From: Ruegeria arenilitoris
GTDB lineage: Bacteria; Pseudomonadota; Alphaproteobacteria; Rhodobacterales; Rhodobacteraceae
Assembly: GCF_013035315.1 (NCBI RefSeq)
Contig: NZ_WQHP01000005.1
Location: 258,001-322,000 of the forward strand
DNA length: 64,000 bases
Direction of reading: 5' to 3'
Below the pieces are notes generated by a model. The model did not search any database and had not been told where the DNA came from. It saw only the letters and a program-made list of their open reading frames with translations. A program made the position numbers and the translations under genes. Shown here in pieces: positions 1 through 64,000 of this stretch (positions are counted from its first letter, which is position 1; the number at the start of each line of letters is the position of its first letter).

Positions 1-1
1 C

Positions 2-811
2 CTTATTCCCCTGATCGCCCTGTCACTGATGACGGTTCTGAGCGCCTGCGCCACGCGCCCACCCGAAGGCGCGCCGCCGAGTCAGGTCTTTGACCCCTAC
101 GAACGGAACAACCGCGGCGTTCACAAGTTCAATCTGGGCGTCGACCGCTTTCTGTTCCGCCCGGCCTCGAAAGGGTACGTAAAGATCGTGCCCGATCCGA
201 TGGTGACCAGCTTTAACAACTTTGCTGAAAACCTGACGATGCCCGGCCAGGCGCTGGACTATCTGCTGCAGGGAAATATCAAGCAATCGGGCAATGCGTT
301 GTTGCGGTTCGTAATCAATTCGACCGTTGGCGGCTTGGGGCTATCGGCCCCCGCGGACGAACTGGATCTGCCGCCTGTCGACACGGATTTCGGTGAAACC
401 CTGCATGTCTGGGGCGTCGGCGAAGGCGCTTATGTCGAGCTGCCATTTTACGGCCCCTCAACCCAGCGCGATGCGATTGGCGTTGTGGTCAACCTCTTCT
501 CGAACCCGATCAACTTTACGCCGGTCCGCCCGGTCGACAATATCGGCGTCTATGCCGAGGTTGTCCGCCGCATGGGAGACCGAGGACGGTTCTCTGACAC
601 CGTTGACTCGATCCTGTATGAAAGTGCCGACAGTTACGCCCAGGCGCGCACCATTTACATACAAAATCGCCGCTTTGAACTGGCGAGGGACGATGAAGAA
701 ACCTATCTGGGATTGTATGATGACCCCTATGCCGATATCGGAACCGACCCTGTCAGGGACCCCTACCTAGACCCATACGAGGACCCCTATGAGGACCCCT
801 ATGCCGAGTAA
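2..811 (+). CDS. mlaA: MlaA (VacJ) family outer-membrane lipoprotein, 5' end outside window
   Basis: Outer-membrane lipoprotein of the Mla system, which takes mislocalised phospholipid from the outer leaflet and hands it to a periplasmic carrier. The reading frame is open to the left edge, so the start codon lies outside the window. The visible part begins inside a hydrophobic signal peptide and reaches a lipobox LSAC, with the acylated Cys codon at 47-49. Family hallmarks follow: DPYERNNRGVHKFN early in the mature protein, then GLGLSAPADELDLPP and DFGETLHVWGV. The last 30 residues form an acidic tail with repeated DPY units that is not part of the family core. The stop overlaps the start of mlaC, so the two are probably co-transcribed and translationally coupled. 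Confidence 0.93.
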   Translation, partial: LIPLIALSLMTVLSACATRPPEGAPPSQVFDPYERNNRGVHKFNLGVDRFLFRPASKGYVKIVPDPMVTSFNNFAENLTMPGQALDYLLQGNIKQSGNALLRFVINSTVGGLGLSAPADELDLPPVDTDFGETLHVWGVGEGAYVELPFYGPSTQRDAIGVVVNLFSNPINFTPVRPVDNIGVYAEVVRRMGDRGRFSDTVDSILYESADSYAQARTIYIQNRRFELARDDEETYLGLYDDPYADIGTDPVRDPYLDPYEDPYEDPYAE

Positions 812-1415
812 CCTTATGAACCGTCGCAGTTTTGTCACCACCGGCCTTGCCGGTATGGCACTGACCGCCCTTCCCCTTTCCGCCTTCGCCCAGACCGAAG
901 CCAGCGCCAAGGCTCTGGTTGTTAGTGTCGTGGATGAAATCAACCGTGTGATCGCATCGGGCAAATCCGAGAAAGCGATGATCCGCGATTTCGAGAAGAT
1001 TTTTGTGCAATATGCCGATGTGCCGATCATGGCACGTTATGTGCTAGGGGCAGATGCCCGTTCGGCCAGCCCGTCACAACTGAAGCAATTCACCAAAGCG
1101 TTTCAGGGCTATATCTCGAACAAGTATGGCCGCCGCTTCCGTGAATTCATCGGTGGACAGGTTACCGTCCGCAACGCTCGCAAGATCAAGGCAGGATACG
1201 AGGTGCGCACCTCAGTCAAGCTGCAGGGCTCGTCCCCGTTTGAGGTCACATTCCTGGTTTCGGACAAGTCGGGCCGCGACAAGTTCTTCAACATGTTTAT
1301 CGAAGGGGTGAACATGCTGCTGACCGAACGGACCGAAGTCGGTGCGATGCTGGATGCTCGTGGCGGTGATCTGAACCGCCTGATCAAGGACATGAACCAG
1401 AACAAGGTCAGCTGA
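801..1415 (+). CDS. mlaC: MlaC/Ttg2D family phospholipid carrier with Tat-type signal
   Basis: Periplasmic phospholipid-binding component (MlaC/toluene-tolerance Ttg2D family), 204 residues, normal length for the family. The N terminus reads NRRSFVTTGLAGMALTALP, a twin-arginine signal peptide ending near AFAQ. The ATG at 801 is preferred because GAGGA at 791-795 lies five bases upstream; ATG at 816, directly before NRRSF, is the alternative. The 801 start overlaps mlaA by 11 bases, and the ribosome-binding site lies inside the DPY-repeat codons of mlaA. Family features include the IMARYVLG and YGRRFREF segments. The permease and ATPase parts of an Mla importer are not in the window. A strong terminator follows. 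Confidence 0.88.
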   Translation: MPSNLMNRRSFVTTGLAGMALTALPLSAFAQTEASAKALVVSVVDEINRVIASGKSEKAMIRDFEKIFVQYADVPIMARYVLGADARSASPSQLKQFTKAFQGYISNKYGRRFREFIGGQVTVRNARKIKAGYEVRTSVKLQGSSPFEVTFLVSDKSGRDKFFNMFIEGVNMLLTERTEVGAMLDARGGDLNRLIKDMNQNKVS

Positions 1416-1432
1416 TCTGGTTCAAATGAAAA

Positions 1433-1462
1433 AGCGCCGCGCGATTGGCTTCGCGCGGCGCT
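1433..1462. terminator. Bidirectional hairpin terminator between convergent genes
   Basis: Perfect 12-bp stem AGCGCCGCGCGA / TCGCGCGGCGCT around a 6-base loop, with A-rich sequence on the left and ATTGCGTTT on the right. It sits between the convergent mlaC and ABC ATPase genes and can serve both. Confidence 0.85.
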
Positions 1463-1469
1463 ATTGCGT

Positions 1470-2567
1470 TTAGTTCAGGCGTTCACCGGTTTCCTTGGCA
1501 AAGTACGACACTTTGCTCATGTCGAAAGCAAGGTTGAGCATCTTGCCTGCCTGCGCGCTGGTTTCCGCATGCAAACGCGCGGTGACCTGTTTGCCGCCCA
1601 GTTCCGAGACCACATAGGTGTCTGCGCCGGCAGGTTCGACCATGTCGACCATGCAAGCCGCTTCCTGAACGCCGTCGCCAGCGCGGAACCCGGCCTCGGC
1701 AATATCTTCGGGACGCAGACCCAGAATGACATCCTGTGGCAGCGACAGATCGCGTGCATCGTTCAACAATAGCGTTTCGCCTTGGTCGCGCGCGATGGCG
1801 ATCTGGGTACCAGAGCCGTTCCTAGTCGCTTGCGCCGGGATCAGGTTCATCGCGGGCGAGCCCATGAAATCGGCCACAAACAGGTTAGCCGGATTGTTGT
1901 AGATCTCGGCCGGGGTGCCGATCTGCTGCACCACACCGCCCTTGAGAACCACGATCTTGGTGGCGAGGGTCATCGCTTCGATCTGGTCATGGGTCACATA
2001 GACGATCGAGGCATCCAGCGTCTGGTGCAGCTTTTTGATCTCAGTCCGCATCTCAACCCGCAGCTTGGCGTCGAGGTTCGACAGCGGTTCATCGAACAGG
2101 AACAACTTAGGATCGCGCACCAGCGCCCGGCCCATCGCCACGCGCTGACGCTGACCGCCCGAAAGCTGGCTGGGGCGGCGGTTCAGCAGGGGTTCGATCT
2201 GCAGCAGCGAAGCGACCTCTTTCAGCTTGGCATCCTGCGTCGCCTGATCCACCCCGCGCACTTTCATGCCGAAGGTGATGTTCTTGGCCACGGTCATGGT
2301 CGGGTACAGAGCATAAGACTGGAACACCATCGCGATGTCGCGGTCCTTGGGGCTGACATGGGTCATGTCGTTGCCACCGATGGACAGCGTCCCGCCGGTG
2401 ATTTCCTCAAGCCCCGCGATGCAGTTCAGCAAGGTGGACTTACCGCACCCCGAAGGCCCGACCAGCACCAGGAAGTCCCCCGGTTCGATCGAGATGTTGA
2501 TGTCTTTCAGAATCTCGGTCGCGCCGTAATTCTTGTACAGATTGTTGATATCTAAGATGGGAGCCAT
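1470..2567 (-). CDS. Carbohydrate ABC transporter ATP-binding protein (UgpC/MalK/GtsD type)
   Basis: Cytoplasmic ATPase that drives the sugar importer encoded upstream, 365 residues. The ABC domain has Walker A GPSGCGKST, signature LSGGQRQR, Walker B LFLFDEPLSNLD and the switch histidine in VTHDQ. A C-terminal TOBE-type regulatory domain of about 130 residues follows, as in MalK/UgpC proteins. Three bases separate it from the upstream permease, with GAAGGGATAA as the ribosome-binding site. It is the last gene of the leftward operon. The family assignment is firm; the sugar is inferred only from the binding protein. Confidence 0.93.
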   Translation of the reverse strand: MAPILDINNLYKNYGATEILKDINISIEPGDFLVLVGPSGCGKSTLLNCIAGLEEITGGTLSIGGNDMTHVSPKDRDIAMVFQSYALYPTMTVAKNITFGMKVRGVDQATQDAKLKEVASLLQIEPLLNRRPSQLSGGQRQRVAMGRALVRDPKLFLFDEPLSNLDAKLRVEMRTEIKKLHQTLDASIVYVTHDQIEAMTLATKIVVLKGGVVQQIGTPAEIYNNPANLFVADFMGSPAMNLIPAQATRNGSGTQIAIARDQGETLLLNDARDLSLPQDVILGLRPEDIAEAGFRAGDGVQEAACMVDMVEPAGADTYVVSELGGKQVTARLHAETSAQAGKMLNLAFDMSKVSYFAKETGERLN

Positions 2568-2570
2568 GGG

Positions 2571-3476
2571 TTATCCCTTCACGGAACCGGCGGTCAGGCC
2601 GCGGATGAAATACTTACCGGCAACGACATAGACGAGCAGCGTCGGCAGCCCCGCGATGATCGCGGCGGCCATGTCGACGTTGTATTCTTTGACGCCGGTG
2701 GTGGAGTTTACGATGTTGTTGAGCGCAACGGTCACGGGCTGCGTTCCTGCCTGGCTGAACGACACGCCGAACAGGAAGTCGTTCCAGATCTGCGTGAACT
2801 GCCATATCACGGTCACCACGACGATGGGCAGCGACAGCGGCAGGAAAATCGACCAGAAGATCCGCAGGAAACCGGCCCCATCGACGCGGGCTGCCTTGGT
2901 CAGCTCGGCCGGGATCGTGACGTAGTAGTTGCGGAAGAACAGCGTGGTGAATCCCAGCCCGTAGATCACGTGAACGAAGATCAGACCCGGAATGGTCCCG
3001 GCGATCCCCATCATGCCCAGCAACCGCGCCATCGGCAGCAAGACGACCTGAAACGGGATGAAACAGCCAAACAGCATCAGCGAGAAGATGATGTTCGCGC
3101 CTTTAAACCGCCACTGCGCCACGACATAGCCATTCAGCGCGCCCAGCAGGGTCGAAATCGCCACCGCAGGCACCGCGATCAGGACCGAGTTCCAAAAGTA
3201 AGGCCGCAGACCTTCGCACTGAATACCAGTACAAGCCCCGGACCATGCGGTTTTCCAGGCGTCAAAGCTGACTTCGCGCGGCAGCGAGATCAGGGATCCG
3301 GTGCGAATCTCCTCAAGGCTTTTCAGCGATGTGGTGACCATCACGAACAGCGGCATCAGGTAATACAGCGCGAACAGGCCAAGCAGGACGTACAGCAACC
3401 ATCGCAGGGCAATTTTGCCAGCGGCGCTTTGGGTGCGGGTTTGAGATTGGGATTGGGGCATCGACAGATCAGTCAT
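2571..3476 (-). CDS. Carbohydrate ABC transporter permease (MalG/GtsC type)
   Basis: Inner-membrane permease of the sugar importer, 301 residues with six predicted membrane segments. The EAA coupling loop is recognisable as ELTKAARVDGAGFLRIFWSIFLPLS, quoted here only by its core AARVDGAG; this loop contacts the ATPase. The soluble N-terminal stretch is rich in Gln and Ser. The start overlaps the end of the partner permease by 8 bases, which indicates translational coupling. Sequence style matches the GtsC/MalG half of glucose- and mannose-type importers. Confidence 0.9.
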   Translation of the reverse strand: MTDLSMPQSQSQTRTQSAAGKIALRWLLYVLLGLFALYYLMPLFVMVTTSLKSLEEIRTGSLISLPREVSFDAWKTAWSGACTGIQCEGLRPYFWNSVLIAVPAVAISTLLGALNGYVVAQWRFKGANIIFSLMLFGCFIPFQVVLLPMARLLGMMGIAGTIPGLIFVHVIYGLGFTTLFFRNYYVTIPAELTKAARVDGAGFLRIFWSIFLPLSLPIVVVTVIWQFTQIWNDFLFGVSFSQAGTQPVTVALNNIVNSTTGVKEYNVDMAAAIIAGLPTLLVYVVAGKYFIRGLTAGSVKG

Positions 3477-4341
3477 TTTTCGCCCTCAGCTCTGAGTAAA
3501 GATAAGGAACCACGATGGCAAAGACGACCAGCATCATGATCATCGCAGACGAGGCCGCCTGACCGATATCACCGCGCGAGAACGCCATGGCGTACATGTA
3601 CGTGGCAGGCAGATCGGTTGCGTAACCCGGACCACCGCCTGTCAGGGCGATGACAAGGTCAAAGCTCTTGATTGCCAGGTGGGCCAGAACGATGAAGGCA
3701 GACAGGAAAATCGGTGCCATCGAAGGTATGATGATCGCCGTATAGATGCGCCACGTGGGGATACCATCGACCTGTGCGGCCTTGATGATCTCACCATCCA
3801 CTGACCGCAGACCGGCGAGGAACAGCGCCATGACGAAGCCCGAGCTCTGCCAGATCGCAGCCATCACGATGGTGTAGATGGCGTAGTCGGGGTTCACCAG
3901 CCAGTCGAACTCGAAATTCGGAAAGCCCCAGCCCTGCACCATGGACTCGATCCCAAGACCGGGGTTCAAAATCCACTTCCACGCGGTGCCCGTGACGATC
4001 ATCGACAGCGCCATCGGGTACAGGTAAATCGTGCGGATCGCGCCTTCAGCGCGGATCTTCTGATCCAGCAGGATGGCCAGCAGCAGGCCCAGCACCATCG
4101 CGATCACGATGAACAGCGCGCCAAAGATATACAGGTTGTTGATTGCCGTGTCCCAGCGCGGGGAGTCGAACAGGCGTTCATACTGAATGAAGCCCTTGAT
4201 CTCGTATTTCGGCAGTAGTTTCGATCGGGTCAGCGACACCCATGCAGTCCATCCGATAAAGCCGTAGACAAAGATCAATACGGCGATGAACGACGGTGCC
4301 AGCACCACCTTGGGCAGGTGGTTTTCCAGCCATTCGGACAT
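3469..4341 (-). CDS. Carbohydrate ABC transporter permease (MalF/GtsB type)
   Basis: Second permease of the heterodimeric sugar channel, 290 residues, six predicted membrane segments starting with PSFIAVLIFVYGFIGWTAW. The EAA-like loop reads IKAAQVDGIPTWRIYTAII. Start ATG at 4339-4341 has GGAGG five bases upstream. It follows the binding-protein gene after a 57-base gap that holds a strong hairpin, so its expression may be lower than that of the binding protein. Confidence 0.91.
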   Translation of the reverse strand: MSEWLENHLPKVVLAPSFIAVLIFVYGFIGWTAWVSLTRSKLLPKYEIKGFIQYERLFDSPRWDTAINNLYIFGALFIVIAMVLGLLLAILLDQKIRAEGAIRTIYLYPMALSMIVTGTAWKWILNPGLGIESMVQGWGFPNFEFDWLVNPDYAIYTIVMAAIWQSSGFVMALFLAGLRSVDGEIIKAAQVDGIPTWRIYTAIIIPSMAPIFLSAFIVLAHLAIKSFDLVIALTGGGPGYATDLPATYMYAMAFSRGDIGQAASSAMIMMLVVFAIVVPYLYSELRAKND

Positions 4342-4361
4342 TTTAGCCTCCGGGGAAAGGT

Positions 4362-4390
4362 GCTCTGCCCCGCATTATAGGGGGCAGAGC
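4362..4390 (-). terminator. Intra-operon hairpin after the sugar-binding-protein gene
   Basis: Perfect 10-bp stem GCTCTGCCCC / GGGGCAGAGC with a 9-base loop, between the stop of the binding-protein gene and the start of the first permease. There is no T-run, so it is more likely a partial terminator or a 3'-end mRNA stabiliser, as known between malE and malF, than a full stop. Confidence 0.6.
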
Positions 4391-4398
4391 GTGTTGGA

Positions 4399-5643
4399 TC
4401 AGTAGCTGTTTGCTACCGCGTCCGCCAATTGCTGAACCGCGTCTGCCGAGGACATATCCGAGTTGAAATGCGCGGTCACAACGTCTGTGATCGCACCGGA
4501 CTGCGACCCGCGCAGCGCCATGCCGTGGGCGTAGGACGGCAGCAGCGAACCTGCGTCCGAGGTCGCTCCCATATCTTCGGCCGACAGATTGGCACAGATG
4601 TCGAAATCATCCAGCGCCACATCGGTCCGCGCGGGGATCGAGCCTTTGTTCAGGTTGAACACTTTCTGGAAGTTCGGCGCGACGATCAGCTTGGCCAGCA
4701 GGTCCTGACCGGCTTTCTTATCGTCGCCGTCCACGTCGAACATGGCAAAGCTGTCGACGTTGTACAGGTAACCGTCACCGGGGGTCGAGGCGCACAGGAA
4801 GTCTTCGCCGGGCTTCTTGCCAGCTGCCAGGAATTCACCTTTGGCCCAGTCGCCCATGATCTGGAACGCCGCTTCGCCGTTCATGACCATGGCCGTCGCC
4901 AGGTTCCAGTCGCGGCCCGAGAAGTTCTCATCCACATAACCACGTAGGGTGCGCATCTGGTCAAAGACCTGAACCATGGTGTCCGAAGTCAGCGCTTCGG
5001 GGTCCAGATCAACCAGCGCCTTCTGGAAGAACTCAGGCCCGCCAATGCCCAGAACCACCGTTTCAAAAACGGTCGCGTCCTGCCATGCCTGACCACCGTG
5101 GGCCAACGGGATCACACCAGCGGCCTGCAGTTTATCCGCTGCGGCGTTGAACTCGTCCCAAGTTGTCGGCATTTCGATACCATTAGCCGCCAGAACGTCT
5201 GCGTTGGCCCAGATCCAGTCCACACGGTGTACGTTCACCGGCGCGGCGCACCAAGTACCTTCGCACTTCATGTGATCCGCGATCGAGGCGGGCAGCACCT
5301 CGGCCCAGCCTTCGGCATCGGCAACAGATGAGATGTCAGCCAGAACGCCTTCTTCGTACCATTCCTGAATGGCGGGGCCTTTCAGCTGAACGGCAGTCGG
5401 TGCGTTGCCAGCCAGAACGCGGGCCCGCAGCGCGGTCATTGCCGCGTCACCGCCGCCGCCTGCAACTGGCATATCGGTCCATGTGCCACCGTTCGAGGCG
5501 AACTCTTCCTGCAGAACAGCGACCGACTTGGCCTCACCGCCCGAGGTCCACCAATGCAGAACCTCGGCCTGAGGCTCGGCCACAACCGACGACGCGGCCG
5601 CAACGGCCAGTGTCGATACGGTGGCAAATGCAAAACGATTCAT
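4399..5643 (-). CDS. Carbohydrate ABC transporter substrate-binding protein (GtsA-like)
   Basis: Periplasmic sugar-binding protein, 414 residues, that delivers substrate to the two permeases. A Sec signal peptide MNRFAFATVSTLAVAAASS ends near VAEPQA. The mature protein opens with EVLHWWTSGGEAKS, typical of the glucose/mannose-binding GtsA group within family 1 solute-binding proteins. The ATG at 5641-5643 is chosen because GGGAGGAG sits directly upstream; longer versions of the frame lack a ribosome-binding site. It is first in a leftward operon and divergent from a two-component system. In Pseudomonas a homologous transporter is controlled by such a system, which suggests glucose-type sugars as substrate; that is inference. 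Confidence 0.88.
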   Translation of the reverse strand: MNRFAFATVSTLAVAAASSVVAEPQAEVLHWWTSGGEAKSVAVLQEEFASNGGTWTDMPVAGGGGDAAMTALRARVLAGNAPTAVQLKGPAIQEWYEEGVLADISSVADAEGWAEVLPASIADHMKCEGTWCAAPVNVHRVDWIWANADVLAANGIEMPTTWDEFNAAADKLQAAGVIPLAHGGQAWQDATVFETVVLGIGGPEFFQKALVDLDPEALTSDTMVQVFDQMRTLRGYVDENFSGRDWNLATAMVMNGEAAFQIMGDWAKGEFLAAGKKPGEDFLCASTPGDGYLYNVDSFAMFDVDGDDKKAGQDLLAKLIVAPNFQKVFNLNKGSIPARTDVALDDFDICANLSAEDMGATSDAGSLLPSYAHGMALRGSQSGAITDVVTAHFNSDMSSADAVQQLADAVANSY

Positions 5644-5773
5644 GTCTTGTCTCCTCCCTGAGAACTCAATGGCTGCCGAAGCAGCGATTGCGCTATTACT
5701 GAGGGCCAAACGCCATCTGACAACGCGTAATCCGCGCCAAGATGCAGACGAAGCCCAATTTTTCACCACTTTT

Positions 5774-5818
5774 GTTACAGCGTGTTACGTTGACATTGAA
5801 TCCGTTTCCGTTCGTTAC
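5774..5818. promoter_or_regulatory. Phased GTTAC direct repeats, candidate response-regulator site
   Basis: GTTAC occurs at 5774, 5784 and 5814, at spacings of 10 and 30 bases, so all three lie on the same helix face. They sit in the 217-base divergent gap between the sugar importer and the OmpR-type regulator. OmpR/PhoB-family regulators bind tandem direct repeats about one turn apart. Binding is inferred. Confidence 0.45.
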
Positions 5819-5860
5819 AATTGACGACGTCGGAGGAACATTATCGGGAGGACAGACAGA

Positions 5861-6592
5861 GTGAGCATTCCGCGGCTTCTGGTGGTGGATGACGACCCTG
5901 ACATGCGGTCGATGATGACTCAGCTGATGCAAAAGAACGGGTTCATCGCTCTGCCCGCCAGCACTGAGCGAGAAATCCGCGCGCATTTGTCCAACGGTCG
6001 GATCGACCTGATCCTGTTGGACGTCATGCTGGGGGATGAAAACGGCATCGACATCTGCGCCCGACTGCGGCGGGAACAGGATGTACCGATCATACTTGTG
6101 TCGGCGTTGTCCGCGGATCATCAGCGCATGGCTGGATACGAGGTGGGTGCCGATGACTACATCGCCAAGCCGTTCAACCCGCAACTGATGCTGGCCCGTA
6201 TTCGCGCAGTGATGCAACGCGCGCGGCGATCATCGTCGCTGGCCTATCGCCGCCGAACCCGCACCTTCCGTTTTGACGGTTGGGTCTATGACGGCAAGCG
6301 CGACGACCTGCATTCTCCCGAAGGCTATCTGGTGTCGCTGTCCCAAAGGGAAACCGCCCTGCTCAAGGTGTTACTGGCCAACCCGCATATCCCGCTGACC
6401 CGGGATGAGATCGTCGCTGCGCTGGATGTGACCGGCGACAGCGACAAGTCCGAAGCTCAGGGGCGCGCCATCGACATGCTGGTCGGGCGCTTGCGGTCCA
6501 AAATCGAGGCCAACCCGAAAGATCCGCAAATGCTGCGCACGGAACGCGGGGTCGGCTACATCTTTGGTGCCGACATCTCGGTCGAAGAATGA
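5861..6592 (+). CDS. OmpR/PhoB-family response regulator
   Basis: Two-component response regulator, 243 residues. The receiver domain (about 1-120) has the acidic cluster VVDDDPD at residues 8-14, phosphoacceptor D54 in LILLDVMLGD and the conserved Lys in YIAKPF. The C-terminal winged helix (about 140-240) ends in the family signature RTERGVGYIF. The start is GTG at 5861 with GGGAGG upstream. It overlaps the kinase gene by 4 bases (ATGA) and is divergent from the sugar importer, its probable regulatory target. Confidence 0.93.
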   Translation: MSIPRLLVVDDDPDMRSMMTQLMQKNGFIALPASTEREIRAHLSNGRIDLILLDVMLGDENGIDICARLRREQDVPIILVSALSADHQRMAGYEVGADDYIAKPFNPQLMLARIRAVMQRARRSSSLAYRRRTRTFRFDGWVYDGKRDDLHSPEGYLVSLSQRETALLKVLLANPHIPLTRDEIVAALDVTGDSDKSEAQGRAIDMLVGRLRSKIEANPKDPQMLRTERGVGYIFGADISVEE

Positions 6593-8031
6593 CCCTGCGA
6601 CTGCGCAATCTGGGGTGGCTGTGGGCGCTGTCGGCTTTTGCTGCAGGGCTTTTGTCAGCAGGGCTGTGGTTCGCATCTGCGCGCGCCTGGAATGATTACC
6701 TGCTGCAGTCTTTTGTTGCCGGTTTCACGGTTTACGAAGAACTGCGCACTGGCATGGCCCCGTCCGAGGGGCTTTCAATTACCCCCTTGTCACCGCAGGA
6801 CGCAGCGCTGGCCGAAAATGGCGAGTTTCAGCGCTTGCCCGGCTTCTCTGACCGCCGGTTTGTTACAAACCTGTCGATCCTGACGGACAGTTCCTCGCCG
6901 CTCAGCGGGCGCGAATTGACCGTCGCGATCCTGTCCGACCGTTTGATTTATCCGGTATCGGACATCGTCTCCGGTATTGATCAAACCGGCCCCGAGAAGA
7001 TGGGCAATCTGACCCGATTGCTGGCAACCTATTGCAGCGAGCCGATCCTGATCGCGAAATTTGGTCGGGAGGCCTGGTATCAGGTAGATGGCACGCGAAT
7101 TTGGGGCTGTCAGGCCGCACCTATGGATCTACGCCTGCCCGCCATTCTGTTGGGGATCGTTGCGCTTGCGGTCATTCTGTCCTCGGTCAGCAATGTGTCG
7201 GACACGTTCACCCGGTTCGCGCATGCCCTGCGCCAGCGGCAGCGTTTGGGCGGACCGGAAAGCTATGAGGCTGATGGCCCGGATGAGCTGCGCGACATTG
7301 TATCGGCAGTAAACGCCCATCTCGAGGCCGAGCGCGCTCAGTTGGAAAAGCGGGCAACCGTCTTGTCTGGCGTCAGCCACGATCTGGGCACACCCGCGAC
7401 CCGCGTGCGCCTGCGGGCCGCACTGATCCCAGATGACGAACTGCGCGAAAAGCTTGAGGCGGATGTTGATCAGATGACCGGCATGATCGAAAGCGTCCTG
7501 ACCTACACGCGGTCCGAACTGGATGTCGAGGAACCACAACAAATTTCTCTGACCTCGCTGGTCGAGTCTCTGGTCGCCGACTATCAGGACATGGACCTGC
7601 CCGTGACCCTGAAACAGACCGATCCGGTCGCGATCGAAGGGGCCACCTCGGTTTTCATGTCCAAACGCGGCGTTGGGCAATTGCCCGAAACCCGCCGTGT
7701 GCTGGTCATGGGGCGGCCGATCTCTCTCCGGCGTGCGCTGACCAACCTGATCGACAACGCCCTGAAATACGGGCGGCACGCTGAGGTCCAGTTGGAAACC
7801 GATGCGACCACCGCCACAATCACCGTCGAGGATAAGGGCACCGACCTCTCCGTCTCGGATATTGAGAACCTGATGGCCCCATTTCGGCGGGGGTCCAACA
7901 CCGGATCATCGGACGGCTTCGGCCTGGGTCTGACCATCGCCGCAACCGTGGCCGAACAACATGGCGGCGCGATGCGGTTCGAAGCCGGCGAGCGCGGCCT
8001 GCGCGCCCGCCTACAGATCGCCCGGCAATAA
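6589..8031 (+). CDS. Membrane-bound sensor histidine kinase
   Basis: Sensor kinase paired with the preceding regulator, 480 residues. One membrane segment lies near residues 8-28, a periplasmic sensing region extends to about 180, and a second segment LPAILLGIVALAVILSSV is followed by a HAMP-like linker. The H-box is SGVSHDLGTPATRVR, the N-box LIDNALKYG and the G-box DGFGLGLTIA. It is transcriptionally coupled to the regulator through a 4-base overlap. The periplasmic domain is of no family I recognise, so the ligand is unknown; the divergent sugar importer suggests a sugar or sugar acid. Its stop is 3 bases from the stop of convergent fliP. Confidence 0.92.
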   Translation: MTLRLRNLGWLWALSAFAAGLLSAGLWFASARAWNDYLLQSFVAGFTVYEELRTGMAPSEGLSITPLSPQDAALAENGEFQRLPGFSDRRFVTNLSILTDSSSPLSGRELTVAILSDRLIYPVSDIVSGIDQTGPEKMGNLTRLLATYCSEPILIAKFGREAWYQVDGTRIWGCQAAPMDLRLPAILLGIVALAVILSSVSNVSDTFTRFAHALRQRQRLGGPESYEADGPDELRDIVSAVNAHLEAERAQLEKRATVLSGVSHDLGTPATRVRLRAALIPDDELREKLEADVDQMTGMIESVLTYTRSELDVEEPQQISLTSLVESLVADYQDMDLPVTLKQTDPVAIEGATSVFMSKRGVGQLPETRRVLVMGRPISLRRALTNLIDNALKYGRHAEVQLETDATTATITVEDKGTDLSVSDIENLMAPFRRGSNTGSSDGFGLGLTIAATVAEQHGGAMRFEAGERGLRARLQIARQ

Positions 8032-8034
8032 AAC

Positions 8035-8811
8035 CTAGGTTGTGTAGCTGCGAACCAAAGCACTGGCGATCAAAGACCAACCATCTGCAATGACGAAAAA
8101 TGCCAGCTTGAACGGCAAAGAGACTGTGGCAGGCGGCACCATCATCATACCCATCGACATCAAGACCGCGGCGACCACAAGGTCGATGATCAGAAAGGGC
8201 AAGAACACTAAAAATCCGATCTGAAAGGCGCGGGCAATTTCCGACAGCATAAAGGACGGCATCAAGATCGACAGCGGCGCATCCGGCGACAGAGGAATAG
8301 CGTCCCCTTCGGGGCGCAAGGCGGCCATGGCGTGAAACGTATCTGCGTCCAGTCGCGCCGCCATAAAGGCTCTGAATGGCTGCAAAGCGCGCCCCAGCGC
8401 GGGCTCAACCTCCATCGTTTCATTGACCAATGGCCGGATGCCGGCTGTCCAAGCCTCGGTAAAGACCGGGTCCATGACGAAATAGGTCAGGAACAAAGCC
8501 AGGCTGACGATCAGCATGTTTGGCGGAGATTGCTGCAAGCCAATCCCCTGCCGCAGGATCGCCAAAACGGTGATCAAAAACGGAAAGCAGGTGATCATGA
8601 TCGCGAGTCCCGGTGCGAGACTCAGAACCGTAATCAACAGGATCAGCTGAATCGTACGCGCCGAGATCGAACCGCCCTCGCCCAACGACACCGATAACTC
8701 TTGTGCCGTGGCCAGCGACGGGGTCAACGCGTCTGCTGATTGGGGGCTGATCGGGAAATAGTGGACTTGCGACTGGCACCGATCGGATAAAGGCCAAGCA
8801 ATCCTCCTCAT
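8035..8811 (-). CDS. fliP: FliP flagellar export-gate protein, orphan with a damaged N-terminal region
   Basis: Core membrane component of the flagellar type III export gate. From about residue 48 the protein is a normal FliP: a first membrane segment, then ILRQGIGLQQSPPN, and the C-terminal signature FLIIDLVVAAVLMSMGMMM followed by PFKLAFFVIADGW. The first 47 in-frame residues are polar and lack the cleavable signal peptide of the family. A strong AGGAGG lies inside the ORF (8803-8808), and the frame that follows it reads LAFIRSVPVASPLFP. That frame would join the FliP frame if one base were removed from the GGG at 8753-8755. The gene may therefore carry a frameshift. No other flagellar gene is in the window. 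Confidence 0.8.
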   Translation of the reverse strand: MRRIAWPLSDRCQSQVHYFPISPQSADALTPSLATAQELSVSLGEGGSISARTIQLILLITVLSLAPGLAIMITCFPFLITVLAILRQGIGLQQSPPNMLIVSLALFLTYFVMDPVFTEAWTAGIRPLVNETMEVEPALGRALQPFRAFMAARLDADTFHAMAALRPEGDAIPLSPDAPLSILMPSFMLSEIARAFQIGFLVFLPFLIIDLVVAAVLMSMGMMMVPPATVSLPFKLAFFVIADGWSLIASALVRSYTT

Positions 8812-8851
8812 GGGCCATTCTTCCCGTCAGATCTAAATGCGAACATAAAAT

Positions 8852-9949
8852 GTGACATCCGTATTGAACGGCCTGAACGAGCTTTTGGGTCCCTCCCTAC
8901 CACAGCTTGAGAAACGCCCGCCCTGCATTTCAGCTGCCAATCTTGGGTTTGAGACCCGGGTTGGTCCAGCCCCTTCCCCAGATCAAGTCGCATCGCTGCG
9001 TAACTCGTAGTTTCAAGAGTTTGACCGCATCGATAAGTAGCAGGTTCTCAAACCGGCAAAGTCATATACCTATTCCGGCTTTGGAGCAGGGGCGTTGGAC
9101 TTGCTGGAGAAACAGCACCTGGAAGCGGATTGGATTGCCGCCATCCCACGTTATCTGGACGGTACTCCTAAGTCAGGGCCAAACCCGTCCGCAAGCCTTC
9201 TAGGCTGCGAAAGCGATGCCGCATTATGGGCGATTTGAAGATCAGACATTGGCGCCTGGATGTTGCAAACAAAGATTGTCGCGTTGAGCCTTGGCAAAGA
9301 GTTTGACCAGGCAATGGATCTGTTGCAGGCGCATAACACAGAAGCTTCTGACACACTGAACCGTGTGGCGTTGATCTTGACCGAGTGGGCAGACGACGCG
9401 ACATTCCTGCGCCGCGTTTTGACTCTGACGCCAAGGCAGAAATAGGCGCTTTCAACAGGTACCGCTGTTGCTGTGGCCAAAAGATTGGCCGCGCCCGATT
9501 TTGCCAATGTCGCGCTGGAACTGGCCAACCGACCGCAGGACAAAAAGGGGCGCTTGGATCGGGTCGGGATTGGGGCGAAGGCCACTCCGCTCCAGCACCA
9601 ACCGCGTCAAGCAGTGCAGAAACTTTCAGATGACCCTTCAGACGCCGCGCAATCGCTGAGGGGACAAGCGATGCAGATGACAGAAGACTACGGAGCAACA
9701 GCCGATTTGTTCCGCGAGATTGGACAAATCGAAGAAGCCTACCGGTATGTTTGGCTGGCAGATCGCCCAAGCAGGTTGGATGAGGAGAGCGGATCAAAGT
9801 TCTCTGCCATTCACCAAACGACGCAGGCCCTTTCCACCCCACCCAATCGCATACCCGAAAAGCCACTGGCCGATGCGCAGAGCTTGTTGGAGGACGGCGC
9901 ACAAACGCGGGAACGTATTTTGGATTTACTGGCGAAGGTCACCCCGTGA
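8852..9949 (+). pseudogene. Decayed gene of about 365 codons with four in-frame stops
   Basis: One reading frame gives coherent protein-like sequence from a GTG at 8852 (TSVLNGLNELLGPSLPQLEKR) to a final stop at 9947-9949. It is interrupted by stops at 9008 (TAG), 9038 (TAG), 9236 (TGA) and 9443 (TAG). Segments between the stops look genuine, for example SGFGAGALDLLEKQHLEADW, LGKEFDQAMDLLQAHNTEAS and TADLFREIGQIEEAYRYVW, which suggest an alpha-helical, TPR-like soluble protein. The frame is kept throughout while stops accumulate, which fits a disabled gene. It is divergent from fliP and may be a flagellar-locus accessory gene; I do not recognise the family. This fills the otherwise empty 8.8-9.95 kb stretch. 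Confidence 0.7.
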
Positions 9950-9999
9950 CTGGCCCGATAGGCCCTGCGCCATTGCTCGGCGCTTGTCGTGCTCGGCGT

Positions 10000-11343
10000 T
10001 TACGGATCGAACACCAAAGGCAACACGTCAGAGATCTTGGAACCGGGTTTGGTCCAACCCAAGATGGCATCCCGGATCGCATCCGCACGCTCCTGTCCGA
10101 CTACAGGCACAGCAAAATCCGTATATTTTGCAATCACGTCCTCTTTGCTGAACGGGCCTTCGGGTCCGCCGCGCGCGTGAATGTCGCCGGAGGTCAAGCT
10201 GCGCCCATCGGTCGTTTCCAATGTGACGTCGGCCCATCGCCCCTTGGGGAAACGAGTACTGTGACGCGCATCTTCGCGAACGTGAATGCGAGGCAGCATA
10301 GCTGCCACAGTTGGATCCGACAGCCCGACGCCTGAGATATGTTCAACTCCGATCCGGCCGTAGATCGCTTGAACCGCCACCGCAAAAGGCAGCGAATACT
10401 GTGCCTGAGATGTCGTTTTAGGCATCCCGCCGTAAAGACAGGCGGCTTCGTGAAAGCTGTTGATATGTAGGGATTTGATCTGTTCATGGGTCAGGTCATG
10501 CTCGATCATCACCGCACGCACACCGTCGATTGCCGCATGCGCCCAACGGCATATTGGGTAGGGTTTCACATATTGATGCTCGACCTGCCAGAATTGACCA
10601 AGATCGGCCCAGAACGCGGCGACATCATCAGCTTCGATGGTGATTGCTGGTGCTCCGGTGAACCCACGCTCGGCCAAAATCGCCGAAGAGATACCGACCA
10701 TAGCGCCCCAGCCTGATCCGTCATGCAACATGGTCGGGTTCGCGATTTCGCGCATCATCTGGCTGCGTGGGCCGTGATATTCGGCGATGCCCAAAGCTTG
10801 GCGAAACTGCGCAGTCGAATGACCACGCAAACGCGCGGCCATTGCCACCACGCCCAGTGCATTCCACGCCCCGGAGGTGTGATAATCGCTGACCGATGCA
10901 TGCAGCGACATGCCCGCGCGCCCCGCGACCTCATACCCCGTGATCACGGCCGCCAAAGCCTCGGGGCCAGATACCTCTGGGCAGTGCACACCCAGCGCGA
11001 TCAGCGCCGGCAACACAACAACGCCGATATGGCCCTTTGTCGGGTTGTAACCGTCATGCCCATCTAGATTGTCGGTCTGGGTTGCGGCCGCATAAGCCGC
11101 CCCAGCCATACTGACAGGCCGACCGTCGAACATCATCGGAACGCTGTAGCCCGCGTTAGAACTGGCATAAAGCAGGGCCGCCGTATCGCGAGCAATCACG
11201 CCAGCTTCCATCGGACCCGAGGCGATGAGGATGCCCATTGTGTCCAGCATCATCAGGGCTGCAGTTTCTTTGGCGCTGTCTGGCATCATGTCCGCGGGAC
11301 AGTTCAGAGCGAACTCTGCGACGCGCTCGAAAGTTCCGCTCAT
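10000..11343 (-). CDS. MmgE/PrpD family protein
   Basis: Member of the MmgE/PrpD family, 447 residues, full length. The best-known members dehydrate 2-methylcitrate, but many paralogues act on other hydroxy-acids, so the substrate here is not known. Family features visible are the N-terminal helical domain with MMLDTMGILIASG, the central DNLDGHDGYNPTKGHIG segment and the KPYPICRWAHAAIDG block. The start overlaps the stop of the upstream flavoprotein gene by 4 bases, so the two are one transcription unit. No prpB or prpC is nearby, which argues against a standard methylcitrate cycle role. Confidence 0.88.
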   Translation of the reverse strand: MSGTFERVAEFALNCPADMMPDSAKETAALMMLDTMGILIASGPMEAGVIARDTAALLYASSNAGYSVPMMFDGRPVSMAGAAYAAATQTDNLDGHDGYNPTKGHIGVVVLPALIALGVHCPEVSGPEALAAVITGYEVAGRAGMSLHASVSDYHTSGAWNALGVVAMAARLRGHSTAQFRQALGIAEYHGPRSQMMREIANPTMLHDGSGWGAMVGISSAILAERGFTGAPAITIEADDVAAFWADLGQFWQVEHQYVKPYPICRWAHAAIDGVRAVMIEHDLTHEQIKSLHINSFHEAACLYGGMPKTTSQAQYSLPFAVAVQAIYGRIGVEHISGVGLSDPTVAAMLPRIHVREDARHSTRFPKGRWADVTLETTDGRSLTSGDIHARGGPEGPFSKEDVIAKYTDFAVPVVGQERADAIRDAILGWTKPGSKISDVLPLVFDP

Positions 11344-13784
11344 TTCGCTGCTTCCATGACCTTCGGTTGAACATCGCGAAGCCGATGTCCTGACGGGTCA
11401 AAAGGTGGCTCGGCCAAAACTTTGGCTTTGTGCGGTCTGCCAAGGATAAAAATTTCAACCGTATCCCCGGGCCGGGCAACAGCCGGGTTGGCATAACCGA
11501 TGGCAAGCGACTTGCCGACCGAATAGCCATAGGCGCCTGACGTCACGCGACCCACCGGCGTGCCATCGGGGGTAAAGATCGGTTCTCCTCCCGTTGCGTC
11601 GGCATCCGTCACCTCGACCTCAAAGATCGACAAAACCTCGCGCGTGGGGTTGTCCTTGACCTTCAGATAAGCGTCCTTGTGCAGGAAATCCTTGTCCAGC
11701 TTGATCAGCCCCGCCAGTCCGACTTCCTGTGGCCAATATTCCTGCGAATACTCGCGGCCCCATGAACCATACCCTTTTTCGATGCGCAGAGAACCAAGGG
11801 CGCGACCACCCACCGGGCCGCCGTCCAATGCGCCCGCGGCGTCCAAAAGTGCTGTATAGAGTCTGATTTGATCCTCTTCAGCGCAGTGCAGTTCCCAACC
11901 CAGATCGCCGGTAAAGCTGACGCGGATGGCCAGGCAGGTCACACCTGCGACTTCAATGGTCTGAGAGCGCATAAAGCGGAACGCTTCGTTCGACAGATCC
12001 GAATTGGTCAGGCGCTGCAACAGATCGCGCGCCTTGGGGCCAGCCACGTTGAATCCGGCGATGCGGTCTGTTGCCACTTCGAACGTCGTGTTTTCGGGCA
12101 GATCGATCATGTTGAAGAACCGCTGATGATAGCGCTCGGCCATGCCAGAGCCGATCATCATGTATTCGTCTTCGGCCACCTTGGTGATGGTGAAATCGCC
12201 AGCGACACCGCCACGAACCGAAATCAGCGGGGTCAGGCAGGACCGTCCGACCTCGGTCGGTACGCGGTTGGCGACCAACTGGTCCAGCCAATCATGTGCA
12301 CCCAGCCCCTTGATGACGTAGTTGGCAAAGTTCGAGATATCGATCACGCCTACGCTTTCGCGCAGCATCTTCACCTCACGGCCCACGGGCTCCCACCAGT
12401 TCTGGCGAGTGAAGCCGATTGTCTCTTCCGTACCCGGCTGATCAGCAAACCACAGCGGGTGTTCCCAACCGCAGTTCAAGCCGAAGACGCAGCCCATGTC
12501 CTTTTGCATCTGGTACGCGGGGCGCACGCGGGCCGGACGTCCGGCGCTGCGTTCTTCGTTGGGGAAGTGGATGGCGAAGCGATGGGTATACTGGTCCTCG
12601 ACCCGCGCCTTGGTGAACTTCTTGTCCGCCCAATCACCAAATCGGGCAAGATCCCAGGCGAACATGTCGTATTGAGGCTCGCCCTCGATCATCCATTGCG
12701 CTGCCAGCAGACCAAGACCACCCGATTGCGAGAATCCCGGGATAAGGCCGCCACAAAGGAAGTAGTTCTTCAACTCGGGCACAGGACCCCAAAGCGCGCT
12801 TGAATCGGGCGACCAGATCATCGGCCCGTTGATCACCCGCTTGACCCCAGCTGTGGCGGCTACCGGCACACGCTCGGTGGCGCGGATCACGTTTTCCATG
12901 ATGCGGTCCAGATCGTCGGGGAACAGATCATGGGCAAAATCCAGCGGCGTGCCGTCTTCGGCCCAGAACTTCATGTCCTTTTCATAGGCCCCGATCAGCA
13001 ACCCGTTGCCTTCCTGTCGGAAGTAATATTCGCCATCCCGATCCGCGATCGAGGGCAGACGGCGGCCCAGATTGGCAACTTCATCGATGGATTCGGTCAC
13101 GAAATACTGATGCTCAGTCGGCTGCAAAGGCAGGGTCAGACCGGCCAGCGCCGCCACTTCGCGGCCCCAGAGACCGGCGGCGTTCACGACCCACTGTGTA
13201 TGGATGTCGCCCTTTTCAGTGCGCACGATCCACGACCCGTCCGGCTGCTGATCAGTCCCTAATACGGGGCAAAACCGCTCAATCGTGGCTCCCATGGCCC
13301 GCGCCCCCGCGGCGTAGGCATGCGGCACGCCTGAGGGATCGACGTTGCCGCCGTCGGGTTCGTACATGATGCAGCGGATATCGTCGAACTGCGCCAGAGG
13401 GTGCAGCTCTTTTGCTTGCTCGCGGCTGACTTCGTGGAAGTTCAGCCCATAAAACCGCGCCTTGGCTTCCTGAAGACGCAACTGATGCTCGCGCTCTTCA
13501 GTTTGGGCCAAATACAGCGAACCGGGCTGGAATACGCCACAGCTTTGGCCGGTTTCCTGCTCCAGCTCTTTATACAGGTTCATCGTATAATGCTGGATGC
13601 GGGTGATGTTGTTGTTGTCGTGAAGGCCATGAATATTGGCCGCTGCGTGCCAGGTCGATCCCGACGTCAGCTCATCCCGTTCCAGCAGGACGACGTCCCG
13701 CCAGCCCAGCTTGGCCAGATGATAAAGTATCGAACAACCTGCCAAGCCTCCGCCGATCACTACGGCCTGTGCGTGCGTTTTCAT
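11340..13784 (-). CDS. GcvT-family FAD-dependent oxidoreductase (dimethylglycine/sarcosine dehydrogenase-like)
   Basis: Two-part enzyme of 814 residues. The N-terminal half is a DAO-type flavin domain with the dinucleotide motif VIGGGLAGCSILYHLAK and SGSTWHAA, where the His is the usual covalent FAD site. The C-terminal half (about 430-810) is a GcvT-like tetrahydrofolate-binding fold, so the enzyme probably oxidises an N-methyl amine and passes the one-carbon unit to folate. The ATG at 13784 is preferred over upstream starts because GGCAGGAGA lies eight bases before it. It is followed by MmgE/PrpD and preceded by betB, which places it in betaine or methylamine breakdown. The exact substrate cannot be read from sequence. 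Confidence 0.9.
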   Translation of the reverse strand: MKTHAQAVVIGGGLAGCSILYHLAKLGWRDVVLLERDELTSGSTWHAAANIHGLHDNNNITRIQHYTMNLYKELEQETGQSCGVFQPGSLYLAQTEEREHQLRLQEAKARFYGLNFHEVSREQAKELHPLAQFDDIRCIMYEPDGGNVDPSGVPHAYAAGARAMGATIERFCPVLGTDQQPDGSWIVRTEKGDIHTQWVVNAAGLWGREVAALAGLTLPLQPTEHQYFVTESIDEVANLGRRLPSIADRDGEYYFRQEGNGLLIGAYEKDMKFWAEDGTPLDFAHDLFPDDLDRIMENVIRATERVPVAATAGVKRVINGPMIWSPDSSALWGPVPELKNYFLCGGLIPGFSQSGGLGLLAAQWMIEGEPQYDMFAWDLARFGDWADKKFTKARVEDQYTHRFAIHFPNEERSAGRPARVRPAYQMQKDMGCVFGLNCGWEHPLWFADQPGTEETIGFTRQNWWEPVGREVKMLRESVGVIDISNFANYVIKGLGAHDWLDQLVANRVPTEVGRSCLTPLISVRGGVAGDFTITKVAEDEYMMIGSGMAERYHQRFFNMIDLPENTTFEVATDRIAGFNVAGPKARDLLQRLTNSDLSNEAFRFMRSQTIEVAGVTCLAIRVSFTGDLGWELHCAEEDQIRLYTALLDAAGALDGGPVGGRALGSLRIEKGYGSWGREYSQEYWPQEVGLAGLIKLDKDFLHKDAYLKVKDNPTREVLSIFEVEVTDADATGGEPIFTPDGTPVGRVTSGAYGYSVGKSLAIGYANPAVARPGDTVEIFILGRPHKAKVLAEPPFDPSGHRLRDVQPKVMEAAK

Positions 13785-13862
13785 GAGCGTGATCTCCTGC
13801 CGACGGCACCGCAATCGGCACCCTTTGACAGGAGTCAGCCACAGGTCGCAGGTAGCTTATGC

Positions 13863-13893
13863 TCTGTTCCCGACGCGAAATGTCGGGAACAGA
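13863..13893. repeat. Perfect 12-bp inverted repeat between betB and the flavoprotein gene
   Basis: Arms TCTGTTCCCGAC and GTCGGGAACAGA flank a 7-base centre. The dyad is 79 bases upstream of the flavoprotein ATG and 20 bases past the betB stop. Without a T-run it could be an operator for the downstream pair or a hairpin terminator for betB. Confidence 0.55.
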
Positions 13894-13913
13894 ACCAAGA
13901 TAGCCGGTTTTGA

Positions 13914-15368
13914 TCAGTAGGGCGCCGCGACATCGTTCATCGAGACGTAGACCGTCTTCATTTCACTGAAGTGATTGATTGCCAGTTTCGAGTTCTCGCG
14001 CCCGACGCCCGACATCTTGGATCCACCAAACGGCGCTTCGACCGGGGCCAGGTTGTAGGTGTTGATGTAGCAAGTACCCGCCTCGAATCCGGCGACAATG
14101 CGGTGGGCGCGGGTCAGGTCGTTGGTAAAGACACCAGCGGCCAACCCGAACTCGGTATCGTTGGCACGGGCCAAAACCTCTTGTTCAGTGTCGAAATCGA
14201 GGACGGACATGACCGGACCAAAGATCTCTTCGCGGGCGATGGACATATCGTCGGCCACATCTGCAAAGACCGTGGGTTGCATGTAGTAGCCGTCGCCTTC
14301 GATCCGGGTGCCGCCATAGACCAGTCGCGCGCCTTCAGCTTTACCCTTTTCGACATAGCTCAGCGCAATATTCAGCTGATTTTCACTGACCATCGGTCCA
14401 AAATTGACGTTTTCGTCCAAAGGGTCACCAATTATTGCGTTTTCCAACCGCTCGGAAAGACGCTTGAGGAAGGCCTCTTTGATCCCTTTTTGCACGAAAA
14501 CGCGGGTTCCGTTCGAACAGACCTGACCCGAGGAATAGAAATTGCCCAGAATCGCGCCCGATACGGCGTTTTCGATGTCTGCGTCATCAAAGACGATCAT
14601 CGGGGATTTTCCGCCCAACTCCATCGTCACGTGCTTCATGCCATCGGCGGCGGCAGCATAGACCTTGCGGCCGGTGGGCACCGATCCGGTTAAGGACACC
14701 TTGGCCACGCGCGGGTCGGTCACCAGCGATGCACCGACGTCGCCATAGCCTTGGATCACGTTATAAACACCCTTGGGCGCACCCGCCTCGATCAGGATCT
14801 CAGCCACCTGCAAGGCCGACAGCGGTGTCGTTTCGGACGGTTTGAAGACCATCGTATTGCCGCAAGCCAATGCGGGAGCACCTTTCCAGCACGCGATCTG
14901 GGTCGGATAGTTCCATGCACCGATGCCCACACAGACGCCCAGCGCCTCACGGATGGTATAGACAAAGTCTCCACCACCCAGCGGGATGTGTTCCCCCGTC
15001 AGCGATGCGGCCAGCCCACCGAAATACTCCAGCGCATCCGCACCCGAAGTGGCGTCCGCCACAAGAGTTTCCTGCAAGGGTTTTCCGGTGTCGTGCGTTT
15101 CCAGGATCGACAACTCGCGGTTACGTTCGCGCATGATGTCTGCAGCCCGGCGCAGGATGCGGCCACGCTCTGTCCCTGTCAGCGCCGCCCACTCTGCTTG
15201 GGCGTTTTTGGTACTATTTAGAGCCTGATTCACGATATCGGGCGTAGCGGAATGCAACCGCGCGATAACTTCACCCGTGGCGGGATAGATCACGTCTATG
15301 AGGGCACCATTGGTGTCTTCGACATATGCACCATTGATGAAATGGCTGGCCTTGGGCTGGAACTTCAT
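13914..15368 (-). CDS. betB: Betaine aldehyde dehydrogenase
   Basis: Oxidises betaine aldehyde to glycine betaine with NAD(P), the last step from choline to the osmoprotectant. 484 residues, normal length for the aldehyde dehydrogenase superfamily. Catalytic Glu is in MELGGKSP and catalytic Cys in [11 protein letters not shown], the latter a BetB-type active-site segment; [16 protein letters not shown] is near the C terminus. betA, betI and betC are not adjacent, though a BetI-like palindrome lies 43 bases upstream of the ATG. The following flavoprotein could act further down the betaine pathway. Confidence 0.93.
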
Positions 15369-15410
15369 GCCGGTTTCCTTCTCAGAGGTCTTTTCCCATC
15401 CGCTTATCTT

Positions 15411-15432
15411 TTATTGATTGGTCAGTCAATAA
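15411..15432. promoter_or_regulatory. Candidate BetI operator upstream of betB
   Basis: Arms TTATTGA and TCAATAA are exact inverted repeats around TTGGTCAG, 43 bases upstream of the betB start. The inner ATTGATTGG...TCAAT pattern resembles known BetI sites, which are TTGATTGG/TTCAAT-type palindromes. BetI itself is not encoded here, so control would be in trans. Confidence 0.6.
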
Positions 15433-15532
15433 AACCGCATCACGGCGGACTCCCGCTGATGTGAGGAGGGCTCCACTTGAAAAAAATGGTCAATGTTCCA
15501 TCTATGTTCTTCATAGTCAGAGGAGCATTCCG

Positions 15533-15862
15533 ATGTCTTACCAAGCCCGAGATGCGGCGCTGAGTGGCCCGTCGAACGACTATCACCTACTGCCCGTCAC
15601 TGACCGGCAAATGCGGTATGCCCGCGCCATTGCGCAGCAGTCAGCCTTGGAGATTCCGGTTGAGGCCCAGCGCGATCGCCGTTCAATGTCTGCCTGGATT
15701 TCCGCGCACAAGCCGGTCGATCCGTCGCCTTTCGCGAATTATCCAACCGGCAAGCAAGTCGCCTTTGCCGAGCGGATATCCCGCACCAAACGCCGCCCGA
15801 TTCCGTCCGAGTGTTTTCGGGACAAGCAGGCCATGTCTTTGTGGATCGACCACAACAAATAG
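15533..15862 (+). CDS. Small protein made of two tandem repeats, function unknown
   Basis: A 109-residue protein. ATG at 15533 has AGGAG seven bases upstream. It consists of two copies of a roughly 40-residue motif: LPVTDRQMRYARAIAQQS followed by IPVEAQRDRRSMSAWI, then YPTGKQVAFAERISRTK followed by IPSECFRDKQAMSLWID. The shared pattern is T-x-[RK]-Q-x2-[YF]-A-x2-I, then I-P-x-E, R-D, M-S-x-W-I. Similar Gln-aromatic-Ala units occur at the C termini of some topoisomerase-like and plasmid proteins, but the resemblance is from memory. It is basic, soluble and probably cytoplasmic. No operon partner; the next gene is convergent. Confidence 0.75.
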   Translation: MSYQARDAALSGPSNDYHLLPVTDRQMRYARAIAQQSALEIPVEAQRDRRSMSAWISAHKPVDPSPFANYPTGKQVAFAERISRTKRRPIPSECFRDKQAMSLWIDHNK

Positions 15863-15876
15863 CCCTGTATCAGAGC

Positions 15877-16377
15877 CTATTTCTCGTGGTTGCGCGCATA
15901 TAACGCGACGGCCGCAGCCACGAACAAGCCCAACAAAATATAACCGGTCACAGCTTCGGATACCGCAAGACCGCGGCACAACCCTGTTGGGGACATGTCG
16001 CCATATCCAACCGTGGTGAAAGTGACATATGAAAAATACAGGATGTCGCCCGGTCCATTGGCCCCGATGACGCAGTTGTCGTTATAGCCAAACGCGCCAT
16101 AAACGGCCGCAAACAGGAACGGCACGACCTGGATGAATGACACCCCCATCAGGAACAGCAATCTGCGCGGAGAGGTGACCTGGGTCATATAAAACCAGGA
16201 TTGAGACACAATCCAGACGAACAGAACAACTGACGCGAAGGTACCTATTGTGTCACCAGCCGTGGCCTCACTCAGCCGTGATAGGCCAAACCAGGCCAAA
16301 AAGCTGGCCAGCACCATTCCGGCGGCGGACAGAAGGGTGGATTTCCATTCGGCCAAAGTTGTGGGTTTGCGGGACAT
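15877..16377 (-). CDS. Two-pore-type potassium channel family protein
   Basis: Small inner-membrane ion channel, 166 residues. Two N-terminal hydrophobic segments are followed by a pore module in which TFTTVGYGDMSP carries the potassium selectivity filter TVGYGD, and by a last membrane helix EAVTGYILLGLFVAAAVALY. There is no cytoplasmic RCK or cyclic-nucleotide domain, so gating is not evident from sequence. The start has GGAGG four bases upstream. It stands alone between convergent and same-strand genes with no clear functional link. Confidence 0.9.
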   Translation of the reverse strand: MSRKPTTLAEWKSTLLSAAGMVLASFLAWFGLSRLSEATAGDTIGTFASVVLFVWIVSQSWFYMTQVTSPRRLLFLMGVSFIQVVPFLFAAVYGAFGYNDNCVIGANGPGDILYFSYVTFTTVGYGDMSPTGLCRGLAVSEAVTGYILLGLFVAAAVALYARNHEK

Positions 16378-16453
16378 TGCGCCTCCGATCCGCTGAATTG
16401 CTCCGGATCATCCGGCTTTCGACGCTGTCTCGCAACCGGAATTGCGATCCGGG

Positions 16454-17359
16454 TCAGTCGGCGCCCAAATGCTCTTCGCCGCGTTGACGCGACAGCAGGA
16501 TCTGCTTCTGACGCTCGCGGAAACGCATCTTGTCCGCCTCAGAGGTTTCGTTGATGCAGTGATGGCAGCACACGCCATGCTCGTATTCCGGGCGCTTCAT
16601 ATCCTCGGGCAGGATCGGGCGGCGGCACCCATGGCACAGGTTATGCGGCCCCTCGACCAACCCGTGCCCGACTGAGACACGGTTGTCGAACACAAAGCAC
16701 TCGCCCTGCCATGTGCTGTCTTCGGCGGGCATCTCTTCAAGGTACCGCAGGATACCGCCTTTCAGGTGGTACACATCCTCGACCCCCTGCCCCAGCAGGA
16801 AGTTCGTCGATTTTTCGCATCGGATGCCGCCGGTGCAGAACATGGCGACCCGCTTGTTGTGAAAACGGTCCTTGTTCTCTTCCCACCAGGCCGGGAATTC
16901 GCGGAAACTGGCTGTTTCAGGGTCCACTGCGCCCTCGAACGTACCAATCGCCACCTCATAGTCATTGCGTGTGTCGATCACCACAACATCGTCCGAACGG
17001 ATCAGATCATTCCAGTCCTCAGGCTCGACATAGTTGCCCACGCGGGCGCGCGGGTCGATGTCGGGCTGACCCATGGTCACGATCTCTTTTTTCAAGCGCA
17101 CCTTCATCTTGCCAAAAGGCGGATGATCCGCAGTCGCCTCTTTCCACTCAAGATCGCCACAGCCGGGCAGTGCCTTGATATGCGCCAGAACGGCGTCGAT
17201 CCCGGCACGAGGGCCAGCGATAGTGCCATTGATACCTTCTTGCGCCAGCAGCAACGTGCCTTTGACCGATTGCGCACGGCAAAGATTCAACAGCGGGTCG
17301 CGCAGGGCGGCGTGATCCGGAAAACGGGTGAAGTGATAGAGAGCAGCGATTGTATACAT
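16454..17359 (-). CDS. trhO: tRNA uridine(34) hydroxylase TrhO (rhodanese-like, UPF0176)
   Basis: Hydroxylates the wobble uridine of certain tRNAs on the way to 5-carboxymethoxyuridine. 301 residues. An N-terminal ferredoxin-like domain with LLLAQEGINGTIAGP is followed by a rhodanese domain whose active loop is FCTGGIRCEKST; the second Cys is the family active-site residue. The C-terminal zinc-like Cys cluster CHGCRRPI...CCHHCI is also present. Divergent from pncA, with about 100 bases between start codons. Confidence 0.93.
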   Translation of the reverse strand: MYTIAALYHFTRFPDHAALRDPLLNLCRAQSVKGTLLLAQEGINGTIAGPRAGIDAVLAHIKALPGCGDLEWKEATADHPPFGKMKVRLKKEIVTMGQPDIDPRARVGNYVEPEDWNDLIRSDDVVVIDTRNDYEVAIGTFEGAVDPETASFREFPAWWEENKDRFHNKRVAMFCTGGIRCEKSTNFLLGQGVEDVYHLKGGILRYLEEMPAEDSTWQGECFVFDNRVSVGHGLVEGPHNLCHGCRRPILPEDMKRPEYEHGVCCHHCINETSEADKMRFRERQKQILLSRQRGEEHLGAD

Positions 17360-17456
17360 GCGCGCGGTCTAAACCTGCTGGGACAGAGTCGCAAGGGACC
17401 GGATTGACGCCCCCCCTTCAGCCGCCTACCGATAGGGTGCTTTGAGGAGGCCCGCG

Positions 17457-18050
17457 ATGACCCATGCCCTGATTGTAGTCGATGTTCAGAACGATTTCTG
17501 CCCCGGAGGTGCCCTGGCCGTGCCCGGAGGCGACGAAATCGTAGCCCCGATCAACGCCATGATGGAGGACTATGACGCCGTGATCCTGACGCAGGACTGG
17601 CACCCTGCAGGTCATTCCTCGTTTGCCAGCGAACATGACGGCAAAGACCCGTTCGACATGACCGATATGCATTATGGCCCGCAGGTCTTGTGGCCTGATC
17701 ACTGCGTACAAGGCACTGAGGGCGCCAGCTTTCACCCTGAGTTGAAGACCCACGCTGATCTGGTCATTCGCAAAGGGTTCAGGCCTGGTATCGACAGCTA
17801 CTCGGCGTTTTTTGAGAACGACCAAAAGACACCAACGGGCTTGGAAGGTTACTTGAAGTCCCGCGGCATCAACAAGCTGACCCTTGTGGGATTGGCCACG
17901 GATTTCTGCGTGCATTTCTCGGCTGTGGATGCGGCGCGTCTGGGATTTGATGTGACCGTTCGCATGGACGCGTGTCGGGCCATCGACCTGGACGGGTCAC
18001 TGGCCGCAGCCAAAGAGGCGATGCGGTCTGCCTGTGTGAAGCTGGTTTAA
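17457..18050 (+). CDS. pncA: Nicotinamidase
   Basis: Hydrolyses nicotinamide to nicotinate for NAD salvage. 197 residues of the isochorismatase-like hydrolase fold. The catalytic triad is visible as Asp in VVDVQNDF, Lys in VIRKGF and Cys in LATDFCVHFSA; metal-binding residues lie in DWHPAGHSSF. ATG at 17457 has GAGGAGG six bases upstream. pncB, the next enzyme of the same salvage route, follows after one convergent gene. Confidence 0.95.
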   Translation: MTHALIVVDVQNDFCPGGALAVPGGDEIVAPINAMMEDYDAVILTQDWHPAGHSSFASEHDGKDPFDMTDMHYGPQVLWPDHCVQGTEGASFHPELKTHADLVIRKGFRPGIDSYSAFFENDQKTPTGLEGYLKSRGINKLTLVGLATDFCVHFSAVDAARLGFDVTVRMDACRAIDLDGSLAAAKEAMRSACVKLV

Positions 18051-18580
18051 GGCGTACTGCCGGTTTCAGCGAGGTATCTGAGAACGGCAAACAAGATTAC
18101 CGCCAGCCCCAGCGCCACGCCAATACGTCCCGGCAAGGTGCGGCGTTCCGGTGTCGCAGGCGATTTGTATCGCGGGTTCGGTGTCCAATCGACCACCTTG
18201 CGTTGCTGACCATTGCGCGGCCTGGCGGTTTTGACCTCTGCCAGAAAACGGTGGAAATCAAACTCGCCGCAGTATTCGCCTTTGATGCCCATCTTACGGA
18301 TATTGTCGAACAGGGCACGCAGGATACGCTCGCGTTCGGGTTCGTCCCGAGGCGGATAAAAGCCATGCGCCAGCTCGCTGTCGGTTGCGCCCAGATCGAA
18401 TCCGGCATCCTGGAAAATCTTGCGGATTTTTGGGGATGTCGCCCTGAGTGCATCGGCAGTTTTAACGTCGCGAAACTGAGCGCGCACAGTTTCTGCTCTC
18501 GCCGCATTTGCCTGCGCCGTATCAGGATCATCTTTTACTTGCTCAACAAAAACGATGTCAAAATCGTACTCAAGAACCAT
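18047..18580 (-). CDS. Hypothetical protein with one C-terminal membrane segment
   Basis: A 177-residue protein of no family I recognise. The first 140 residues are soluble and charged, with RAQFRDVKTADALRATSPK and FDFHRFLAEVKTA. A single hydrophobic helix GRIGVALGLAVILFAVLRYL near the C terminus makes it a likely tail-anchored inner-membrane protein. It lies between pncA (4-base overlap of the stops) and pncB on the opposite strand; no functional link is evident. Confidence 0.7.
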   Translation of the reverse strand: MVLEYDFDIVFVEQVKDDPDTAQANAARAETVRAQFRDVKTADALRATSPKIRKIFQDAGFDLGATDSELAHGFYPPRDEPERERILRALFDNIRKMGIKGEYCGEFDFHRFLAEVKTARPRNGQQRKVVDWTPNPRYKSPATPERRTLPGRIGVALGLAVILFAVLRYLAETGSTP

Positions 18581-18612
18581 TCACTAAGTTAACCTCGTTC
18601 AACCATCCCTTT

Positions 18613-18634
18613 CTTTTCACTAAACGGTGAAAAG
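18613..18634. promoter_or_regulatory. Palindrome in the divergent gap upstream of pncB
   Basis: Perfect inverted repeat CTTTTCAC / GTGAAAAG around TAAACG, 112 bases before the pncB start. The size and symmetry suit a dimeric repressor such as an NAD-metabolism regulator, but the motif is not one I can assign. Confidence 0.45.
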
Positions 18635-18745
18635 ATCACACAATATGCTCGCAATGTGACCTGACCTTGTCATTGTTATCATTCTAGCGACTCTTGCCAT
18701 TCCACGCACCGATTGATCTAACAACGGAAATCGCAGGAGTTCCCC

Positions 18746-20038
18746 ATGGTCGATATTGCGACGCGTGTGTACAATCATAAATGGAAGATCGACCCGATTG
18801 TACGGTCTTTGATCGACACAGATTTCTACAAACTGCTGATGTGCCAGTCAGTGTTTCGAAATAAGCCCCAAACGGATGTCACTTTTTCTCTGATCAACCG
18901 GTCGAATCACATCCCTTTGGCCAAACTTATCGACGAAGGTGAGCTGCGTGAGCAGTTGGATCATATCCGATCGCTCAGCCTGAGCCGAGGGGAAAGTACG
19001 TGGCTGCGGGGCAATACGTTCTACGGCAAACGCCAGATGTTCCGCTCGGATTTCATGGAATGGTTCGAAAACCTGCGCCTGCCGCCGTATCACCTGGAAC
19101 GCAAGGGCGATCAGTACGTACTGACATTCGAAGGCAAATGGCATGAGGTCATGCTGTGGGAAATCCCTGCTCTGGCGGTCCTGATGGAACTACGCTCGCG
19201 CGCGGTGTTGAACGACATGCGCCGGTTCGAGCTGCAGGTGCTGTATGCCCGCGCCATGACCCGTGTCTGGGAAAAAATCGAACAACTGCGCGAAATCGAC
19301 GGGCTGGGGATCGCGGATTTCGGCACCCGGCGGCGGCATTCATTCCTGTGGCAGGATTGGTGCGTGCAGGCCATGATCGAAGGACTTGGCCCCGCGTTCA
19401 GCGGCACCTCGAACTGCCTGATCGCGATGCGACGCGAGGTCGAGGCAATTGGCACCAACGCGCATGAGCTGCCCATGGTCTACAGCGCCCTCGCCAAGGA
19501 CGACGTGGAACTGGCGCAGGCCCCCTATGACGTGCTCAGCGACTGGCACGAGGAACATGACGGCAACTTGCGCATTATCCTGCCAGACACTTATGGCACG
19601 CATGGCTTTCTGGACCGCGCGCCCGATTGGTTGGCCGGCTGGACCGGTATTCGCATCGACAGCGGCGATCCGGCGGCCGGGGCCGAAACGGCGATCAAGT
19701 GGTGGCAGTCACGCGGCGAAGAACCGATGGAGAAACGCGTGATCTTCTCGGACGGGCTGGATGTCGACAAGATACGCGAGCTGCACGCCCAGTTCGCGGA
19801 TCGGACCAAAGTGTCCTTTGGGTGGGGAACACTACTGACCAACGATTTCCGCGGACTTGTGCCGAATGACGCGCTGGCACCCTTCTCGCTGGTCTGCAAA
19901 GCAGTATCCGCCAATGGTCATCCGACTGTGAAACTGTCGGACAACCCGGAAAAGGCGATGGGCCCCAAAGATGAGATCGAGCGTTACAAACGCGTCTTTG
20001 GTGTCGGCGCGCAAGAAGCCATCGAGGTCATCGTTTAG
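18746..20038 (+). CDS. pncB: Nicotinate phosphoribosyltransferase
   Basis: Converts nicotinate and PRPP to nicotinate mononucleotide, the entry step of NAD salvage after PncA. 430 residues, full length. N-terminal LIDTDFYKLLMCQSVF, the phosphorylated-His region and the C-terminal phosphate-binding area with GWTGIRIDSGDP and FGWGTLLTNDF are typical. ATG at 18746 has AGGAG six bases upstream. A 165-base upstream gap carries a palindrome that may control it. Its stop is 3 bases from the stop of the convergent aldehyde dehydrogenase. Confidence 0.95.
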   Translation: MVDIATRVYNHKWKIDPIVRSLIDTDFYKLLMCQSVFRNKPQTDVTFSLINRSNHIPLAKLIDEGELREQLDHIRSLSLSRGESTWLRGNTFYGKRQMFRSDFMEWFENLRLPPYHLERKGDQYVLTFEGKWHEVMLWEIPALAVLMELRSRAVLNDMRRFELQVLYARAMTRVWEKIEQLREIDGLGIADFGTRRRHSFLWQDWCVQAMIEGLGPAFSGTSNCLIAMRREVEAIGTNAHELPMVYSALAKDDVELAQAPYDVLSDWHEEHDGNLRIILPDTYGTHGFLDRAPDWLAGWTGIRIDSGDPAAGAETAIKWWQSRGEEPMEKRVIFSDGLDVDKIRELHAQFADRTKVSFGWGTLLTNDFRGLVPNDALAPFSLVCKAVSANGHPTVKLSDNPEKAMGPKDEIERYKRVFGVGAQEAIEVIV

Positions 20039-20041
20039 ACC

Positions 20042-21493
20042 CTAACCGTGATAAGCCGCCACGGTTTTGAGCTGCGAGAAGCCATAGAGCGCCTCGAATC
20101 CCTTCTCGCGGCCGTGGCCGGACTTACCGACGCCGCCAAAGGGCAGTTCAACTCCTCCACCAGCGCCGTAATTGTTGATGAAAACCTGCCCCGAGCGGAG
20201 TTGCTTTGCCAGTCGCATCTGCCGCGCCCCGTCCCCGGTCCAGACGCTGGCGACTAGACCATAATCGGTGCTGTTGGCGATCTTCACTGCGTCTTCTTCG
20301 GTATCGAATGGGATCAGAACCTGAACTGGCCCAAAGATCTCATCCTTGGCCAGAACGTGATCTGGAGGGACATCTGCAAACAGCGTCGGCAGAACATAAG
20401 CCCCCTCGGACGGGGCGCCGTCCACGATGTGCCCTCGCCCGGCAACGGTTAAATCGGCACCCTTGGCCAGAAAACCTGAGACGGTGTCCTTTTGCCGGGC
20501 TGAAATCAAAGGACCGACGCGGAGGTCATCCTGCGCCGGACCAACAGTCAGCTCATCATAGGCTGCAGCCATGCGCTGTTTGACCTGATCATACACACCG
20601 CGTTGCACCAGAATGCGGGATGAGGCGGAACACGTCTGCCCGGCATTCTGAATCCCAGCGTTCACCAGAAACGGCAGGGCCGCGTCCAGATCGGCATCGT
20701 CAAACACCAACTGCGGTGACTTTCCCCCCAGCTCTAGCGTCACAGGCACTACGTTCCGCCCGGCCGCCTGTTGTACCAAGGCTCCGGTCGCGACTGACCC
20801 GGTGAACGAGATATGGTGCACGCCCGAATGACCCGACAATGCGGCTCCGGCCTCGGCCCCCAATCCGGGTACCACGTTCAGCGCCCCTGCGGGCAATCCG
20901 GCCTTTTGTGCCAAATGGGCAAAGGCGAGCGCTGTCAGACAGGCCTCTTCCGCGGGTTTCAGAACGCAGGCGTTGCCCATCGCCAATGCAGCGCCAACCG
21001 AACGGCCAATGATCTGCATGGGATAGTTCCACGGCACGATATGGCCCGTGACTCCGTGCGGTTCGCGCAGCGTGTAAACAGTGTAGCCGTCCAGATACGG
21101 GATCGTCTCACCCATGACTTTATCCGCAGCACCGCCGTAAAATTCGCAATACCGCGCCAGAGCCACAGCATCAGCCCGCGCTTGCGTCAGGGGTTTGCCC
21201 ACGTCCATCGCCTCAAGCTGGGCAAGGTCATCAACGCGTTCCAGAACCAGGTGCCCCAACCGTGTGAGGATACGGCCCCGCTCCAACGCGGTTTTACGGC
21301 CCCAATCTCCGTCCAGCGCAGCTTGGGCCGCATGAACTGCGGCGTCCACATCCTGCGCATCGCCGCGAGCAATCTGGCAAATCTCGGACCCGTCCGAGGG
21401 GTTGATCAAAGGCAATGTCTTTTTTTGAGCAGGCGCGACCCAGCTACCACCAATCAGACAAAGGCTGGGATCAAACCATAGAGGGCTGGGCAT
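20042..21493 (-). CDS. NAD(P)-dependent aldehyde dehydrogenase, last gene of a peptide/amine transport operon
   Basis: Aldehyde dehydrogenase superfamily member, 483 residues. Catalytic Glu lies in LELGGKSPQ, catalytic Cys in NAGQTCSASSR, and the C terminus has GVELPFGGVGKSGHGREKG. ATG at 21493 has AGGAG six bases upstream, better than the in-frame starts further out. It follows the transporter ATPase by 33 bases. Location suggests it oxidises an aldehyde formed from the imported compound, for example from an amine. The exact aldehyde is not known. Confidence 0.9.
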   Translation of the reverse strand: MPSPLWFDPSLCLIGGSWVAPAQKKTLPLINPSDGSEICQIARGDAQDVDAAVHAAQAALDGDWGRKTALERGRILTRLGHLVLERVDDLAQLEAMDVGKPLTQARADAVALARYCEFYGGAADKVMGETIPYLDGYTVYTLREPHGVTGHIVPWNYPMQIIGRSVGAALAMGNACVLKPAEEACLTALAFAHLAQKAGLPAGALNVVPGLGAEAGAALSGHSGVHHISFTGSVATGALVQQAAGRNVVPVTLELGGKSPQLVFDDADLDAALPFLVNAGIQNAGQTCSASSRILVQRGVYDQVKQRMAAAYDELTVGPAQDDLRVGPLISARQKDTVSGFLAKGADLTVAGRGHIVDGAPSEGAYVLPTLFADVPPDHVLAKDEIFGPVQVLIPFDTEEDAVKIANSTDYGLVASVWTGDGARQMRLAKQLRSGQVFINNYGAGGGVELPFGGVGKSGHGREKGFEALYGFSQLKTVAAYHG

Positions 21494-21526
21494 ATGACAC
21501 TCCTGTTTTGGCTCTAACAAAGGACA

Positions 21527-23125
21527 TTATGCGACGACTTTCCCGATTTCGGGCAATGTCGGCGCAGCGTTGATCAGGTCTTTGGTGTATTGATGCTGCG
21601 GGTCTGAGAAGACGGCATCCGTGCGCCCGTCTTCCACGATCTGGCCCGACCGCATTACCATAACGCGGTCGGTGATGGTGCGCACGACACTCAGGTCATG
21701 ACTGATGAACAGATAGGTCAAGTCGTAGGCCTCGCACAGCTCGACCAGCAGATCCAGGATCTGGGCGCGGACCGAGACGTCGAGGGCCGAGACCGCTTCG
21801 TCAAACAGGATCAATTCGGGCCGGATGATCAGGGCGCGCGCAATCGCAATGCGCTGTCTTTGCCCGCCCGAAAACTCGTGGATGTACTTCCCCATGTCAT
21901 CGGGGCTGAGACCCACGGCTGTCAGCATCTCGGCAATCCTGTCCTGCCGTTCCGAACCGGTGGGAGGCGTTTCCAGCAGGTGAAAGGGCTCGCTGATCAG
22001 GCGTGCAACGCGGTGACGTGGATTGAAACTGCCATAGGGGTCCTGAAACACCACCTGCATCTTGCGTCGCACGGCAAGATTAGCTTTGTGGCCCGAGAGT
22101 ACCGGTTGACCATCCAGGCGAATATCCCCGCCCTGCACCTCTTCGAGGCCCAAAATTGCCCGTGTTAGGGTCGATTTTCCACAACCAGACTCACCAACCA
22201 ACCCCAACCGTTCCCCGCGATTGAGCGTAAAGCTCACGTCATCGACTGCACGATGATGGCCCGGTGTGTCAAACAGGCCCTTGCGCGGCAATCGATAGTC
22301 GCGAACCACATTTGTCACCTCGAGCAAAGGTTTCGGTTGCCCGGGGACGGGCAGCGTTACCTGATGGCCCGAGGCTTCGAACAGCATGCGGGTATAGGGG
22401 TGCTGCATGTGGCGCAAAAGGTGGCTAGTCGCCCCGGATTCAACCACTTCGCCGTGACGCATGACGACGATCCGGTCGGCCATATCCGCCACCACGGCGA
22501 GGTCGTGGGTGATCATCAGCAGCCCCATGCCAAATTCGGTGACCAGCCCTTTCAGAAGATCAAGAATCTGCGCCTGCGTGGTGACATCCAGCGCCGTGGT
22601 CGGTTCATCCGCGATCAGCAGTTTGGGACGCAAGGCAATCGCCATAGCGATCACAACGCGCTGGCGCTGCCCCCCTGACAGTTCATGCGGAAAGCGGGAC
22701 AATGGGAACCGGTCCGGTGGAAGACCGACACGGGTCAGAACCTCTTCGGCGCGCGTACGGGCCTGCGGGCGCGGCATTGCCTTGTGGATCAGAATGGTCT
22801 CCATCACCTGATCGCCTATGGTCTTAACCGGGTTCAGTGCGGTCATCGGTTCCTGGAACACCATCCCGATCGCGGCCCCGCGCATGGCGCACATCTGATC
22901 CTCGGTTTGGCCCAACAGGTCCGTTTCGTTCAGCCGAATAGCACCATCTGTCTGCGCGCCGTTCGGCAGCAACTGCATCACCGCCAGAGCGGTCATCGAC
23001 TTGCCCGATCCGCTCTCACCGGTCACGGCCACAATCTCACCGGGCGCGATGGACAGGTTGACCTGTTTCAGAATATCCGCGCCGTGAATGGTCAGCGACA
23101 GGTTTTCGATCTGCAACAAGCTCAT
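21527..23125 (-). CDS. Fused dual-ATPase of a peptide/nickel-type ABC importer (DppD-DppF fusion)
   Basis: Energises the importer whose permeases lie directly upstream. 532 residues with two complete ABC domains. Domain 1 (about 1-260) has Walker A TGESGSGKS and Walker B LLIADEPTTALD. Domain 2 (about 275-520) has GESGCGKST, FSGGQRQRIA and LILFDEAVSALD. The ATG at 23123-23125 overlaps the permease stop as ATGA; longer frame extensions are just antisense-like sequence. Both active sites look intact. Fused ATPases are common in family 5 importers (YejF/GsiA type). Confidence 0.93.
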   Translation of the reverse strand: MSLLQIENLSLTIHGADILKQVNLSIAPGEIVAVTGESGSGKSMTALAVMQLLPNGAQTDGAIRLNETDLLGQTEDQMCAMRGAAIGMVFQEPMTALNPVKTIGDQVMETILIHKAMPRPQARTRAEEVLTRVGLPPDRFPLSRFPHELSGGQRQRVVIAMAIALRPKLLIADEPTTALDVTTQAQILDLLKGLVTEFGMGLLMITHDLAVVADMADRIVVMRHGEVVESGATSHLLRHMQHPYTRMLFEASGHQVTLPVPGQPKPLLEVTNVVRDYRLPRKGLFDTPGHHRAVDDVSFTLNRGERLGLVGESGCGKSTLTRAILGLEEVQGGDIRLDGQPVLSGHKANLAVRRKMQVVFQDPYGSFNPRHRVARLISEPFHLLETPPTGSERQDRIAEMLTAVGLSPDDMGKYIHEFSGGQRQRIAIARALIIRPELILFDEAVSALDVSVRAQILDLLVELCEAYDLTYLFISHDLSVVRTITDRVMVMRSGQIVEDGRTDAVFSDPQHQYTKDLINAAPTLPEIGKVVA

Positions 23126-23937
23126 GCGCGGGCCACCCTGATCCTGGGGTCCAACCAGTCGCGCAACCCGTCGCCCAGAAGGTTCAGGCCCAGCACTGTG
23201 ACAATGATTGCCAAACCGGGAATCAGAGCCAAATGCGGGGCAAAACTGACCATTGTTTGCGCGTCGGCCAGCATCCGGCCCCAGCTGGGCGTGGGCGGTT
23301 GCGCGCCTAGGCCGACATAGGACAGGCCCGCCTCGGCCAAAATGCCCAGGCTGAACTGGATGGTGCCCTGCACGATCAAAAGGTTCGCAACGTTGGGCAG
23401 GATGTGCTCGACCGAAATCCGCGCCGCCCCTTTGCCTGAAACACGGGCGGCAAGGATGAACTCCCTCTCCCACAGCGACAGAGCCGCGCCGCGCGTGATG
23501 CGGGCGAAAACGGGGATGTTGAAAATCCCGATGGCAATGATGGCATTAATTGCGCCTGCGCCGAAGACTGCGGTGATCAGGATGGCGATGACAAGCGAGG
23601 GGAAGGCAAAGATCAGATCATTGCCGCGCATGATCACCTCGTCCAGCCAGGAGCCTTTGCGCGCGGCCGCTGCCAGACCCAGTGGCACGCCCAGCGCCAT
23701 CCCGATGCCGACGGCCACCAGTGCCACCGCGATGGAGGTTCGTGCGCCGACCATGATCATCGAGAACATGTCGCGCCCGAAATGGTCCGTGCCGAACCAA
23801 TGCTCGGCATTTGGCGGCTGGAGCTTGCCGGGAATGTTCAGCGCCGCGTAATCGTATGGCGTCCAGACAAAGGATACCAATGCTGCCAACAAAACCAGCG
23901 AGGACAGGCACGCGCCAAGGATCAGGTTGCGGCTCAT
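23122..23937 (-). CDS. Peptide/amine ABC transporter permease (DppC type)
   Basis: Inner-membrane permease, 271 residues. The N terminus has an uncleaved membrane helix followed by the oligopeptide permease C motif region PPNAEHWFGTDHFGRDMFS, a clear DppC/OppC signature. The EAA loop is near ILAARVSGKGAARIS. It overlaps both neighbours by 4 bases (ATGA junctions), so the permeases and ATPase are tightly coupled. Confidence 0.93.
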   Translation of the reverse strand: MSRNLILGACLSSLVLLAALVSFVWTPYDYAALNIPGKLQPPNAEHWFGTDHFGRDMFSMIMVGARTSIAVALVAVGIGMALGVPLGLAAAARKGSWLDEVIMRGNDLIFAFPSLVIAILITAVFGAGAINAIIAIGIFNIPVFARITRGAALSLWEREFILAARVSGKGAARISVEHILPNVANLLIVQGTIQFSLGILAEAGLSYVGLGAQPPTPSWGRMLADAQTMVSFAPHLALIPGLAIIVTVLGLNLLGDGLRDWLDPRIRVARA

Positions 23938-24881
23938 GTGCGGCTCCTCAGACGCGGATCCACGGCGGCATAAGCCAAATCGACCAGAAAATTCACCGTG
24001 ATGACCGCAAACACCAGCAACATAACCACGGATTCAACAACGATCAGATCGCGTGCGGAAATGGCCTGAAAAACCAACCGCCCAAGGCCCGGAAGGTAGA
24101 AAACCTGCTCGATGATGATCGATCCGGCCAGCAGGAATGAAAACTGCAGCCCAATGATGGTCAGCACGGGGATCAGAGCATTGCGCACCCCGTGCCGCCA
24201 CAGCGCCTGACGCCGCGAAAGCCCTTTGGCGCGGGCGGTGCGCATGAAGTCCTCGCCTAGGATGTCCAACAATGATGACCGCATGACCCGCGCCAGAATG
24301 GCCGCTTGTGGCAAGGCTAATGCGATGGCGGGCAGTGTCAGAGAGTGAACCCCGGTCCAAAAGCCATTGTCCCAGCCCGCGAACCCTCCGGCATTGAACC
24401 AGCGCAGGTTGATCGCAAAGATCAGGACCAGCATCATGGCGAACCAGAAATTGGGCACCGCGATGCCCAGCTGCGTCGCCCCCATGACCGTCAGATCACC
24501 CGGCTTGCCCCGGCGCGCGGCAGCGTAGATGCCGACCGGAAATGCGATCACCGTCGACAGGGTCAGCGCATACAGCGCCAGCGGCAGTGAGACCCAAAGC
24601 CGATCTGCAATCATCTGCGAAACAGGCGTGCGATAAGTGTAGGACGTGCCGAAATCCCCCACCATCATGCCGCCAACCCAGTTGAAATACCGCTGCACTT
24701 TTGAGCCATCCAAACCCAACTCAGCCCGCAAGGCAGCCAGCGTATCTTCTTGCGCGTTGACGCCCAACATAAAGGACGCCGGATCACCCGGCGCGACCTC
24801 TATCACGGCGAAGATGACCACCGAGGCAACGGCCAGGCTGATCATCAGCGATATCAGACGTTTGAGGGCATAGCGAAGCAT
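23934..24881 (-). CDS. Peptide/amine ABC transporter permease (DppB type)
   Basis: Partner permease, about 315 residues, six predicted membrane helices. It begins MLRYALKRLISLM, typical of DppB. The conserved EVAPGDPASFMLG segment follows the first helix and DFMRTARAKGLSRRQALW is the cytoplasmic coupling loop. ATG at 24881 is preferred on family grounds; a GTG nine bases upstream (24890) would add three residues. No strong ribosome-binding site is visible at either. Confidence 0.9.
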   Translation of the reverse strand: MLRYALKRLISLMISLAVASVVIFAVIEVAPGDPASFMLGVNAQEDTLAALRAELGLDGSKVQRYFNWVGGMMVGDFGTSYTYRTPVSQMIADRLWVSLPLALYALTLSTVIAFPVGIYAAARRGKPGDLTVMGATQLGIAVPNFWFAMMLVLIFAINLRWFNAGGFAGWDNGFWTGVHSLTLPAIALALPQAAILARVMRSSLLDILGEDFMRTARAKGLSRRQALWRHGVRNALIPVLTIIGLQFSFLLAGSIIIEQVFYLPGLGRLVFQAISARDLIVVESVVMLLVFAVITVNFLVDLAYAAVDPRLRSRT

Positions 24882-24921
24882 TGGGGTCACGTTAGGGTCA
24901 GCTATGCCGCGGGTCCAGCAC

Positions 24922-25992
24922 CTATGGTGTCAGAAGATATGCAAATATCGCGTAACCCACGATTGCGGCATAGCCCAGGGGGTAGATCCACTTGATCGCG
25001 TAGTTATCCAGCATGCGGGCCCCATCTTCGCGGCCTGAGACCTTTAGCTTGCGTAGCGCGACGTTGAAAACGATCAGCGCTCCGGTTATCAGGAACATGC
25101 ACTGCAGCACGAAATCCAGAAAGGTCAGGTAACCAAGCTTTGGTAAATCGGCAGAGATGGCCCAGTTAAACGCGACGAAGACCAGCAGGTTGCCGCCCGC
25201 AATCTCGATCCGCCTCCGATATTCGTCGAGGAAAAACAGCGCCCAACCCACGGTGATCAGCACCAGCATCGGAAGGAAGACGCGGATGACGTAATAGGTC
25301 AGATGCCTGTGACCTTCGAAGATTAATGAAACCTGATCGCTCCGCTGACCCGACAATCCGATGACCTGCGATCTTTCCAGTCGCGGATTATCGAGAATCC
25401 ACTCTTCCTCGCCCAGCATATCCCCAAGGCCCGAGGACTCCTCCAATGGATAATAGGATACGAAGTCCGACGGAAAAACCGAGACGACCTCGAAATGGAA
25501 CTCCTGCGTGTCGAACGGGTATTTTCGGAAATCGAAATGAGGGGCCTGCAAAGTCAGCGACGATTTCTCGACATAGCGAACACGCCCATCGTGGCGCACT
25601 GCAGCCGCGGATTCGTGAATCCATTTGTTGGTCTGCTGGTTGTGGATTACAAAGGCCGGAACAATCGTTCCAATTTTTGCCGCGTGATCCGCCAGGTCCG
25701 GCGGATAAAAGACCCTAAAGTCACGCCCCAGGTCCTGGGGATCAAAGGCCAGCGCCGGGTCCGTCCACTCAACACGCAGAACAACTACGGCGCCGTAGTT
25801 TTCAGCCTTCTGGTCAACGCTGGTGATCTGATCAATCTGGATTCCGATGCCGACATCCAGCGGGTTTTCCGGAGTACCAACTAGCGCATCCAACCGGCCA
25901 TCCAGCGTGTTTTGCGCCCCAACACTTGGCACCGTCGTTATGGTCGAAACAACGGTTATACTGATGAGAAATAGGGCGCGAAACAACGACAT
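24922..25992 (-). CDS. Pentameric ligand-gated ion channel (prokaryotic Cys-loop receptor family)
   Basis: Homologue of GLIC/ELIC, 356 residues. A Sec signal peptide (to about residue 26) is followed by a beta-rich extracellular domain of about 200 residues. The cysteine-less equivalent of the Cys-loop is visible as FRKYPFDTQEFHFEV, with its invariant Tyr-Pro-Phe-Asp core. Four membrane helices follow; M1 contains RVFLPMLVLITVGWALFFL, preceded by a Tyr-rich junction, and M2 follows the RRRIEIAGGN link. It would form a pentamer in the inner membrane with its ligand site in the periplasm. It lies between the binding protein (62 bases upstream) and the permeases (40 bases downstream) on the same strand. 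Start is ATG 25992 or the adjacent GTG. Confidence 0.92.
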   Translation of the reverse strand: MSLFRALFLISITVVSTITTVPSVGAQNTLDGRLDALVGTPENPLDVGIGIQIDQITSVDQKAENYGAVVVLRVEWTDPALAFDPQDLGRDFRVFYPPDLADHAAKIGTIVPAFVIHNQQTNKWIHESAAAVRHDGRVRYVEKSSLTLQAPHFDFRKYPFDTQEFHFEVVSVFPSDFVSYYPLEESSGLGDMLGEEEWILDNPRLERSQVIGLSGQRSDQVSLIFEGHRHLTYYVIRVFLPMLVLITVGWALFFLDEYRRRIEIAGGNLLVFVAFNWAISADLPKLGYLTFLDFVLQCMFLITGALIVFNVALRKLKVSGREDGARMLDNYAIKWIYPLGYAAIVGYAIFAYLLTP

Positions 25993-26021
25993 CACAAAAC
26001 GTATTCACAAACAGTGGGAAA

Positions 26022-26047
26022 CAGGGGCCCGTTCCAGCGGACCCCTG
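26022..26047 (-). terminator. Intra-operon hairpin after the peptide-binding-protein gene
   Basis: Stem CAGGGGcCCG / CGGaCCCCTG with one mismatch and a 6-base loop, located between the binding-protein stop and the ion-channel start. It has no T-run. As in the sugar operon, it may favour high expression of the binding protein over downstream genes. Confidence 0.5.
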
Positions 26048-26054
26048 CCCCGGA

Positions 26055-27542
26055 TCATTCAGACCAGCTGATCTGAGTTAGGTCGATTGCCGCCGTAGGT
26101 GCGTTTGTCCAAAGACCCTGAACACCGGCCTTGGCGACACCCAGTTTGGCCAGTTGGAACAGGTACCCATTAACGAAATCGCTTGAGATCAGGCGCTGCG
26201 CCTCACCCAACAGGCGCGTACGCTCTTCCGGGTCGGTGGTCGAATTCAACGTATCCATCAGCGCCTGAAAGTCGGTACTGTCATACTGGAAATAATAGTC
26301 GGGCCGGGCATAAATGCCGATATCCATCGGTTCGGTATGGCTGACGATGGTCAGACCGAAATCCTTGCCCTTGAACACCGACTCAAGCCACTGGGCCCAT
26401 TCCACGTTGATAATTTCTGCGTTGATCCCGACCTCGGCCAGTTGGGCGGCGACAATCTCTCCGCCGCGCCGCGCATAGGATGGGGGTGGCAGGTGCAGCG
26501 TTGTATCAAACCCGTCCGCATAACCCGCATCCGCCAGCAACTGGGCCGCCTTCTTCGGGTCATAGGTCGAGTTTCCGGTCAGATCGACATAGGCCGGATG
26601 GTGTGGCGCAAAATGCGTCCCGATGGGCGTACCATAGCCGAACATCGCACCATCAATGATGGCCTGACGATCAATGGCATGGGCCAATGCTTCACGGACC
26701 TGAATGTCATCGAAGGGGGGCTGTTTGTTGTTGGTCGACAGAATAGTTTCCCCTTCCGTCGAACCGACCAGAACCTGAAAGCGGGGATCGGCCTCGAACT
26801 GGGGCAGGTTCTCGGGTGCCGGGAAGTTGTCAAAAACGTCGATGTCTTCGGCCATCATGGCAGCAAACGCGGCCGTCGGGTCCGAGATGAATTTGAACGT
26901 TGCAGTCTCTAACGCAGGCTGGTCGCCCCAATAATCCGGGTTGCGGTTCAGCGTGATGCTGTCGCCCTGCACCCACTCGCCAAAGGTGAAAGCCCCTGTC
27001 CCGACAGGGTTGGTTTTGATGTTCTCGATGCTTTCCGGCGCAACAATCACCGCGTCGCCCCAAGCGAGGTTGAACAGGAAATTCCCGTTTGGTTCAGACA
27101 GCGTCACTTTGACGGTCAGTGGATCGACCACATCGACACTTTCGATCCCGGCAAACAGAGCCTTCTGCGCATTTGCGCTGTCATCGGATCGCGCGCGGTC
27201 CAGGCTGAACTTGACGTCCTCGGCATCCATCGTTGTGCCGTCGTGGAATGTCACGCCATCGTGCAGCTTGAAGGTATAGACGGTTCCGTCATCCGAGATT
27301 TCCCAGCTTTCGGCCAGACCGGGCACAACCGATCCATCACCCATAAAGCGGGTCAGACCTTCGAAGATATTGGTATAGACCACCGAATCGATAGCCTGCG
27401 CTGCAGCGCTGGTCGGATCCAGATGCGGCGGCTCAAGCTGCATCGCGATGGTGATGTCAGATTTGGCCAAAGCCTGCGTTGCAAACAGGCTGGCACTGAC
27501 CGCCAGCACCGAGGCAAAGGATCGAAATACCTGCTTTGTCAT
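26055..27542 (-). CDS. ABC transporter substrate-binding protein, family 5 (peptide/nickel/amine)
   Basis: Periplasmic binding protein, 495 residues, first gene of the leftward importer operon. A Sec signal peptide MTKQVFRSFASVLAVSASL ends near ALAKSD. The mature protein has the family 5 features AMQLEPPHLDPTSAAAQA near the start, and TVYTFKLHDGVTFHDG and DAEDVKFSLDRA further on. ATG at 27542 has GGGGAGAT six bases upstream; the longer frame has no such signal. Family 5 proteins bind peptides, nickel chelates, opines or other small solutes, so the ligand is open. Divergent from panB. Confidence 0.93.
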   Translation of the reverse strand: MTKQVFRSFASVLAVSASLFATQALAKSDITIAMQLEPPHLDPTSAAAQAIDSVVYTNIFEGLTRFMGDGSVVPGLAESWEISDDGTVYTFKLHDGVTFHDGTTMDAEDVKFSLDRARSDDSANAQKALFAGIESVDVVDPLTVKVTLSEPNGNFLFNLAWGDAVIVAPESIENIKTNPVGTGAFTFGEWVQGDSITLNRNPDYWGDQPALETATFKFISDPTAAFAAMMAEDIDVFDNFPAPENLPQFEADPRFQVLVGSTEGETILSTNNKQPPFDDIQVREALAHAIDRQAIIDGAMFGYGTPIGTHFAPHHPAYVDLTGNSTYDPKKAAQLLADAGYADGFDTTLHLPPPSYARRGGEIVAAQLAEVGINAEIINVEWAQWLESVFKGKDFGLTIVSHTEPMDIGIYARPDYYFQYDSTDFQALMDTLNSTTDPEERTRLLGEAQRLISSDFVNGYLFQLAKLGVAKAGVQGLWTNAPTAAIDLTQISWSE

Positions 27543-27712
27543 CAAAATATCTCCCCACTGAATTAAGGAACCCGGTGATTTTTTGGGTCTTTCTGCACCT
27601 AGCTTCCCTTTAAACCTAAGGTCATTCAAGGAAATGTTCGCGCAATCGGGGTTTCTATGGCCCGTGGCGATCTGCTATGCCGCGCTGCAACATGACAACC
27701 GGAGGAGCGAGA

Positions 27713-28552
27713 ATGAGCGCCACCGCCCGCAAAAAAGCCCCGAACGCCCAGGATATTCGCGCCCGAAAAGGCGGCGCGCCTCTGGTCAGCCTGACCGCCT
27801 ATACCACGCCTATGGCGCGGTTGATGGATGACCATTGCGATTTCGTTCTGGTGGGTGACAGCGTCGGCATGGTGCTGCACGGCTTGGAATCGACGCTGGG
27901 TGTGACGATGGAGATGATGGTGATGCATGGTCAGGCCGTCTCCCGCGGTCTGAGCAAAGCGATGATGGTCATCGACATGCCCTTTGCCAGCTATGAGCAT
28001 TCGCCGGCCGAGGCCTTCCGCAATGCCGCCCGGCTGATGTCGGAAACCGGTGCCGGTGCCGTCAAGCTTGAGGGCGGCGTCGAAATGGCCGAAACCATCC
28101 GCTTTCTGGTCAAGCGCGGCATTCCGGTGATGGCGCATATCGGTCTGACCCCTCAGTCGATCAACACGTTGGGCGGATACAAGGTTCAGGGCCGCGACGA
28201 ACAAGCCGAGGTCGTTCTTACAGATGCCCGCGCGGTGGCTGAGGCCGGCGCATTCTCGGTCGTGCTGGAAAAAGTCCCGCAAGGGCTGGCCGATCAGATT
28301 ACGGCTGAGGTTGCCATACCCACCATCGGGATCGGGGCTTCGGCAGGATGCGACGGTCAAATTCTGGTCGTGGACGACATGGTCGGCTTTTTTACCGCCT
28401 TTAAACCGAAATTCGTCAAACGCTATGCCGAGCTTGGCCCATTGGCCGAAGCCGCCATCGCCGAATACGCCGCCGAAGTGCGCGCAAGAACCTTTCCGGC
28501 GGACGAACACGTCTTTGCCGATCAGGCCCCGGCCAAAGGACCTAAGACATGA
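27713..28552 (+). CDS. panB: 3-methyl-2-oxobutanoate hydroxymethyltransferase
   Basis: First committed enzyme of pantothenate synthesis: adds a hydroxymethyl group from methylene-tetrahydrofolate to 2-oxoisovalerate to give ketopantoate. 279 residues, TIM barrel. Signature segments are [31 protein letters not shown] and [11 protein letters not shown] at 27713 has GGAGGAG upstream; an earlier in-frame ATG does not. The stop overlaps panC by 4 bases, so the two form an operon. Confidence 0.96.
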
Positions 28553-29391
28553 CCGCCCCAATCCTGCGCCGTCTGGCCGACCTGCGCGCTCTGACCTCGG
28601 ACTGGAAGCGTAAGGGCGAGGTGATTGGCGTTGTCCCGACCATGGGTGCACTGCATCAAGGGCATCTGTCTTTGGTCGAGGCTGCAAAGGCAGGGTGTGA
28701 CCGCGTGATCGTGACGATCTTCGTGAACCCCAAACAGTTCAACAATCCCGAAGATCTGGCCAAGTACCCGCGCACCGAAAACGAAGATGCCCAGAAGCTG
28801 GCCCCCTATGGCGTCGACGCGATCTATGTGCCGGAACCCGAAGAGATTTACCCGCAAGGCTTTGCCACCACCGTATCCGTCGCCGGTCTGACCGACGTGA
28901 TGGAGGGTGAATTCCGTCCCGGCCATTTCGACGGCGTCGCTACAGTCGTGGCCAAGCTGTTCCTTCAAACGCAGGCGGATCGAGCCTATTTCGGCGAAAA
29001 AGACTATCAGCAATTGATGATAGTAACCCGCATGGCCCGCGATCTGGACATTCCGACCGAAGTTATTGGATGCCCCACGGTGCGCGAGGCCTCGGGTCTG
29101 GCCATGTCGTCACGCAACCTGCGTCTGACGTCCCAGGGGCTTGAGGTGGCTGCCAACAAGAATCGGATCATGAACGATCTGGCCGCCGCCCTTCAAAACG
29201 GCTCAGAATTCGGCCCCTTGGCGAAACAGGCAGAGACCGATCTGCTCGCAGCAGGCTTCACGCAGGTCGAATACATCCAACTGCGCAGCGCCGATACGCT
29301 GGAACCTTTGACCCATGCCAGCCGCCCAGCCCGCCTGTTTGCTGCAGCCTGGGCAGATGGTGTTCGGTTGATCGACAATATTCCTGTCTGA
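28549..29391 (+). CDS. panC: Pantoate-beta-alanine ligase
   Basis: Joins pantoate and beta-alanine with ATP to make pantothenate. 280 residues. The nucleotide-binding motif is [17 protein letters not shown], followed by [20 protein letters not shown] and FGEKDYQQL, all characteristic. Translationally coupled to panB by an ATGA overlap. Confidence 0.96.
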
Positions 29392-29458
29392 ACGCTCTGG
29401 TACGTTTGTCAGTGTTTGCGCTAAAGTCCCGCAAAACATAACGGGAGAGGCACGAGGC

Positions 29459-30937
29459 GTGACCTATATTCTTGCCATTGATCAGGGCACCACTTCATCG
29501 CGGGCCATTCTTTTTGACGCCAACATGCAGCGCGTCGGCACCGCGCAGCACGAGTTCACCCAGCATTTCCCGCAGGAAGGCTGGGTGGAACACGATGCCG
29601 AGGAGATCTGGGACAGTGTTCTGCGCGTTTGCCGCGAAGTGATGGAGGCGGTCGGCGTCACTCCCGATCAAATCGCGGGGATCGGCATCACCAACCAGCG
29701 CGAAACGACCGTCGTATGGGACCGGAACACCGGCAAGCCAATCCACAAAGCGATTGTCTGGCAGGATCGCCGCACCGCCGAGATCTGCGCCCGCTATAAA
29801 CAAGCTGGGTGCGAGGATGACGTGACCGCCCAGACTGGGCTGCTGCTGGACCCCTATTTCTCGGGCACCAAGGTCAAATGGCTTCTGGATACGGTCCCCG
29901 GCGCACGCGAACGCGCCGAGGCCGGAGAGCTGATGTTCGGAACTATTGACAGTTTCCTGATCTGGCGACTGACCGAAGGGCGCAGTCACGCCACCGACGC
30001 CACCAACGCCGCGCGCACCCTTCTGTTCGACATCCACAAGGGTGAATGGAGCGCCGAGATCTGCGATCTTCTGGACGTGCCAATGAACATGTTGCCCGAG
30101 GTCCATGATTGCGCCTCGGACTTCGGAGAAACGACCCTATTTGGGGGAAACATCCCAATTCTGGGGGTTGCCGGGGACCAGCAGGCCGCCACCATTGGTC
30201 AGGCCTGTTTCCAGCCCGGCATGATGAAATCCACCTATGGCACCGGTTGCTTTGCGTTGCTGAACACAGGCGACGCGCCTGTCGCCTCAAAGAACCGCCT
30301 GCTGACGACCATTGCCTATCAGTTGGACGGCAAACGGACCTATGCGCTGGAGGGGTCGATCTTTGTGGCCGGTGCCGCGGTCCAATGGCTGCGTGATGCC
30401 CTGCAAATCATCGAAACTGCCCCCGAAAGCGGTGAGTTGGCCCAGCAGGCCGACCCGAACCAACACGTGGTTCTGGTGCCTGCGTTTACCGGCCTCGGCG
30501 CGCCGTATTGGAAGCCTGACTGCCGGGGCGCGGTGTTCGGTCTGACCCGCAATTCTGGGCGGGCCGAGTTCGCCAAGGCCACGCTGGAAAGCATCGCCTA
30601 TCAGACTCGCGACCTGTGGCACGCAATGCAGGGTGACTGGGGTGCGGATACCGACGTTACCTTGCGCGTTGATGGTGGTGCCAGCGCGTCGGATTGGGCG
30701 ATGCAAGGCTTGTCGGACTATCTGGGGGCCGAGGTCGACCGCCCAGTGATGCAAGAGACGACTGCCTTGGGCGCGGCTTGGTTGGCCGGGATGCGGGCCG
30801 GGATTTACCCCGACCAGCAGGGATTTTCAGAAACTTGGGCGCTGGATCGCCGCTTTAAACCGGAATTGTCCGCTGGAGAGCGCGACGCCGCCTATGACCG
30901 CTGGAAACGAGCCGTTTCGGCAGCAATGGCGTTCTAA
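29459..30937 (+). CDS. glpK: Glycerol kinase
   Basis: Phosphorylates glycerol to sn-glycerol-3-phosphate. 492 residues of the FGGY kinase family. The phosphate-1 loop is [15 protein letters not shown] at the N terminus; [14 protein letters not shown] and [10 protein letters not shown] are glycerol-kinase signatures. The start is GTG at 29459, 68 bases after panC, with GGGAGAGG upstream. No glpF, glpD or glpR lies nearby, so it is separated from a glycerol uptake locus. Confidence 0.95.
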
Positions 30938-30943
30938 GAGCAT

Positions 30944-30967
30944 TGAAGGATCAGCTGTGATCCTTCA
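30944..30967. terminator. Hairpin between glpK and smpB, overlapping the smpB stop
   Basis: Perfect 10-bp stem TGAAGGATCA / TGATCCTTCA with loop GCTG. The right arm and loop lie inside the last codons of smpB, so the same dyad ends both convergent genes. A T-run is not obvious on either side. Confidence 0.6.
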
Positions 30968-31433
30968 TCAACCGCTGTTTCTGACGTGACCAGTCGCGCT
31001 TGGCCTGGGTTTCGCGCTTGTCGTGCAGCTTCTTACCCTTGGCGATGCCGATCTTCAGCTTCGCCCGGCCCTTGTGGTTGAAATACAAAACCAGCGGTAC
31101 CAGCGTCATGCCTTTGCGCTGGGTCGCGTTCCACAGATTCGACAGTTCCTTTCGCGACACCAGCAACTTACGGCGGCGACGTTCTTCATGCTTGAAGACC
31201 TTCGCCTGCTCGTAGGGCGCGATGTAGCTGTTGATCAGCCACAGCTCTCCGTCATCGACCGAGGCATAGCTTTCGGCGATATTCGACCCGCCCGCGCGCA
31301 GGGATTTGACCTCGGACCCTTCCAGCACGATGCCGCACTCGATATCCTCTTCGATCGCGTAATCGAAGCGCGCACGCCGGTTTTCGGCGATGACTTTGTA
31401 ATTCGGGTCTGTTTTCTGCTTTTGCTTGGCCAT
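30951..31433 (-). CDS. smpB: SsrA-binding protein SmpB
   Basis: Partner of tmRNA in trans-translation: binds tmRNA and rescues stalled ribosomes. 160 residues. An OB-fold core with [18 protein letters not shown] and [18 protein letters not shown] is followed by the basic C-terminal tail [15 protein letters not shown] that enters the empty mRNA channel. No tmRNA gene is visible in the window. Confidence 0.96.
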
Positions 31434-31479
31434 GACGCGTTGATTTAGGCGGCTTGGGCGGCCCTTGCAAGGCCAGCCG

Positions 31480-32022
31480 TCAGGACGTGGCCGAGATAAT
31501 CAGATCGGGGCCGAAAATCGTGTCGGCATGATTGTGCAGATAAATCTTGAGCCAAGGCGTAAACCGTTCGGGGTATCGCTGCACTTCGGCCAGAAGATCG
31601 TGATAATCGGTCCAGCGAATATCCATGACTTCTTCCGGGTTAGGCTCGATCTTTAGCGGCCCACGGACATGGGCGAGAAAGATGTCGACCACCTCATGCT
31701 CAATCATGTTGTTTCCAACATCGGCGTGATATTCCAACCGGTGGCGGTATTCCGGGTAGAGGCCAGTAATGCCCAGCTCTTCCTGCAGACGGCGCACAGC
31801 GCATTCCGAAGGCGTTTCCCCCCAGTCGGGATGTGTGCAGCAGGTGTTCGCCCACAGACCGGGGGTATGATATTTGCCTAAGGCCCGACGCTGCAGCAAA
31901 ATCTCGGTACCGCGCACAACAAAGACCGACACCGCCTTGTGCCGCAGGCCCTTTTCATGCGCTTCCAGCTTGTCCACGGGGGTCAATTCGCCATCAACCC
32001 AGGCCGGGATCATGATTCCCAT
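31480..32022 (-). CDS. idi: Isopentenyl-diphosphate delta-isomerase, type I
   Basis: Interconverts IPP and DMAPP in isoprenoid synthesis. 180 residues of the Nudix-like type I family. Catalytic Cys lies in [14 protein letters not shown], with metal-binding His nearby, and the Glu in EELGITG. ATG at 32022 has AGGAG seven bases upstream. It stands alone downstream of a cytochrome gene on the same strand. Confidence 0.92.
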
Positions 32023-32174
32023 CTGTTGTCTCCTGCTGCCGATCTAGCTCTAGGGCCGAAGGTTCAAAACTGGCTGAGGCCGGGTCGGCTTGGCTGTGCG
32101 AAGCCCTGCATGCAATACAAGCAAAACAACGCGCCTCCAAGGTGGCGCTGATCCGTTTGGTTATCAATCGCACG

Positions 32175-32203
32175 AAAGGCCGCAGGGGCTGCGGCCTTTT
32201 TCA
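32175..32203 (+). terminator. Rho-independent terminator pointing rightward, with no gene in front
   Basis: Stem AAAGGCCGCA / TGCGGCCTTT with a 5-base loop, followed on the plus strand by a T-run ending TTTTTC. On the minus strand, where the cytochrome gene would be terminated, the T-run is only three bases. The preceding region 32023-32170 has no coding signal, so this may end a small plus-strand RNA or serve the cytochrome gene. Confidence 0.6.
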
Positions 32204-32230
32204 TCCTCAAATCAAACAGTGTTTGCGGTT

Positions 32231-32644
32231 TTACTCGCCCGACACGCTAACGATATAGGCATAGACGTCCTCGGCGCCCTCCTTCAGCTTGAAGGTCATC
32301 TTGGACTTGGCCGAGGTCTCACCCAGATAGTCTTTCAGGAACGCTTTGGGGTCCTGTGCATAGGACACAAAGGTTTCTTCGTCCCAGACCAGACCGTTCT
32401 CGCCTGCGGCGACGATGCTGTCACCGTATTTGAAGCCTTCGACGGTGCCTGCGGTGCGGCCAGCGATTCCATACAGGTTCGGGCCGGTCTTGCCGCCCTT
32501 GACGATCACCTCGCCCTCGGGGTCGGCGATCATGTGGCACGACTTGCACTTGTTGAAGGTCTTTTTCCCGGCTTCGGCGTCACCTTCAGCATATGCGGGA
32601 AGGGCCAGAAGGCCGACGATTGCAGTCGCGAGGATGCGATTCAT
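32231..32644 (-). CDS. Periplasmic c-type cytochrome (cytochrome c2/c550 class)
   Basis: Soluble electron carrier, 137 residues. A Sec signal peptide MNRILATAIVGLLALPAYA is followed by the mature start EGDAEAGKKTFNKCKSCH with the haem-attachment CxxCH. The axial Met is likely in the KSKMTFKL segment and GPNLYGIAGRTAG is a class I feature. Start is ATG 32644 with GGAG upstream; the longer frame has no such site. It most resembles cytochrome c2 or c550 that couples the bc1 complex to an oxidase; which one is not certain. Confidence 0.88.
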   Translation of the reverse strand: MNRILATAIVGLLALPAYAEGDAEAGKKTFNKCKSCHMIADPEGEVIVKGGKTGPNLYGIAGRTAGTVEGFKYGDSIVAAGENGLVWDEETFVSYAQDPKAFLKDYLGETSAKSKMTFKLKEGAEDVYAYIVSVSGE

Positions 32645-32707
32645 AGCTTTGCTCCGATACGAATTGGCTGCACCGAATGGACCGTCGGCGCACAAAAGAG
32701 TCAACGC

Positions 32708-32734
32708 GCAGATTGCCGCGCGGTGGCAATCTGC
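32708..32734. repeat. Inverted repeat downstream of the P1 peptidase
   Basis: Perfect 10-bp arms GCAGATTGCC / GGCAATCTGC with a 7-base loop, 22 bases past the peptidase stop. Probably a transcription-ending hairpin without a T-run, although it also lies about 65 bases upstream of the cytochrome start. Confidence 0.5.
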
Positions 32735-32755
32735 CACTGATCCAGAAAAGCGTCC

Positions 32756-33772
32756 TTAACGAAAGTCATGTCCATCGGACCAACAAGGCAAAAGATCACC
32801 CAGCGCTGGGGTGGCCAGGTAGATCGCCCGTGCAATGGCCCGCGCTAGACACAGAGAGGCCGCGTGGCCCAGCAGGCCCAGATCGGCCTCGGTCTTAAGC
32901 GGTTGATTTCCTGCGCTGACACCAAACACAAGATCGCCATCCCCCGGTGTGTGCGCAGGCACGATGGCGCGCGCGATCCCGTCATGGGCCGCCACCGCAA
33001 GCCGCTGGCATTGCGGCTTGGACAGATCTGCGTCAGTGGCTACGATTGCGATTGTTGTATTAGCTTTGTCGGCCTGAGCCGGGCGCATTGCGCTGGCCTT
33101 TCGGCTGGCCACGTTACGCCCGAGGCCTGAGCTGGAATCAGGCCCTAAACCGCCAAATTCGCCCTCGATTTCAAAGGGCGCCGCCCAGAAATGCCGGTCT
33201 CCGGGGGTGGTGACGCTGCCCATCGGGTTGGCAGCGACCAGTGCGCCGACGATGATACCGCTGTCCAACACCAGCGACGCCGATCCCAGTCCGCCCTTGT
33301 GCATCGCGGCCAAGGCACCGGTACCAGCCCCGGCGCTACCCAGATCAAACTGGTCCGAGGCATTCTGGAACGCGAGTTGCCCCAGCGCGCGATAAGGGTT
33401 TTGATCCCAGTCTTTCGCGCCGCCATTGAGCAAATCAAACAGGATCGCGCCGGGAACGATCGGGACCACGGCACTGCCGACCTGAAACCCGCGCCCATCT
33501 GCCCGCAAAGCGTCGGACACACCGGAACAGGCGTCCAGCCCAAAGGCCGAACCTCCGGAAAGCACGATCGCATCAACACGCGACACCGATTTATCAGGGG
33601 CCAGCAGGTCCGTTTCGCGCGTTCCGGGCGCGCCGCCCATCACATGGACCGAAGCTGTGAACGAGTTTGCCGCCGTCAACACTGTGGTGCCGGATTTCAG
33701 AGTTTCATCCTGTGCGTTCCCAACCAGCAGGCCGGGGACATCGGTGATCAGATTTCGAGGTCCTGGGGTCAT
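32756..33772 (-). CDS. P1 family peptidase (DmpA-like Ntn hydrolase)
   Basis: L-aminopeptidase/esterase of the DmpA (S58) family, 338 residues. Such enzymes are made as precursors and cut themselves before a Ser or Thr that becomes the nucleophile; NTTIAIVATDADLSK at about residue 240 is the likely site, with Thr as nucleophile. The N-terminal part has NLITDVPGLLVGNAQ and IVLSGGSAFGLDACSGV, both family signatures. No signal peptide is visible, so it is probably cytoplasmic. The physiological substrate, perhaps small peptides or beta-peptides, is unknown. Confidence 0.9.
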   Translation of the reverse strand: MTPGPRNLITDVPGLLVGNAQDETLKSGTTVLTAANSFTASVHVMGGAPGTRETDLLAPDKSVSRVDAIVLSGGSAFGLDACSGVSDALRADGRGFQVGSAVVPIVPGAILFDLLNGGAKDWDQNPYRALGQLAFQNASDQFDLGSAGAGTGALAAMHKGGLGSASLVLDSGIIVGALVAANPMGSVTTPGDRHFWAAPFEIEGEFGGLGPDSSSGLGRNVASRKASAMRPAQADKANTTIAIVATDADLSKPQCQRLAVAAHDGIARAIVPAHTPGDGDLVFGVSAGNQPLKTEADLGLLGHAASLCLARAIARAIYLATPALGDLLPCWSDGHDFR

Positions 33773-33810
33773 CGCAGTCTTTGACGTTGGGGCCGCAAAG
33801 CGCGCAGGCG

Positions 33811-33847
33811 CGCTGCCTCCGGCGGAGGTATTTTTGGCCAGATGAAG
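33811..33847. repeat. Rhodobacteraceae-type intergenic repeat, possible terminator
   Basis: Carries GCCTCCGGCGGAGGTATTTT followed by TGGCCAGATGAAG. I recall close variants recurring between genes in many Rhodobacteraceae genomes. CCTCC/GGAGG form a short stem and the T-rich sequence follows it. I see no second copy in this window. Confidence 0.5.
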
Positions 33848-33853
33848 AGCGGA

Positions 33854-34600
33854 TCAGATACAGCGGCCACCGTCGACCTCCAACGCGGCACCGGTGATCA
33901 TGCTGGCCTCTTCCGAGCACAAGAAGCAGGCGGCGTTTGCCATGTCTTCCGGGGTGGAGAAGCGACCCAGTGGAATGGTCGAGAGGAACTTGGCGCGAAC
34001 CTCTGGTGTGTCTTCGCCCATGAAGGATTTGAGCAGCGGCGTTTCACCCGCCACAGGGCAAATGGCGTTCACCCGGATGCCCGATGGGGCCAGTTCGACC
34101 GCCATGGTCTTGGTTGCAGTGATCATCCAACCCTTGGAGGCATTGTACCAGTTCAGGTTCGGACGAGGCGACAACCCGGCCGTCGATGCGACGTTCAGGA
34201 TCGCGCCTGCGCCCCGTGCTTTCATGTGCGGTACAAAAGCGCGCGCCGTCAGGTAGACTGATTTCATGTTCACGTTGTAGACGCGGTCAAAATCCTCTTC
34301 GCTGACATCCTCAAGCGGGGTTGGCAGATGCGTAACACCTGCGTTGTTGACCAAGATATCAAGCTGGTCAAAACGGTCGAACGCGGTATCCGCCATCGCC
34401 TGCACAGATGCGCCGTCAGCCAGATCGACTTGTTGGGCAAAGGCGTTGGGGCCCAACTGATTGGCTTGAACCTCGGCCGCATCCCCGTTGATATCGGCAA
34501 TCATCACGCGTGCGCCTTCGGACAGGAACTTGCGTGCGATTCCGGCACCAAAGCCCGAAGCGCCGCCTGTCACGATTGCGGTTTTTCCCTCTAACCTCAT
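33854..34600 (-). CDS. Short-chain dehydrogenase/reductase
   Basis: NAD(P)-dependent oxidoreductase of the classical SDR type, 248 residues. The cofactor motif is VTGGASGFGAGIA, structural NNAG is in ILVNNAGVT, and the catalytic Ser-Tyr-Lys is visible as NVASTAGL...WYNASKGW. FabG- or glucose-dehydrogenase-like, with substrate not readable from sequence. ATG has AGGAC six bases upstream. It has no operon partner, but lies 80 bases before the P1 peptidase on the same strand. Confidence 0.9.
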   Translation of the reverse strand: MRLEGKTAIVTGGASGFGAGIARKFLSEGARVMIADINGDAAEVQANQLGPNAFAQQVDLADGASVQAMADTAFDRFDQLDILVNNAGVTHLPTPLEDVSEEDFDRVYNVNMKSVYLTARAFVPHMKARGAGAILNVASTAGLSPRPNLNWYNASKGWMITATKTMAVELAPSGIRVNAICPVAGETPLLKSFMGEDTPEVRAKFLSTIPLGRFSTPEDMANAACFLCSEEASMITGAALEVDGGRCI

Positions 34601-34660
34601 GGCTTTGTCCTTTTGCAGCTGTGCAAAATCAGAGTAGCGAAGCGCCGCTAAGATGCCAGA

Positions 34661-35080
34661 TCAATCTTCGGACACTTTACCACGCAACGCTTTGACATCC
34701 GCCCTGGCCTTTTTGGCCGCCAACCGCCGCTTGACCGAACCATAGGTGGGTTTGGTGGCGATACGGCGCTTGGGTTTTACCAGGGCACGCCCGATCAGCT
34801 CGGCCAGACGGTTACGGGCAATATCGCGGTTGCGGGCCTGACTGCGGGTTTCATCGCACTGGATGATGATCGAGCCCTCATTGGTCCAGCGCCGCCCGGC
34901 CAAGCGCTTCAGCCGCGCTTTGACCGGATCCGGCAAGGAGGGAGAGCGCGCAGCCTCGAACCGCAGCTCGACCGCAGTTGAGACCTTGTTCACGTTCTGC
35001 CCGCCGGGACCGGAAGACCGCACGAAGCTTTCGGTCATTTCCCAGTCCTGCAAGGTGATATCGTCGGTGATACGCAACAT
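34661..35080 (-). CDS. arfB: Alternative ribosome-rescue factor ArfB (YaeJ)
   Basis: Codon-independent peptidyl-tRNA hydrolase that frees stalled ribosomes. 139 residues, too short to be a standard release factor. The catalytic motif is SSGPGGQNVNKVST and the C-terminal tail KPKRRIATKPTYGSVKRRL is strongly basic, as needed to enter the empty mRNA channel. It complements the smpB/tmRNA system encoded 4 kb away. Confidence 0.95.
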   Translation of the reverse strand: MLRITDDITLQDWEMTESFVRSSGPGGQNVNKVSTAVELRFEAARSPSLPDPVKARLKRLAGRRWTNEGSIIIQCDETRSQARNRDIARNRLAELIGRALVKPKRRIATKPTYGSVKRRLAAKKARADVKALRGKVSED

Positions 35081-35113
35081 GGCGCGACCTTACAGGTCTG
35101 ATCCGCAAACAAA

Positions 35114-35140
35114 AAGGGCCGCCCCGGTGGGACGGCCCTT
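35114..35140 (-). terminator. Terminator reading leftward, after the queuosine-precursor transporter region
   Basis: Stem AAGGGCCGcCCC / GGGaCGGCCCTT with one mismatch and a 3-base loop. On the minus strand it is followed by a T-run (CCCTTTTTGTTT). It ends transcripts coming from the transporter gene or from the small element before it. Confidence 0.75.
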
Positions 35141-35210
35141 CGAAAGTACAGGAGGTTGGGTCGGTTAGATCAATCGACCAGCCGGAGCGACCGCTCCGCC
35201 AAGGGCTGCC

Positions 35211-35267
35211 TCAACAGGCTTTCCCCCCGGTTGTTCCAACACCTCTCTCCAATCTCTTTCTCGACAC
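35211..35267 (-). other. Candidate 18-codon ORF behind an extended Shine-Dalgarno sequence
   Basis: GTG at 35267 starts SRKRLERGVGTTGGKAC and then stops. Seven bases upstream is AGGAGG, part of AAAGGAGGTGATCCAG (35267-35282 on this strand), which is fully complementary to the 3' end of 16S rRNA as I recall it. A terminator follows. A second frame from GTG at 35275 gives 36 codons to 35165 but has no spacing to the AGGAGG. It may be a small protein, a leader peptide or part of a small RNA; nothing shows which. Confidence 0.35.
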
Positions 35268-35342
35268 TGGATCACCTCCTTTTCTATCTGTTGCGGTTAA
35301 CTCTGAGCCTGACACAAGATGCGCCATTCTCAAAGCACTTTT

Positions 35343-35987
35343 TTACACAGGCTGAGCGGTCAACCGCGCAACGATCACCTTGAACGGGATCAGCGCGATC
35401 AGGGCCAGCGACAGTTTCACCAGCCAATCGGCAAAGGCGAGGCTCACCCACAAAGGGGCCTCGGGGCCGGATAGCATGAAGGGCACAGGCTCCCACGCCC
35501 AGTTAATGGCCGCGTCTGCGTCCGCGCCGAAGATGGTGATCGACGCCGAAAAGGCGATGGTGAAGAACAGCGTGGTGTCCAAGGCCGATCCGACCAGCGT
35601 CGAAACCAGAGGTGCGCGCCACCAACGGCCACCGCGCATTGCATTGAACACTGTGACGTCGGTCAGCTGCGCAATCAGAAACGCGGTGCCCGAGGCGACC
35701 GCAACCCGCAGCGGAACAGCGGCATAGGTAAAGCCGTCGCCCTGCAGCATGATCTGTGTGCCGATCAGTGAACAGATGATACCGGTGATAAATCCGGCGA
35801 ACACGACCTTGCGGGCCGGCCCCACGCCATAGACGCGGTTCATGATGTCGGTGACCAGGAAGGCCAGCGGATAGGTGAATGCACCCCAGGTCAGGAGTCC
35901 GTCAAAGACCAGGAACTGAACCAGAATGTTTGAGGCCACGACAATGGCGGCCATGGCAAGGATGCCGGGAATAAAGCTGCGTTGCAT
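35343..35987 (-). CDS. Queuosine precursor transporter (YhhQ/VUT family)
   Basis: Inner-membrane transporter for queuine-type precursors, 214 residues, about six membrane helices. FLVFDGLLTWGAFTYPLAF and LVTDIMNRVYGVG are conserved in the family. Start at ATG 35987 is preferred; the 20 residues upstream in frame look like untranslated leader. No queuosine biosynthesis gene is next to it. I see no preQ1-type riboswitch upstream. Confidence 0.9.
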   Translation of the reverse strand: MQRSFIPGILAMAAIVVASNILVQFLVFDGLLTWGAFTYPLAFLVTDIMNRVYGVGPARKVVFAGFITGIICSLIGTQIMLQGDGFTYAAVPLRVAVASGTAFLIAQLTDVTVFNAMRGGRWWRAPLVSTLVGSALDTTLFFTIAFSASITIFGADADAAINWAWEPVPFMLSGPEAPLWVSLAFADWLVKLSLALIALIPFKVIVARLTAQPV

Positions 35988-36078
35988 TTTCAGATGCCCG
36001 TTTTGACAAGGTAGCGGCGACTTGGCCAAGGGGTCATCCCAAGGCAAGCCGTGCGTTTAGACCTTTGGCTGACCGCTG

Positions 36079-36963
36079 TCAATCGGGCAGCAGATATTCG
36101 ACCAGCTCGGTCCGTTGAAGCGCCAGAAAGTTGTCATCGGACACCATGGTCGCACGCAACCTGCCCTGATCGTCGCGCCAGACGGACAAACCTTCGAGAT
36201 TGTCATGCGCACCTGTGCCGGTCTGGAACAGAATCTCTTCTTCCTGCGGGGTATCATGGTTGATCTGCCAACGCCGCAGGCGCGAGCGGAATCCGGTCCA
36301 ACCCACGTCACGTTCCAGAACGTACAACCTGCCATCCGGTCCGAAATCTGCGCTGACCGGCAGAAACTCGCCCTGTTGCGGCAAGACGAAAGGCGTTGAC
36401 CAATTCTGGCCGTCCCAACGATAGACAGGGATGTCGCCCTGCGCGGTCCGGTTTTCCTCGGGCATCGTGTAAAGGCGACCTTGTCGATCAATCGCAAGCG
36501 CCTCGAGCGATCCGTTGTCTTCAAAGCCATCAAACGCCTTAGGCCGCGGCAGAACCTGCGCCCTCGCACCGGGAGAGGCATAGTACGCCACCCGATGGAC
36601 GCCCTCAAACGACACAAACAAACCGCCATCCGGCGCCATGGCGAGGCCTTCGGAATCTCCGACCGGGCCGGTCAATGGCCGGCCTGTGCTGGACAGCAAA
36701 GGCCAGTGCGCGGTGATCTGCACACCCGAAAGCTGATCCCCGTCACGCTGAATCCGCGCGGTGACCACGGTGGCCCGATCACTCATAGCGGTGATGTAAC
36801 TGCCGTCATCCGAAACATGAATAGCCGAGAAGCCGCCAAACCAATCGGCCTGATAACTCCAGGTGAGGCGCGAAAGATGGGCGGCCGATTTGTGATCGAC
36901 CGCCCAGACCGCTCCAGCCACCAAAAGGGCGGCGATCAGTTGGATTGCAGGACTTGTACGCAT
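36079..36963 (-). CDS. Phytase-like esterase-activity domain protein
   Basis: Probable secreted or periplasmic beta-propeller protein, 294 residues. An N-terminal hydrophobic segment AIQLIAALLVAGAVWAV may be a signal peptide or anchor. The domain is the esterase-like-activity-of-phytase type, seen in GPVGDSEGLAMAPDGGLFVSFEG and in the repeated DGRLYVLE and GRLYTMPEE propeller strands (each segment short and similar). The substrate is unknown. It overlaps the preceding mepA by 28 bases, so the two are co-transcribed. Confidence 0.8.
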   Translation of the reverse strand: MRTSPAIQLIAALLVAGAVWAVDHKSAAHLSRLTWSYQADWFGGFSAIHVSDDGSYITAMSDRATVVTARIQRDGDQLSGVQITAHWPLLSSTGRPLTGPVGDSEGLAMAPDGGLFVSFEGVHRVAYYASPGARAQVLPRPKAFDGFEDNGSLEALAIDRQGRLYTMPEENRTAQGDIPVYRWDGQNWSTPFVLPQQGEFLPVSADFGPDGRLYVLERDVGWTGFRSRLRRWQINHDTPQEEEILFQTGTGAHDNLEGLSVWRDDQGRLRATMVSDDNFLALQRTELVEYLLPD

Positions 36964-37799
36964 TGCTGAGGAAGGTCGGCCAATCGGTATTCCCGTCGTG
37001 GCTTGGGTGCAGGGGCGTTCGGGTCGGGCGGGGGCGGGTTGAGAATGTTATTCACCCATTGCTGCGCCTCGGCGCAACCATCGCCTTTTGGCGGAGGATC
37101 CTGATTAACGCAACCACCAGAGCCCCGAGGGCACTTCAGCCGTACGTGAAAATGGTAGTGATGCCCCCACCACGGCCTGATCTTGCGCAGATAAGCGCGA
37201 TTGCCTTTTTCGTTTTTACACATTTCGACCTTGGCACCGGGAAAGACAAAAATCCGCGCAACGCGTTTGTCCTTTGCCGCTTCGCGCAGCACGGCATGGT
37301 GCTGTTTGGTCCAGTTCTGGTTGACGAAAGCCCCGTTGGACCGGCGCAGCGAAATCGACGAGATATTCTCGCGCGCCTTACGGCTGAGACGCATGTTGTC
37401 GCCGGGCAGCATCCAGATATCAATATCCAGCCCCAGCTGGTGCGATCGATGGCCCGAGGTCATCGGCCCACCCCGAGGTTGGCTGATATCCCCAACATAG
37501 AGACCGTTCCATCCCGGTTGTTTGGCTGCAAACTTGCTGAGGTCCTGCACATAGTCAATCGCAACTGGGTGCCCCCAGTTACGGTTTCGTGACAAACGCA
37601 TCGCCTGCCATGTGGGCCCTGTCTCGGGCAGCTGCACCGACCCGGCAGCACATCCGCGCGAATAACTGCCGAAAGCCGCTGGTTTTTGCTGTGAACTTGC
37701 TTTCTGCGCCCCAAACAACTGCTTGGCAAGTGGTTGCGCCGTGGCGGTATTCGCCAGGGACATGACGGCCAGCATTGCTAAAAAACGTAATAAAATCAT
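36936..37799 (-). CDS. mepA: Penicillin-insensitive murein endopeptidase
   Basis: Cuts D-alanyl-meso-DAP cross-links of peptidoglycan. 287 residues with a Sec signal peptide MILLRFLAMLAVMSLANT ending near ATAQ. Metal ligands are visible in SGHRSHQLGLDIDIW and WWGHHYHFHVRLKC, the LAS-metallopeptidase signature. The C terminus is proline-rich (PPPPDPNAPAPKPRR). It overlaps the MFS permease stop by 4 bases and the esterase-like gene by 28, forming a three-gene unit. Confidence 0.93.
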   Translation of the reverse strand: MILLRFLAMLAVMSLANTATAQPLAKQLFGAQKASSQQKPAAFGSYSRGCAAGSVQLPETGPTWQAMRLSRNRNWGHPVAIDYVQDLSKFAAKQPGWNGLYVGDISQPRGGPMTSGHRSHQLGLDIDIWMLPGDNMRLSRKARENISSISLRRSNGAFVNQNWTKQHHAVLREAAKDKRVARIFVFPGAKVEMCKNEKGNRAYLRKIRPWWGHHYHFHVRLKCPRGSGGCVNQDPPPKGDGCAEAQQWVNNILNPPPPDPNAPAPKPRREYRLADLPQQCVQVLQSN

Positions 37800-39163
37800 C
37801 TGCTCTGATCCCCTTCCGGTTTCACCCAGCGCATCAGGATTAATCCCAGAATAAACAACAGAACGATGGGTGACACCCCCAGTCTGGCGCTGCCGGTCAC
37901 CGTTGTGGCAATTCCGATCAGCAAAGGGGCCGCGAATGCAGTGGCACGGCCGGACAGGCCATAGAGGCCAAAGCTTTCAACAGGGGCCTCGGGATCGGTA
38001 TGGCGTACCATCATCGAACGGCTGGCAGACTGCAAAATACCGCCCATCCCGCCGATCAACACGCCGCAGCCAAAGAACACCAGATCCGGCAGGCCGGACC
38101 CGTCGGGCAGTGAGATTCCAAAGATCTGCGTCCGATCCATCGACACAATGGTGGTGCAGACGAAGATCAGCACCCAGATGGCCACCAAAATTACCGGTTT
38201 AGGGCCGTATTTCTTGTCCAGCTTGCCGCCAACCCAGGAAAACGCGGCGGCGGCCAAAACACTGACGATGCCAAAGACGCCGATCTTGATCAAATCCCAT
38301 TCCAGTACCAGCCGCGCATAGACACCGCCAAAGCTGTAAAGCCCGTTCAGCGCATCGCGGTAGAACATGGACGACCCCAGATAGCTGGCCAGACTAACCC
38401 TGTGGCGCAGGTTCGAGATCGACTTGGCCAGCAAGCTCAACGCCTCGCTCACGCTGCCTTTCTTGTCGGTTGGTGCATCATCTCGAACCCAAAGGAAGTA
38501 GGGGATCATAAACAGGATAAACCACCCGGCTGTGAACGGCCCCACGAAACGAGTGCCCTGTTGGGTTGCGGCATCCAACCCGAACATCGGATCCATCCCG
38601 ATCAACGTCTTGCCATTGGCCTGCTCAACAAACAGCGCCAGCATGATGGCCAGCGAAATCAGCCCGCCGAAATATCCAAAAGCAAAGCCTGAACCGGAAA
38701 TTTCGCCCACTTCGTTATCGTCACCCAGATCGGGCAATTGCGAGTTGATAAAGATCAGCGCGTATTCGGCCCCGACAAATCCCAGACCGAAAGCCGACAG
38801 CATAAGCCACATGTTCGACCCGTCCGGCATCGTGTACCACAATGCAGCGGAGCCCACGGCGTACATCACTGAAAAGGCAAAAATCCAAGGAATACGTCGA
38901 CCCGAGACGTCGGCCATCGCGCCCAGCAAAGGGGCCCCAAAGGCGATGATCAGCCCGGTGATGGTAAGACAGTTGGCCCAGACGGTTTGCGCGCGCGCGG
39001 CGGCGGCCTCGGCATCCAATCCTGTTCCGGAAAAGTACCCGGCAGCAACCCCGGCAAAATAAGGGCCAAACACAAAGGTCACCAGCAATGTGTGATACGG
39101 CTGGCTGGCCCAGTCAAAAAACCACCAGCCCCAGATGCGCTTGCGCTTGGAAATCTCTGCCAT
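37796..39163 (-). CDS. UMF1-family MFS permease
   Basis: Twelve-helix major facilitator transporter, 455 residues. The N terminus GWWFFDWASQPYHTLLVTF and the loop ADVSGRRIPWIF are typical of the UMF1 (BtlA-like) subfamily. The transported compound is unknown. First gene of the leftward unit that continues with mepA and the phytase-like protein; a cell-envelope theme is possible but unproven. Confidence 0.88.
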   Translation of the reverse strand: MAEISKRKRIWGWWFFDWASQPYHTLLVTFVFGPYFAGVAAGYFSGTGLDAEAAAARAQTVWANCLTITGLIIAFGAPLLGAMADVSGRRIPWIFAFSVMYAVGSAALWYTMPDGSNMWLMLSAFGLGFVGAEYALIFINSQLPDLGDDNEVGEISGSGFAFGYFGGLISLAIMLALFVEQANGKTLIGMDPMFGLDAATQQGTRFVGPFTAGWFILFMIPYFLWVRDDAPTDKKGSVSEALSLLAKSISNLRHRVSLASYLGSSMFYRDALNGLYSFGGVYARLVLEWDLIKIGVFGIVSVLAAAAFSWVGGKLDKKYGPKPVILVAIWVLIFVCTTIVSMDRTQIFGISLPDGSGLPDLVFFGCGVLIGGMGGILQSASRSMMVRHTDPEAPVESFGLYGLSGRATAFAAPLLIGIATTVTGSARLGVSPIVLLFILGLILMRWVKPEGDQSR

Positions 39164-39292
39164 GACCGCCCCAATTTATTGTTAGATCAATAAGACGGCT
39201 GTTTCAGTTATTTCGCAAGCGTTCTGTTGGCCTGCACTTGCTCTTTGCCGCGCAGGCGCTTACGTCTCAGCAAACGTGCAAACGGAGTGCCC

Positions 39293-39580
39293 ATGCTGTC
39301 GCTGATCCAAATCCTTCTGCTGATCCTGGACATTGTCTGGTTCATCATCCTGGCCCATGTGATCATGAGCTGGCTGATCAACTTTCAGGTGCTCAACCTG
39401 CACCAACAGCTGGTCGGGCAAATCTGGTACGGGCTAAATCGCTTGTTAGAGCCGATCTATGGCCCCATCCGCCGCATCCTGCCCAATATGGGCGGGCTTG
39501 ATTTGACTCCTCTGGTGGTGCTGATCGGCGTATACGCCCTGCGGATCATCCTGATCAACAATGTGGCCTATTTCGTCTGA
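39293..39580 (+). CDS. YggT family membrane protein
   Basis: Small inner-membrane protein, 95 residues with two hydrophobic segments (IQILLLILDIVWFIILAHV and TPLVVLIGVYALRIILI). The loop LNRLLEPIYGPIRRILP is the conserved YggT feature. ATG at 39293 has CGGAG upstream. YggT proteins are linked to membrane and osmotic functions, and to cell division in some bacteria. Precise role not known. Confidence 0.9.
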   Translation: MLSLIQILLLILDIVWFIILAHVIMSWLINFQVLNLHQQLVGQIWYGLNRLLEPIYGPIRRILPNMGGLDLTPLVVLIGVYALRIILINNVAYFV

Positions 39581-39658
39581 GGCCTTGTTCACCGAATCTT
39601 AGTATGTGATTGTCCTGTCTTAAGAGCAGATAAACCTTAAAACAGGGCAACCCCGCAC

Positions 39659-41698
39659 ATGTTCGACGCCGCACCTATGCTGCGAGATGTCTTTGGATTC
39701 GACGATTTCCGCCCCGGACAGGAAGAGATTGTCGATGCCGTCACGCTGGGCGAAAATGTGCTGGCGATTATGCCGACGGGTGGCGGTAAATCTCTGTGTT
39801 ATCAGTTGCCTGCCCTGATGCGGGACGGCGTGACAGTGGTGATCTCACCGCTGATTGCCCTGATGCGCGATCAGGTGCGTGGGCTGCAGGAAGCAGGCGT
39901 TGAGGCTGGCGCGCTGACCTCGGGTAACACGCCCGAAGAAACCGACGCGGTGTGGGAAGCGCTAGAGGCCGGGCGGCTAAAGCTGCTCTATATGACACCA
40001 GAACGCCTGGCCGCCGGGTCCGCATTGGGAATGCTGAGGCGGATCAATGTCAGCCTGATCGCTGTTGATGAGGCCCATTGCGTCAGCCAATGGGGCCACG
40101 ATTTCCGCCCCGACTATTTGCGCATCGGGGAACTGCGCCGCGCTCTGAACGTACCGCTGGCCGCTTTCACCGCGACTGCGGATGCGGAAACTCAGGACGA
40201 GATTGTCGAGAAACTGTTCGACGGCACAGCTCCCAACAAGTTCCTGCGTGGTTTCGACCGGCCCAACATCCATCTGGCCTTTGCCGCCAAGGATGGTCCG
40301 CGTAAGCAAATCCTCGACTTCGCCGAAGCGCGTAAAGGGCAATCCGGCATCGTCTATTGCGGCACCCGCAACAAGACCGAAGTTCTGGCTCAGGCTCTTC
40401 GGGCCGAAGGGCACTCGGCCTGTCACTACCACGGTGGCATGGAGGCGGAGGATCGCCGCATCGTCGAAACCCGCTTTGCCCGCGAAGATGGCCTGATTGT
40501 CGTCGCTACTGTTGCCTTTGGCATGGGGATCGACAAACCCGATATCCGCTGGGTCGCCCACGCGGATCTACCCAAGTCTATCGAGGCCTACTATCAGGAA
40601 ATCGGCCGCGCTGGTCGCGACGGCGGCCCCGCTGAAACGCTGACCCTGTTTGGCCCCGACGATATCCGCCTGCGCCGCTCGCAAATAGACGAAGGGCTGG
40701 CCCCACCTGAACGGCGTATGGCCGATCATGCCCGTCTGAACGCTCTGCTCGGGTTGGCCGAGGCGCTGGAATGCCGCCGTCAGACCCTACTTGGGTACTT
40801 TGGTGAACAGATCGAGCCCTGCGGCAAATGCGATCTGTGCGACACCCCACCCGAGGTGTTCGACGGCACCACCCCGGTCCGCATGGCCCTGTCCGCGATC
40901 CTGCGGACCGAGGAATGGTTCGGCGCGGGTCACCTGATCGACATCCTGTTGGGTGACGAGACCGACAAAATCCGCGCGCGGCGTCACGATGAGCTGTCGA
41001 CCTATGGCATCGGCAAGGACTGGTCGCGGCCACAATGGCAGGCGATTTTCCGGCAGATGATGGGCCATGATCTGGTCCGACCTGACCCCGAACGCCACGG
41101 CGCGCTGCAAATGACCGAAGCCGCCAAGCCCATCCTGAAGGGAGAGGCACAGATCAACCTGCGCAAGGACACGCTGCGCAAAGCTGGTCGCCGACCTGCA
41201 GTCAAAATGATGGTACCCGAGGAAGACGCCCCCCTGCTGTCTGCGCTGAAAGCCAAGCGGCGTGCCCTTGCAGAATCCGCTCGGGTTCCGGCCTATGTCA
41301 TTTTCCCCGACCGGACGCTGATCGAAATGGCTGAGAAACGCCCCAAAACGCTGGACGACATGGCCCGCATCGGCGGCGTTGGTGCGAAGAAATTGGAACG
41401 ATACGGCGACACTTTCCTTGAGGTGATCGCGGGCGAGGTCGAAGCCGTGCATCCCGCACGTCGCAAACTGGCCGGTCGGGATCAGGGCGATATCTATGAC
41501 CGTTTGCTTGAAGTGCAGTCGCAGTTATCGCGCGGTCCCGATGGGATCGACAAGCCGCTGACGTGCTCGGCCTCGCAACTGGCCAAGGTTGCGCAGCTGC
41601 GGTCGGACGATCCTCGGTCGATGGAAAAAGTGCTGGGTGATCGCCGTCACGAAAGGTTTGGGGCCGCCTTTCTGGACGTGCTGCGGCAGACGGACTAA
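39659..41698 (+). CDS. recQ: ATP-dependent DNA helicase RecQ
   Basis: 3'-to-5' DNA helicase for recombination and fork repair, 679 residues. Helicase motifs are MPTGGGKSLCYQLPA (I), DEAHCVSQWGHDFRPDY (II) and the QEIGRAGRDG motif VI. The zinc-binding domain Cys cluster (CRRQTLLGYFGEQ, CGKCDLCD) follows, then a winged helix. The C-terminal HRDC domain is near FPDRTLIEMAEKRPKTLDD. Full length; starts at the ATG or a further ATG six codons in. Confidence 0.95.
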   Translation: MFDAAPMLRDVFGFDDFRPGQEEIVDAVTLGENVLAIMPTGGGKSLCYQLPALMRDGVTVVISPLIALMRDQVRGLQEAGVEAGALTSGNTPEETDAVWEALEAGRLKLLYMTPERLAAGSALGMLRRINVSLIAVDEAHCVSQWGHDFRPDYLRIGELRRALNVPLAAFTATADAETQDEIVEKLFDGTAPNKFLRGFDRPNIHLAFAAKDGPRKQILDFAEARKGQSGIVYCGTRNKTEVLAQALRAEGHSACHYHGGMEAEDRRIVETRFAREDGLIVVATVAFGMGIDKPDIRWVAHADLPKSIEAYYQEIGRAGRDGGPAETLTLFGPDDIRLRRSQIDEGLAPPERRMADHARLNALLGLAEALECRRQTLLGYFGEQIEPCGKCDLCDTPPEVFDGTTPVRMALSAILRTEEWFGAGHLIDILLGDETDKIRARRHDELSTYGIGKDWSRPQWQAIFRQMMGHDLVRPDPERHGALQMTEAAKPILKGEAQINLRKDTLRKAGRRPAVKMMVPEEDAPLLSALKAKRRALAESARVPAYVIFPDRTLIEMAEKRPKTLDDMARIGGVGAKKLERYGDTFLEVIAGEVEAVHPARRKLAGRDQGDIYDRLLEVQSQLSRGPDGIDKPLTCSASQLAKVAQLRSDDPRSMEKVLGDRRHERFGAAFLDVLRQTD

Positions 41699-41731
41699 GT
41701 ATCCCGGATCAGGCAAGGAACGAGGGCGGAT

Positions 41732-42502
41732 ATGCTGGTAGTGATTTCCCCGGCCAAACGGCTGGACTGGGCAGAGCGGGATGTTGAGGTCACACAGCCC
41801 GACTTTCAGGACGATGCCATACGCCTGTCAAAAACCGCCCGCAATCTGACGCTGGGCGATCTGAAAAAGCTGATGGACCTGAGCGATGATCTGGCCCGCT
41901 TGAACCGCGACCGGTACCGCGCGTTCTCAGACACACCCGAGGGTGAGATGACCCGCCCTGCCGCGCTGGCCTTTGCGGGCGACACCTATCAAGGGCTCGA
42001 GGCTGCTTCGCTAGATTCCGAAGAAATGGCCTGGGCGCAGGATCACCTGCGCATTCTGTCGGGTCTTTATGGCGTGCTGCGCCCTCTGGATGCAATTCAG
42101 CCTTATCGTCTGGAAATGGGCAGCAAGCTGAAAACCCGCCGCGGCAAGAACCTTTACGAATACTGGCGGGATCAGCTCAGCAAGGCCTTGAATGCGCAAG
42201 GAGCCGAGATCGGGTCAGACGTTTTGGTGAACTGTGCCAGCCAGGAATACTTCAGCGCGGTTGACCCCAAAGCGTTGAAGCTGCGCGTGATCACCCCCGT
42301 GTTTATGGAAGACAAAGCCGGTACGCCCAAGATCGTGAGCTTTTTCGCCAAGAAAGCGCGCGGTGCGATGGCGCGTTATGTCGTCCAGCACCGGCTGACC
42401 GACCCCAAAGGGTTGTTGGATTTCGACAGTGGCGGCTATGAATACCGTCCCGAGTTGTCGGAAGACGACAAACCGGTTTTCGTGCGCCCCTATCAGGCCT
42501 GA
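41732..42502 (+). CDS. yaaA: Peroxide stress protein YaaA
   Basis: DUF328/YaaA family, 256 residues, full length. In E. coli it lowers free intracellular iron during peroxide stress. LVVISPAKRLDW at the start, RPAALAFAGDTYQGL and ILSGLYGVLRPLDAIQPYR are characteristic. It follows recQ by 33 bases and may be co-transcribed. Its last 10 bases overlap the convergent VOC pseudogene. Confidence 0.95.
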   Translation: MLVVISPAKRLDWAERDVEVTQPDFQDDAIRLSKTARNLTLGDLKKLMDLSDDLARLNRDRYRAFSDTPEGEMTRPAALAFAGDTYQGLEAASLDSEEMAWAQDHLRILSGLYGVLRPLDAIQPYRLEMGSKLKTRRGKNLYEYWRDQLSKALNAQGAEIGSDVLVNCASQEYFSAVDPKALKLRVITPVFMEDKAGTPKIVSFFAKKARGAMARYVVQHRLTDPKGLLDFDSGGYEYRPELSEDDKPVFVRPYQA

Positions 42503-42953
42503 TCCAGCATGGACGGGTCGTAGGCGACCAGTTCGACGGTATTGCCCTCGGGGTCTTCGGTAAAAATTCCCCGCCAGCCAATCCAGCCAAACTGCTCGAC
42601 CCGGTAGGGTTGGCCGAGGCGATCATACCAGCGCATCACGGCTTCTTGCTCATCAAAGGGCAGCGACAAGGCAATGTGATGCAGGGACGATCCGCCACCC
42701 GTAACCGGTGTCTGCGACCCTGTCGGATGCAGCCCGGGCCGGGGCGCTTCCAAATGGTGAAACAGAGCCAGAACTTGCGTGTGGCCACCAAAACTGGGCG
42801 CGATCTGAAAAAGGTAATCGCGCTGTTGTGGTCGCCGCTCAGGCGCGTCAAGCCGATAACGTCTTCGTAGAACGTAACCATCGCGCCCATATCGGCGCAG
42901 CGAATGGCAATCTCACCCAGAGCGCGGGGCTGAAATCCACGATTTTCACTCAT
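42493..42953 (-). pseudogene. VOC/glyoxalase-family protein interrupted by a frameshift
   Basis: Two overlapping frames together make one normal VOC protein. The first reads MSENRGFQPRALGEIAIRCA...HNSAITFF and then turns to nonsense. The second carries FGGHTQVLALFHHLEAPRPG through SSLHHIALSLPF to GIFTEDPEGNTVELVAYD. The break is in the AAAAA run at 42808-42812 (TTTTT on this strand); one extra base there gives a continuous protein of about 154 residues. Either a recent mutation or a sequence error. The hybrid-kinase gene ends 9 bases upstream, so the two probably share a transcript. Confidence 0.75.
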
Positions 42954-42962
42954 GACCTGACC

Positions 42963-43907
42963 CTATTCGGGGGAAGCATCCGGGGCAATAAGCGGCGCGC
43001 AATCCGGTGGCTTATGAGACTGGACCATCTGATGAATCTTCTGCTTTTGCAGAGGTTTGGTCAGGTAGTGGTCCAGCCCGGCTGAAAGGATACCCTGATC
43101 GTCGCCCGCCATCGCGTGGACTGTCAGAGCAACGATGGACACATGCCGCCCGGTTTCGATCTCATGCCGCCGGATTTCGCCAGTGGCCTGTTTGCCATCC
43201 ATTTGCGGCATCGAAATATCCATGAAGATCAGGTCGGGCTTGAATTCCAGATGCGCCTGCACCGCTTCAAGCCCGTTTCCGGCAAAGCGCAGATCGATGT
43301 TCTGGTCCTTGACCATTTTCCTGAGGATCAACTGGTTGGTCCGGTTATCCTCGGCCGCAAGAACGCGCATGACGCGTTGCTCCACGTCGGATGCAGTCAG
43401 TTCGGCTCGCTCATTGGACGGGGCAGAGGCCGTCTGCTTCTTGGTCGGCTTCGACTGACCCAGCGCCATCAGGCGCGCATACAGCTCGGCTCGGGGGATT
43501 GGCTTTTGCAGCACCCCGTCGATCAGGTTGCGGGCAGGATGTGCGTGGATGACACCGGGATTGGCCGACATCACGATCACCGGCAGATCACTCCACCCTC
43601 GCTCTTTCAAGGTGACGGCCAGTTCCAGCCCGTCCATGTCCGGCAGATCATGATCACACAGCATCAGATCAACACTGTCGCCCAACGCGGCCAAAGCCTC
43701 GCTCCCCGATGCGCAAACGGTAACCTGCGAGCCCAATCGCCCAAGCTGCTTGGACAGGATTGCGCGATTGGCTGCCAGATCCTCGACAACCATCACGTGC
43801 CGCAGCCGGCCATTCAGATCCGGCGGCTCGGGCTGCGGGCCTTCAGCCGTTGGCAGCGAGATACGAAAACCGAAACATGACCCTGCCCCGGTTCGCTGTC
43901 CACCCAA
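42963..43907 (-). CDS. Tandem receiver domains, 3' part of a frameshifted hybrid kinase
   Basis: About 300 residues with two receiver domains. Receiver 1 begins HVMVVEDLAANRAIL and has the phosphoacceptor in MLCDHDLPDMDG. Receiver 2 begins RVLAAEDNRTNQLIL and has the acceptor in LIFMDISMPQMDG, with the conserved Lys in YLTKPLQ. The first 12 codons in this frame (from a TTG at 43907) overlap the kinase frame. The sequence [14 protein letters not shown] is the expected continuation of the kinase ATPase domain, so the two ORFs were one gene. Translation alone would need re-initiation. Confidence 0.7.
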   Translation of the reverse strand: MGGQRTGAGSCFGFRISLPTAEGPQPEPPDLNGRLRHVMVVEDLAANRAILSKQLGRLGSQVTVCASGSEALAALGDSVDLMLCDHDLPDMDGLELAVTLKERGWSDLPVIVMSANPGVIHAHPARNLIDGVLQKPIPRAELYARLMALGQSKPTKKQTASAPSNERAELTASDVEQRVMRVLAAEDNRTNQLILRKMVKDQNIDLRFAGNGLEAVQAHLEFKPDLIFMDISMPQMDGKQATGEIRRHEIETGRHVSIVALTVHAMAGDDQGILSAGLDHYLTKPLQKQKIHQMVQSHKPPDCAPLIAPDASPE

Positions 43908-45178
43908 ATTGTTCCGCCCATCAACGTTATCAGACGCTTGGTGATCGCAAGCCCCAGTCCTGTCCCATCAAAAGCGCGGTTTCGCTCGTCTTCGACCTGA
44001 TTGAACTCGCCGAAAATGTGCCCGATCTTGTCCTTGTCGATGCCGATGCCAGTATCTTCGATGGCGACGTGTACGTCGCAGGAATGCGCGTCGTGATTGG
44101 GCACTCCGGTGACACGGATCAGAACATGCCCGTTGGACGTAAACTTGACTGCGTTGCCGACAAGGTTCGTCAGAACCTGCCGTACCCGCCCGGGGTCGCC
44201 CACAAACAGCGTCGGCAGGAACAGATTATAATCCACCAACAGCGTCAGACCCTTGTCGCGCACACTGGGCTGCAGCAGCATCGCGACCTCAAGAATGCAG
44301 CGTTCGAAATCAAACTGTTCGGGATTCAGAGTCAACTTGTCAGCTTCGATCTTCGAGTAATCCAGCACGTCGTTGATTATCACCAGCAGCGCTTCGCCCG
44401 AGTTACGAATGGTATTGAGATACAATCGCTGTTCTTCGTCCAGGGGCGTTTCAGACAGCAATTCGGTCATCCCAACGATGCCATTCATCGGCGTGCGGAT
44501 TTCGTGGCTCATGTTGGCGAGAAAGGCGGATTTGGCTCGGTTTGCCGCCTCGGCCCTTTCGCGCGCGGCGGTCAATTCGGCCTCATGCCGGACAGAGGCG
44601 GTGATGTTCAGCGCCAGGCTGACAACGTCACCTCCGTTACCGCGCTGATCGATGAGCTTGATATAGTGTCCATTCCACAGGCGAATAACCTCGGGCTGCG
44701 GGTGCGGTATGGCCCAGCGCTTCAGCAACCTTTGCTGCCACTCGCTGGGGGCCTCTGAGCCGATGTCGACCAGACCTTCGGTGATCATGATTTCCAGAAT
44801 TCGCGGATAGGTCACGCCCGGCGCAACCTCTTCAAGCCCTTCGAACACACTGAGATAAGCAGCGTTGGCCCCGATCAGGCAGCTGCTTTCATCGAAGAAA
44901 GCGAACCCGTCCTGAATGGTCTGGATCGAGTGCCACAGTCGGCGCTCGGCCACTTCGATCTTGGCATTTGCCACCGTCAGATCAGATTTGACTTTTTCAT
45001 TCTCATCGCGAACCGTCTCCACCTCGGCCTGGGTTTCGCCGATGCGCTTGGTCAGAGCCATCGCATGCAAGCCCAGCTTGCGGTTCGCGGCCGACAGTTC
45101 GGCCTGTTTCATTTCAAGCAGCCGCTCAGACGCAAGCCGCGCGCGCCGTTCCTGTGCCAGTTTTCCTGCAAGACTCAT
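43814..45178 (-). CDS. Hybrid histidine kinase, 5' part (coiled coil, PAS, HisKA, HATPase)
   Basis: Soluble sensor kinase without membrane segments, about 454 residues. A coiled-coil N terminus ([20 protein letters not shown]) precedes a PAS-like region with [21 protein letters not shown]. The H-box is [20 protein letters not shown], the N-box [15 protein letters not shown] and the G-box [13 protein letters not shown]. The kinase frame loses homology after DSEPGQG, where one missing base near 43881-43883 switches to the frame that carries two receiver domains. ATG 45178 is chosen as the family-typical start; an ATG at 45205 is possible. Confidence 0.8.
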
Positions 45179-45277
45179 CTTTGCTGATCCCGGGGTCCTT
45201 TGCACACAGCATCTGGGCAGAGCGTGAAGAACTGTTTAAGCCATTGACCAGAGACAAAGGCAATCGAATGGACCGCG

Positions 45278-47320
45278 CTAGCGCCGCCCTTCGCGCAACC
45301 ATCCTGCCAGAAGGAAGCCACCCGCCAGCAGCAAGACAAGCCAAGGCGGCAACAAGCCAGCCTGCGTAACATCGCGCGTTTCATACGCGTCGCGCGGGGT
45401 CAGGCCGATCCAGCCGCGACCTGAGGCCGGGCGCCCGGGGCGCACGTTCCGGATCGAGGGCAGCCCCTCCTCCAGACGCGCAGCGCCGCCGCGCAGTTCT
45501 GCCATGACAGGGTCCAGGATGTCAGAAGTCGCGATCGTGCGCTCAAACTCTTTGGGCGCGGCGGGGCCTAACCCAATAACCGTAGACTGATCCCCTTCTT
45601 CAAGGCGATACAGACCGATTTCAGGCCCGAAATACATTGCCTCGAACCGACCCGGCGAGACCTCTTCCAGGGTAACGTCGACCGTTTCGCCATTCGGACG
45701 GGTCACGGTTACGGGTCCAACCTCATCACCAAGCGTCTGGCGAATGATGCGCATCAACTGACCATTGGCTTCGGCCCACAGGGCCTCTTCCTCAAGCTCA
45801 GGCTCTTTCATCATCCAGTGCGCCAGCCTGCGCAGCAGCTCCAATTGTGGGCCACCGCCTTCAAAGCCGCGGCTCCAGAGCCAGGCATGATCCGAGGCCA
45901 GCAGAGCGACGCGGCCTTCGCCCACGCGGTTCAGCACCAGAAGCGGCCGGTCATCAACGCCGGTCATCAACACCTCACCCGTGCGATGGTTGACGTCGAT
46001 CTGGCGCAGCCATGCGCCCCAATCCTCAGAGTCGCCCAGATCCGTCGTGACCGGATGGCGATGCCCAAGATCGGTAACCATTGGCACAAAGCGCTCTTCA
46101 ATCACGCGGGCGGTAGGTTGGGCAGGCAGAATGGGCGCAAGTGGCGAGCGGAAGATGCTGTCAGCACTGGCAAAGTCAGGTCCGGCAGCGACCAAAACAG
46201 CACCACCGTCGTTGATATAGTTGGTGACGTTGTCCAGATAGATCGCAGGAAGAATGCCGCGACGCTTGTAGCGATCAAAAATGATCAGATCAAAGTCGTT
46301 GATCTTTTCCAGAAACAACTCGCGCGTTGGAAAGGCAATCAGGGATAGCTCGTCCACCGGTACACCATCCTGCTTTTCCGGCGGTCGCAGAATGGTAAAA
46401 TGCACCAGATCAACCGAGCTGTCAGATTTCAGTAGGTTCCGCCATGTCCGACCGCCGGGATGCGGCTCGCCCGAGACCAGCAGTACCCGCAGCCGGTCGC
46501 GCACGCCGTTCATCTGGATCAAAGCGGTGTTGTTGCGGTCGGTCAGCTCGCCCTCGGCTTGCGGAACCGTGAACTGCAGCACGTTGCGCCCGCCGTGGGG
46601 CAGCGTGACGGGCAACTCGACGTCCACACCGATGGGAATCGTGAATTCCTGAGCTTCTCCCCCATCGACCGAAATTTCCAGTGGCGCGGACGTGGCACCG
46701 GCAGGGGCGGCACCGCTGTCTTCTACCCGCAGCGTCAGTGTGACGGGCTCTCCGATAATCGCGAAAGCGGGCGCATTTCGGACGATCAGGCGACGATCCC
46801 AATCAGCTTCGCGCCCGGTTTGCAGCAGATGCATCGGCGCTGGCAGGTCCGGTGCCTGATCAACGTCGTGCACAATGCCATCCGAGACAACCAGAATGCC
46901 CGCGATCCGGGCGCGCGGCTCTTCGGCCAGTGCCTCGTTCAGCGCTGCCATGACCTGCGTGCCTTCATCACCGTCGCCATCGCCGACGCGGATGCGGCGC
47001 AATTCCGTATTATCGCGGGACTCTATTTCAACGGCCAGTTCCTCTGCCGCTTGCGCCGTTTGCTCTGCCCTGTCCGACAGGGTTTGGCTGGCGCTTTCAT
47101 CCTCGATCATCAGGACGATATCGGTCAGCGGGGCGCGATCCTCAATCTGATAGACAGGACCAGCCAACGCCGCGATCACAACCAAGGCCGCCAATCCACG
47201 CAATGCCCAGCCGGACAGCCCGCGCCAGAGCGCCAGAATAACACCGGCCACCGCAATCGCAGCAACCACGGCCAGAACGGGCCAGGGGATCAGCGGATCA
47301 AATATGACGGTTCCAGTCAT
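45278..47320 (-). CDS. Large membrane protein with glutamine-amidotransferase-like domain, last gene of a MoxR operon
   Basis: 680-residue inner-membrane protein. Two N-terminal membrane helices precede a VWA/immunoglobulin-like periplasmic region (LTDIVLMIEDESASQTLSD), then a class I amidotransferase-like fold around NDGGAVLVAAGP and GRVALLASDHAWLWSRGFEG. A final helix LLPPWLVLLLAGGFLLAG ends the protein. No catalytic triad can be called, so the fold is more likely structural or ligand-binding. It overlaps the DUF4159 gene by 4 bases. Its function is not known, but MoxR/DUF58 partners suggest a membrane-complex assembly or stress role. Confidence 0.8.
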   Translation of the reverse strand: MTGTVIFDPLIPWPVLAVVAAIAVAGVILALWRGLSGWALRGLAALVVIAALAGPVYQIEDRAPLTDIVLMIEDESASQTLSDRAEQTAQAAEELAVEIESRDNTELRRIRVGDGDGDEGTQVMAALNEALAEEPRARIAGILVVSDGIVHDVDQAPDLPAPMHLLQTGREADWDRRLIVRNAPAFAIIGEPVTLTLRVEDSGAAPAGATSAPLEISVDGGEAQEFTIPIGVDVELPVTLPHGGRNVLQFTVPQAEGELTDRNNTALIQMNGVRDRLRVLLVSGEPHPGGRTWRNLLKSDSSVDLVHFTILRPPEKQDGVPVDELSLIAFPTRELFLEKINDFDLIIFDRYKRRGILPAIYLDNVTNYINDGGAVLVAAGPDFASADSIFRSPLAPILPAQPTARVIEERFVPMVTDLGHRHPVTTDLGDSEDWGAWLRQIDVNHRTGEVLMTGVDDRPLLVLNRVGEGRVALLASDHAWLWSRGFEGGGPQLELLRRLAHWMMKEPELEEEALWAEANGQLMRIIRQTLGDEVGPVTVTRPNGETVDVTLEEVSPGRFEAMYFGPEIGLYRLEEGDQSTVIGLGPAAPKEFERTIATSDILDPVMAELRGGAARLEEGLPSIRNVRPGRPASGRGWIGLTPRDAYETRDVTQAGLLPPWLVLLLAGGFLLAGWLREGRR

Positions 47321-50079
47321 TGCCCCAACCTGTCCAGAAGCGCAGGCACGTGCACCTGATCGGATTTGTAATTCCCGGTCAGCACATGCATCACCAGATT
47401 CACACCAAAACGATTGGCCAGCTCGCGCTGCCGCTCACCCGCATAGCCGCGACCCACAGGCAGCAGCGCCTGACCGTTCCGATCAACGGCCCAGGCCGCG
47501 CCCCAGTCATTTCCGCCGATCACTACTGGCGTCACGTTGTCATTGAGGTTGCGGAAGGGCATGCCTTCGATCTGTTCTGCATCCATTGGCGCGGCCTCAA
47601 CCCAGACCTCGGTGCCCGCGTATCGGCCCGGGAAATCCTGCAGCAGATAGAAGGCGCGGGTCAGAACATGGTCACCGGGAATAGGCTCTAACGCCGGGAT
47701 ATTCAGCGGTGCCGCGATCTGTTGCAGCTTGCGCCCATTCGGACTGGCCGCCCCGAACCGAGCGACATCCGAATCACGGGTGTCGAACAGGATCATGCCG
47801 CCCGAGCGCAGATAGGCGTTGAGCTTAGCATACGCCTCGTCGGAGGGTTGCGGCTGGTTGGGTGAGATCGGCCAATAGAGCAGAGGAAAGAACGCAAGCT
47901 CATCCCGCTCCAAATCAACGCCGATAGGTTCTGCCGGTTCAACCGAGGTTCGATAGAATAGTGTCTGCGCCAACCCGCGCATGCCAGCGGCGGCTATGTC
48001 GTCAACTTGCGCGTCACCTGTCAGAACATGGGCCAGCACCAATTCCTTGGTCGCGTTCAGCGCAAAATCCGTTTCCTCAGGCGTCTGCGCCTGCGCCTCA
48101 GGGACCAACAACACCGTGCCCAAGGCTACCGCAGCGGCCTTGGCCAACCCAAGCCGCCCGGACAACGCCAGCGAGGCAATCACGTCCACGGTCAACAACA
48201 ACAACGCAAGGCTCAGCAGAATTCCCCCGATTGGCGTTTCAGTGCTGACCTCTTGCCCCTTGATCGGCACGTCCGAGGGCCAGACTGCAGGGGTCAGCAC
48301 GGCCTCATCGCTCAGGACGTTGCGGGCCAGTTTCTGTTTGCCGCTTTCGTACAATCCCGGTCGCAATTCGGGGCCAATGTCACCCGATACCAGCTCGACC
48401 CCGTCGACACCCGCCAAGGTGCCCGCGTCGGACAAGGTGCCGAACCCATCCATGACCTGAATGGGCTCCCAAGTGGTGCCCTGCAACTGCGATTCCTGCC
48501 GGGATTTTGCCGCCGAAGCCACCGCGAGCCGGTCCAGCATTTCGACAAACAGACCTGACAGCGGCAAAGTAGACCACTCGGCGTCCGCCGTTACATGGAA
48601 CAGCACCACCTGTCCCAAACCCAACGCCTTGCGGGTCACCAAAGGCGTACCGTCCGACAGTGAAGCAATCACCCGATCCGCCAGATTAGGGTCTGGTTGC
48701 GCCATGACTTGAGTTGCGACCGTCACGTCGTCAGGAACCTGCAAACCATAGAACGGCGAGTTCTCGGGGAATGGTGCAAGACCCTTGGCCTCACCCCAGC
48801 TCATCGCGCCACCGACCGAACGTCCGCCGCTGCGCAGGCGTACCGGCAGCAGCGCGTCCTCGGCATCACGACCCAGATCGCTGGCGGCCATGCGCGGCCC
48901 GGCAAAGCGCAGCAGCAGGCCACCCTGTTCGACCCATTCGACCACCGCCGCCTGTTCTGTCCCGGACAGCTTTGCCACATCGGCCAGCACAATCACATCG
49001 GGGTTGGCCGGGAGAACCTCTAACAAGCCGCCTTCAACAAAATCTGCCGTGGGGATCAAAACCTGCGTCAGGTAGTGCAGCGGTGACAGCAGTTCGAGGC
49101 CCTCGCGATTCAGCGTTCCAGCAATCAGGGCAACCTCGCGCCGACGCAGGCTGTCATCGGTCAGCGTCACTGCCCCGGCCGAGCGCTGGCCCTGAATTTC
49201 GAACCGCGTGATGCGCGCCCTCAGCTCTGACGGCAGGGCCAGTTCCACCTGGGCTTGGGTCTCACCACCGGTGAATTCCATATCGATCGATTGCAGAATG
49301 CGCATCGCTCCGGCCGGGTCGCGGCCCTGAGCCAGAATTGTGATGCGTTCCGCAGGGCCGGGCTCTGCCCGCAGTGCGGCCAATTGAATGACCCCGTCCT
49401 GGTATGTGGCGGGCAGGATCGCCACGGCGGGCGCCGGGGCTTGATACACCGTCACCTCACCGCGCCCACGCAAGGCAGACAGGACGGCCTCATGCCCGTC
49501 ATAGCTGAGGCGGTCGCCGAACCAATGGGTGTCAAAACCGCCCTCGACCTGATTCAGGGCTGCAATCGTTTGGTCGATCTGCGCACCGGTGGGCTGCCAC
49601 GGCATCGGAGCCAGTCCGGGCAGGCGACCGCGCCATGCCTCAGCCGCTTGGAACACTGGCGGTTCGGGCTCGGTCAGACTGAGAATGGCGACCGTGCGCC
49701 CGGCACGTCCGGCCTCGGTCAGTTGTGCGTCGATCTGATCGAGCGTGGCGGACCAGCGCGTCGCCCCAGCCCAGCTGGCATCCAAAACCAGCAACAAGGG
49801 TCCCGATCCGGCTTGATCCCGTGAAGGATTCAAAACGGGGCCAGCCAGCCCGATTATGATAGCGGCGGCAGCCAGCATCCGTAGCAGCAGCAGCCACCAT
49901 GGTGTGCGGTCGGAAACGCTTTCGTCGTCTTTCAGACCCAACAACAGCGTCACTGCAGGGAACAACCGGCGGATTGGCGCAGGTGGCACGGCGCGCAGGA
50001 TCAACCACAGGATCGGCAGGGTCAGAAGACCCAGCAACACCCATGGTGCGGTAAAGCCGATGCCCGCAAGAACCGTCAT
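47317..50079 (-). CDS. DUF4159 protein with BatA-type N terminus
   Basis: 920-residue inner-membrane protein. The N terminus FTAPWVLLGLLTLPILWLIL is the aerotolerance-regulator (BatA) type anchor, followed by a VWA-like and an amidotransferase-like stretch (VVEWVEQGGLLLRFAGPRM). Membrane helices near residues 640-690 precede the C-terminal DUF4159 domain with FFPLLYWPISPNQPQPSDEA and FGVNLVMHVLTGNYKSDQVH. It overlaps both neighbours by 4 bases. The exact role is unknown; the Bacteroides aerotolerance cluster has the same partners. Confidence 0.88.
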   Translation of the reverse strand: MTVLAGIGFTAPWVLLGLLTLPILWLILRAVPPAPIRRLFPAVTLLLGLKDDESVSDRTPWWLLLLRMLAAAAIIIGLAGPVLNPSRDQAGSGPLLLVLDASWAGATRWSATLDQIDAQLTEAGRAGRTVAILSLTEPEPPVFQAAEAWRGRLPGLAPMPWQPTGAQIDQTIAALNQVEGGFDTHWFGDRLSYDGHEAVLSALRGRGEVTVYQAPAPAVAILPATYQDGVIQLAALRAEPGPAERITILAQGRDPAGAMRILQSIDMEFTGGETQAQVELALPSELRARITRFEIQGQRSAGAVTLTDDSLRRREVALIAGTLNREGLELLSPLHYLTQVLIPTADFVEGGLLEVLPANPDVIVLADVAKLSGTEQAAVVEWVEQGGLLLRFAGPRMAASDLGRDAEDALLPVRLRSGGRSVGGAMSWGEAKGLAPFPENSPFYGLQVPDDVTVATQVMAQPDPNLADRVIASLSDGTPLVTRKALGLGQVVLFHVTADAEWSTLPLSGLFVEMLDRLAVASAAKSRQESQLQGTTWEPIQVMDGFGTLSDAGTLAGVDGVELVSGDIGPELRPGLYESGKQKLARNVLSDEAVLTPAVWPSDVPIKGQEVSTETPIGGILLSLALLLLTVDVIASLALSGRLGLAKAAAVALGTVLLVPEAQAQTPEETDFALNATKELVLAHVLTGDAQVDDIAAAGMRGLAQTLFYRTSVEPAEPIGVDLERDELAFFPLLYWPISPNQPQPSDEAYAKLNAYLRSGGMILFDTRDSDVARFGAASPNGRKLQQIAAPLNIPALEPIPGDHVLTRAFYLLQDFPGRYAGTEVWVEAAPMDAEQIEGMPFRNLNDNVTPVVIGGNDWGAAWAVDRNGQALLPVGRGYAGERQRELANRFGVNLVMHVLTGNYKSDQVHVPALLDRLGQ

Positions 50080-50951
50080 CCCGTTCCCCCATCAAGCGCA
50101 CGATAGAGCCACAACAGAGCCGCTTGCGCGCTTTCACCCGTGTGATGAAGCCCCAGTTGCCACCCCGTTGCACGACACAATTGCGTCATAGCATCCTTGC
50201 GTTCGGCAAGCCGCTCCAGATAGCGGTCCCGCAGGTCCCCGGCCTTGAGGGTTTCGTGACGGACGGACCCGCCGACGCTTTCAAAGATCGTGCGTCCGCG
50301 ATAGGGAAATGTTTCTTCGCCGGGGTCCAGAACCTGCAACACCAGCCCGCGCACGCCCCGGTCAGCGGCTTTGGTCAGGGCCAGCCGCACCTCTTCCATC
50401 GGCCCCAGAAAATCAGAGATGAACACCGCCCGCGCATGTGGGATCATGGCTCGGTGCTCGGGTGGCGCGTAGTCAGTCTCGGCATCCTCGGACCAGGCCT
50501 GCGCAAGGCGAATGATCTGTGCGTTTCCTCGTCGCGGCGGCAGCGTTGTGCCTGTCAGACCCACACGCTCTCCTCCGCGCACCAGAAGGATCGCGGTCGC
50601 CAAGCCAAGCAGACGGGCGCGATCGGCCTTGGTGGGCAGGTTCTTATTGGACGCAAAGCGCATTGAGGCACCCTGATCCACCCACAGCATCACCGATTGC
50701 GCGATCTGCCACTCGCGTTCGCGGACAAACTGCTGATCGCCCCGCGCCGAGCGGCGGTGATCGATCATCCTGCGGCTGTCTCCGATCTGTGCAGGGCGGT
50801 ATTGCCAGAAATCATCGCCCAACCCTGCGCGACGGCGACCGTGGTCGCCCAGCAGAACCGTTCCTGCCAGATGTTCGGCCCGCGCCAAGAGTGGCGGCAG
50901 CCGAGACGCCTCGGCTTCGGATCTTTCGCGAAGGGTCAGCGCGGCATTCAC
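50076..50951 (-). CDS. DUF58 domain protein
   Basis: Soluble 291-residue protein of the DUF58 family, usually found next to a MoxR ATPase. The conserved core GLGDDFWQYRPAQIGDSRRM, followed by IDHRRSARGDQQFVRERE and MLWVDQGASMRF, is clear, as is a VWA-like MIDAS-type Asp in that last segment. Middle member of the operon, translationally coupled on both sides. Probably a client or adaptor of the MoxR ATPase. Confidence 0.92.
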   Translation of the reverse strand: MNAALTLRERSEAEASRLPPLLARAEHLAGTVLLGDHGRRRAGLGDDFWQYRPAQIGDSRRMIDHRRSARGDQQFVREREWQIAQSVMLWVDQGASMRFASNKNLPTKADRARLLGLATAILLVRGGERVGLTGTTLPPRRGNAQIIRLAQAWSEDAETDYAPPEHRAMIPHARAVFISDFLGPMEEVRLALTKAADRGVRGLVLQVLDPGEETFPYRGRTIFESVGGSVRHETLKAGDLRDRYLERLAERKDAMTQLCRATGWQLGLHHTGESAQAALLWLYRALDGGTG

Positions 50952-51955
50952 GCCGCAGCCTCGGTGCGGACAAGACCGGCGGCTGTGGATTCGATCAGAT
51001 CAGACAAGCTGTCACCCCGCGCGCGCGCTGCGAAGTTCAGCGCCATCCGGTGGCTCAGGACAGGGCGCGCCATGTCCAGAACATCCTCGGCATTCGGGGC
51101 CAGCCGCCCTTGCAGCATCGCCCGCGCGCGCACCGTCATCATCAACGCCTGCGCCGCACGAGGGCCGGGGCCCCAGGCCACCGTTTCTGCGACGCGTTCA
51201 GATACGCCCGCCTCTTCGGGGCGGAAGGCACGCACCAGATCGAGGATCAGCTCAACAACCGAGTCGCCAACCGGCATCCGGCGCAGCAGCACTTGCGCTG
51301 CCAAAAGCTCTTCTTTCGTGAAAATCCCGTGCGCTTCTTCTTCTTCGACACCGGTTGTCGCCAGCAGAATATCACGCTCGGTCTGGCGATCCGGGTACTC
51401 TACGTCGATCTGTACAAGGAATCGGTCCAGCTGCGCTTCGGGCAACGGATAGGTGCCTTCCTGTTCAATCGGGTTCTGCGTCGCGAGCACGTGGAATGGC
51501 TCTCCCAGCGACCGGTCTTCACCAGCAACTGTCACGGTGCGTTCCTGCATCGCCTGCAGCAAAGCCGATTGAGTACGCGGGCTGGCGCGGTTGATCTCGT
51601 CCGCCATCAGCAACTGGCAGAAGATCGGGCCGGAAATAAAGCGGAAATGGCGGCTGCCATCCTCGGCGGTGTCCAGAACCTCGGACCCAAGAATGTCGGC
51701 GGGCATCAGGTCTGGCGTGAACTGGATGCGATTGCCATGAAGGCCCATCACGGTCGACAGCGTCTCGACCAATCGGGTCTTTCCCAGACCGGGCAAACCG
51801 ATCAGCAGGGCGTGCCCACCACACAGCAGCGCGGTCAGTGTCAGGTCCACAACCCTTTCCTGTCCGATAAAGCGACGGGTGATCGAGGCCTTGGCCTCTT
51901 GCAGTTTGGCTTCCAGCGCTTCGATCTCGGACACGAGGTCGGCAGGTTCGGTCAT
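50948..51955 (-). CDS. MoxR-family AAA+ ATPase
   Basis: AAA+ chaperone-like ATPase, 335 residues, first gene of the operon. Walker A is LLIGLPGLGKTRLVE, Walker B LLMADEINRASPRTQ, and the sensor region FHVLATQNPIEQEGTYPLPEAQ (shown as its core ATQNPIEQEGTYPLPEAQ) is the MoxR signature. MoxR proteins help assemble or activate VWA-domain partners, which fits the three downstream genes. It is divergent from the DUF1285 gene by about 50 bases. Confidence 0.94.
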   Translation of the reverse strand: MTEPADLVSEIEALEAKLQEAKASITRRFIGQERVVDLTLTALLCGGHALLIGLPGLGKTRLVETLSTVMGLHGNRIQFTPDLMPADILGSEVLDTAEDGSRHFRFISGPIFCQLLMADEINRASPRTQSALLQAMQERTVTVAGEDRSLGEPFHVLATQNPIEQEGTYPLPEAQLDRFLVQIDVEYPDRQTERDILLATTGVEEEEAHGIFTKEELLAAQVLLRRMPVGDSVVELILDLVRAFRPEEAGVSERVAETVAWGPGPRAAQALMMTVRARAMLQGRLAPNAEDVLDMARPVLSHRMALNFAARARGDSLSDLIESTAAGLVRTEAAA

Positions 51956-52007
51956 GACTTTCCCTTCCGTGGACTAATATGATTGAAGTGTATCGCGCGA
52001 AAAGGAA

Positions 52008-52598
52008 ATGGCAAAAGTAATGAGCGGACAAAAACCTGTTACACTTTCCCCTGATGGCATTGCAGCATCAGTCAAAGCAGCCAAAACAAAGGGTTTGCCG
52101 CCCGTTCACCTGTGGAATCCTCCGTTTTGCGGCGATCTTGACATTCGAATAGCAAAAAATGGGTCTTGGTCTTATTTAGGCTCACCCATCAACCGGTTCG
52201 AGCTTGTGAAGCTTTTTTCCTCAATTCTTAAGAAAGAAGGCGAGAAATATTACCTCGTGACCCCGGTCGAAAAGGTGGGAATCACCGTCGAGGATGCGCC
52301 ATTTGTCGCCGTGGATTTTGATGCCGTGGGCGAAGATGAGGCGCAAAGCCTGACCTTCACGACCCATGTCGGCGACACCGCAACCGCCGGGCCGGACCAT
52401 CCGATCCGTATTGTCATTGATTCAACGACAGAAGAGCCGTCACCCTACGTATTGGTTCGCGCAAACCTTGAGGCCCGCATCGACCGCAAGAGCTTTTATC
52501 GGCTTGTGGACATCGCGACCCACAAAGATAGATGGTTCGGGGTCTGGTCTGACGGACAGTTTTTTCCTCTGATCCGGTCCGAGGATTTAACGGACTAG
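52008..52598 (+). CDS. DUF1285 domain protein
   Basis: 196-residue soluble protein of the DUF1285 family, function unknown. LWNPPFCGDLDIRIAKNGSW and YYLVTPVEKVGITVEDAPF are the family blocks. Start may be ATG 52008 or 52020; neither has a well-spaced ribosome-binding site. It is divergent from the MoxR gene, a pairing common in Rhodobacteraceae from memory. Its stop overlaps the convergent DMT permease by 4 bases. Confidence 0.85.
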   Translation: MAKVMSGQKPVTLSPDGIAASVKAAKTKGLPPVHLWNPPFCGDLDIRIAKNGSWSYLGSPINRFELVKLFSSILKKEGEKYYLVTPVEKVGITVEDAPFVAVDFDAVGEDEAQSLTFTTHVGDTATAGPDHPIRIVIDSTTEEPSPYVLVRANLEARIDRKSFYRLVDIATHKDRWFGVWSDGQFFPLIRSEDLTD

Positions 52599-53560
52599 GC
52601 GGCTTTTGGGGACCTGCGGTCCTGTGCCAGTACAACTGCCACCGCTACGATTGCGGCCCCCAGTGCACGGGTCCAGTTCCATTCGTCCCCCAGCACCAGC
52701 ATGATCAGCATCACATAGAAGGGTGCGATGTTGATATGGAAGGACGCCAGCGCGACGCCCAGCTTTCCGACAGAGGCGATGAAGAACACCTGGCTCAACC
52801 CCATCGCGATCAGAGCATAGATCACCAACATTCCTGCCTGTTGCGCATCAAACGTAGCGGTCGGCATCACGTCCATCCCCATCTGCGCCGCAACGCCGAA
52901 CAAAACAAGCGCCATCACAAGACCGCCCGCAAAGGTGATAGTGCTGCGCCCGGTCTGGCTGAGCTCGGGAAAGTCCCGCGCTGTCGCCATGCTAGCCCAG
53001 CAGAACAGGCCGGTCGATACAATGGCGCAGACCGCACCCAGCCCCAGCTGGGCCGGAGCCACAGCGCTGGTGGCGATCAAGCCGCCAATGATCGACACAA
53101 GAACGCCGACGGCAAAGTTCCACCGCAGCCGGCGCGTCCCGGTGGCCAGTTCAATAAGAGTGGCAAAAAGTGGCGCGCAGGATGCGATGATGGCCACGGT
53201 CACAGGATCGGTCAGCTTTTGCGCCAGAATAATCAGGAACATCCCCGCCCCGAGAATCCCACCTACCAACAGGGCGTGCCTCCATCGCGCCCGCAAAACT
53301 CTTTGCGGCCCGTCGATCAGAAACCAGATCGGCACCATCACCGCCACCGCCAGCGCCAGCCGTGTCACGAACAACGCGACCGGAGGCCATGTCTGCAACA
53401 GAACCTCGGCCGCCGGAAAACCAGCCGCCCAAGTCAACATGGAGGCTACGGCCAAACCATTGCCTGGCAAAGCAGAACTCTGCCCTGCGGGCACAGAGAT
53501 GGTGTTCCCGCGCACGGGGTCCGGGCTCATCGCCATCGTGTTCAAACCTTCTGTTGGCAC
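52595..53560 (-). CDS. EamA/DMT-family permease
   Basis: Ten-helix drug/metabolite transporter, 321 residues, with two EamA halves. The first half includes FPAAEVLLQTWPPVALFVTR and the second GLSQVFFIASVGKLGVALAS. Several starts are possible in the first ten codons. The substrate is not predictable. The gene is not linked to its neighbours. Confidence 0.88.
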   Translation of the reverse strand: MPTEGLNTMAMSPDPVRGNTISVPAGQSSALPGNGLAVASMLTWAAGFPAAEVLLQTWPPVALFVTRLALAVAVMVPIWFLIDGPQRVLRARWRHALLVGGILGAGMFLIILAQKLTDPVTVAIIASCAPLFATLIELATGTRRLRWNFAVGVLVSIIGGLIATSAVAPAQLGLGAVCAIVSTGLFCWASMATARDFPELSQTGRSTITFAGGLVMALVLFGVAAQMGMDVMPTATFDAQQAGMLVIYALIAMGLSQVFFIASVGKLGVALASFHINIAPFYVMLIMLVLGDEWNWTRALGAAIVAVAVVLAQDRRSPKAA

Positions 53561-53712
53561 GGCGCCTAAGAAATGATTCGCCGCGATACCGGCAACGTCT
53601 CTGATTCAACTGATGCGATCTGGTCGAATTTCGACAAACTGTCGTTTTCAGTCACTTTCCCTGAAATCATCTCGCAGATAAGGTCCATCCATCAGCTAAC
53701 CAAAGGCCGCAT

Positions 53713-54462
53713 ATGCCAAAATTCGCAGCGAATATTTCCCTGCTTTTCTCAGAGCTTCCGTATCTGGAGCGGTTTCAGGCTGCGGCAGAAGCCGGGTTTC
53801 AGGCCGTCGAAATTCTGTTCCCTTACGATGTTGCAACCAAGGAAACCCGCCGCGCCCTGCTGGCCAATGGGCTCGAGCTGGTTCTGATCAACGCTCCGCC
53901 ACCCAATTACACCGGCGGTGCGCCCGGTTACGCCGCCATTCCCGGTGGTGAGGCCCGGTTTCAGTCCGATATTCGCCGCGTGCTGCGCTATGCCGAGGTG
54001 TTGCGCCCGGGACTGATCCATATCATGTCCGGCTATGCCTCGGGCCCGGATGCGTTTGACAGCATGGTGCGAAACCTTCAATGGGCTGCCGATGTCGCGC
54101 CGGGGCAGCATTTCACGATCGAGCCGCTGAACCCCGTTTCGCAACCCGACTACTTCCTGAACGATTACGATCTGGCCGTTCAGGTACTGTATCGCGTGAA
54201 TCGCCCGAATGTCGGCCTGCAATTCGACAGCTTCCACGCCCACATGATCCATGGCGACGCATTAGCGGTCTGGGAAGAGTATCATCCAAAAGTGGTGCAC
54301 GCCCAGATCGGTGCCGCCCCCGACCGATCCGAACCCGGCAGAGGACCAACGGACTTCAAGCAGCTTTTCGCAGCATTTGACGCCTCGGGCTATTCCGGTT
54401 GGGTCAGCGCCGAATACACGCCATCCACGCGCAGAACGGAACATTCCCTCGGCTGGATGTAG
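53713..54462 (+). CDS. hyi: Hydroxypyruvate isomerase family protein
   Basis: TIM-barrel isomerase, 249 residues, that interconverts hydroxypyruvate and tartronate semialdehyde or a similar hydroxy-acid. The start MPKFAANISLLFSELPYLER, the Glu in FTIEPLNPVSQPDYFL and the C-terminal WVSAEYTP are conserved. ATG 53713 has AAAGG six bases upstream. No glyoxylate carboligase or tartronate semialdehyde reductase is nearby, so the exact pathway is not set; paralogues such as OtnI act on other acids. Confidence 0.85.
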   Translation: MPKFAANISLLFSELPYLERFQAAAEAGFQAVEILFPYDVATKETRRALLANGLELVLINAPPPNYTGGAPGYAAIPGGEARFQSDIRRVLRYAEVLRPGLIHIMSGYASGPDAFDSMVRNLQWAADVAPGQHFTIEPLNPVSQPDYFLNDYDLAVQVLYRVNRPNVGLQFDSFHAHMIHGDALAVWEEYHPKVVHAQIGAAPDRSEPGRGPTDFKQLFAAFDASGYSGWVSAEYTPSTRRTEHSLGWM

Positions 54463-54541
54463 CGCCCACGCGCCTATTCGATCTGGCAATCGAGGCGAAA
54501 ATCCCTAAAACCGGGTCATCGCGACCCGAAGGATGCCCGAT

Positions 54542-54772
54542 ATGATCCCTGCCCGTTTTGCCCATGCCGTGTTTGGCCTGATCATGTCTGGTCTGATGTC
54601 CTGTATCGTCACCGGCATCGCCACGGTCAAAGCGGTGGGCTTTGGCCCTGGCACACTTAGTGACTGGATGGCGTCCTGGGCGTTTTGCTGGCCCATCGCT
54701 TTCGCAGTGATCCTGACCCTTGGGCCAACAGTAAAACGTATGGTCGATGGCTGGGTCAGACCGCAGGACTGA
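54542..54772 (+). CDS. DUF2798 small membrane protein
   Basis: 76-residue protein with two membrane helices (FAHAVFGLIMSGLMSCIVTGI and WAFCWPIAFAVILTLGPTV). The second ends in the DUF2798 motif TVKRMVDGWV. ATG at 54542 has GAAGG nine bases upstream; an earlier ATG at 54533 touches the GAAGG and is less likely. Function unknown. Confidence 0.8.
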   Translation: MIPARFAHAVFGLIMSGLMSCIVTGIATVKAVGFGPGTLSDWMASWAFCWPIAFAVILTLGPTVKRMVDGWVRPQD

Positions 54773-54814
54773 CCCGCTGCGAAGAGGGCCCGCCGGGCCT
54801 GATGAGCAGCGCCG

Positions 54815-57613
54815 CTAGTGCGCCTCGGCCCAATTGGCCCCTTGCCCGGCATCGACGCTCAGCTTCACATCCAGCTTCACCGCCGGATCGGATGCCCCTT
54901 CCATGACATCGCGCGCGACGTCGATCACCTGATCCACTGCGTCCTCGGCCACTTCGAACAGCAATTCGTCATGCACCTGCAACAGCATCTTGGCAGGCAA
55001 CCCGTTGATCGCATCTGGCATTCGCACCATCGCGCGGCGGATCACATCCGCAGCTGTCCCTTGAATCGGCGCGTTGATCGCCGCTCGGCGCGAGAATCCT
55101 GCGTGCGGCCCCTTGGCATTGATCTCGGGCGTATGGATTTTTCGCCCGAATAGGGTCTGTACATAGCCATGTTCTTTGGCAAAGGCGACGGTGTCATCCA
55201 TATAGCGGCGAATACCCGGAAAGCGTTCGAAGTACCGATCAATGAACCCCTGCGCCTCGGCCCGCGGAATGCGCAGGTTGCGCGCGAGGCCAAAGCCCGA
55301 GATGCCGTAGATCACACCAAAGTTGATCGCCTTGGCCTGACGGCGAATATCCGGCGTCATCTCGTCCAGCGGCACATCAAACATTTCGGACGCGGTCATA
55401 GCGTGGATATCCAACCCATCGGCAAAGGCCTGTTTCAGGGCGGGGATATCGGCAATATGCGCAAGAATGCGCAGCTCGATCTGGCTGTAGTCGAGGCTGA
55501 CCATGACGTTCCCCGGCTCGGCGATGAACGCCTCACGAATACGCCGCCCTTCCTCAGTCCGCACCGGGATGTTCTGCAGGTTCGGGTCGGTCGAGGCCAG
55601 ACGTCCAGTGTTCGCCCCTGTGATCGAATAAGACGTATGCACTCGGCCTGTATCTGGGTTGATATGGGTCTGTAGCGCATCCGTGTAGGTCGATTTCAGC
55701 TTGGACAGCTGCCGCCAGTCCAGTACCCGGCGCGGCAGCTCATGCTCGGTCGCCAGATCCTCGAGGATATCAGCCCCGGTCGAGTACTTCCCGGTCTTGC
55801 CCTTCTTGCCGCCTTCCAACCCCATCTTGTCGAACAGGATCTCACCCAACTGTGCGGGCGAGCCGACATTGAAGTTCTCACCCGCCAATTCATGGATTTC
55901 AGCCTCTAATCCGGCCATTTTCTGGGCAAAAGCATTGGACATACGGCTCAGCACATCGCGGTCGACCTTGATGCCGTGCATCTCCATTTCTTTGAGAACC
56001 GGCACCAGCGGACGTTCCAGCGTTTCGTAGACCGTCGTCACCTGCACCTGATGAAGTTGCGGCTTGAACAGCTTCCACAGGCGCAGGGTAATATCCGCAT
56101 CCTCGGCAGCATAGGCTGTGGCCTCATCAATCGGCACCTTGTCAAAGGTGATCGCCGATTTGCCCGACCCCAGCAGCGGTTTGATCGGGATCGGCGTGTG
56201 GCTGAGATACCGTTCTGACAGCGTATCCATGCCATGCCCGTGCTCACCACCATGCATCGCGTAGGACATCAGCATCGTGTCGTCGATCGGTGCGACGTTC
56301 ACGCCATAGCGCGCGAAAATCTTGGCATCGTATTTCATGTTCTGCCCGATCTTGAGGATCGATGGGTCCTCAAACATCGGTTTCAGCAGGGTCAGAGCCT
56401 CTTCCAATGGCATCTGCCCCTCGGCCAGCGCGTCCGAGCCGAACAGATCATCTGCCGCCCCATCCCTGTGGGTCAGCGGGATGTAACAGGCCTCTCCAGC
56501 CTCCACACACAGAGAAATCCCGACCAGATCGGCAATCATTTCGTTCAGACCGGTGGTCTCGGTATCGACGGCGACCCAGCCCCGCTCATAGGCCTGATCG
56601 ATCCACTTTTGCAGTGCACCTGCGTCGCGCACGCATTCATATTTGGACGCATCAAAAGGAATTGCGGCGGCCTCTTCAACCTCGGCCACCGGCGCGGGCG
56701 CGTCCGGGATCACCGGAGCTTCGGCCCCCAGCTTGTCCGCGATGCGTTTGGTGAGGGTGCGGAATTCCATCTCGGCCAGGAAGCTCAGCAGGGTGTCTGG
56801 GTCGGGGTCTTTGACCTCAAGATCGTCCAGTGTGAAATCCAGTGGAGTGTTTTCGTCCAGTTGCACCAGCTTTTTCGACAGCTCGATCTGATCGCGTTTT
56901 TCGATCAAGGTCTGACGACGCTTGGGCTGCTTGATTTCTTCGGCCCGATCCAGCAGCGTTTCCAGATCGCCATATTCGTTGATCAAGAGCGCCGCCGTTT
57001 TGATCCCGATGCCCGGAGCACCCGGCACGTTATCCACGCTGTCTCCGGCCAATGCCTGCACGTCGACAACACGTTCCGGGCCAACGCCAAATTTCTCAAC
57101 CACGCCATCCCGGTCGATGCGCTTGTTCTTCATCGCATCCAGCATTTCAACGCCACCGCCGACCAGCTGCATCAGGTCCTTGTCGGAACTCACGATAGTC
57201 ACACGCCCACCGGCTTCGCGCGCCTGCACTGCGAGGGTCGCGATGATGTCGTCTGCCTCGTAACCCTCAAGCTCTTTGCAGGCGATGTTGAAGGCCTTCG
57301 TCGCCTCACGGGTCAGCGGCATCTGCGGGCGCAGGTCTTCGGGCATTGCCTCGCGGTTGGCCTTGTACAGGTCATACAGATCATTGCGGAACGTGTGCGA
57401 GCCTTTGTCAAATATCACCGCCACATGGGTCGGCGCATCCGGACCGGCATTCCCCTCGACATACTTCTGCAGCATGTTGCAGAAGCCTGACACAGCCCCA
57501 ATCGGTAAACCATCCGACTTGCGCGTCAGCGGAGGCAGCGCGTGATAGGCCCGAAAAATAAAGGCCGATCCGTCGATCAGATGCAGGTGACATCCTTTTC
57601 CGAAATTGCTCAT
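54815..57613 (-). CDS. polA: DNA polymerase I
   Basis: Repair and replication polymerase, 932 residues, full length. The 5' nuclease domain (1-290) has LIDGSAFIFRAYHALPPL and AGDSVDNVPGAPGIGIKTA. The 3' exonuclease domain has the DETTGLNEM-type DTETTGLNEM and the polymerase domain has SLDYSQIELRILAHIA and QVHDELLFEV. All catalytic acids appear intact. Leftward; the upstream gap is about 70 bases to a small membrane-protein gene. Confidence 0.96.
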   Translation of the reverse strand: MSNFGKGCHLHLIDGSAFIFRAYHALPPLTRKSDGLPIGAVSGFCNMLQKYVEGNAGPDAPTHVAVIFDKGSHTFRNDLYDLYKANREAMPEDLRPQMPLTREATKAFNIACKELEGYEADDIIATLAVQAREAGGRVTIVSSDKDLMQLVGGGVEMLDAMKNKRIDRDGVVEKFGVGPERVVDVQALAGDSVDNVPGAPGIGIKTAALLINEYGDLETLLDRAEEIKQPKRRQTLIEKRDQIELSKKLVQLDENTPLDFTLDDLEVKDPDPDTLLSFLAEMEFRTLTKRIADKLGAEAPVIPDAPAPVAEVEEAAAIPFDASKYECVRDAGALQKWIDQAYERGWVAVDTETTGLNEMIADLVGISLCVEAGEACYIPLTHRDGAADDLFGSDALAEGQMPLEEALTLLKPMFEDPSILKIGQNMKYDAKIFARYGVNVAPIDDTMLMSYAMHGGEHGHGMDTLSERYLSHTPIPIKPLLGSGKSAITFDKVPIDEATAYAAEDADITLRLWKLFKPQLHQVQVTTVYETLERPLVPVLKEMEMHGIKVDRDVLSRMSNAFAQKMAGLEAEIHELAGENFNVGSPAQLGEILFDKMGLEGGKKGKTGKYSTGADILEDLATEHELPRRVLDWRQLSKLKSTYTDALQTHINPDTGRVHTSYSITGANTGRLASTDPNLQNIPVRTEEGRRIREAFIAEPGNVMVSLDYSQIELRILAHIADIPALKQAFADGLDIHAMTASEMFDVPLDEMTPDIRRQAKAINFGVIYGISGFGLARNLRIPRAEAQGFIDRYFERFPGIRRYMDDTVAFAKEHGYVQTLFGRKIHTPEINAKGPHAGFSRRAAINAPIQGTAADVIRRAMVRMPDAINGLPAKMLLQVHDELLFEVAEDAVDQVIDVARDVMEGASDPAVKLDVKLSVDAGQGANWAEAH

Positions 57614-57683
57614 GCGCGCGCTCCCTATCGGTCAGGGATGGTTCTGCCACAGGGCCGCGCGGGAGACCAGTCAGGAACGTGTC

Positions 57684-58154
57684 TTAACCCCCAAACAGAC
57701 CGGCGAAGACATCCGAAAAACTGTTCAGCAAGGCCATAATGACCAGCACTCCAAGCACTGCAAAAAAAGCAAATGTGAAAAACTGGAACAAAATCGCCCC
57801 GGTTCCAATAACCACCCCAGCGATAGCAGGGCGTCGCTTCTCATGGCGCAAAATGCCGATGACCGAGACGACAATCGCCAGGCCACCCAACATGGCAACG
57901 CCGATCTGCAGAAAGTCGTCCAGATCACGGGTCGGGGCGACTGGCTTCGGTTGCTCTAGCCCGGCAGCGGCGCGAAGGGTCGATTTGCCGATTTCGGCTG
58001 CCAGTTCGCCCAGCGATACGCCCGCGGAGTGCTGAGGCGCAAACGGCCCTGCCCAGAACACGAACAACGCAGCAAACAGCGCCGACGCGGCCAAACAGAA
58101 TCCGATGCACCCAAAAACCGGGTTGGCTGTATCAGTGACAGTGCTGTCCGTCAT
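57684..58154 (-). CDS. Hypothetical inner-membrane protein
   Basis: 156 residues with at least three hydrophobic segments: FGCIGFCLAASALFAALFVF, FLQIGVAMLGGLAIVVSVIG and a C-terminal FFTFAFFAVLGVLVIMALL. The middle loop is amphipathic. No family recognised. ATG 58154 has AGGTG six bases upstream; a GTG at 58163 is also possible. It precedes polA by 71 bases on the same strand. Confidence 0.65.
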   Translation of the reverse strand: MTDSTVTDTANPVFGCIGFCLAASALFAALFVFWAGPFAPQHSAGVSLGELAAEIGKSTLRAAAGLEQPKPVAPTRDLDDFLQIGVAMLGGLAIVVSVIGILRHEKRRPAIAGVVIGTGAILFQFFTFAFFAVLGVLVIMALLNSFSDVFAGLFGG

Positions 58155-58237
58155 TCCATTCACCTACGATGGCTGTACCAACGCAATACTGATGAAAATC
58201 GGGGCGAGATTTTGGCAAAAACCGATCGGGCAAGCAA

Positions 58238-58453
58238 TCAGCCCTGCTCTGTACCCTTCAGGACATACTTACAGTCGCAGTATGGGCATTCGACCCAACC
58301 GATATCTTCGGGGATCTGTAACCAGACGCGCGGATGGCCCAATGCACCTTCGCCGCCGTCACAGGCGACGCGGGTGGTCTCGACGATCTTGGTTTCCGGC
58401 GCTTCGATTGTCACGGCTGGCGATCCTTCACTGGTTGTCGGCCTCGCGGGCAT
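58238..58453 (-). CDS. Zinc-finger (zf-CHCC) protein
   Basis: 71-residue protein of the zf-CHCC family, related to the C-terminal domain of mitochondrial complex I subunit NDUFS6. Zinc ligands are visible: Cys in [11 protein letters not shown], His in [11 protein letters not shown] and two Cys in [13 protein letters not shown]. Probably assists assembly of complex I or another Fe-S enzyme. Its start is only 15 bases from the ABC ATPase start on the other strand if that gene begins at 58469. Confidence 0.87.
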
Positions 58454-58468
58454 GCATTAGGTGCGTTT

Positions 58469-59491
58469 ATGAGCGATGAGCAAACCGGGGGCAAGGGTCT
58501 CATGACCGATGCGGCAATCAGGATCAGTGGACTGCGCAAAACCTATCGGGGCGGCAAAGGCCAACCCGAGAAACAGGCGCTGAAGGGCATCGACCTGACC
58601 ATTCCACGCGGGTCGGTGTTTGGCCTGCTGGGGCCGAACGGTGCTGGAAAATCGACACTGATCAACATCCTTGCCGGCCTGGTTGTGAAATCGGCGGGGT
58701 CCGTCTCGATCTGGGGCTTCGATCAGGATCGCAACCCGCGCCAATCCCGATCCGCAATTGGCGTGATGCCGCAAGAGCTGAATCTGGACCCTTTCTTCAC
58801 CCCACGAGGTGCCTTGGAGGTTCAGGCCGGGCTGTACGGTGTCCCCAAGGCTCAGCGGCGCAGCGATGAGATACTGGAACTGGTCGGCCTCAGCGACAAG
58901 GCCGAGGCCTATGCCCGCACATTGTCAGGCGGAATGCGCCGGCGCTTGTTGCTGGCCAAAGCGCTGGTGCACCATCCCAAGATTCTGGTGTTGGACGAAC
59001 CCACTGCTGGCGTGGATATCGAGTTGCGCCAAATGCTTTGGGCCAATGTTCGCAAGCTGAACGAACAGGGCATGACCATTATCCTGACCACCCATTACCT
59101 GGAAGAAGCGCAGGAAATGTGTGACGAGATCGCCATCATCAACCACGGTGAGAAGATCGCGCAGGACAGCACGGCAAACCTGCTGGGCCGCATGGACAGC
59201 CGTACGATGGTCATCGTACCGGACAGCCCGGTCACCGATCTGCCCGCAACAGACGGTGTCGAGGCTGCCTTGCGCGACGATGGCAGTCTGGTGCTGCAAT
59301 ACCGCAGCGCCCAGACCAGTGCTGAACAAGTGCTGGAATCCGTTCGCGCCGCCAATATCCGCATCCGCGACGTGCGCACCGAAGAGGCTGACCTAGAGGA
59401 TGTGTTCCTCGCCCTGACATCCTCGCGCAACGAAGAACCGGCCGAGGATCTGGACCAGCCGCGCAGAGGCATGCACCGGATCAAACTTTAG
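58469..59491 (+). CDS. ABC transporter ATP-binding protein without adjacent permease
   Basis: 340-residue ATPase of the ABC-2/daunorubicin-type exporters. Walker A is LLGPNGAGKST, signature LSGGMRRRLLLAKAL and Walker B ILVLDEPTAGVD, followed by a C-terminal DUF4162-like extension with EEADLEDVFLALTS. ATG 58469 has AGGTG upstream; an ATG at 58502 (MTDAAIRISGLRKTYRG) is the more typical family start. No ABC-2 permease follows, as the next gene runs the other way. The partner permease is elsewhere or absent. Confidence 0.9.
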   Translation: MSDEQTGGKGLMTDAAIRISGLRKTYRGGKGQPEKQALKGIDLTIPRGSVFGLLGPNGAGKSTLINILAGLVVKSAGSVSIWGFDQDRNPRQSRSAIGVMPQELNLDPFFTPRGALEVQAGLYGVPKAQRRSDEILELVGLSDKAEAYARTLSGGMRRRLLLAKALVHHPKILVLDEPTAGVDIELRQMLWANVRKLNEQGMTIILTTHYLEEAQEMCDEIAIINHGEKIAQDSTANLLGRMDSRTMVIVPDSPVTDLPATDGVEAALRDDGSLVLQYRSAQTSAEQVLESVRAANIRIRDVRTEEADLEDVFLALTSSRNEEPAEDLDQPRRGMHRIKL

Positions 59492-59952
59492 ACCCGGTCG
59501 ATCCGCGCCTGATAGCAATTGTTCCGTGCGGACCGGACGTGGATGTAGGTCACATCTGGGCGGGCAAAGATGTCCTTAACCTTCGCACTGATCTGATCTG
59601 TGGGAGTGATGGCCCCGGTTCCGTAGACGATCCGATCATCCTCGCCATACCCCTTAATGAGGTAGTCTGGTGATGAGGTCAAAATCTCGGGCATCGTGTC
59701 CCCGCTATACCGTTTGCACGGGACCGCACACAGAAAGATCGGGCCGGTTTCAGCGTAAGGATGTGGCTCTAAGAAAGGCCTATGGGCCAAAATCAACATC
59801 TCTTCGCCTTCGGGGATGTTTTGCAGACAATGGCGGCAAGGATTGCCTGCGCCGGTCGAAACAGCCCGTTCTGGCACGGTGCCATAGGCATCCGGCCCGC
59901 CTGCCTGCAGGGCGCGAACCTCGTCAGTTGGTAATGCAGTGATCTTGAACAT
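59488..59952 (-). CDS. DUF1203 domain protein
   Basis: 154-residue soluble protein of the DUF1203 family, function unknown. Typical segments are GNPCRHCLQNIPEGEEMLIL with its Cys pair, and YGTGAITPTDQISAKVKDIF. ATG 59952 has AAAGGAGA six bases upstream; the longer frame, which extends past dnaE2's start on the other strand, lacks one. Divergent from dnaE2 with 109 bases between starts. It overlaps the end of the ABC ATPase by 4 bases. Confidence 0.87.
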   Translation of the reverse strand: MFKITALPTDEVRALQAGGPDAYGTVPERAVSTGAGNPCRHCLQNIPEGEEMLILAHRPFLEPHPYAETGPIFLCAVPCKRYSGDTMPEILTSSPDYLIKGYGEDDRIVYGTGAITPTDQISAKVKDIFARPDVTYIHVRSARNNCYQARIDRV

Positions 59953-60030
59953 CTCGGGTCTCCTTTTTCCCGACCATGCCCAGCGCTCCAAACTCAATCG
60001 ACCCGTTTCCTGCGCAAAGGACTCGAAAAA

Positions 60031-60050
60031 GAACAAAACGTGAATATAAT
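60031..60050 (+). promoter_or_regulatory. LexA-like box overlapping a perfect -10 element upstream of dnaE2
   Basis: GAAC at 60031 and GAAT at 60042 are separated by seven bases, one mismatch from the alphaproteobacterial LexA box GAAC-N7-GAAC. TATAAT at 60045-60050 is a perfect -10 element that overlaps its right half. A matching -35 is not clear. The predicted transcript start (about 60057) is only five bases before the ATG, and no ribosome-binding site is visible. Confidence 0.55.
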
Positions 60051-60061
60051 ATAGAATCGCC

Positions 60062-62980
60062 ATGTATGCCGAGCTGTCGATCACGTCGAACTTCACCTTC
60101 CTCACCGGGGCGTCCCACCCCGAGGAGTACATGGAGCGTGCCGTAACCCTCGGCCTGCCTGCCATCGCGATTGCCGATGACAACTCGGTCGCCGGGATCG
60201 TCCGCGCTCATACACAAGGGCGCGAGATCGCCCGCAAGGTACGCGAACGGCTCGAGTGGGAGGGGCAGAACACATCCATCGGCCCACCTTGCCCTGACCA
60301 CATCGCGAAACCGCCGTCCTATCCGATCCATGCGGTCCCTCGTCTGATCCCGGCGGCGCGGCTAATCTTTACCGACGCGCCCACCGTCACCGCCCTGCCT
60401 CTGAACCGACAGGGCTGGGGCAATCTGTGCCGTATCCTGTCAGCGGGCCGCCTGCGGGCCGAGAAAGGCGATTGCATCCTGCACCTGTCCGACCTGATGG
60501 AGTTCGCCGACGGCCTCCACCTGCTCCTCTGGCCACACGCGGACCGGTCCCAGGGCGGCGCGAGCGCGTGGCGAACACAAGCGCAACAGGTGACGCGCCG
60601 CTTTGCCGGGCGAATACATCTGTTGATGTATCCCCGCTATGACGGCGCAGATAACACGTATTTCTCTTTGTTAGAAACTGAATCAAAACAACTCGGCATC
60701 CCCACCCTCGCCAGCGCCACGCCAATGATGCACCACGGTGCACGCCGCAAACTGGCCGATGTGGTGACCGCCATCCGCCTGCGCCGAAAAGTGGATGATC
60801 TGGGTCGCGAGGCATTGGCCAATGGCGAGCAACGTCTGCGGTCCGAGACCGAGATGCTGCGCATCTTCAAAGGCCATGAGGGGGCCGTCACCCGCGCGCA
60901 TGCGCTCAGCGAAGAACTCACCTTTTCGCTCGACGAGTTACGCTATGAATATCCCAGCGAGGGTAGCGAGCAGGAAACCCCAACCCAACGCCTGCACCGA
61001 CTTGCGCATGAAGGGCTGAAATGGCGTTACCCCGCAGGCGCGTCGGAAAAGGCCAAGAAGATGCTGGCGCATGAGCTCACCCTGATCGGCAAGCTCAAAT
61101 ACGAACCCTATTTCCTGACGGTCCGCGACATCGTCAAATTCGCCCGGTCCCGCGATATCCTGTGCCAGGGACGCGGGTCAGCGGCAAATTCAGTCGTCTG
61201 TTTTTGTCTCGGCATCACCGAGGTCAGCCCCGAACTGGGCACAATGGTCTTCGAGCGCTTCGTCTCGGAAGCCCGCGATGAGCCGCCCGATATCGACGTG
61301 GATTTCGAACACGAACGCCGCGAAGAGGTGATCCAGCATATCTACGACCGCTATGGCCGCGAACGCGCGGGTCTCTGCGCCACGGTCGTGCACTATCGCG
61401 GCAAGCGCGCCATTCGCGAGGTCGGGCGCGCGATGGGTCTGACCGAGGACACAATCTCGGCGCTGTCCTCGCAACTCTGGGGGTTCTTCTCGACCGTCGG
61501 GCTCGAGGCGCACCGGATGCGCGAGATTGGCCTCGACCCCGAGGATCGCCGCCTGAAACAGACTCTATCATTGGTCTATGAGATCGACGGCTTCCCCCGC
61601 CACCTCTCGCAGCATGTGGGTGGTTTCATCATCACCGAGGGGCGTTTGGACGAACTTGTCCCCATCGAAAACGCCACGATGGAAGATCGCACGGTCATCT
61701 GCTGGGACAAGGATGACATCGACTCGCTTGGTATCCTCAAGGTCGATGTCCTCAGCCTTGGGATGCTCACCTGCATCCGCAAGGCGTTCGACCTGATCAG
61801 CCAGCACCACCAGACCGGCTATACGCTGGCCACCCTGCCGCCCGAAGACCCGGCGGTCTATGACATGCTCTGCAAAGCGGACTCGGTCGGCGTGTTTCAG
61901 GTGGAATCACGTGCACAGATGAACTTCCTCCCCCGGATGCGGCCGCGCAATTTCTACGATCTGGTGATCGAGGTCGCCATCATCCGCCCCGGCCCCATTC
62001 AGGGCGACATGGTCCACCCCTATATCCGCCGCCGCAACGGAGAGGAGGAGGTCAGCTTCCCCTCGGACGAGTTGGGCGAGGTCCTGGGTAAAACGCTGGG
62101 CGTGCCGCTGTTTCAGGAACAGGCGATGCAGATCGCCATTGTCGGCGCGGGCTTCACCCCGGAACAGGCCGACCGGCTGCGGCGGTCTCTGGCGACCTTC
62201 AAGAAACATGGGTCCGTGAGCGAATTCCGCGCCCTGTTCCTGCGCGGCATGAAGCGCAACGGCTATGACGACGGTTTTGCCGAGCGCTGTTTCTCGCAAA
62301 TCGAAGGTTTCGGCTCTTATGGCTTCCCCGAAAGCCACGCGGCCAGCTTTGCGCTGCTGGTCTATGCCTCGGCGTGGATCAAATGCCACCATCCCGGCAT
62401 CTTTGCCTGCGCCCTGCTGAACTCACAGCCGATGGGGTTCTATGCGCCTGCCCAGATCGTGCGCGATGCACGCGAACACGGCGTTCAGGTGCGCCCGGTC
62501 TGCATCAATGCAAGCTTCTGGGACAATGTGATGGAGCCTGATGGCCATGGCGGACTAGCCCTGCGGCTGGGGTTTCGCCAGATCAAGGGTCTTAGCGAAG
62601 AAGACGCTAGCTGGCTGACCGCCGCGCGCGGTAACGGCTACCATCAGGTCGATGACGTCTGGCGTCGAGCAGGCCTTGGCCCTTCGGTGATCGAACGGCT
62701 GGCCGAGGCCGACGCCTTTGCCGCCTGCGACCTGACCCGGCGCGAGGCGCTATGGCAGGCCAAGGCGATTGCCACTGCAAAACCTCTGCCTCTGTTCTCG
62801 CAGGATCTGGAGGGTGAGGTGCTGGATGAACCCGAGGCCTATCTGCCGCAGATGACATTGGGCGAACAGGTGGTCGAGGATTACGTCGCCACCCGCCTCA
62901 GCCTGCGGGCTCATCCGGTGGCCTTACTGCGGCATATCCTGACGCCAGACCCGCGCGACAAAACCACGCCTGTTGCCTGA
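60062..62980 (+). CDS. dnaE2: Error-prone DNA polymerase DnaE2, lacking the usual C-terminal domain
   Basis: Catalytic subunit of the SOS mutagenic polymerase (ImuABC). 972 residues, about 100 fewer than the usual 1,050-1,100. The PHP domain starts AELSITSNFTFLTGASHP; the palm has CQGRGSAANSVVCFCLGI and PDIDVDFEHERREEVIQH; the fingers and HhH region (FGSYGFPESHAASFALLVY) are present. The protein ends shortly after MTLGEQVVEDYVATRLSLRA, so the OB-fold found in other DnaE2 proteins is missing. The start is fixed by the conserved N terminus. No imuA or imuB lies beside it. A LexA-like box precedes it. Confidence 0.9.
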   Translation: MYAELSITSNFTFLTGASHPEEYMERAVTLGLPAIAIADDNSVAGIVRAHTQGREIARKVRERLEWEGQNTSIGPPCPDHIAKPPSYPIHAVPRLIPAARLIFTDAPTVTALPLNRQGWGNLCRILSAGRLRAEKGDCILHLSDLMEFADGLHLLLWPHADRSQGGASAWRTQAQQVTRRFAGRIHLLMYPRYDGADNTYFSLLETESKQLGIPTLASATPMMHHGARRKLADVVTAIRLRRKVDDLGREALANGEQRLRSETEMLRIFKGHEGAVTRAHALSEELTFSLDELRYEYPSEGSEQETPTQRLHRLAHEGLKWRYPAGASEKAKKMLAHELTLIGKLKYEPYFLTVRDIVKFARSRDILCQGRGSAANSVVCFCLGITEVSPELGTMVFERFVSEARDEPPDIDVDFEHERREEVIQHIYDRYGRERAGLCATVVHYRGKRAIREVGRAMGLTEDTISALSSQLWGFFSTVGLEAHRMREIGLDPEDRRLKQTLSLVYEIDGFPRHLSQHVGGFIITEGRLDELVPIENATMEDRTVICWDKDDIDSLGILKVDVLSLGMLTCIRKAFDLISQHHQTGYTLATLPPEDPAVYDMLCKADSVGVFQVESRAQMNFLPRMRPRNFYDLVIEVAIIRPGPIQGDMVHPYIRRRNGEEEVSFPSDELGEVLGKTLGVPLFQEQAMQIAIVGAGFTPEQADRLRRSLATFKKHGSVSEFRALFLRGMKRNGYDDGFAERCFSQIEGFGSYGFPESHAASFALLVYASAWIKCHHPGIFACALLNSQPMGFYAPAQIVRDAREHGVQVRPVCINASFWDNVMEPDGHGGLALRLGFRQIKGLSEEDASWLTAARGNGYHQVDDVWRRAGLGPSVIERLAEADAFAACDLTRREALWQAKAIATAKPLPLFSQDLEGEVLDEPEAYLPQMTLGEQVVEDYVATRLSLRAHPVALLRHILTPDPRDKTTPVA

Positions 62981-63028
62981 CGCCTGAAACGGTTATCCGC
63001 CCGATACAGAGTCGAAATCGGACCAAAA

Positions 63029-63442
63029 ATGACCAGACCCACATTGCCGCCGCGCTTTCCTGCAACGCCAGATCAGATCAACGCGCAGGTCCGCGCCTTT
63101 TATGCCCGCGTGCGCGAGGACGCAGTGCTGGGTCCTGTGTTCAACAAACACGTCACCGACTGGCCCGCGCACGAGGAAAAGATCGCTGCTTTCTGGCGCA
63201 ATGCGATCCTGTTCGAACGCAGCTATGACGGCAATCCACAGCGGACCCATATCGAACGGCCGGACGTACAGCCCGAAATGTTCGCCCATTGGCTGGACTT
63301 GTTTGAAGAGGTCGCGGCCCAAACGCTGCCCCCGGACACCGCAACCCCATGGGTCGCTCTGGCACGGCGCATCGGCGTAGGCATGAAGGCCGGGGTGCAA
63401 TCAGCGCGCCAACCCAAGGATGCGCCCCCGATCCTGCGATGA
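63029..63442 (+). CDS. Group III truncated haemoglobin
   Basis: Small haem protein, 137 residues, of the trHbIII class. The helical core reads QVRAFYARVREDAVLGPVFN and WRNAILFERSYDGNPQRTH; the proximal His is most likely in the RTHIERP segment, and the FAHWLDLFEEV helix is conserved. Truncated haemoglobins bind oxygen or NO. It follows dnaE2 by 48 bases, without evident functional link. Confidence 0.9.
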   Translation: MTRPTLPPRFPATPDQINAQVRAFYARVREDAVLGPVFNKHVTDWPAHEEKIAAFWRNAILFERSYDGNPQRTHIERPDVQPEMFAHWLDLFEEVAAQTLPPDTATPWVALARRIGVGMKAGVQSARQPKDAPPILR

Positions 63443-63589
63443 CAAGCGGTCATAGCAGCCATGCGATGTTAGCGGTAAATTAGGGGCTATGCGCGCCGCC
63501 AAAATGGGTTTACTCAAGGGCAAGCCAGCCGCAGCACCCGCGATGTGGTGGCGCATCACAACACCGATACATCACCCGAGGCCGCACCG

Positions 63590-64000
63590 ATGAGCACTCA
63601 GAACTCCACCCTCCGGGGACTTGGCTATGCGTTTGTGGGCTTTGCTGTCTTTGCCAGCCACGATGCGCTGATCAAGGCGCTGGGTGCCACCTATTCGGTG
63701 ATGCAGATCATCTTTTTCGCCACGCTGTTTTCCTTTGTGCCCATGGCCGTGTCCATGCTGGCCGACCGGACTCCCAGCAATTTCCGCCCGCATCACCCGT
63801 GGCTGGTAATGCTGCGCTCGGCCCTTGTGGTGACGGCCATGTCCTGTGCGTTCTACGCATTTTCAGTCCTGCCCCTGGCCGAGGTCTATTCGCTGCTGTT
63901 CTCGTTCCCCCTGATCGTCACCGTCCTGTCGATCCCGATTCTAGGAGAGGTCGTGCGCGCCCAGCGTTGGGCCGCAGTGGGCGTTGGCTTGATCGGCGTC
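63590..64000 (+). CDS. DMT-family permease, 3' end outside window
   Basis: First 137 residues of an EamA/RhaT-like drug/metabolite transporter; the frame is open to the window edge. Membrane helices are visible from GLGYAFVGFAVFASHDALIK onward, followed by MQIIFFATLFSFVPMAVSML and the paired helix YSLLFSFPLIVTVLSIPILG, which is typical of DMT carriers. ATG 63590 has GAGG upstream. Substrate unknown. The 147-base gap before it holds no obvious feature. Confidence 0.85.
   Translation, partial: MSTQNSTLRGLGYAFVGFAVFASHDALIKALGATYSVMQIIFFATLFSFVPMAVSMLADRTPSNFRPHHPWLVMLRSALVVTAMSCAFYAFSVLPLAEVYSLLFSFPLIVTVLSIPILGEVVRAQRWAAVGVGLIGV

Follow-up and report, generated by a model that had tools for sequence, protein, structure and literature searches.

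To our knowledge, the natural roles and ligands of bacterial pentameric ligand-gated ion channels (pLGICs) are largely open, and gene neighborhood is the usual clue to them. Two solved channels are the nearest described relatives of the protein analyzed here: sTeLIC, a pLGIC from a Tevnia endosymbiont (PDB 6fl9 and 9ex6), which is its closest match in both sequence and fold, and DeCLIC (PDB 6v4a and 7q3g). The passages available from the sTeLIC paper (PMC11988449) name W75, L93, and Y104 as vestibule residues and report that the pocket binds bromo-aryl ligands. For DeCLIC, glutamates E347, E479, E480, and E481 form the calcium site according to the accessible part of PMC9897478, whose authors state that their own data leave unsettled whether the site is functional or structural; a later paper, in the excerpt available (PMC12664993), finds E347 in a tight calcium site, whereas E480 belongs to a weaker site only. 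With regard to genomic setting, the available passages of Tasneem et al. (PMC549065) describe a predicted operon of a pLGIC gene and a stand-alone gene of the PBP-II superfamily, and propose chemoreceptor roles. Among the search results listed, Tasneem et al. was the single match on a pLGIC in such an arrangement, and the words "operon" and "Ruegeria" are absent from the main text of Jaiteh et al. (PMC4795631).

We analyzed a 64,000-nucleotide stretch of the Ruegeria arenilitoris genome (the window), in which the first-pass annotation had proposed a pLGIC gene inside an importer operon. The proposed coordinates and strand were borne out, and Pfam, the matches to sTeLIC and DeCLIC, and the fold all agree with the assignment (Table 1). 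Neur_chan_LBD (PF02931) matched the protein with an E value of 2.9e-14 (53.5 bits against a cutoff of 26), no Pfam transmembrane-domain family was listed for it at E 0.001, and the NCBIfam channel models gave matches below their cutoffs only (93 against 280 bits and 91 against 500). In a sequence search the best solved relatives were sTeLIC (4.5e-72) and DeCLIC (3.4e-69), which align with residues 43 or 48 to 343 or 353 of the channel, through M3-M4. The AlphaFold2 model (mean pLDDT 79, pTM 0.65) starts with an N-terminal helix and a linker of low confidence, followed by a domain rich in beta strands and by four long helices, and sTeLIC structures were its top Foldseek match (E 1.2e-34, 40% identity). 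Taken together, the model, the Foldseek match, and the alignment place four transmembrane helices after the beta domain in a pLGIC fold, as had been read from the sequence along with a signal peptide, which we also recognized by eye. The YPFD core of a Cys-loop that had been noted is present, and its P160, F161, and D162 (Cys-loop/Pro-loop core) occur in all 41 aligned proteins (34 channels from the genomic slot described below and 7 rows from outside it), but the flanking cysteines are absent, the sole cysteine being residue 299, within M3. The protein is the single match to its family in its own genome, and the closest named genome is that of Ruegeria sp. R14_0 (97% identity). Homology, fold, and the ratio of nonsynonymous to synonymous change (dN/dS; see below) ruled out both a chance open reading frame and a pseudogene. 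The reading frame, which spans 24922-25995 from a GTG start and has an alternative ATG at 25992, encodes a genuine, intact, and conserved pLGIC of the sTeLIC/DeCLIC branch.

Table 1. The channel gene and its surroundings in the window (nucleotide positions count from the first base of the window; parts of the channel are given in residues)
Feature	Position	Strand	Basis
pLGIC, sTeLIC/DeCLIC branch, 357 aa	24922..25995	(-)	Open reading frame, Pfam, sequence matches, AlphaFold2, Foldseek
Channel signal peptide	residues ~1-28		By eye
Channel extracellular domain	residues ~43-226		
Channel helices M1-M4	residues ~232-355		
Family 5 extracytoplasmic solute-binding protein (SBP), 495 aa	26055..27542	(-)	SBP_bac_5 PF00496, 2.5e-94
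Importer permease B	23934..24890	(-)	PF00528/PF19300 (BPD_transp_1)
Importer permease C, 4-base overlap with permease B	23122..23937	(-)	PF00528
Double-domain ABC ATPase	21527..23125	(-)	PF00005, two stretches
Aldehyde dehydrogenase, last gene of the run	20042..21493	(-)	PF00171, 4.8e-154
Variable slot between binding protein and permease B, filled here by the channel	24891..26054	(-)	Comparison of loci
Predicted strong hairpin directly 3' of the binding-protein stop, before the channel	26018..26051	(-)	Folding prediction for the 62-base gap, -27.8 kcal/mol

Residue counts were made over the same 41 proteins. Residues E65, E196, E197, and E198 of the channel, which align with DeCLIC E347, E479, E480, and E481, are each present in 41 of 41. 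The pore position 2' is acidic throughout (E264 in the window channel; E or D in 41 of 41), residue 258 is acidic in 40 of 41, and the leucine at 9' (L271) is invariant. At 16', tryptophan is found in all 34 slot channels, in contrast to phenylalanine in all 7 non-slot rows, sTeLIC, and DeCLIC; the 16' tryptophan is a marker of the slot lineage and could form a tighter upper gate. The sTeLIC vestibule residues W75, L93, and Y104 align with V112, A130, and Y141 of the channel. No slot sequence (0 of 34) has tryptophan at the first of these positions, where V, L, I, M, T, A, or P occurs instead, and the third is Y or F in the 34. Thus, the aryl-ligand residues of sTeLIC, which mark a ligand site and do not define the branch, are not retained as a set in the slot lineage, and since the vestibular tryptophan is absent, the amine modulators of sTeLIC should not be carried over to it. 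Conservation of the DeCLIC calcium-site glutamates makes divalent cations or pH better first stimuli to consider than the cargo of the importer. Seawater contains about 10 mM calcium, which would keep a DeCLIC-like channel shut, and calcium alone is therefore an unlikely natural trigger.

The importer genes surrounding the channel were then compared with known transport systems. The reported spacings of 62 and 40 bases hold when measured from the binding-protein stop codon (26055-26057) to the channel ATG and from the end of the channel gene to the permease B ATG at 24881; the latter gap falls to 31 bases if GTG 24890 is the start. The ATPase start at 23125 was picked from the conserved 532-aa form. 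Gaps among permease B, permease C, ATPase, and dehydrogenase are at most about 125 bases in channel loci (Tropicibacter-type) and about 205 bases in a decayed Jhaorihella locus (L113). The run is flanked by panB-panC-glpK and by a nicotinate phosphoribosyltransferase gene, both on the opposite strand. The nearest solved chain to the binding protein is YliB (3.8e-51), with mixed PDB neighbors. NCBIfam matches of the binding protein, to glutathione, nickel, dipeptide, and other systems, all lie below cutoff, as do those of the permeases, which leaves the earlier description as an amine importer unsupported. The Ruegeria pomeroyi locus tags SPO0097-0101 were taken as putative counterparts of the operon; a search of the R. 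pomeroyi literature by these tags did not find the importer substrate. In the literature excerpts available, SPO0098, the putative ortholog of the importer ATPase, is listed as a peptide/opine/nickel transporter ATPase, and polyamine uptake in R. pomeroyi is assigned to potFGHI. We saw no indication that the channel ligand is an amine or is made by the aldehyde dehydrogenase. A GNAT domain of about 480 bases (Pfam 1.7e-05) is fused ahead of the operon aldehyde dehydrogenase in genome G036 (L229:12428-14344).

Channel orthologs are present in 38 of 54 Ruegeria genomes. In the 394 sampled genomes of the family, at most 28 have any channel match, many of them distant, and 233 have the binding protein (E 1e-200 or better); any pLGIC is encoded in 7 of the 398 genomes sampled from the phylum, a count that includes the genome of the window. 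The binding-protein gene adjoins the channel in all 38 channel-bearing Ruegeria genomes, and permease B lies on the other side in 37 of them. Both neighbors were present in 30 of 30 genus loci with 1.5-kb flanks, the remaining eight genomes being read on L082-L085, L087, L089, L104 (matched by contig coordinates), and L229. Permease B in Ruegeria sp. HKCCSA071 (L083) is displaced by 6.5 kb, behind genes that by eye resemble sarcosine oxidase; the insert between channel and permease (L083:11065-17620) also has a GlxA-like regulator, again by eye. At three Leisingera loci (L088, L090, and L092), a gene resembling histone deacetylases lies between channel and permease on the opposite strand. Twelve family genomes outside Ruegeria carry the channel at 55% identity or more, and it sits in the slot in 10; the contig ends in one of the others (G272), and in G259 the gene is elsewhere. 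In trees built for 44 named loci, the channel tree has 12 strongly supported splits, of which 10 recur with strong support in a tree of the operon (permeases, ATPase, and dehydrogenase) and 1 conflicts with it; without regard to support, 19 of 41 splits were common. The sharing of 10 of 12 strong splits indicates that the pairing of channel and operon is old, and its extent across genera rules out one recent insertion. One channel lineage has largely been inherited with the operon. The panBC-glpK and nicotinate phosphoribosyltransferase flanks are kept in most loci as well, and general synteny therefore explains much of this co-inheritance. Besides its slot channel, genome G034 has a second, divergent pLGIC (L258; 29% identity), which adjoins a mechanosensitive-channel gene and a HupE/UreJ-type gene.

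Relatives of the channel were also found outside the slot. No importer of the window type is present in the available stretch around those at 45 to 59% identity (L233, L231, L232, L105, L106, and L250). For the neighbors of relatives, 20 selected proteins, one of them from L253, were scanned with Pfam and the others were judged by eye. The closest non-slot relative (G259, 58%) lies beside an NYN-domain gene. At 45 to 50% identity, the relative in Shimia (G152) is near bipA and alaS (by eye), a second copy in G265 is near a histidine kinase gene, and that of G695 is near an MFS gene; the Aliiruegeria contig (L105) starts just ahead of its channel. Genes for a membrane urate oxidase and an Omp85 protein adjoin the distant pLGIC of G442, with similar-looking neighbors in G130 and G291. 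At L240, L241, and L243, a divergent pLGIC group has a membrane urate-oxidase gene on one side and an Omp85 gene on the other (Pfam on L240), the latter followed by a very long TamB-like reading frame. Other distant pLGICs adjoin a TAXI-DctM transporter (G232), a PhnD-like binding protein and a hybrid kinase (G455), or stand-alone double Cache proteins (G479 and G738). Counted over 23 other pLGIC loci, two are beside an SBP of another family (TAXI-DctM and PhnD-like) and one is beside a stand-alone double Cache protein, as is the pLGIC of L253, a locus outside the 23; SBP adjacency in 2 of 23 may be due to chance in SBP-rich genomes. The row of TAXI binding protein, DctM permease, and pLGIC on L242 (3336-7861) comes a few kilobases after an importer ATPase of the window type (64% identity). 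Close relatives at 41 to 47% identity were also seen on contigs labeled as metagenome-assembled genomes of Methanofollis and an ANME-2 archaeon (L112 and L115), for which a binning error is possible.

The binding-protein gene is retained in all 16 channel-less Ruegeria genomes (in G045 partially, up to an assembly gap). Across the 54 genomes the slot holds the channel in 38, a Sel1/TPR-like gene in 9, an SH3 gene in 4, nothing in 2, and an assembly gap in 1. The Sel1/TPR-like occupant is a secreted protein of 339 residues, typed by eye, for which no Pfam match was obtained; the bacterial SH3 protein is encoded on the reverse strand, convergently. No match to the Sel1-like gene was found in 43 of the 54 genomes. 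Among the other 11 it lies in the slot in nine and elsewhere in G036, where the channel fills the slot, and the match in G051 reaches just 27%. We surveyed the slot in 76 of the 233 binding-protein genomes of the family, a nonrandom set (two Ruegeria; the 30 best by score and 46 further down), and found a channel in 13 (two of them broken, including one where the contig ends), fewer than 250 bases in 22, other content in 26, no permease within reach in 14 (with the binding protein likewise not found in L217), and a contig end in 1. The 26 intervals with other content span about 490 to 3,470 bases, and most hold foreign genes. Histone-deacetylase-family genes occupy nine (L168, L171, L173, L181, L182, L189, L203, L213, and L214), on the opposite strand, and cupin genes occupy six, as well as occurring in two channel-bearing loci. 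Further occupants include a tannase, an ECF sigma factor, a sodium/calcium exchanger, and a nucleotide cyclase and, by eye, a GMC-type oxidoreductase and LysR-like and TetR-like regulators, some on the opposite strand; a few intervals, L185 and L209 among them, showed no convincing gene. The importer thus stands without a slot channel in 48 of 76 family genomes (22 empty and 26 other), a few of which have a distant pLGIC elsewhere (below 30% identity). On a quick binding-protein tree of 91 rows, the channel state changes at least 17 times, 5 of these changes being forced by strongly supported branches. These data demonstrate that the slot is a high-turnover site for unrelated genes. The conservation of gene order that the first-pass annotation had proposed to examine across Rhodobacteraceae is kept where the channel exists (38 of 38; 10 of 12 splits), but the importer is often channel-free and the slot is variable. 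Presence of one does not imply the other in either direction, as channel-less Ruegeria keep the binding-protein gene and channels occur outside such importers.

The hairpin in Table 1 was evaluated against this range of occupants. Counting hairpins with a score of at least 20, and leaving out seven loci identical over 380 bases, we found that 41 of 50 channel loci have one 3' of the binding-protein stop, as do 14 of 15 loci with other content, 5 of 6 empty loci, and 3 of 4 SH3 loci; none of 9 Sel1-like loci has it, and there the next gene begins within about 40 bases. Since it is found in channel, other, empty, and SH3 loci, the hairpin goes with the binding-protein gene and not with the channel, and its place behind that gene in most loci makes the slot resemble a message boundary. 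New genes seem to arrive behind this boundary, with the least disturbance to the importer. The hairpin itself may attenuate or stabilize the message.

If the channel worked together with the importer, it would open on the solute that the importer carries, whether that solute is free or handed over by the binding protein, and its ion flux would report that the solute is there, a role along the lines that Tasneem et al. proposed where a PBP-II gene adjoins a pLGIC gene. Long co-inheritance in one place is consistent with such a partnership, as are the two other pLGIC loci beside SBPs of different families and the published PBP-II neighbors, for which the available passages of Tasneem et al. (PMC549065) propose a role. 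However, channel-free importers in all 16 channel-less Ruegeria genomes and in 48 of the 76 surveyed, the use of the same site by unrelated genes, the non-slot relatives that lack such an importer, and the conserved flanks, through which general synteny accounts for much of the association, lead us to regard the partnership as doubtful. A conserved-looking operon here hides rapid gene turnover, so that neighboring genes are a poor guide to a shared ligand, and because the slot revolves among unrelated genes, the importer alone does not reveal what the channel senses. The cargo is a possible ligand but not one that we favor, the inference to it being weak. We consider it unlikely that the channel is a dedicated sensor of importer cargo, perhaps loaded by the binding protein, in a slot that serves for swapping sensory or protective accessories; were this true, a natural ligand would be in hand for a prokaryotic pLGIC, and it would belong to a nutrient pathway. 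The slot might also be a modular accessory position in which the channel, Sel1-like, cupin, and other genes are interchangeable for one importer task, such as shielding the cell from envelope or osmotic stress while uptake proceeds. By eye, several occupants appear to be secreted, and two kinds of gene are found repeatedly, cupins (6 of 26 and 2 channel loci) and the histone-deacetylase family (9 of 26), but with no common theme among occupants that extend to a sigma factor, a tannase, and putative LysR- and TetR-like regulators, some on the opposite strand, we find a shared task quite improbable.

Selection on the channel was estimated from 33 loci. The median dN/dS was 0.102 (dS defined in 490 of 528 pairs); the binding protein gave 0.059, permease B 0.044, and the ATPase 0.081, all of these values being rough because synonymous differences are close to saturation. 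The channel protein diverges faster than its operon neighbors, its minimum of pN/pS (0.094) lies in M1-M3, and no internal stop was found in any of the 38 Ruegeria orthologs. The channel is under purifying selection, which is strictest in M1-M3. That it is a decaying passenger with no present function in the window strain is highly improbable, since broken slot copies in Jhaorihella (L113 and G162 are one locus) and in G348 (where the contig ends), internal stops in a related copy outside the slot in G060, and the faster protein divergence are outweighed by the 38 stop-free orthologs, a dN/dS of about 0.1, and the invariant calcium-site and pore residues.

The reading that we favor, and judge probable on balance, is that of a long-resident DeCLIC/sTeLIC-like channel in a high-turnover slot, without an obligatory link to importer cargo. 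From homology, we infer a homopentameric, ion-conducting, and probably cation-selective channel of the inner membrane that would work like sTeLIC and DeCLIC, with its sensing domain facing the periplasm. The extracellular domain would read the ionic or small-molecule state of the periplasm; the stimulus may be a divalent cation bound at the subunit interface, and perhaps pH as well, and the response would be opening of the pore, presumably gated by the leucine at 9' and the tryptophan at 16'. This channel would reside just past the hairpin that ends the binding-protein gene, as one lineage long kept in Ruegeria and its relatives that was apparently lost or replaced repeatedly while the importer was retained. 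Several points run counter to the favored reading. Channels of the slot clade are very rarely found elsewhere and track the operon in trees, the spacing of 31 to 40 bases between channel and permease fits co-transcription, and the pLGIC loci adjacent to SBP or Cache genes could mean that cooperation with periplasmic binding proteins is common among pLGICs. Close relatives that share the importer with or without the channel provide a natural experiment on the role of the channel, which renders the idea of coupling testable. The locus places a relative of animal neurotransmitter receptors in a nutrient-importer operon of marine Ruegeria.

In comparison with the known channels, the Ruegeria protein has in common with sTeLIC a single extracellular domain, four helices, an LGEEEW stretch, and the 2' acid, and departs from it at 16', where tryptophan replaces phenylalanine. 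All four calcium-site glutamates and the 9' leucine are shared with DeCLIC, but the channel lacks the N-terminal double jelly-roll domain of DeCLIC and again has tryptophan for phenylalanine at 16'. GLIC belongs to the same superfamily (4.4e-24) and is far more distant (about 22% identity in Foldseek); ELIC, of the same superfamily, is absent among the 60 best sequence matches listed. The family of the neighboring binding protein, SBP_bac_5, is one that we take to belong to the PBP-II superfamily. The locus thereby resembles the predicted operon in the available passages of Tasneem et al. (PMC549065), with a pLGIC beside a PBP-II superfamily binding protein, as do the TAXI, PhnD, and Cache loci described above. 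It differs in comprising a complete ABC importer operon and a hypervariable slot, which those passages do not discuss. A pLGIC beside a PBP-II gene was therefore already reported by Tasneem et al., and the Ruegeria channel is a further case.
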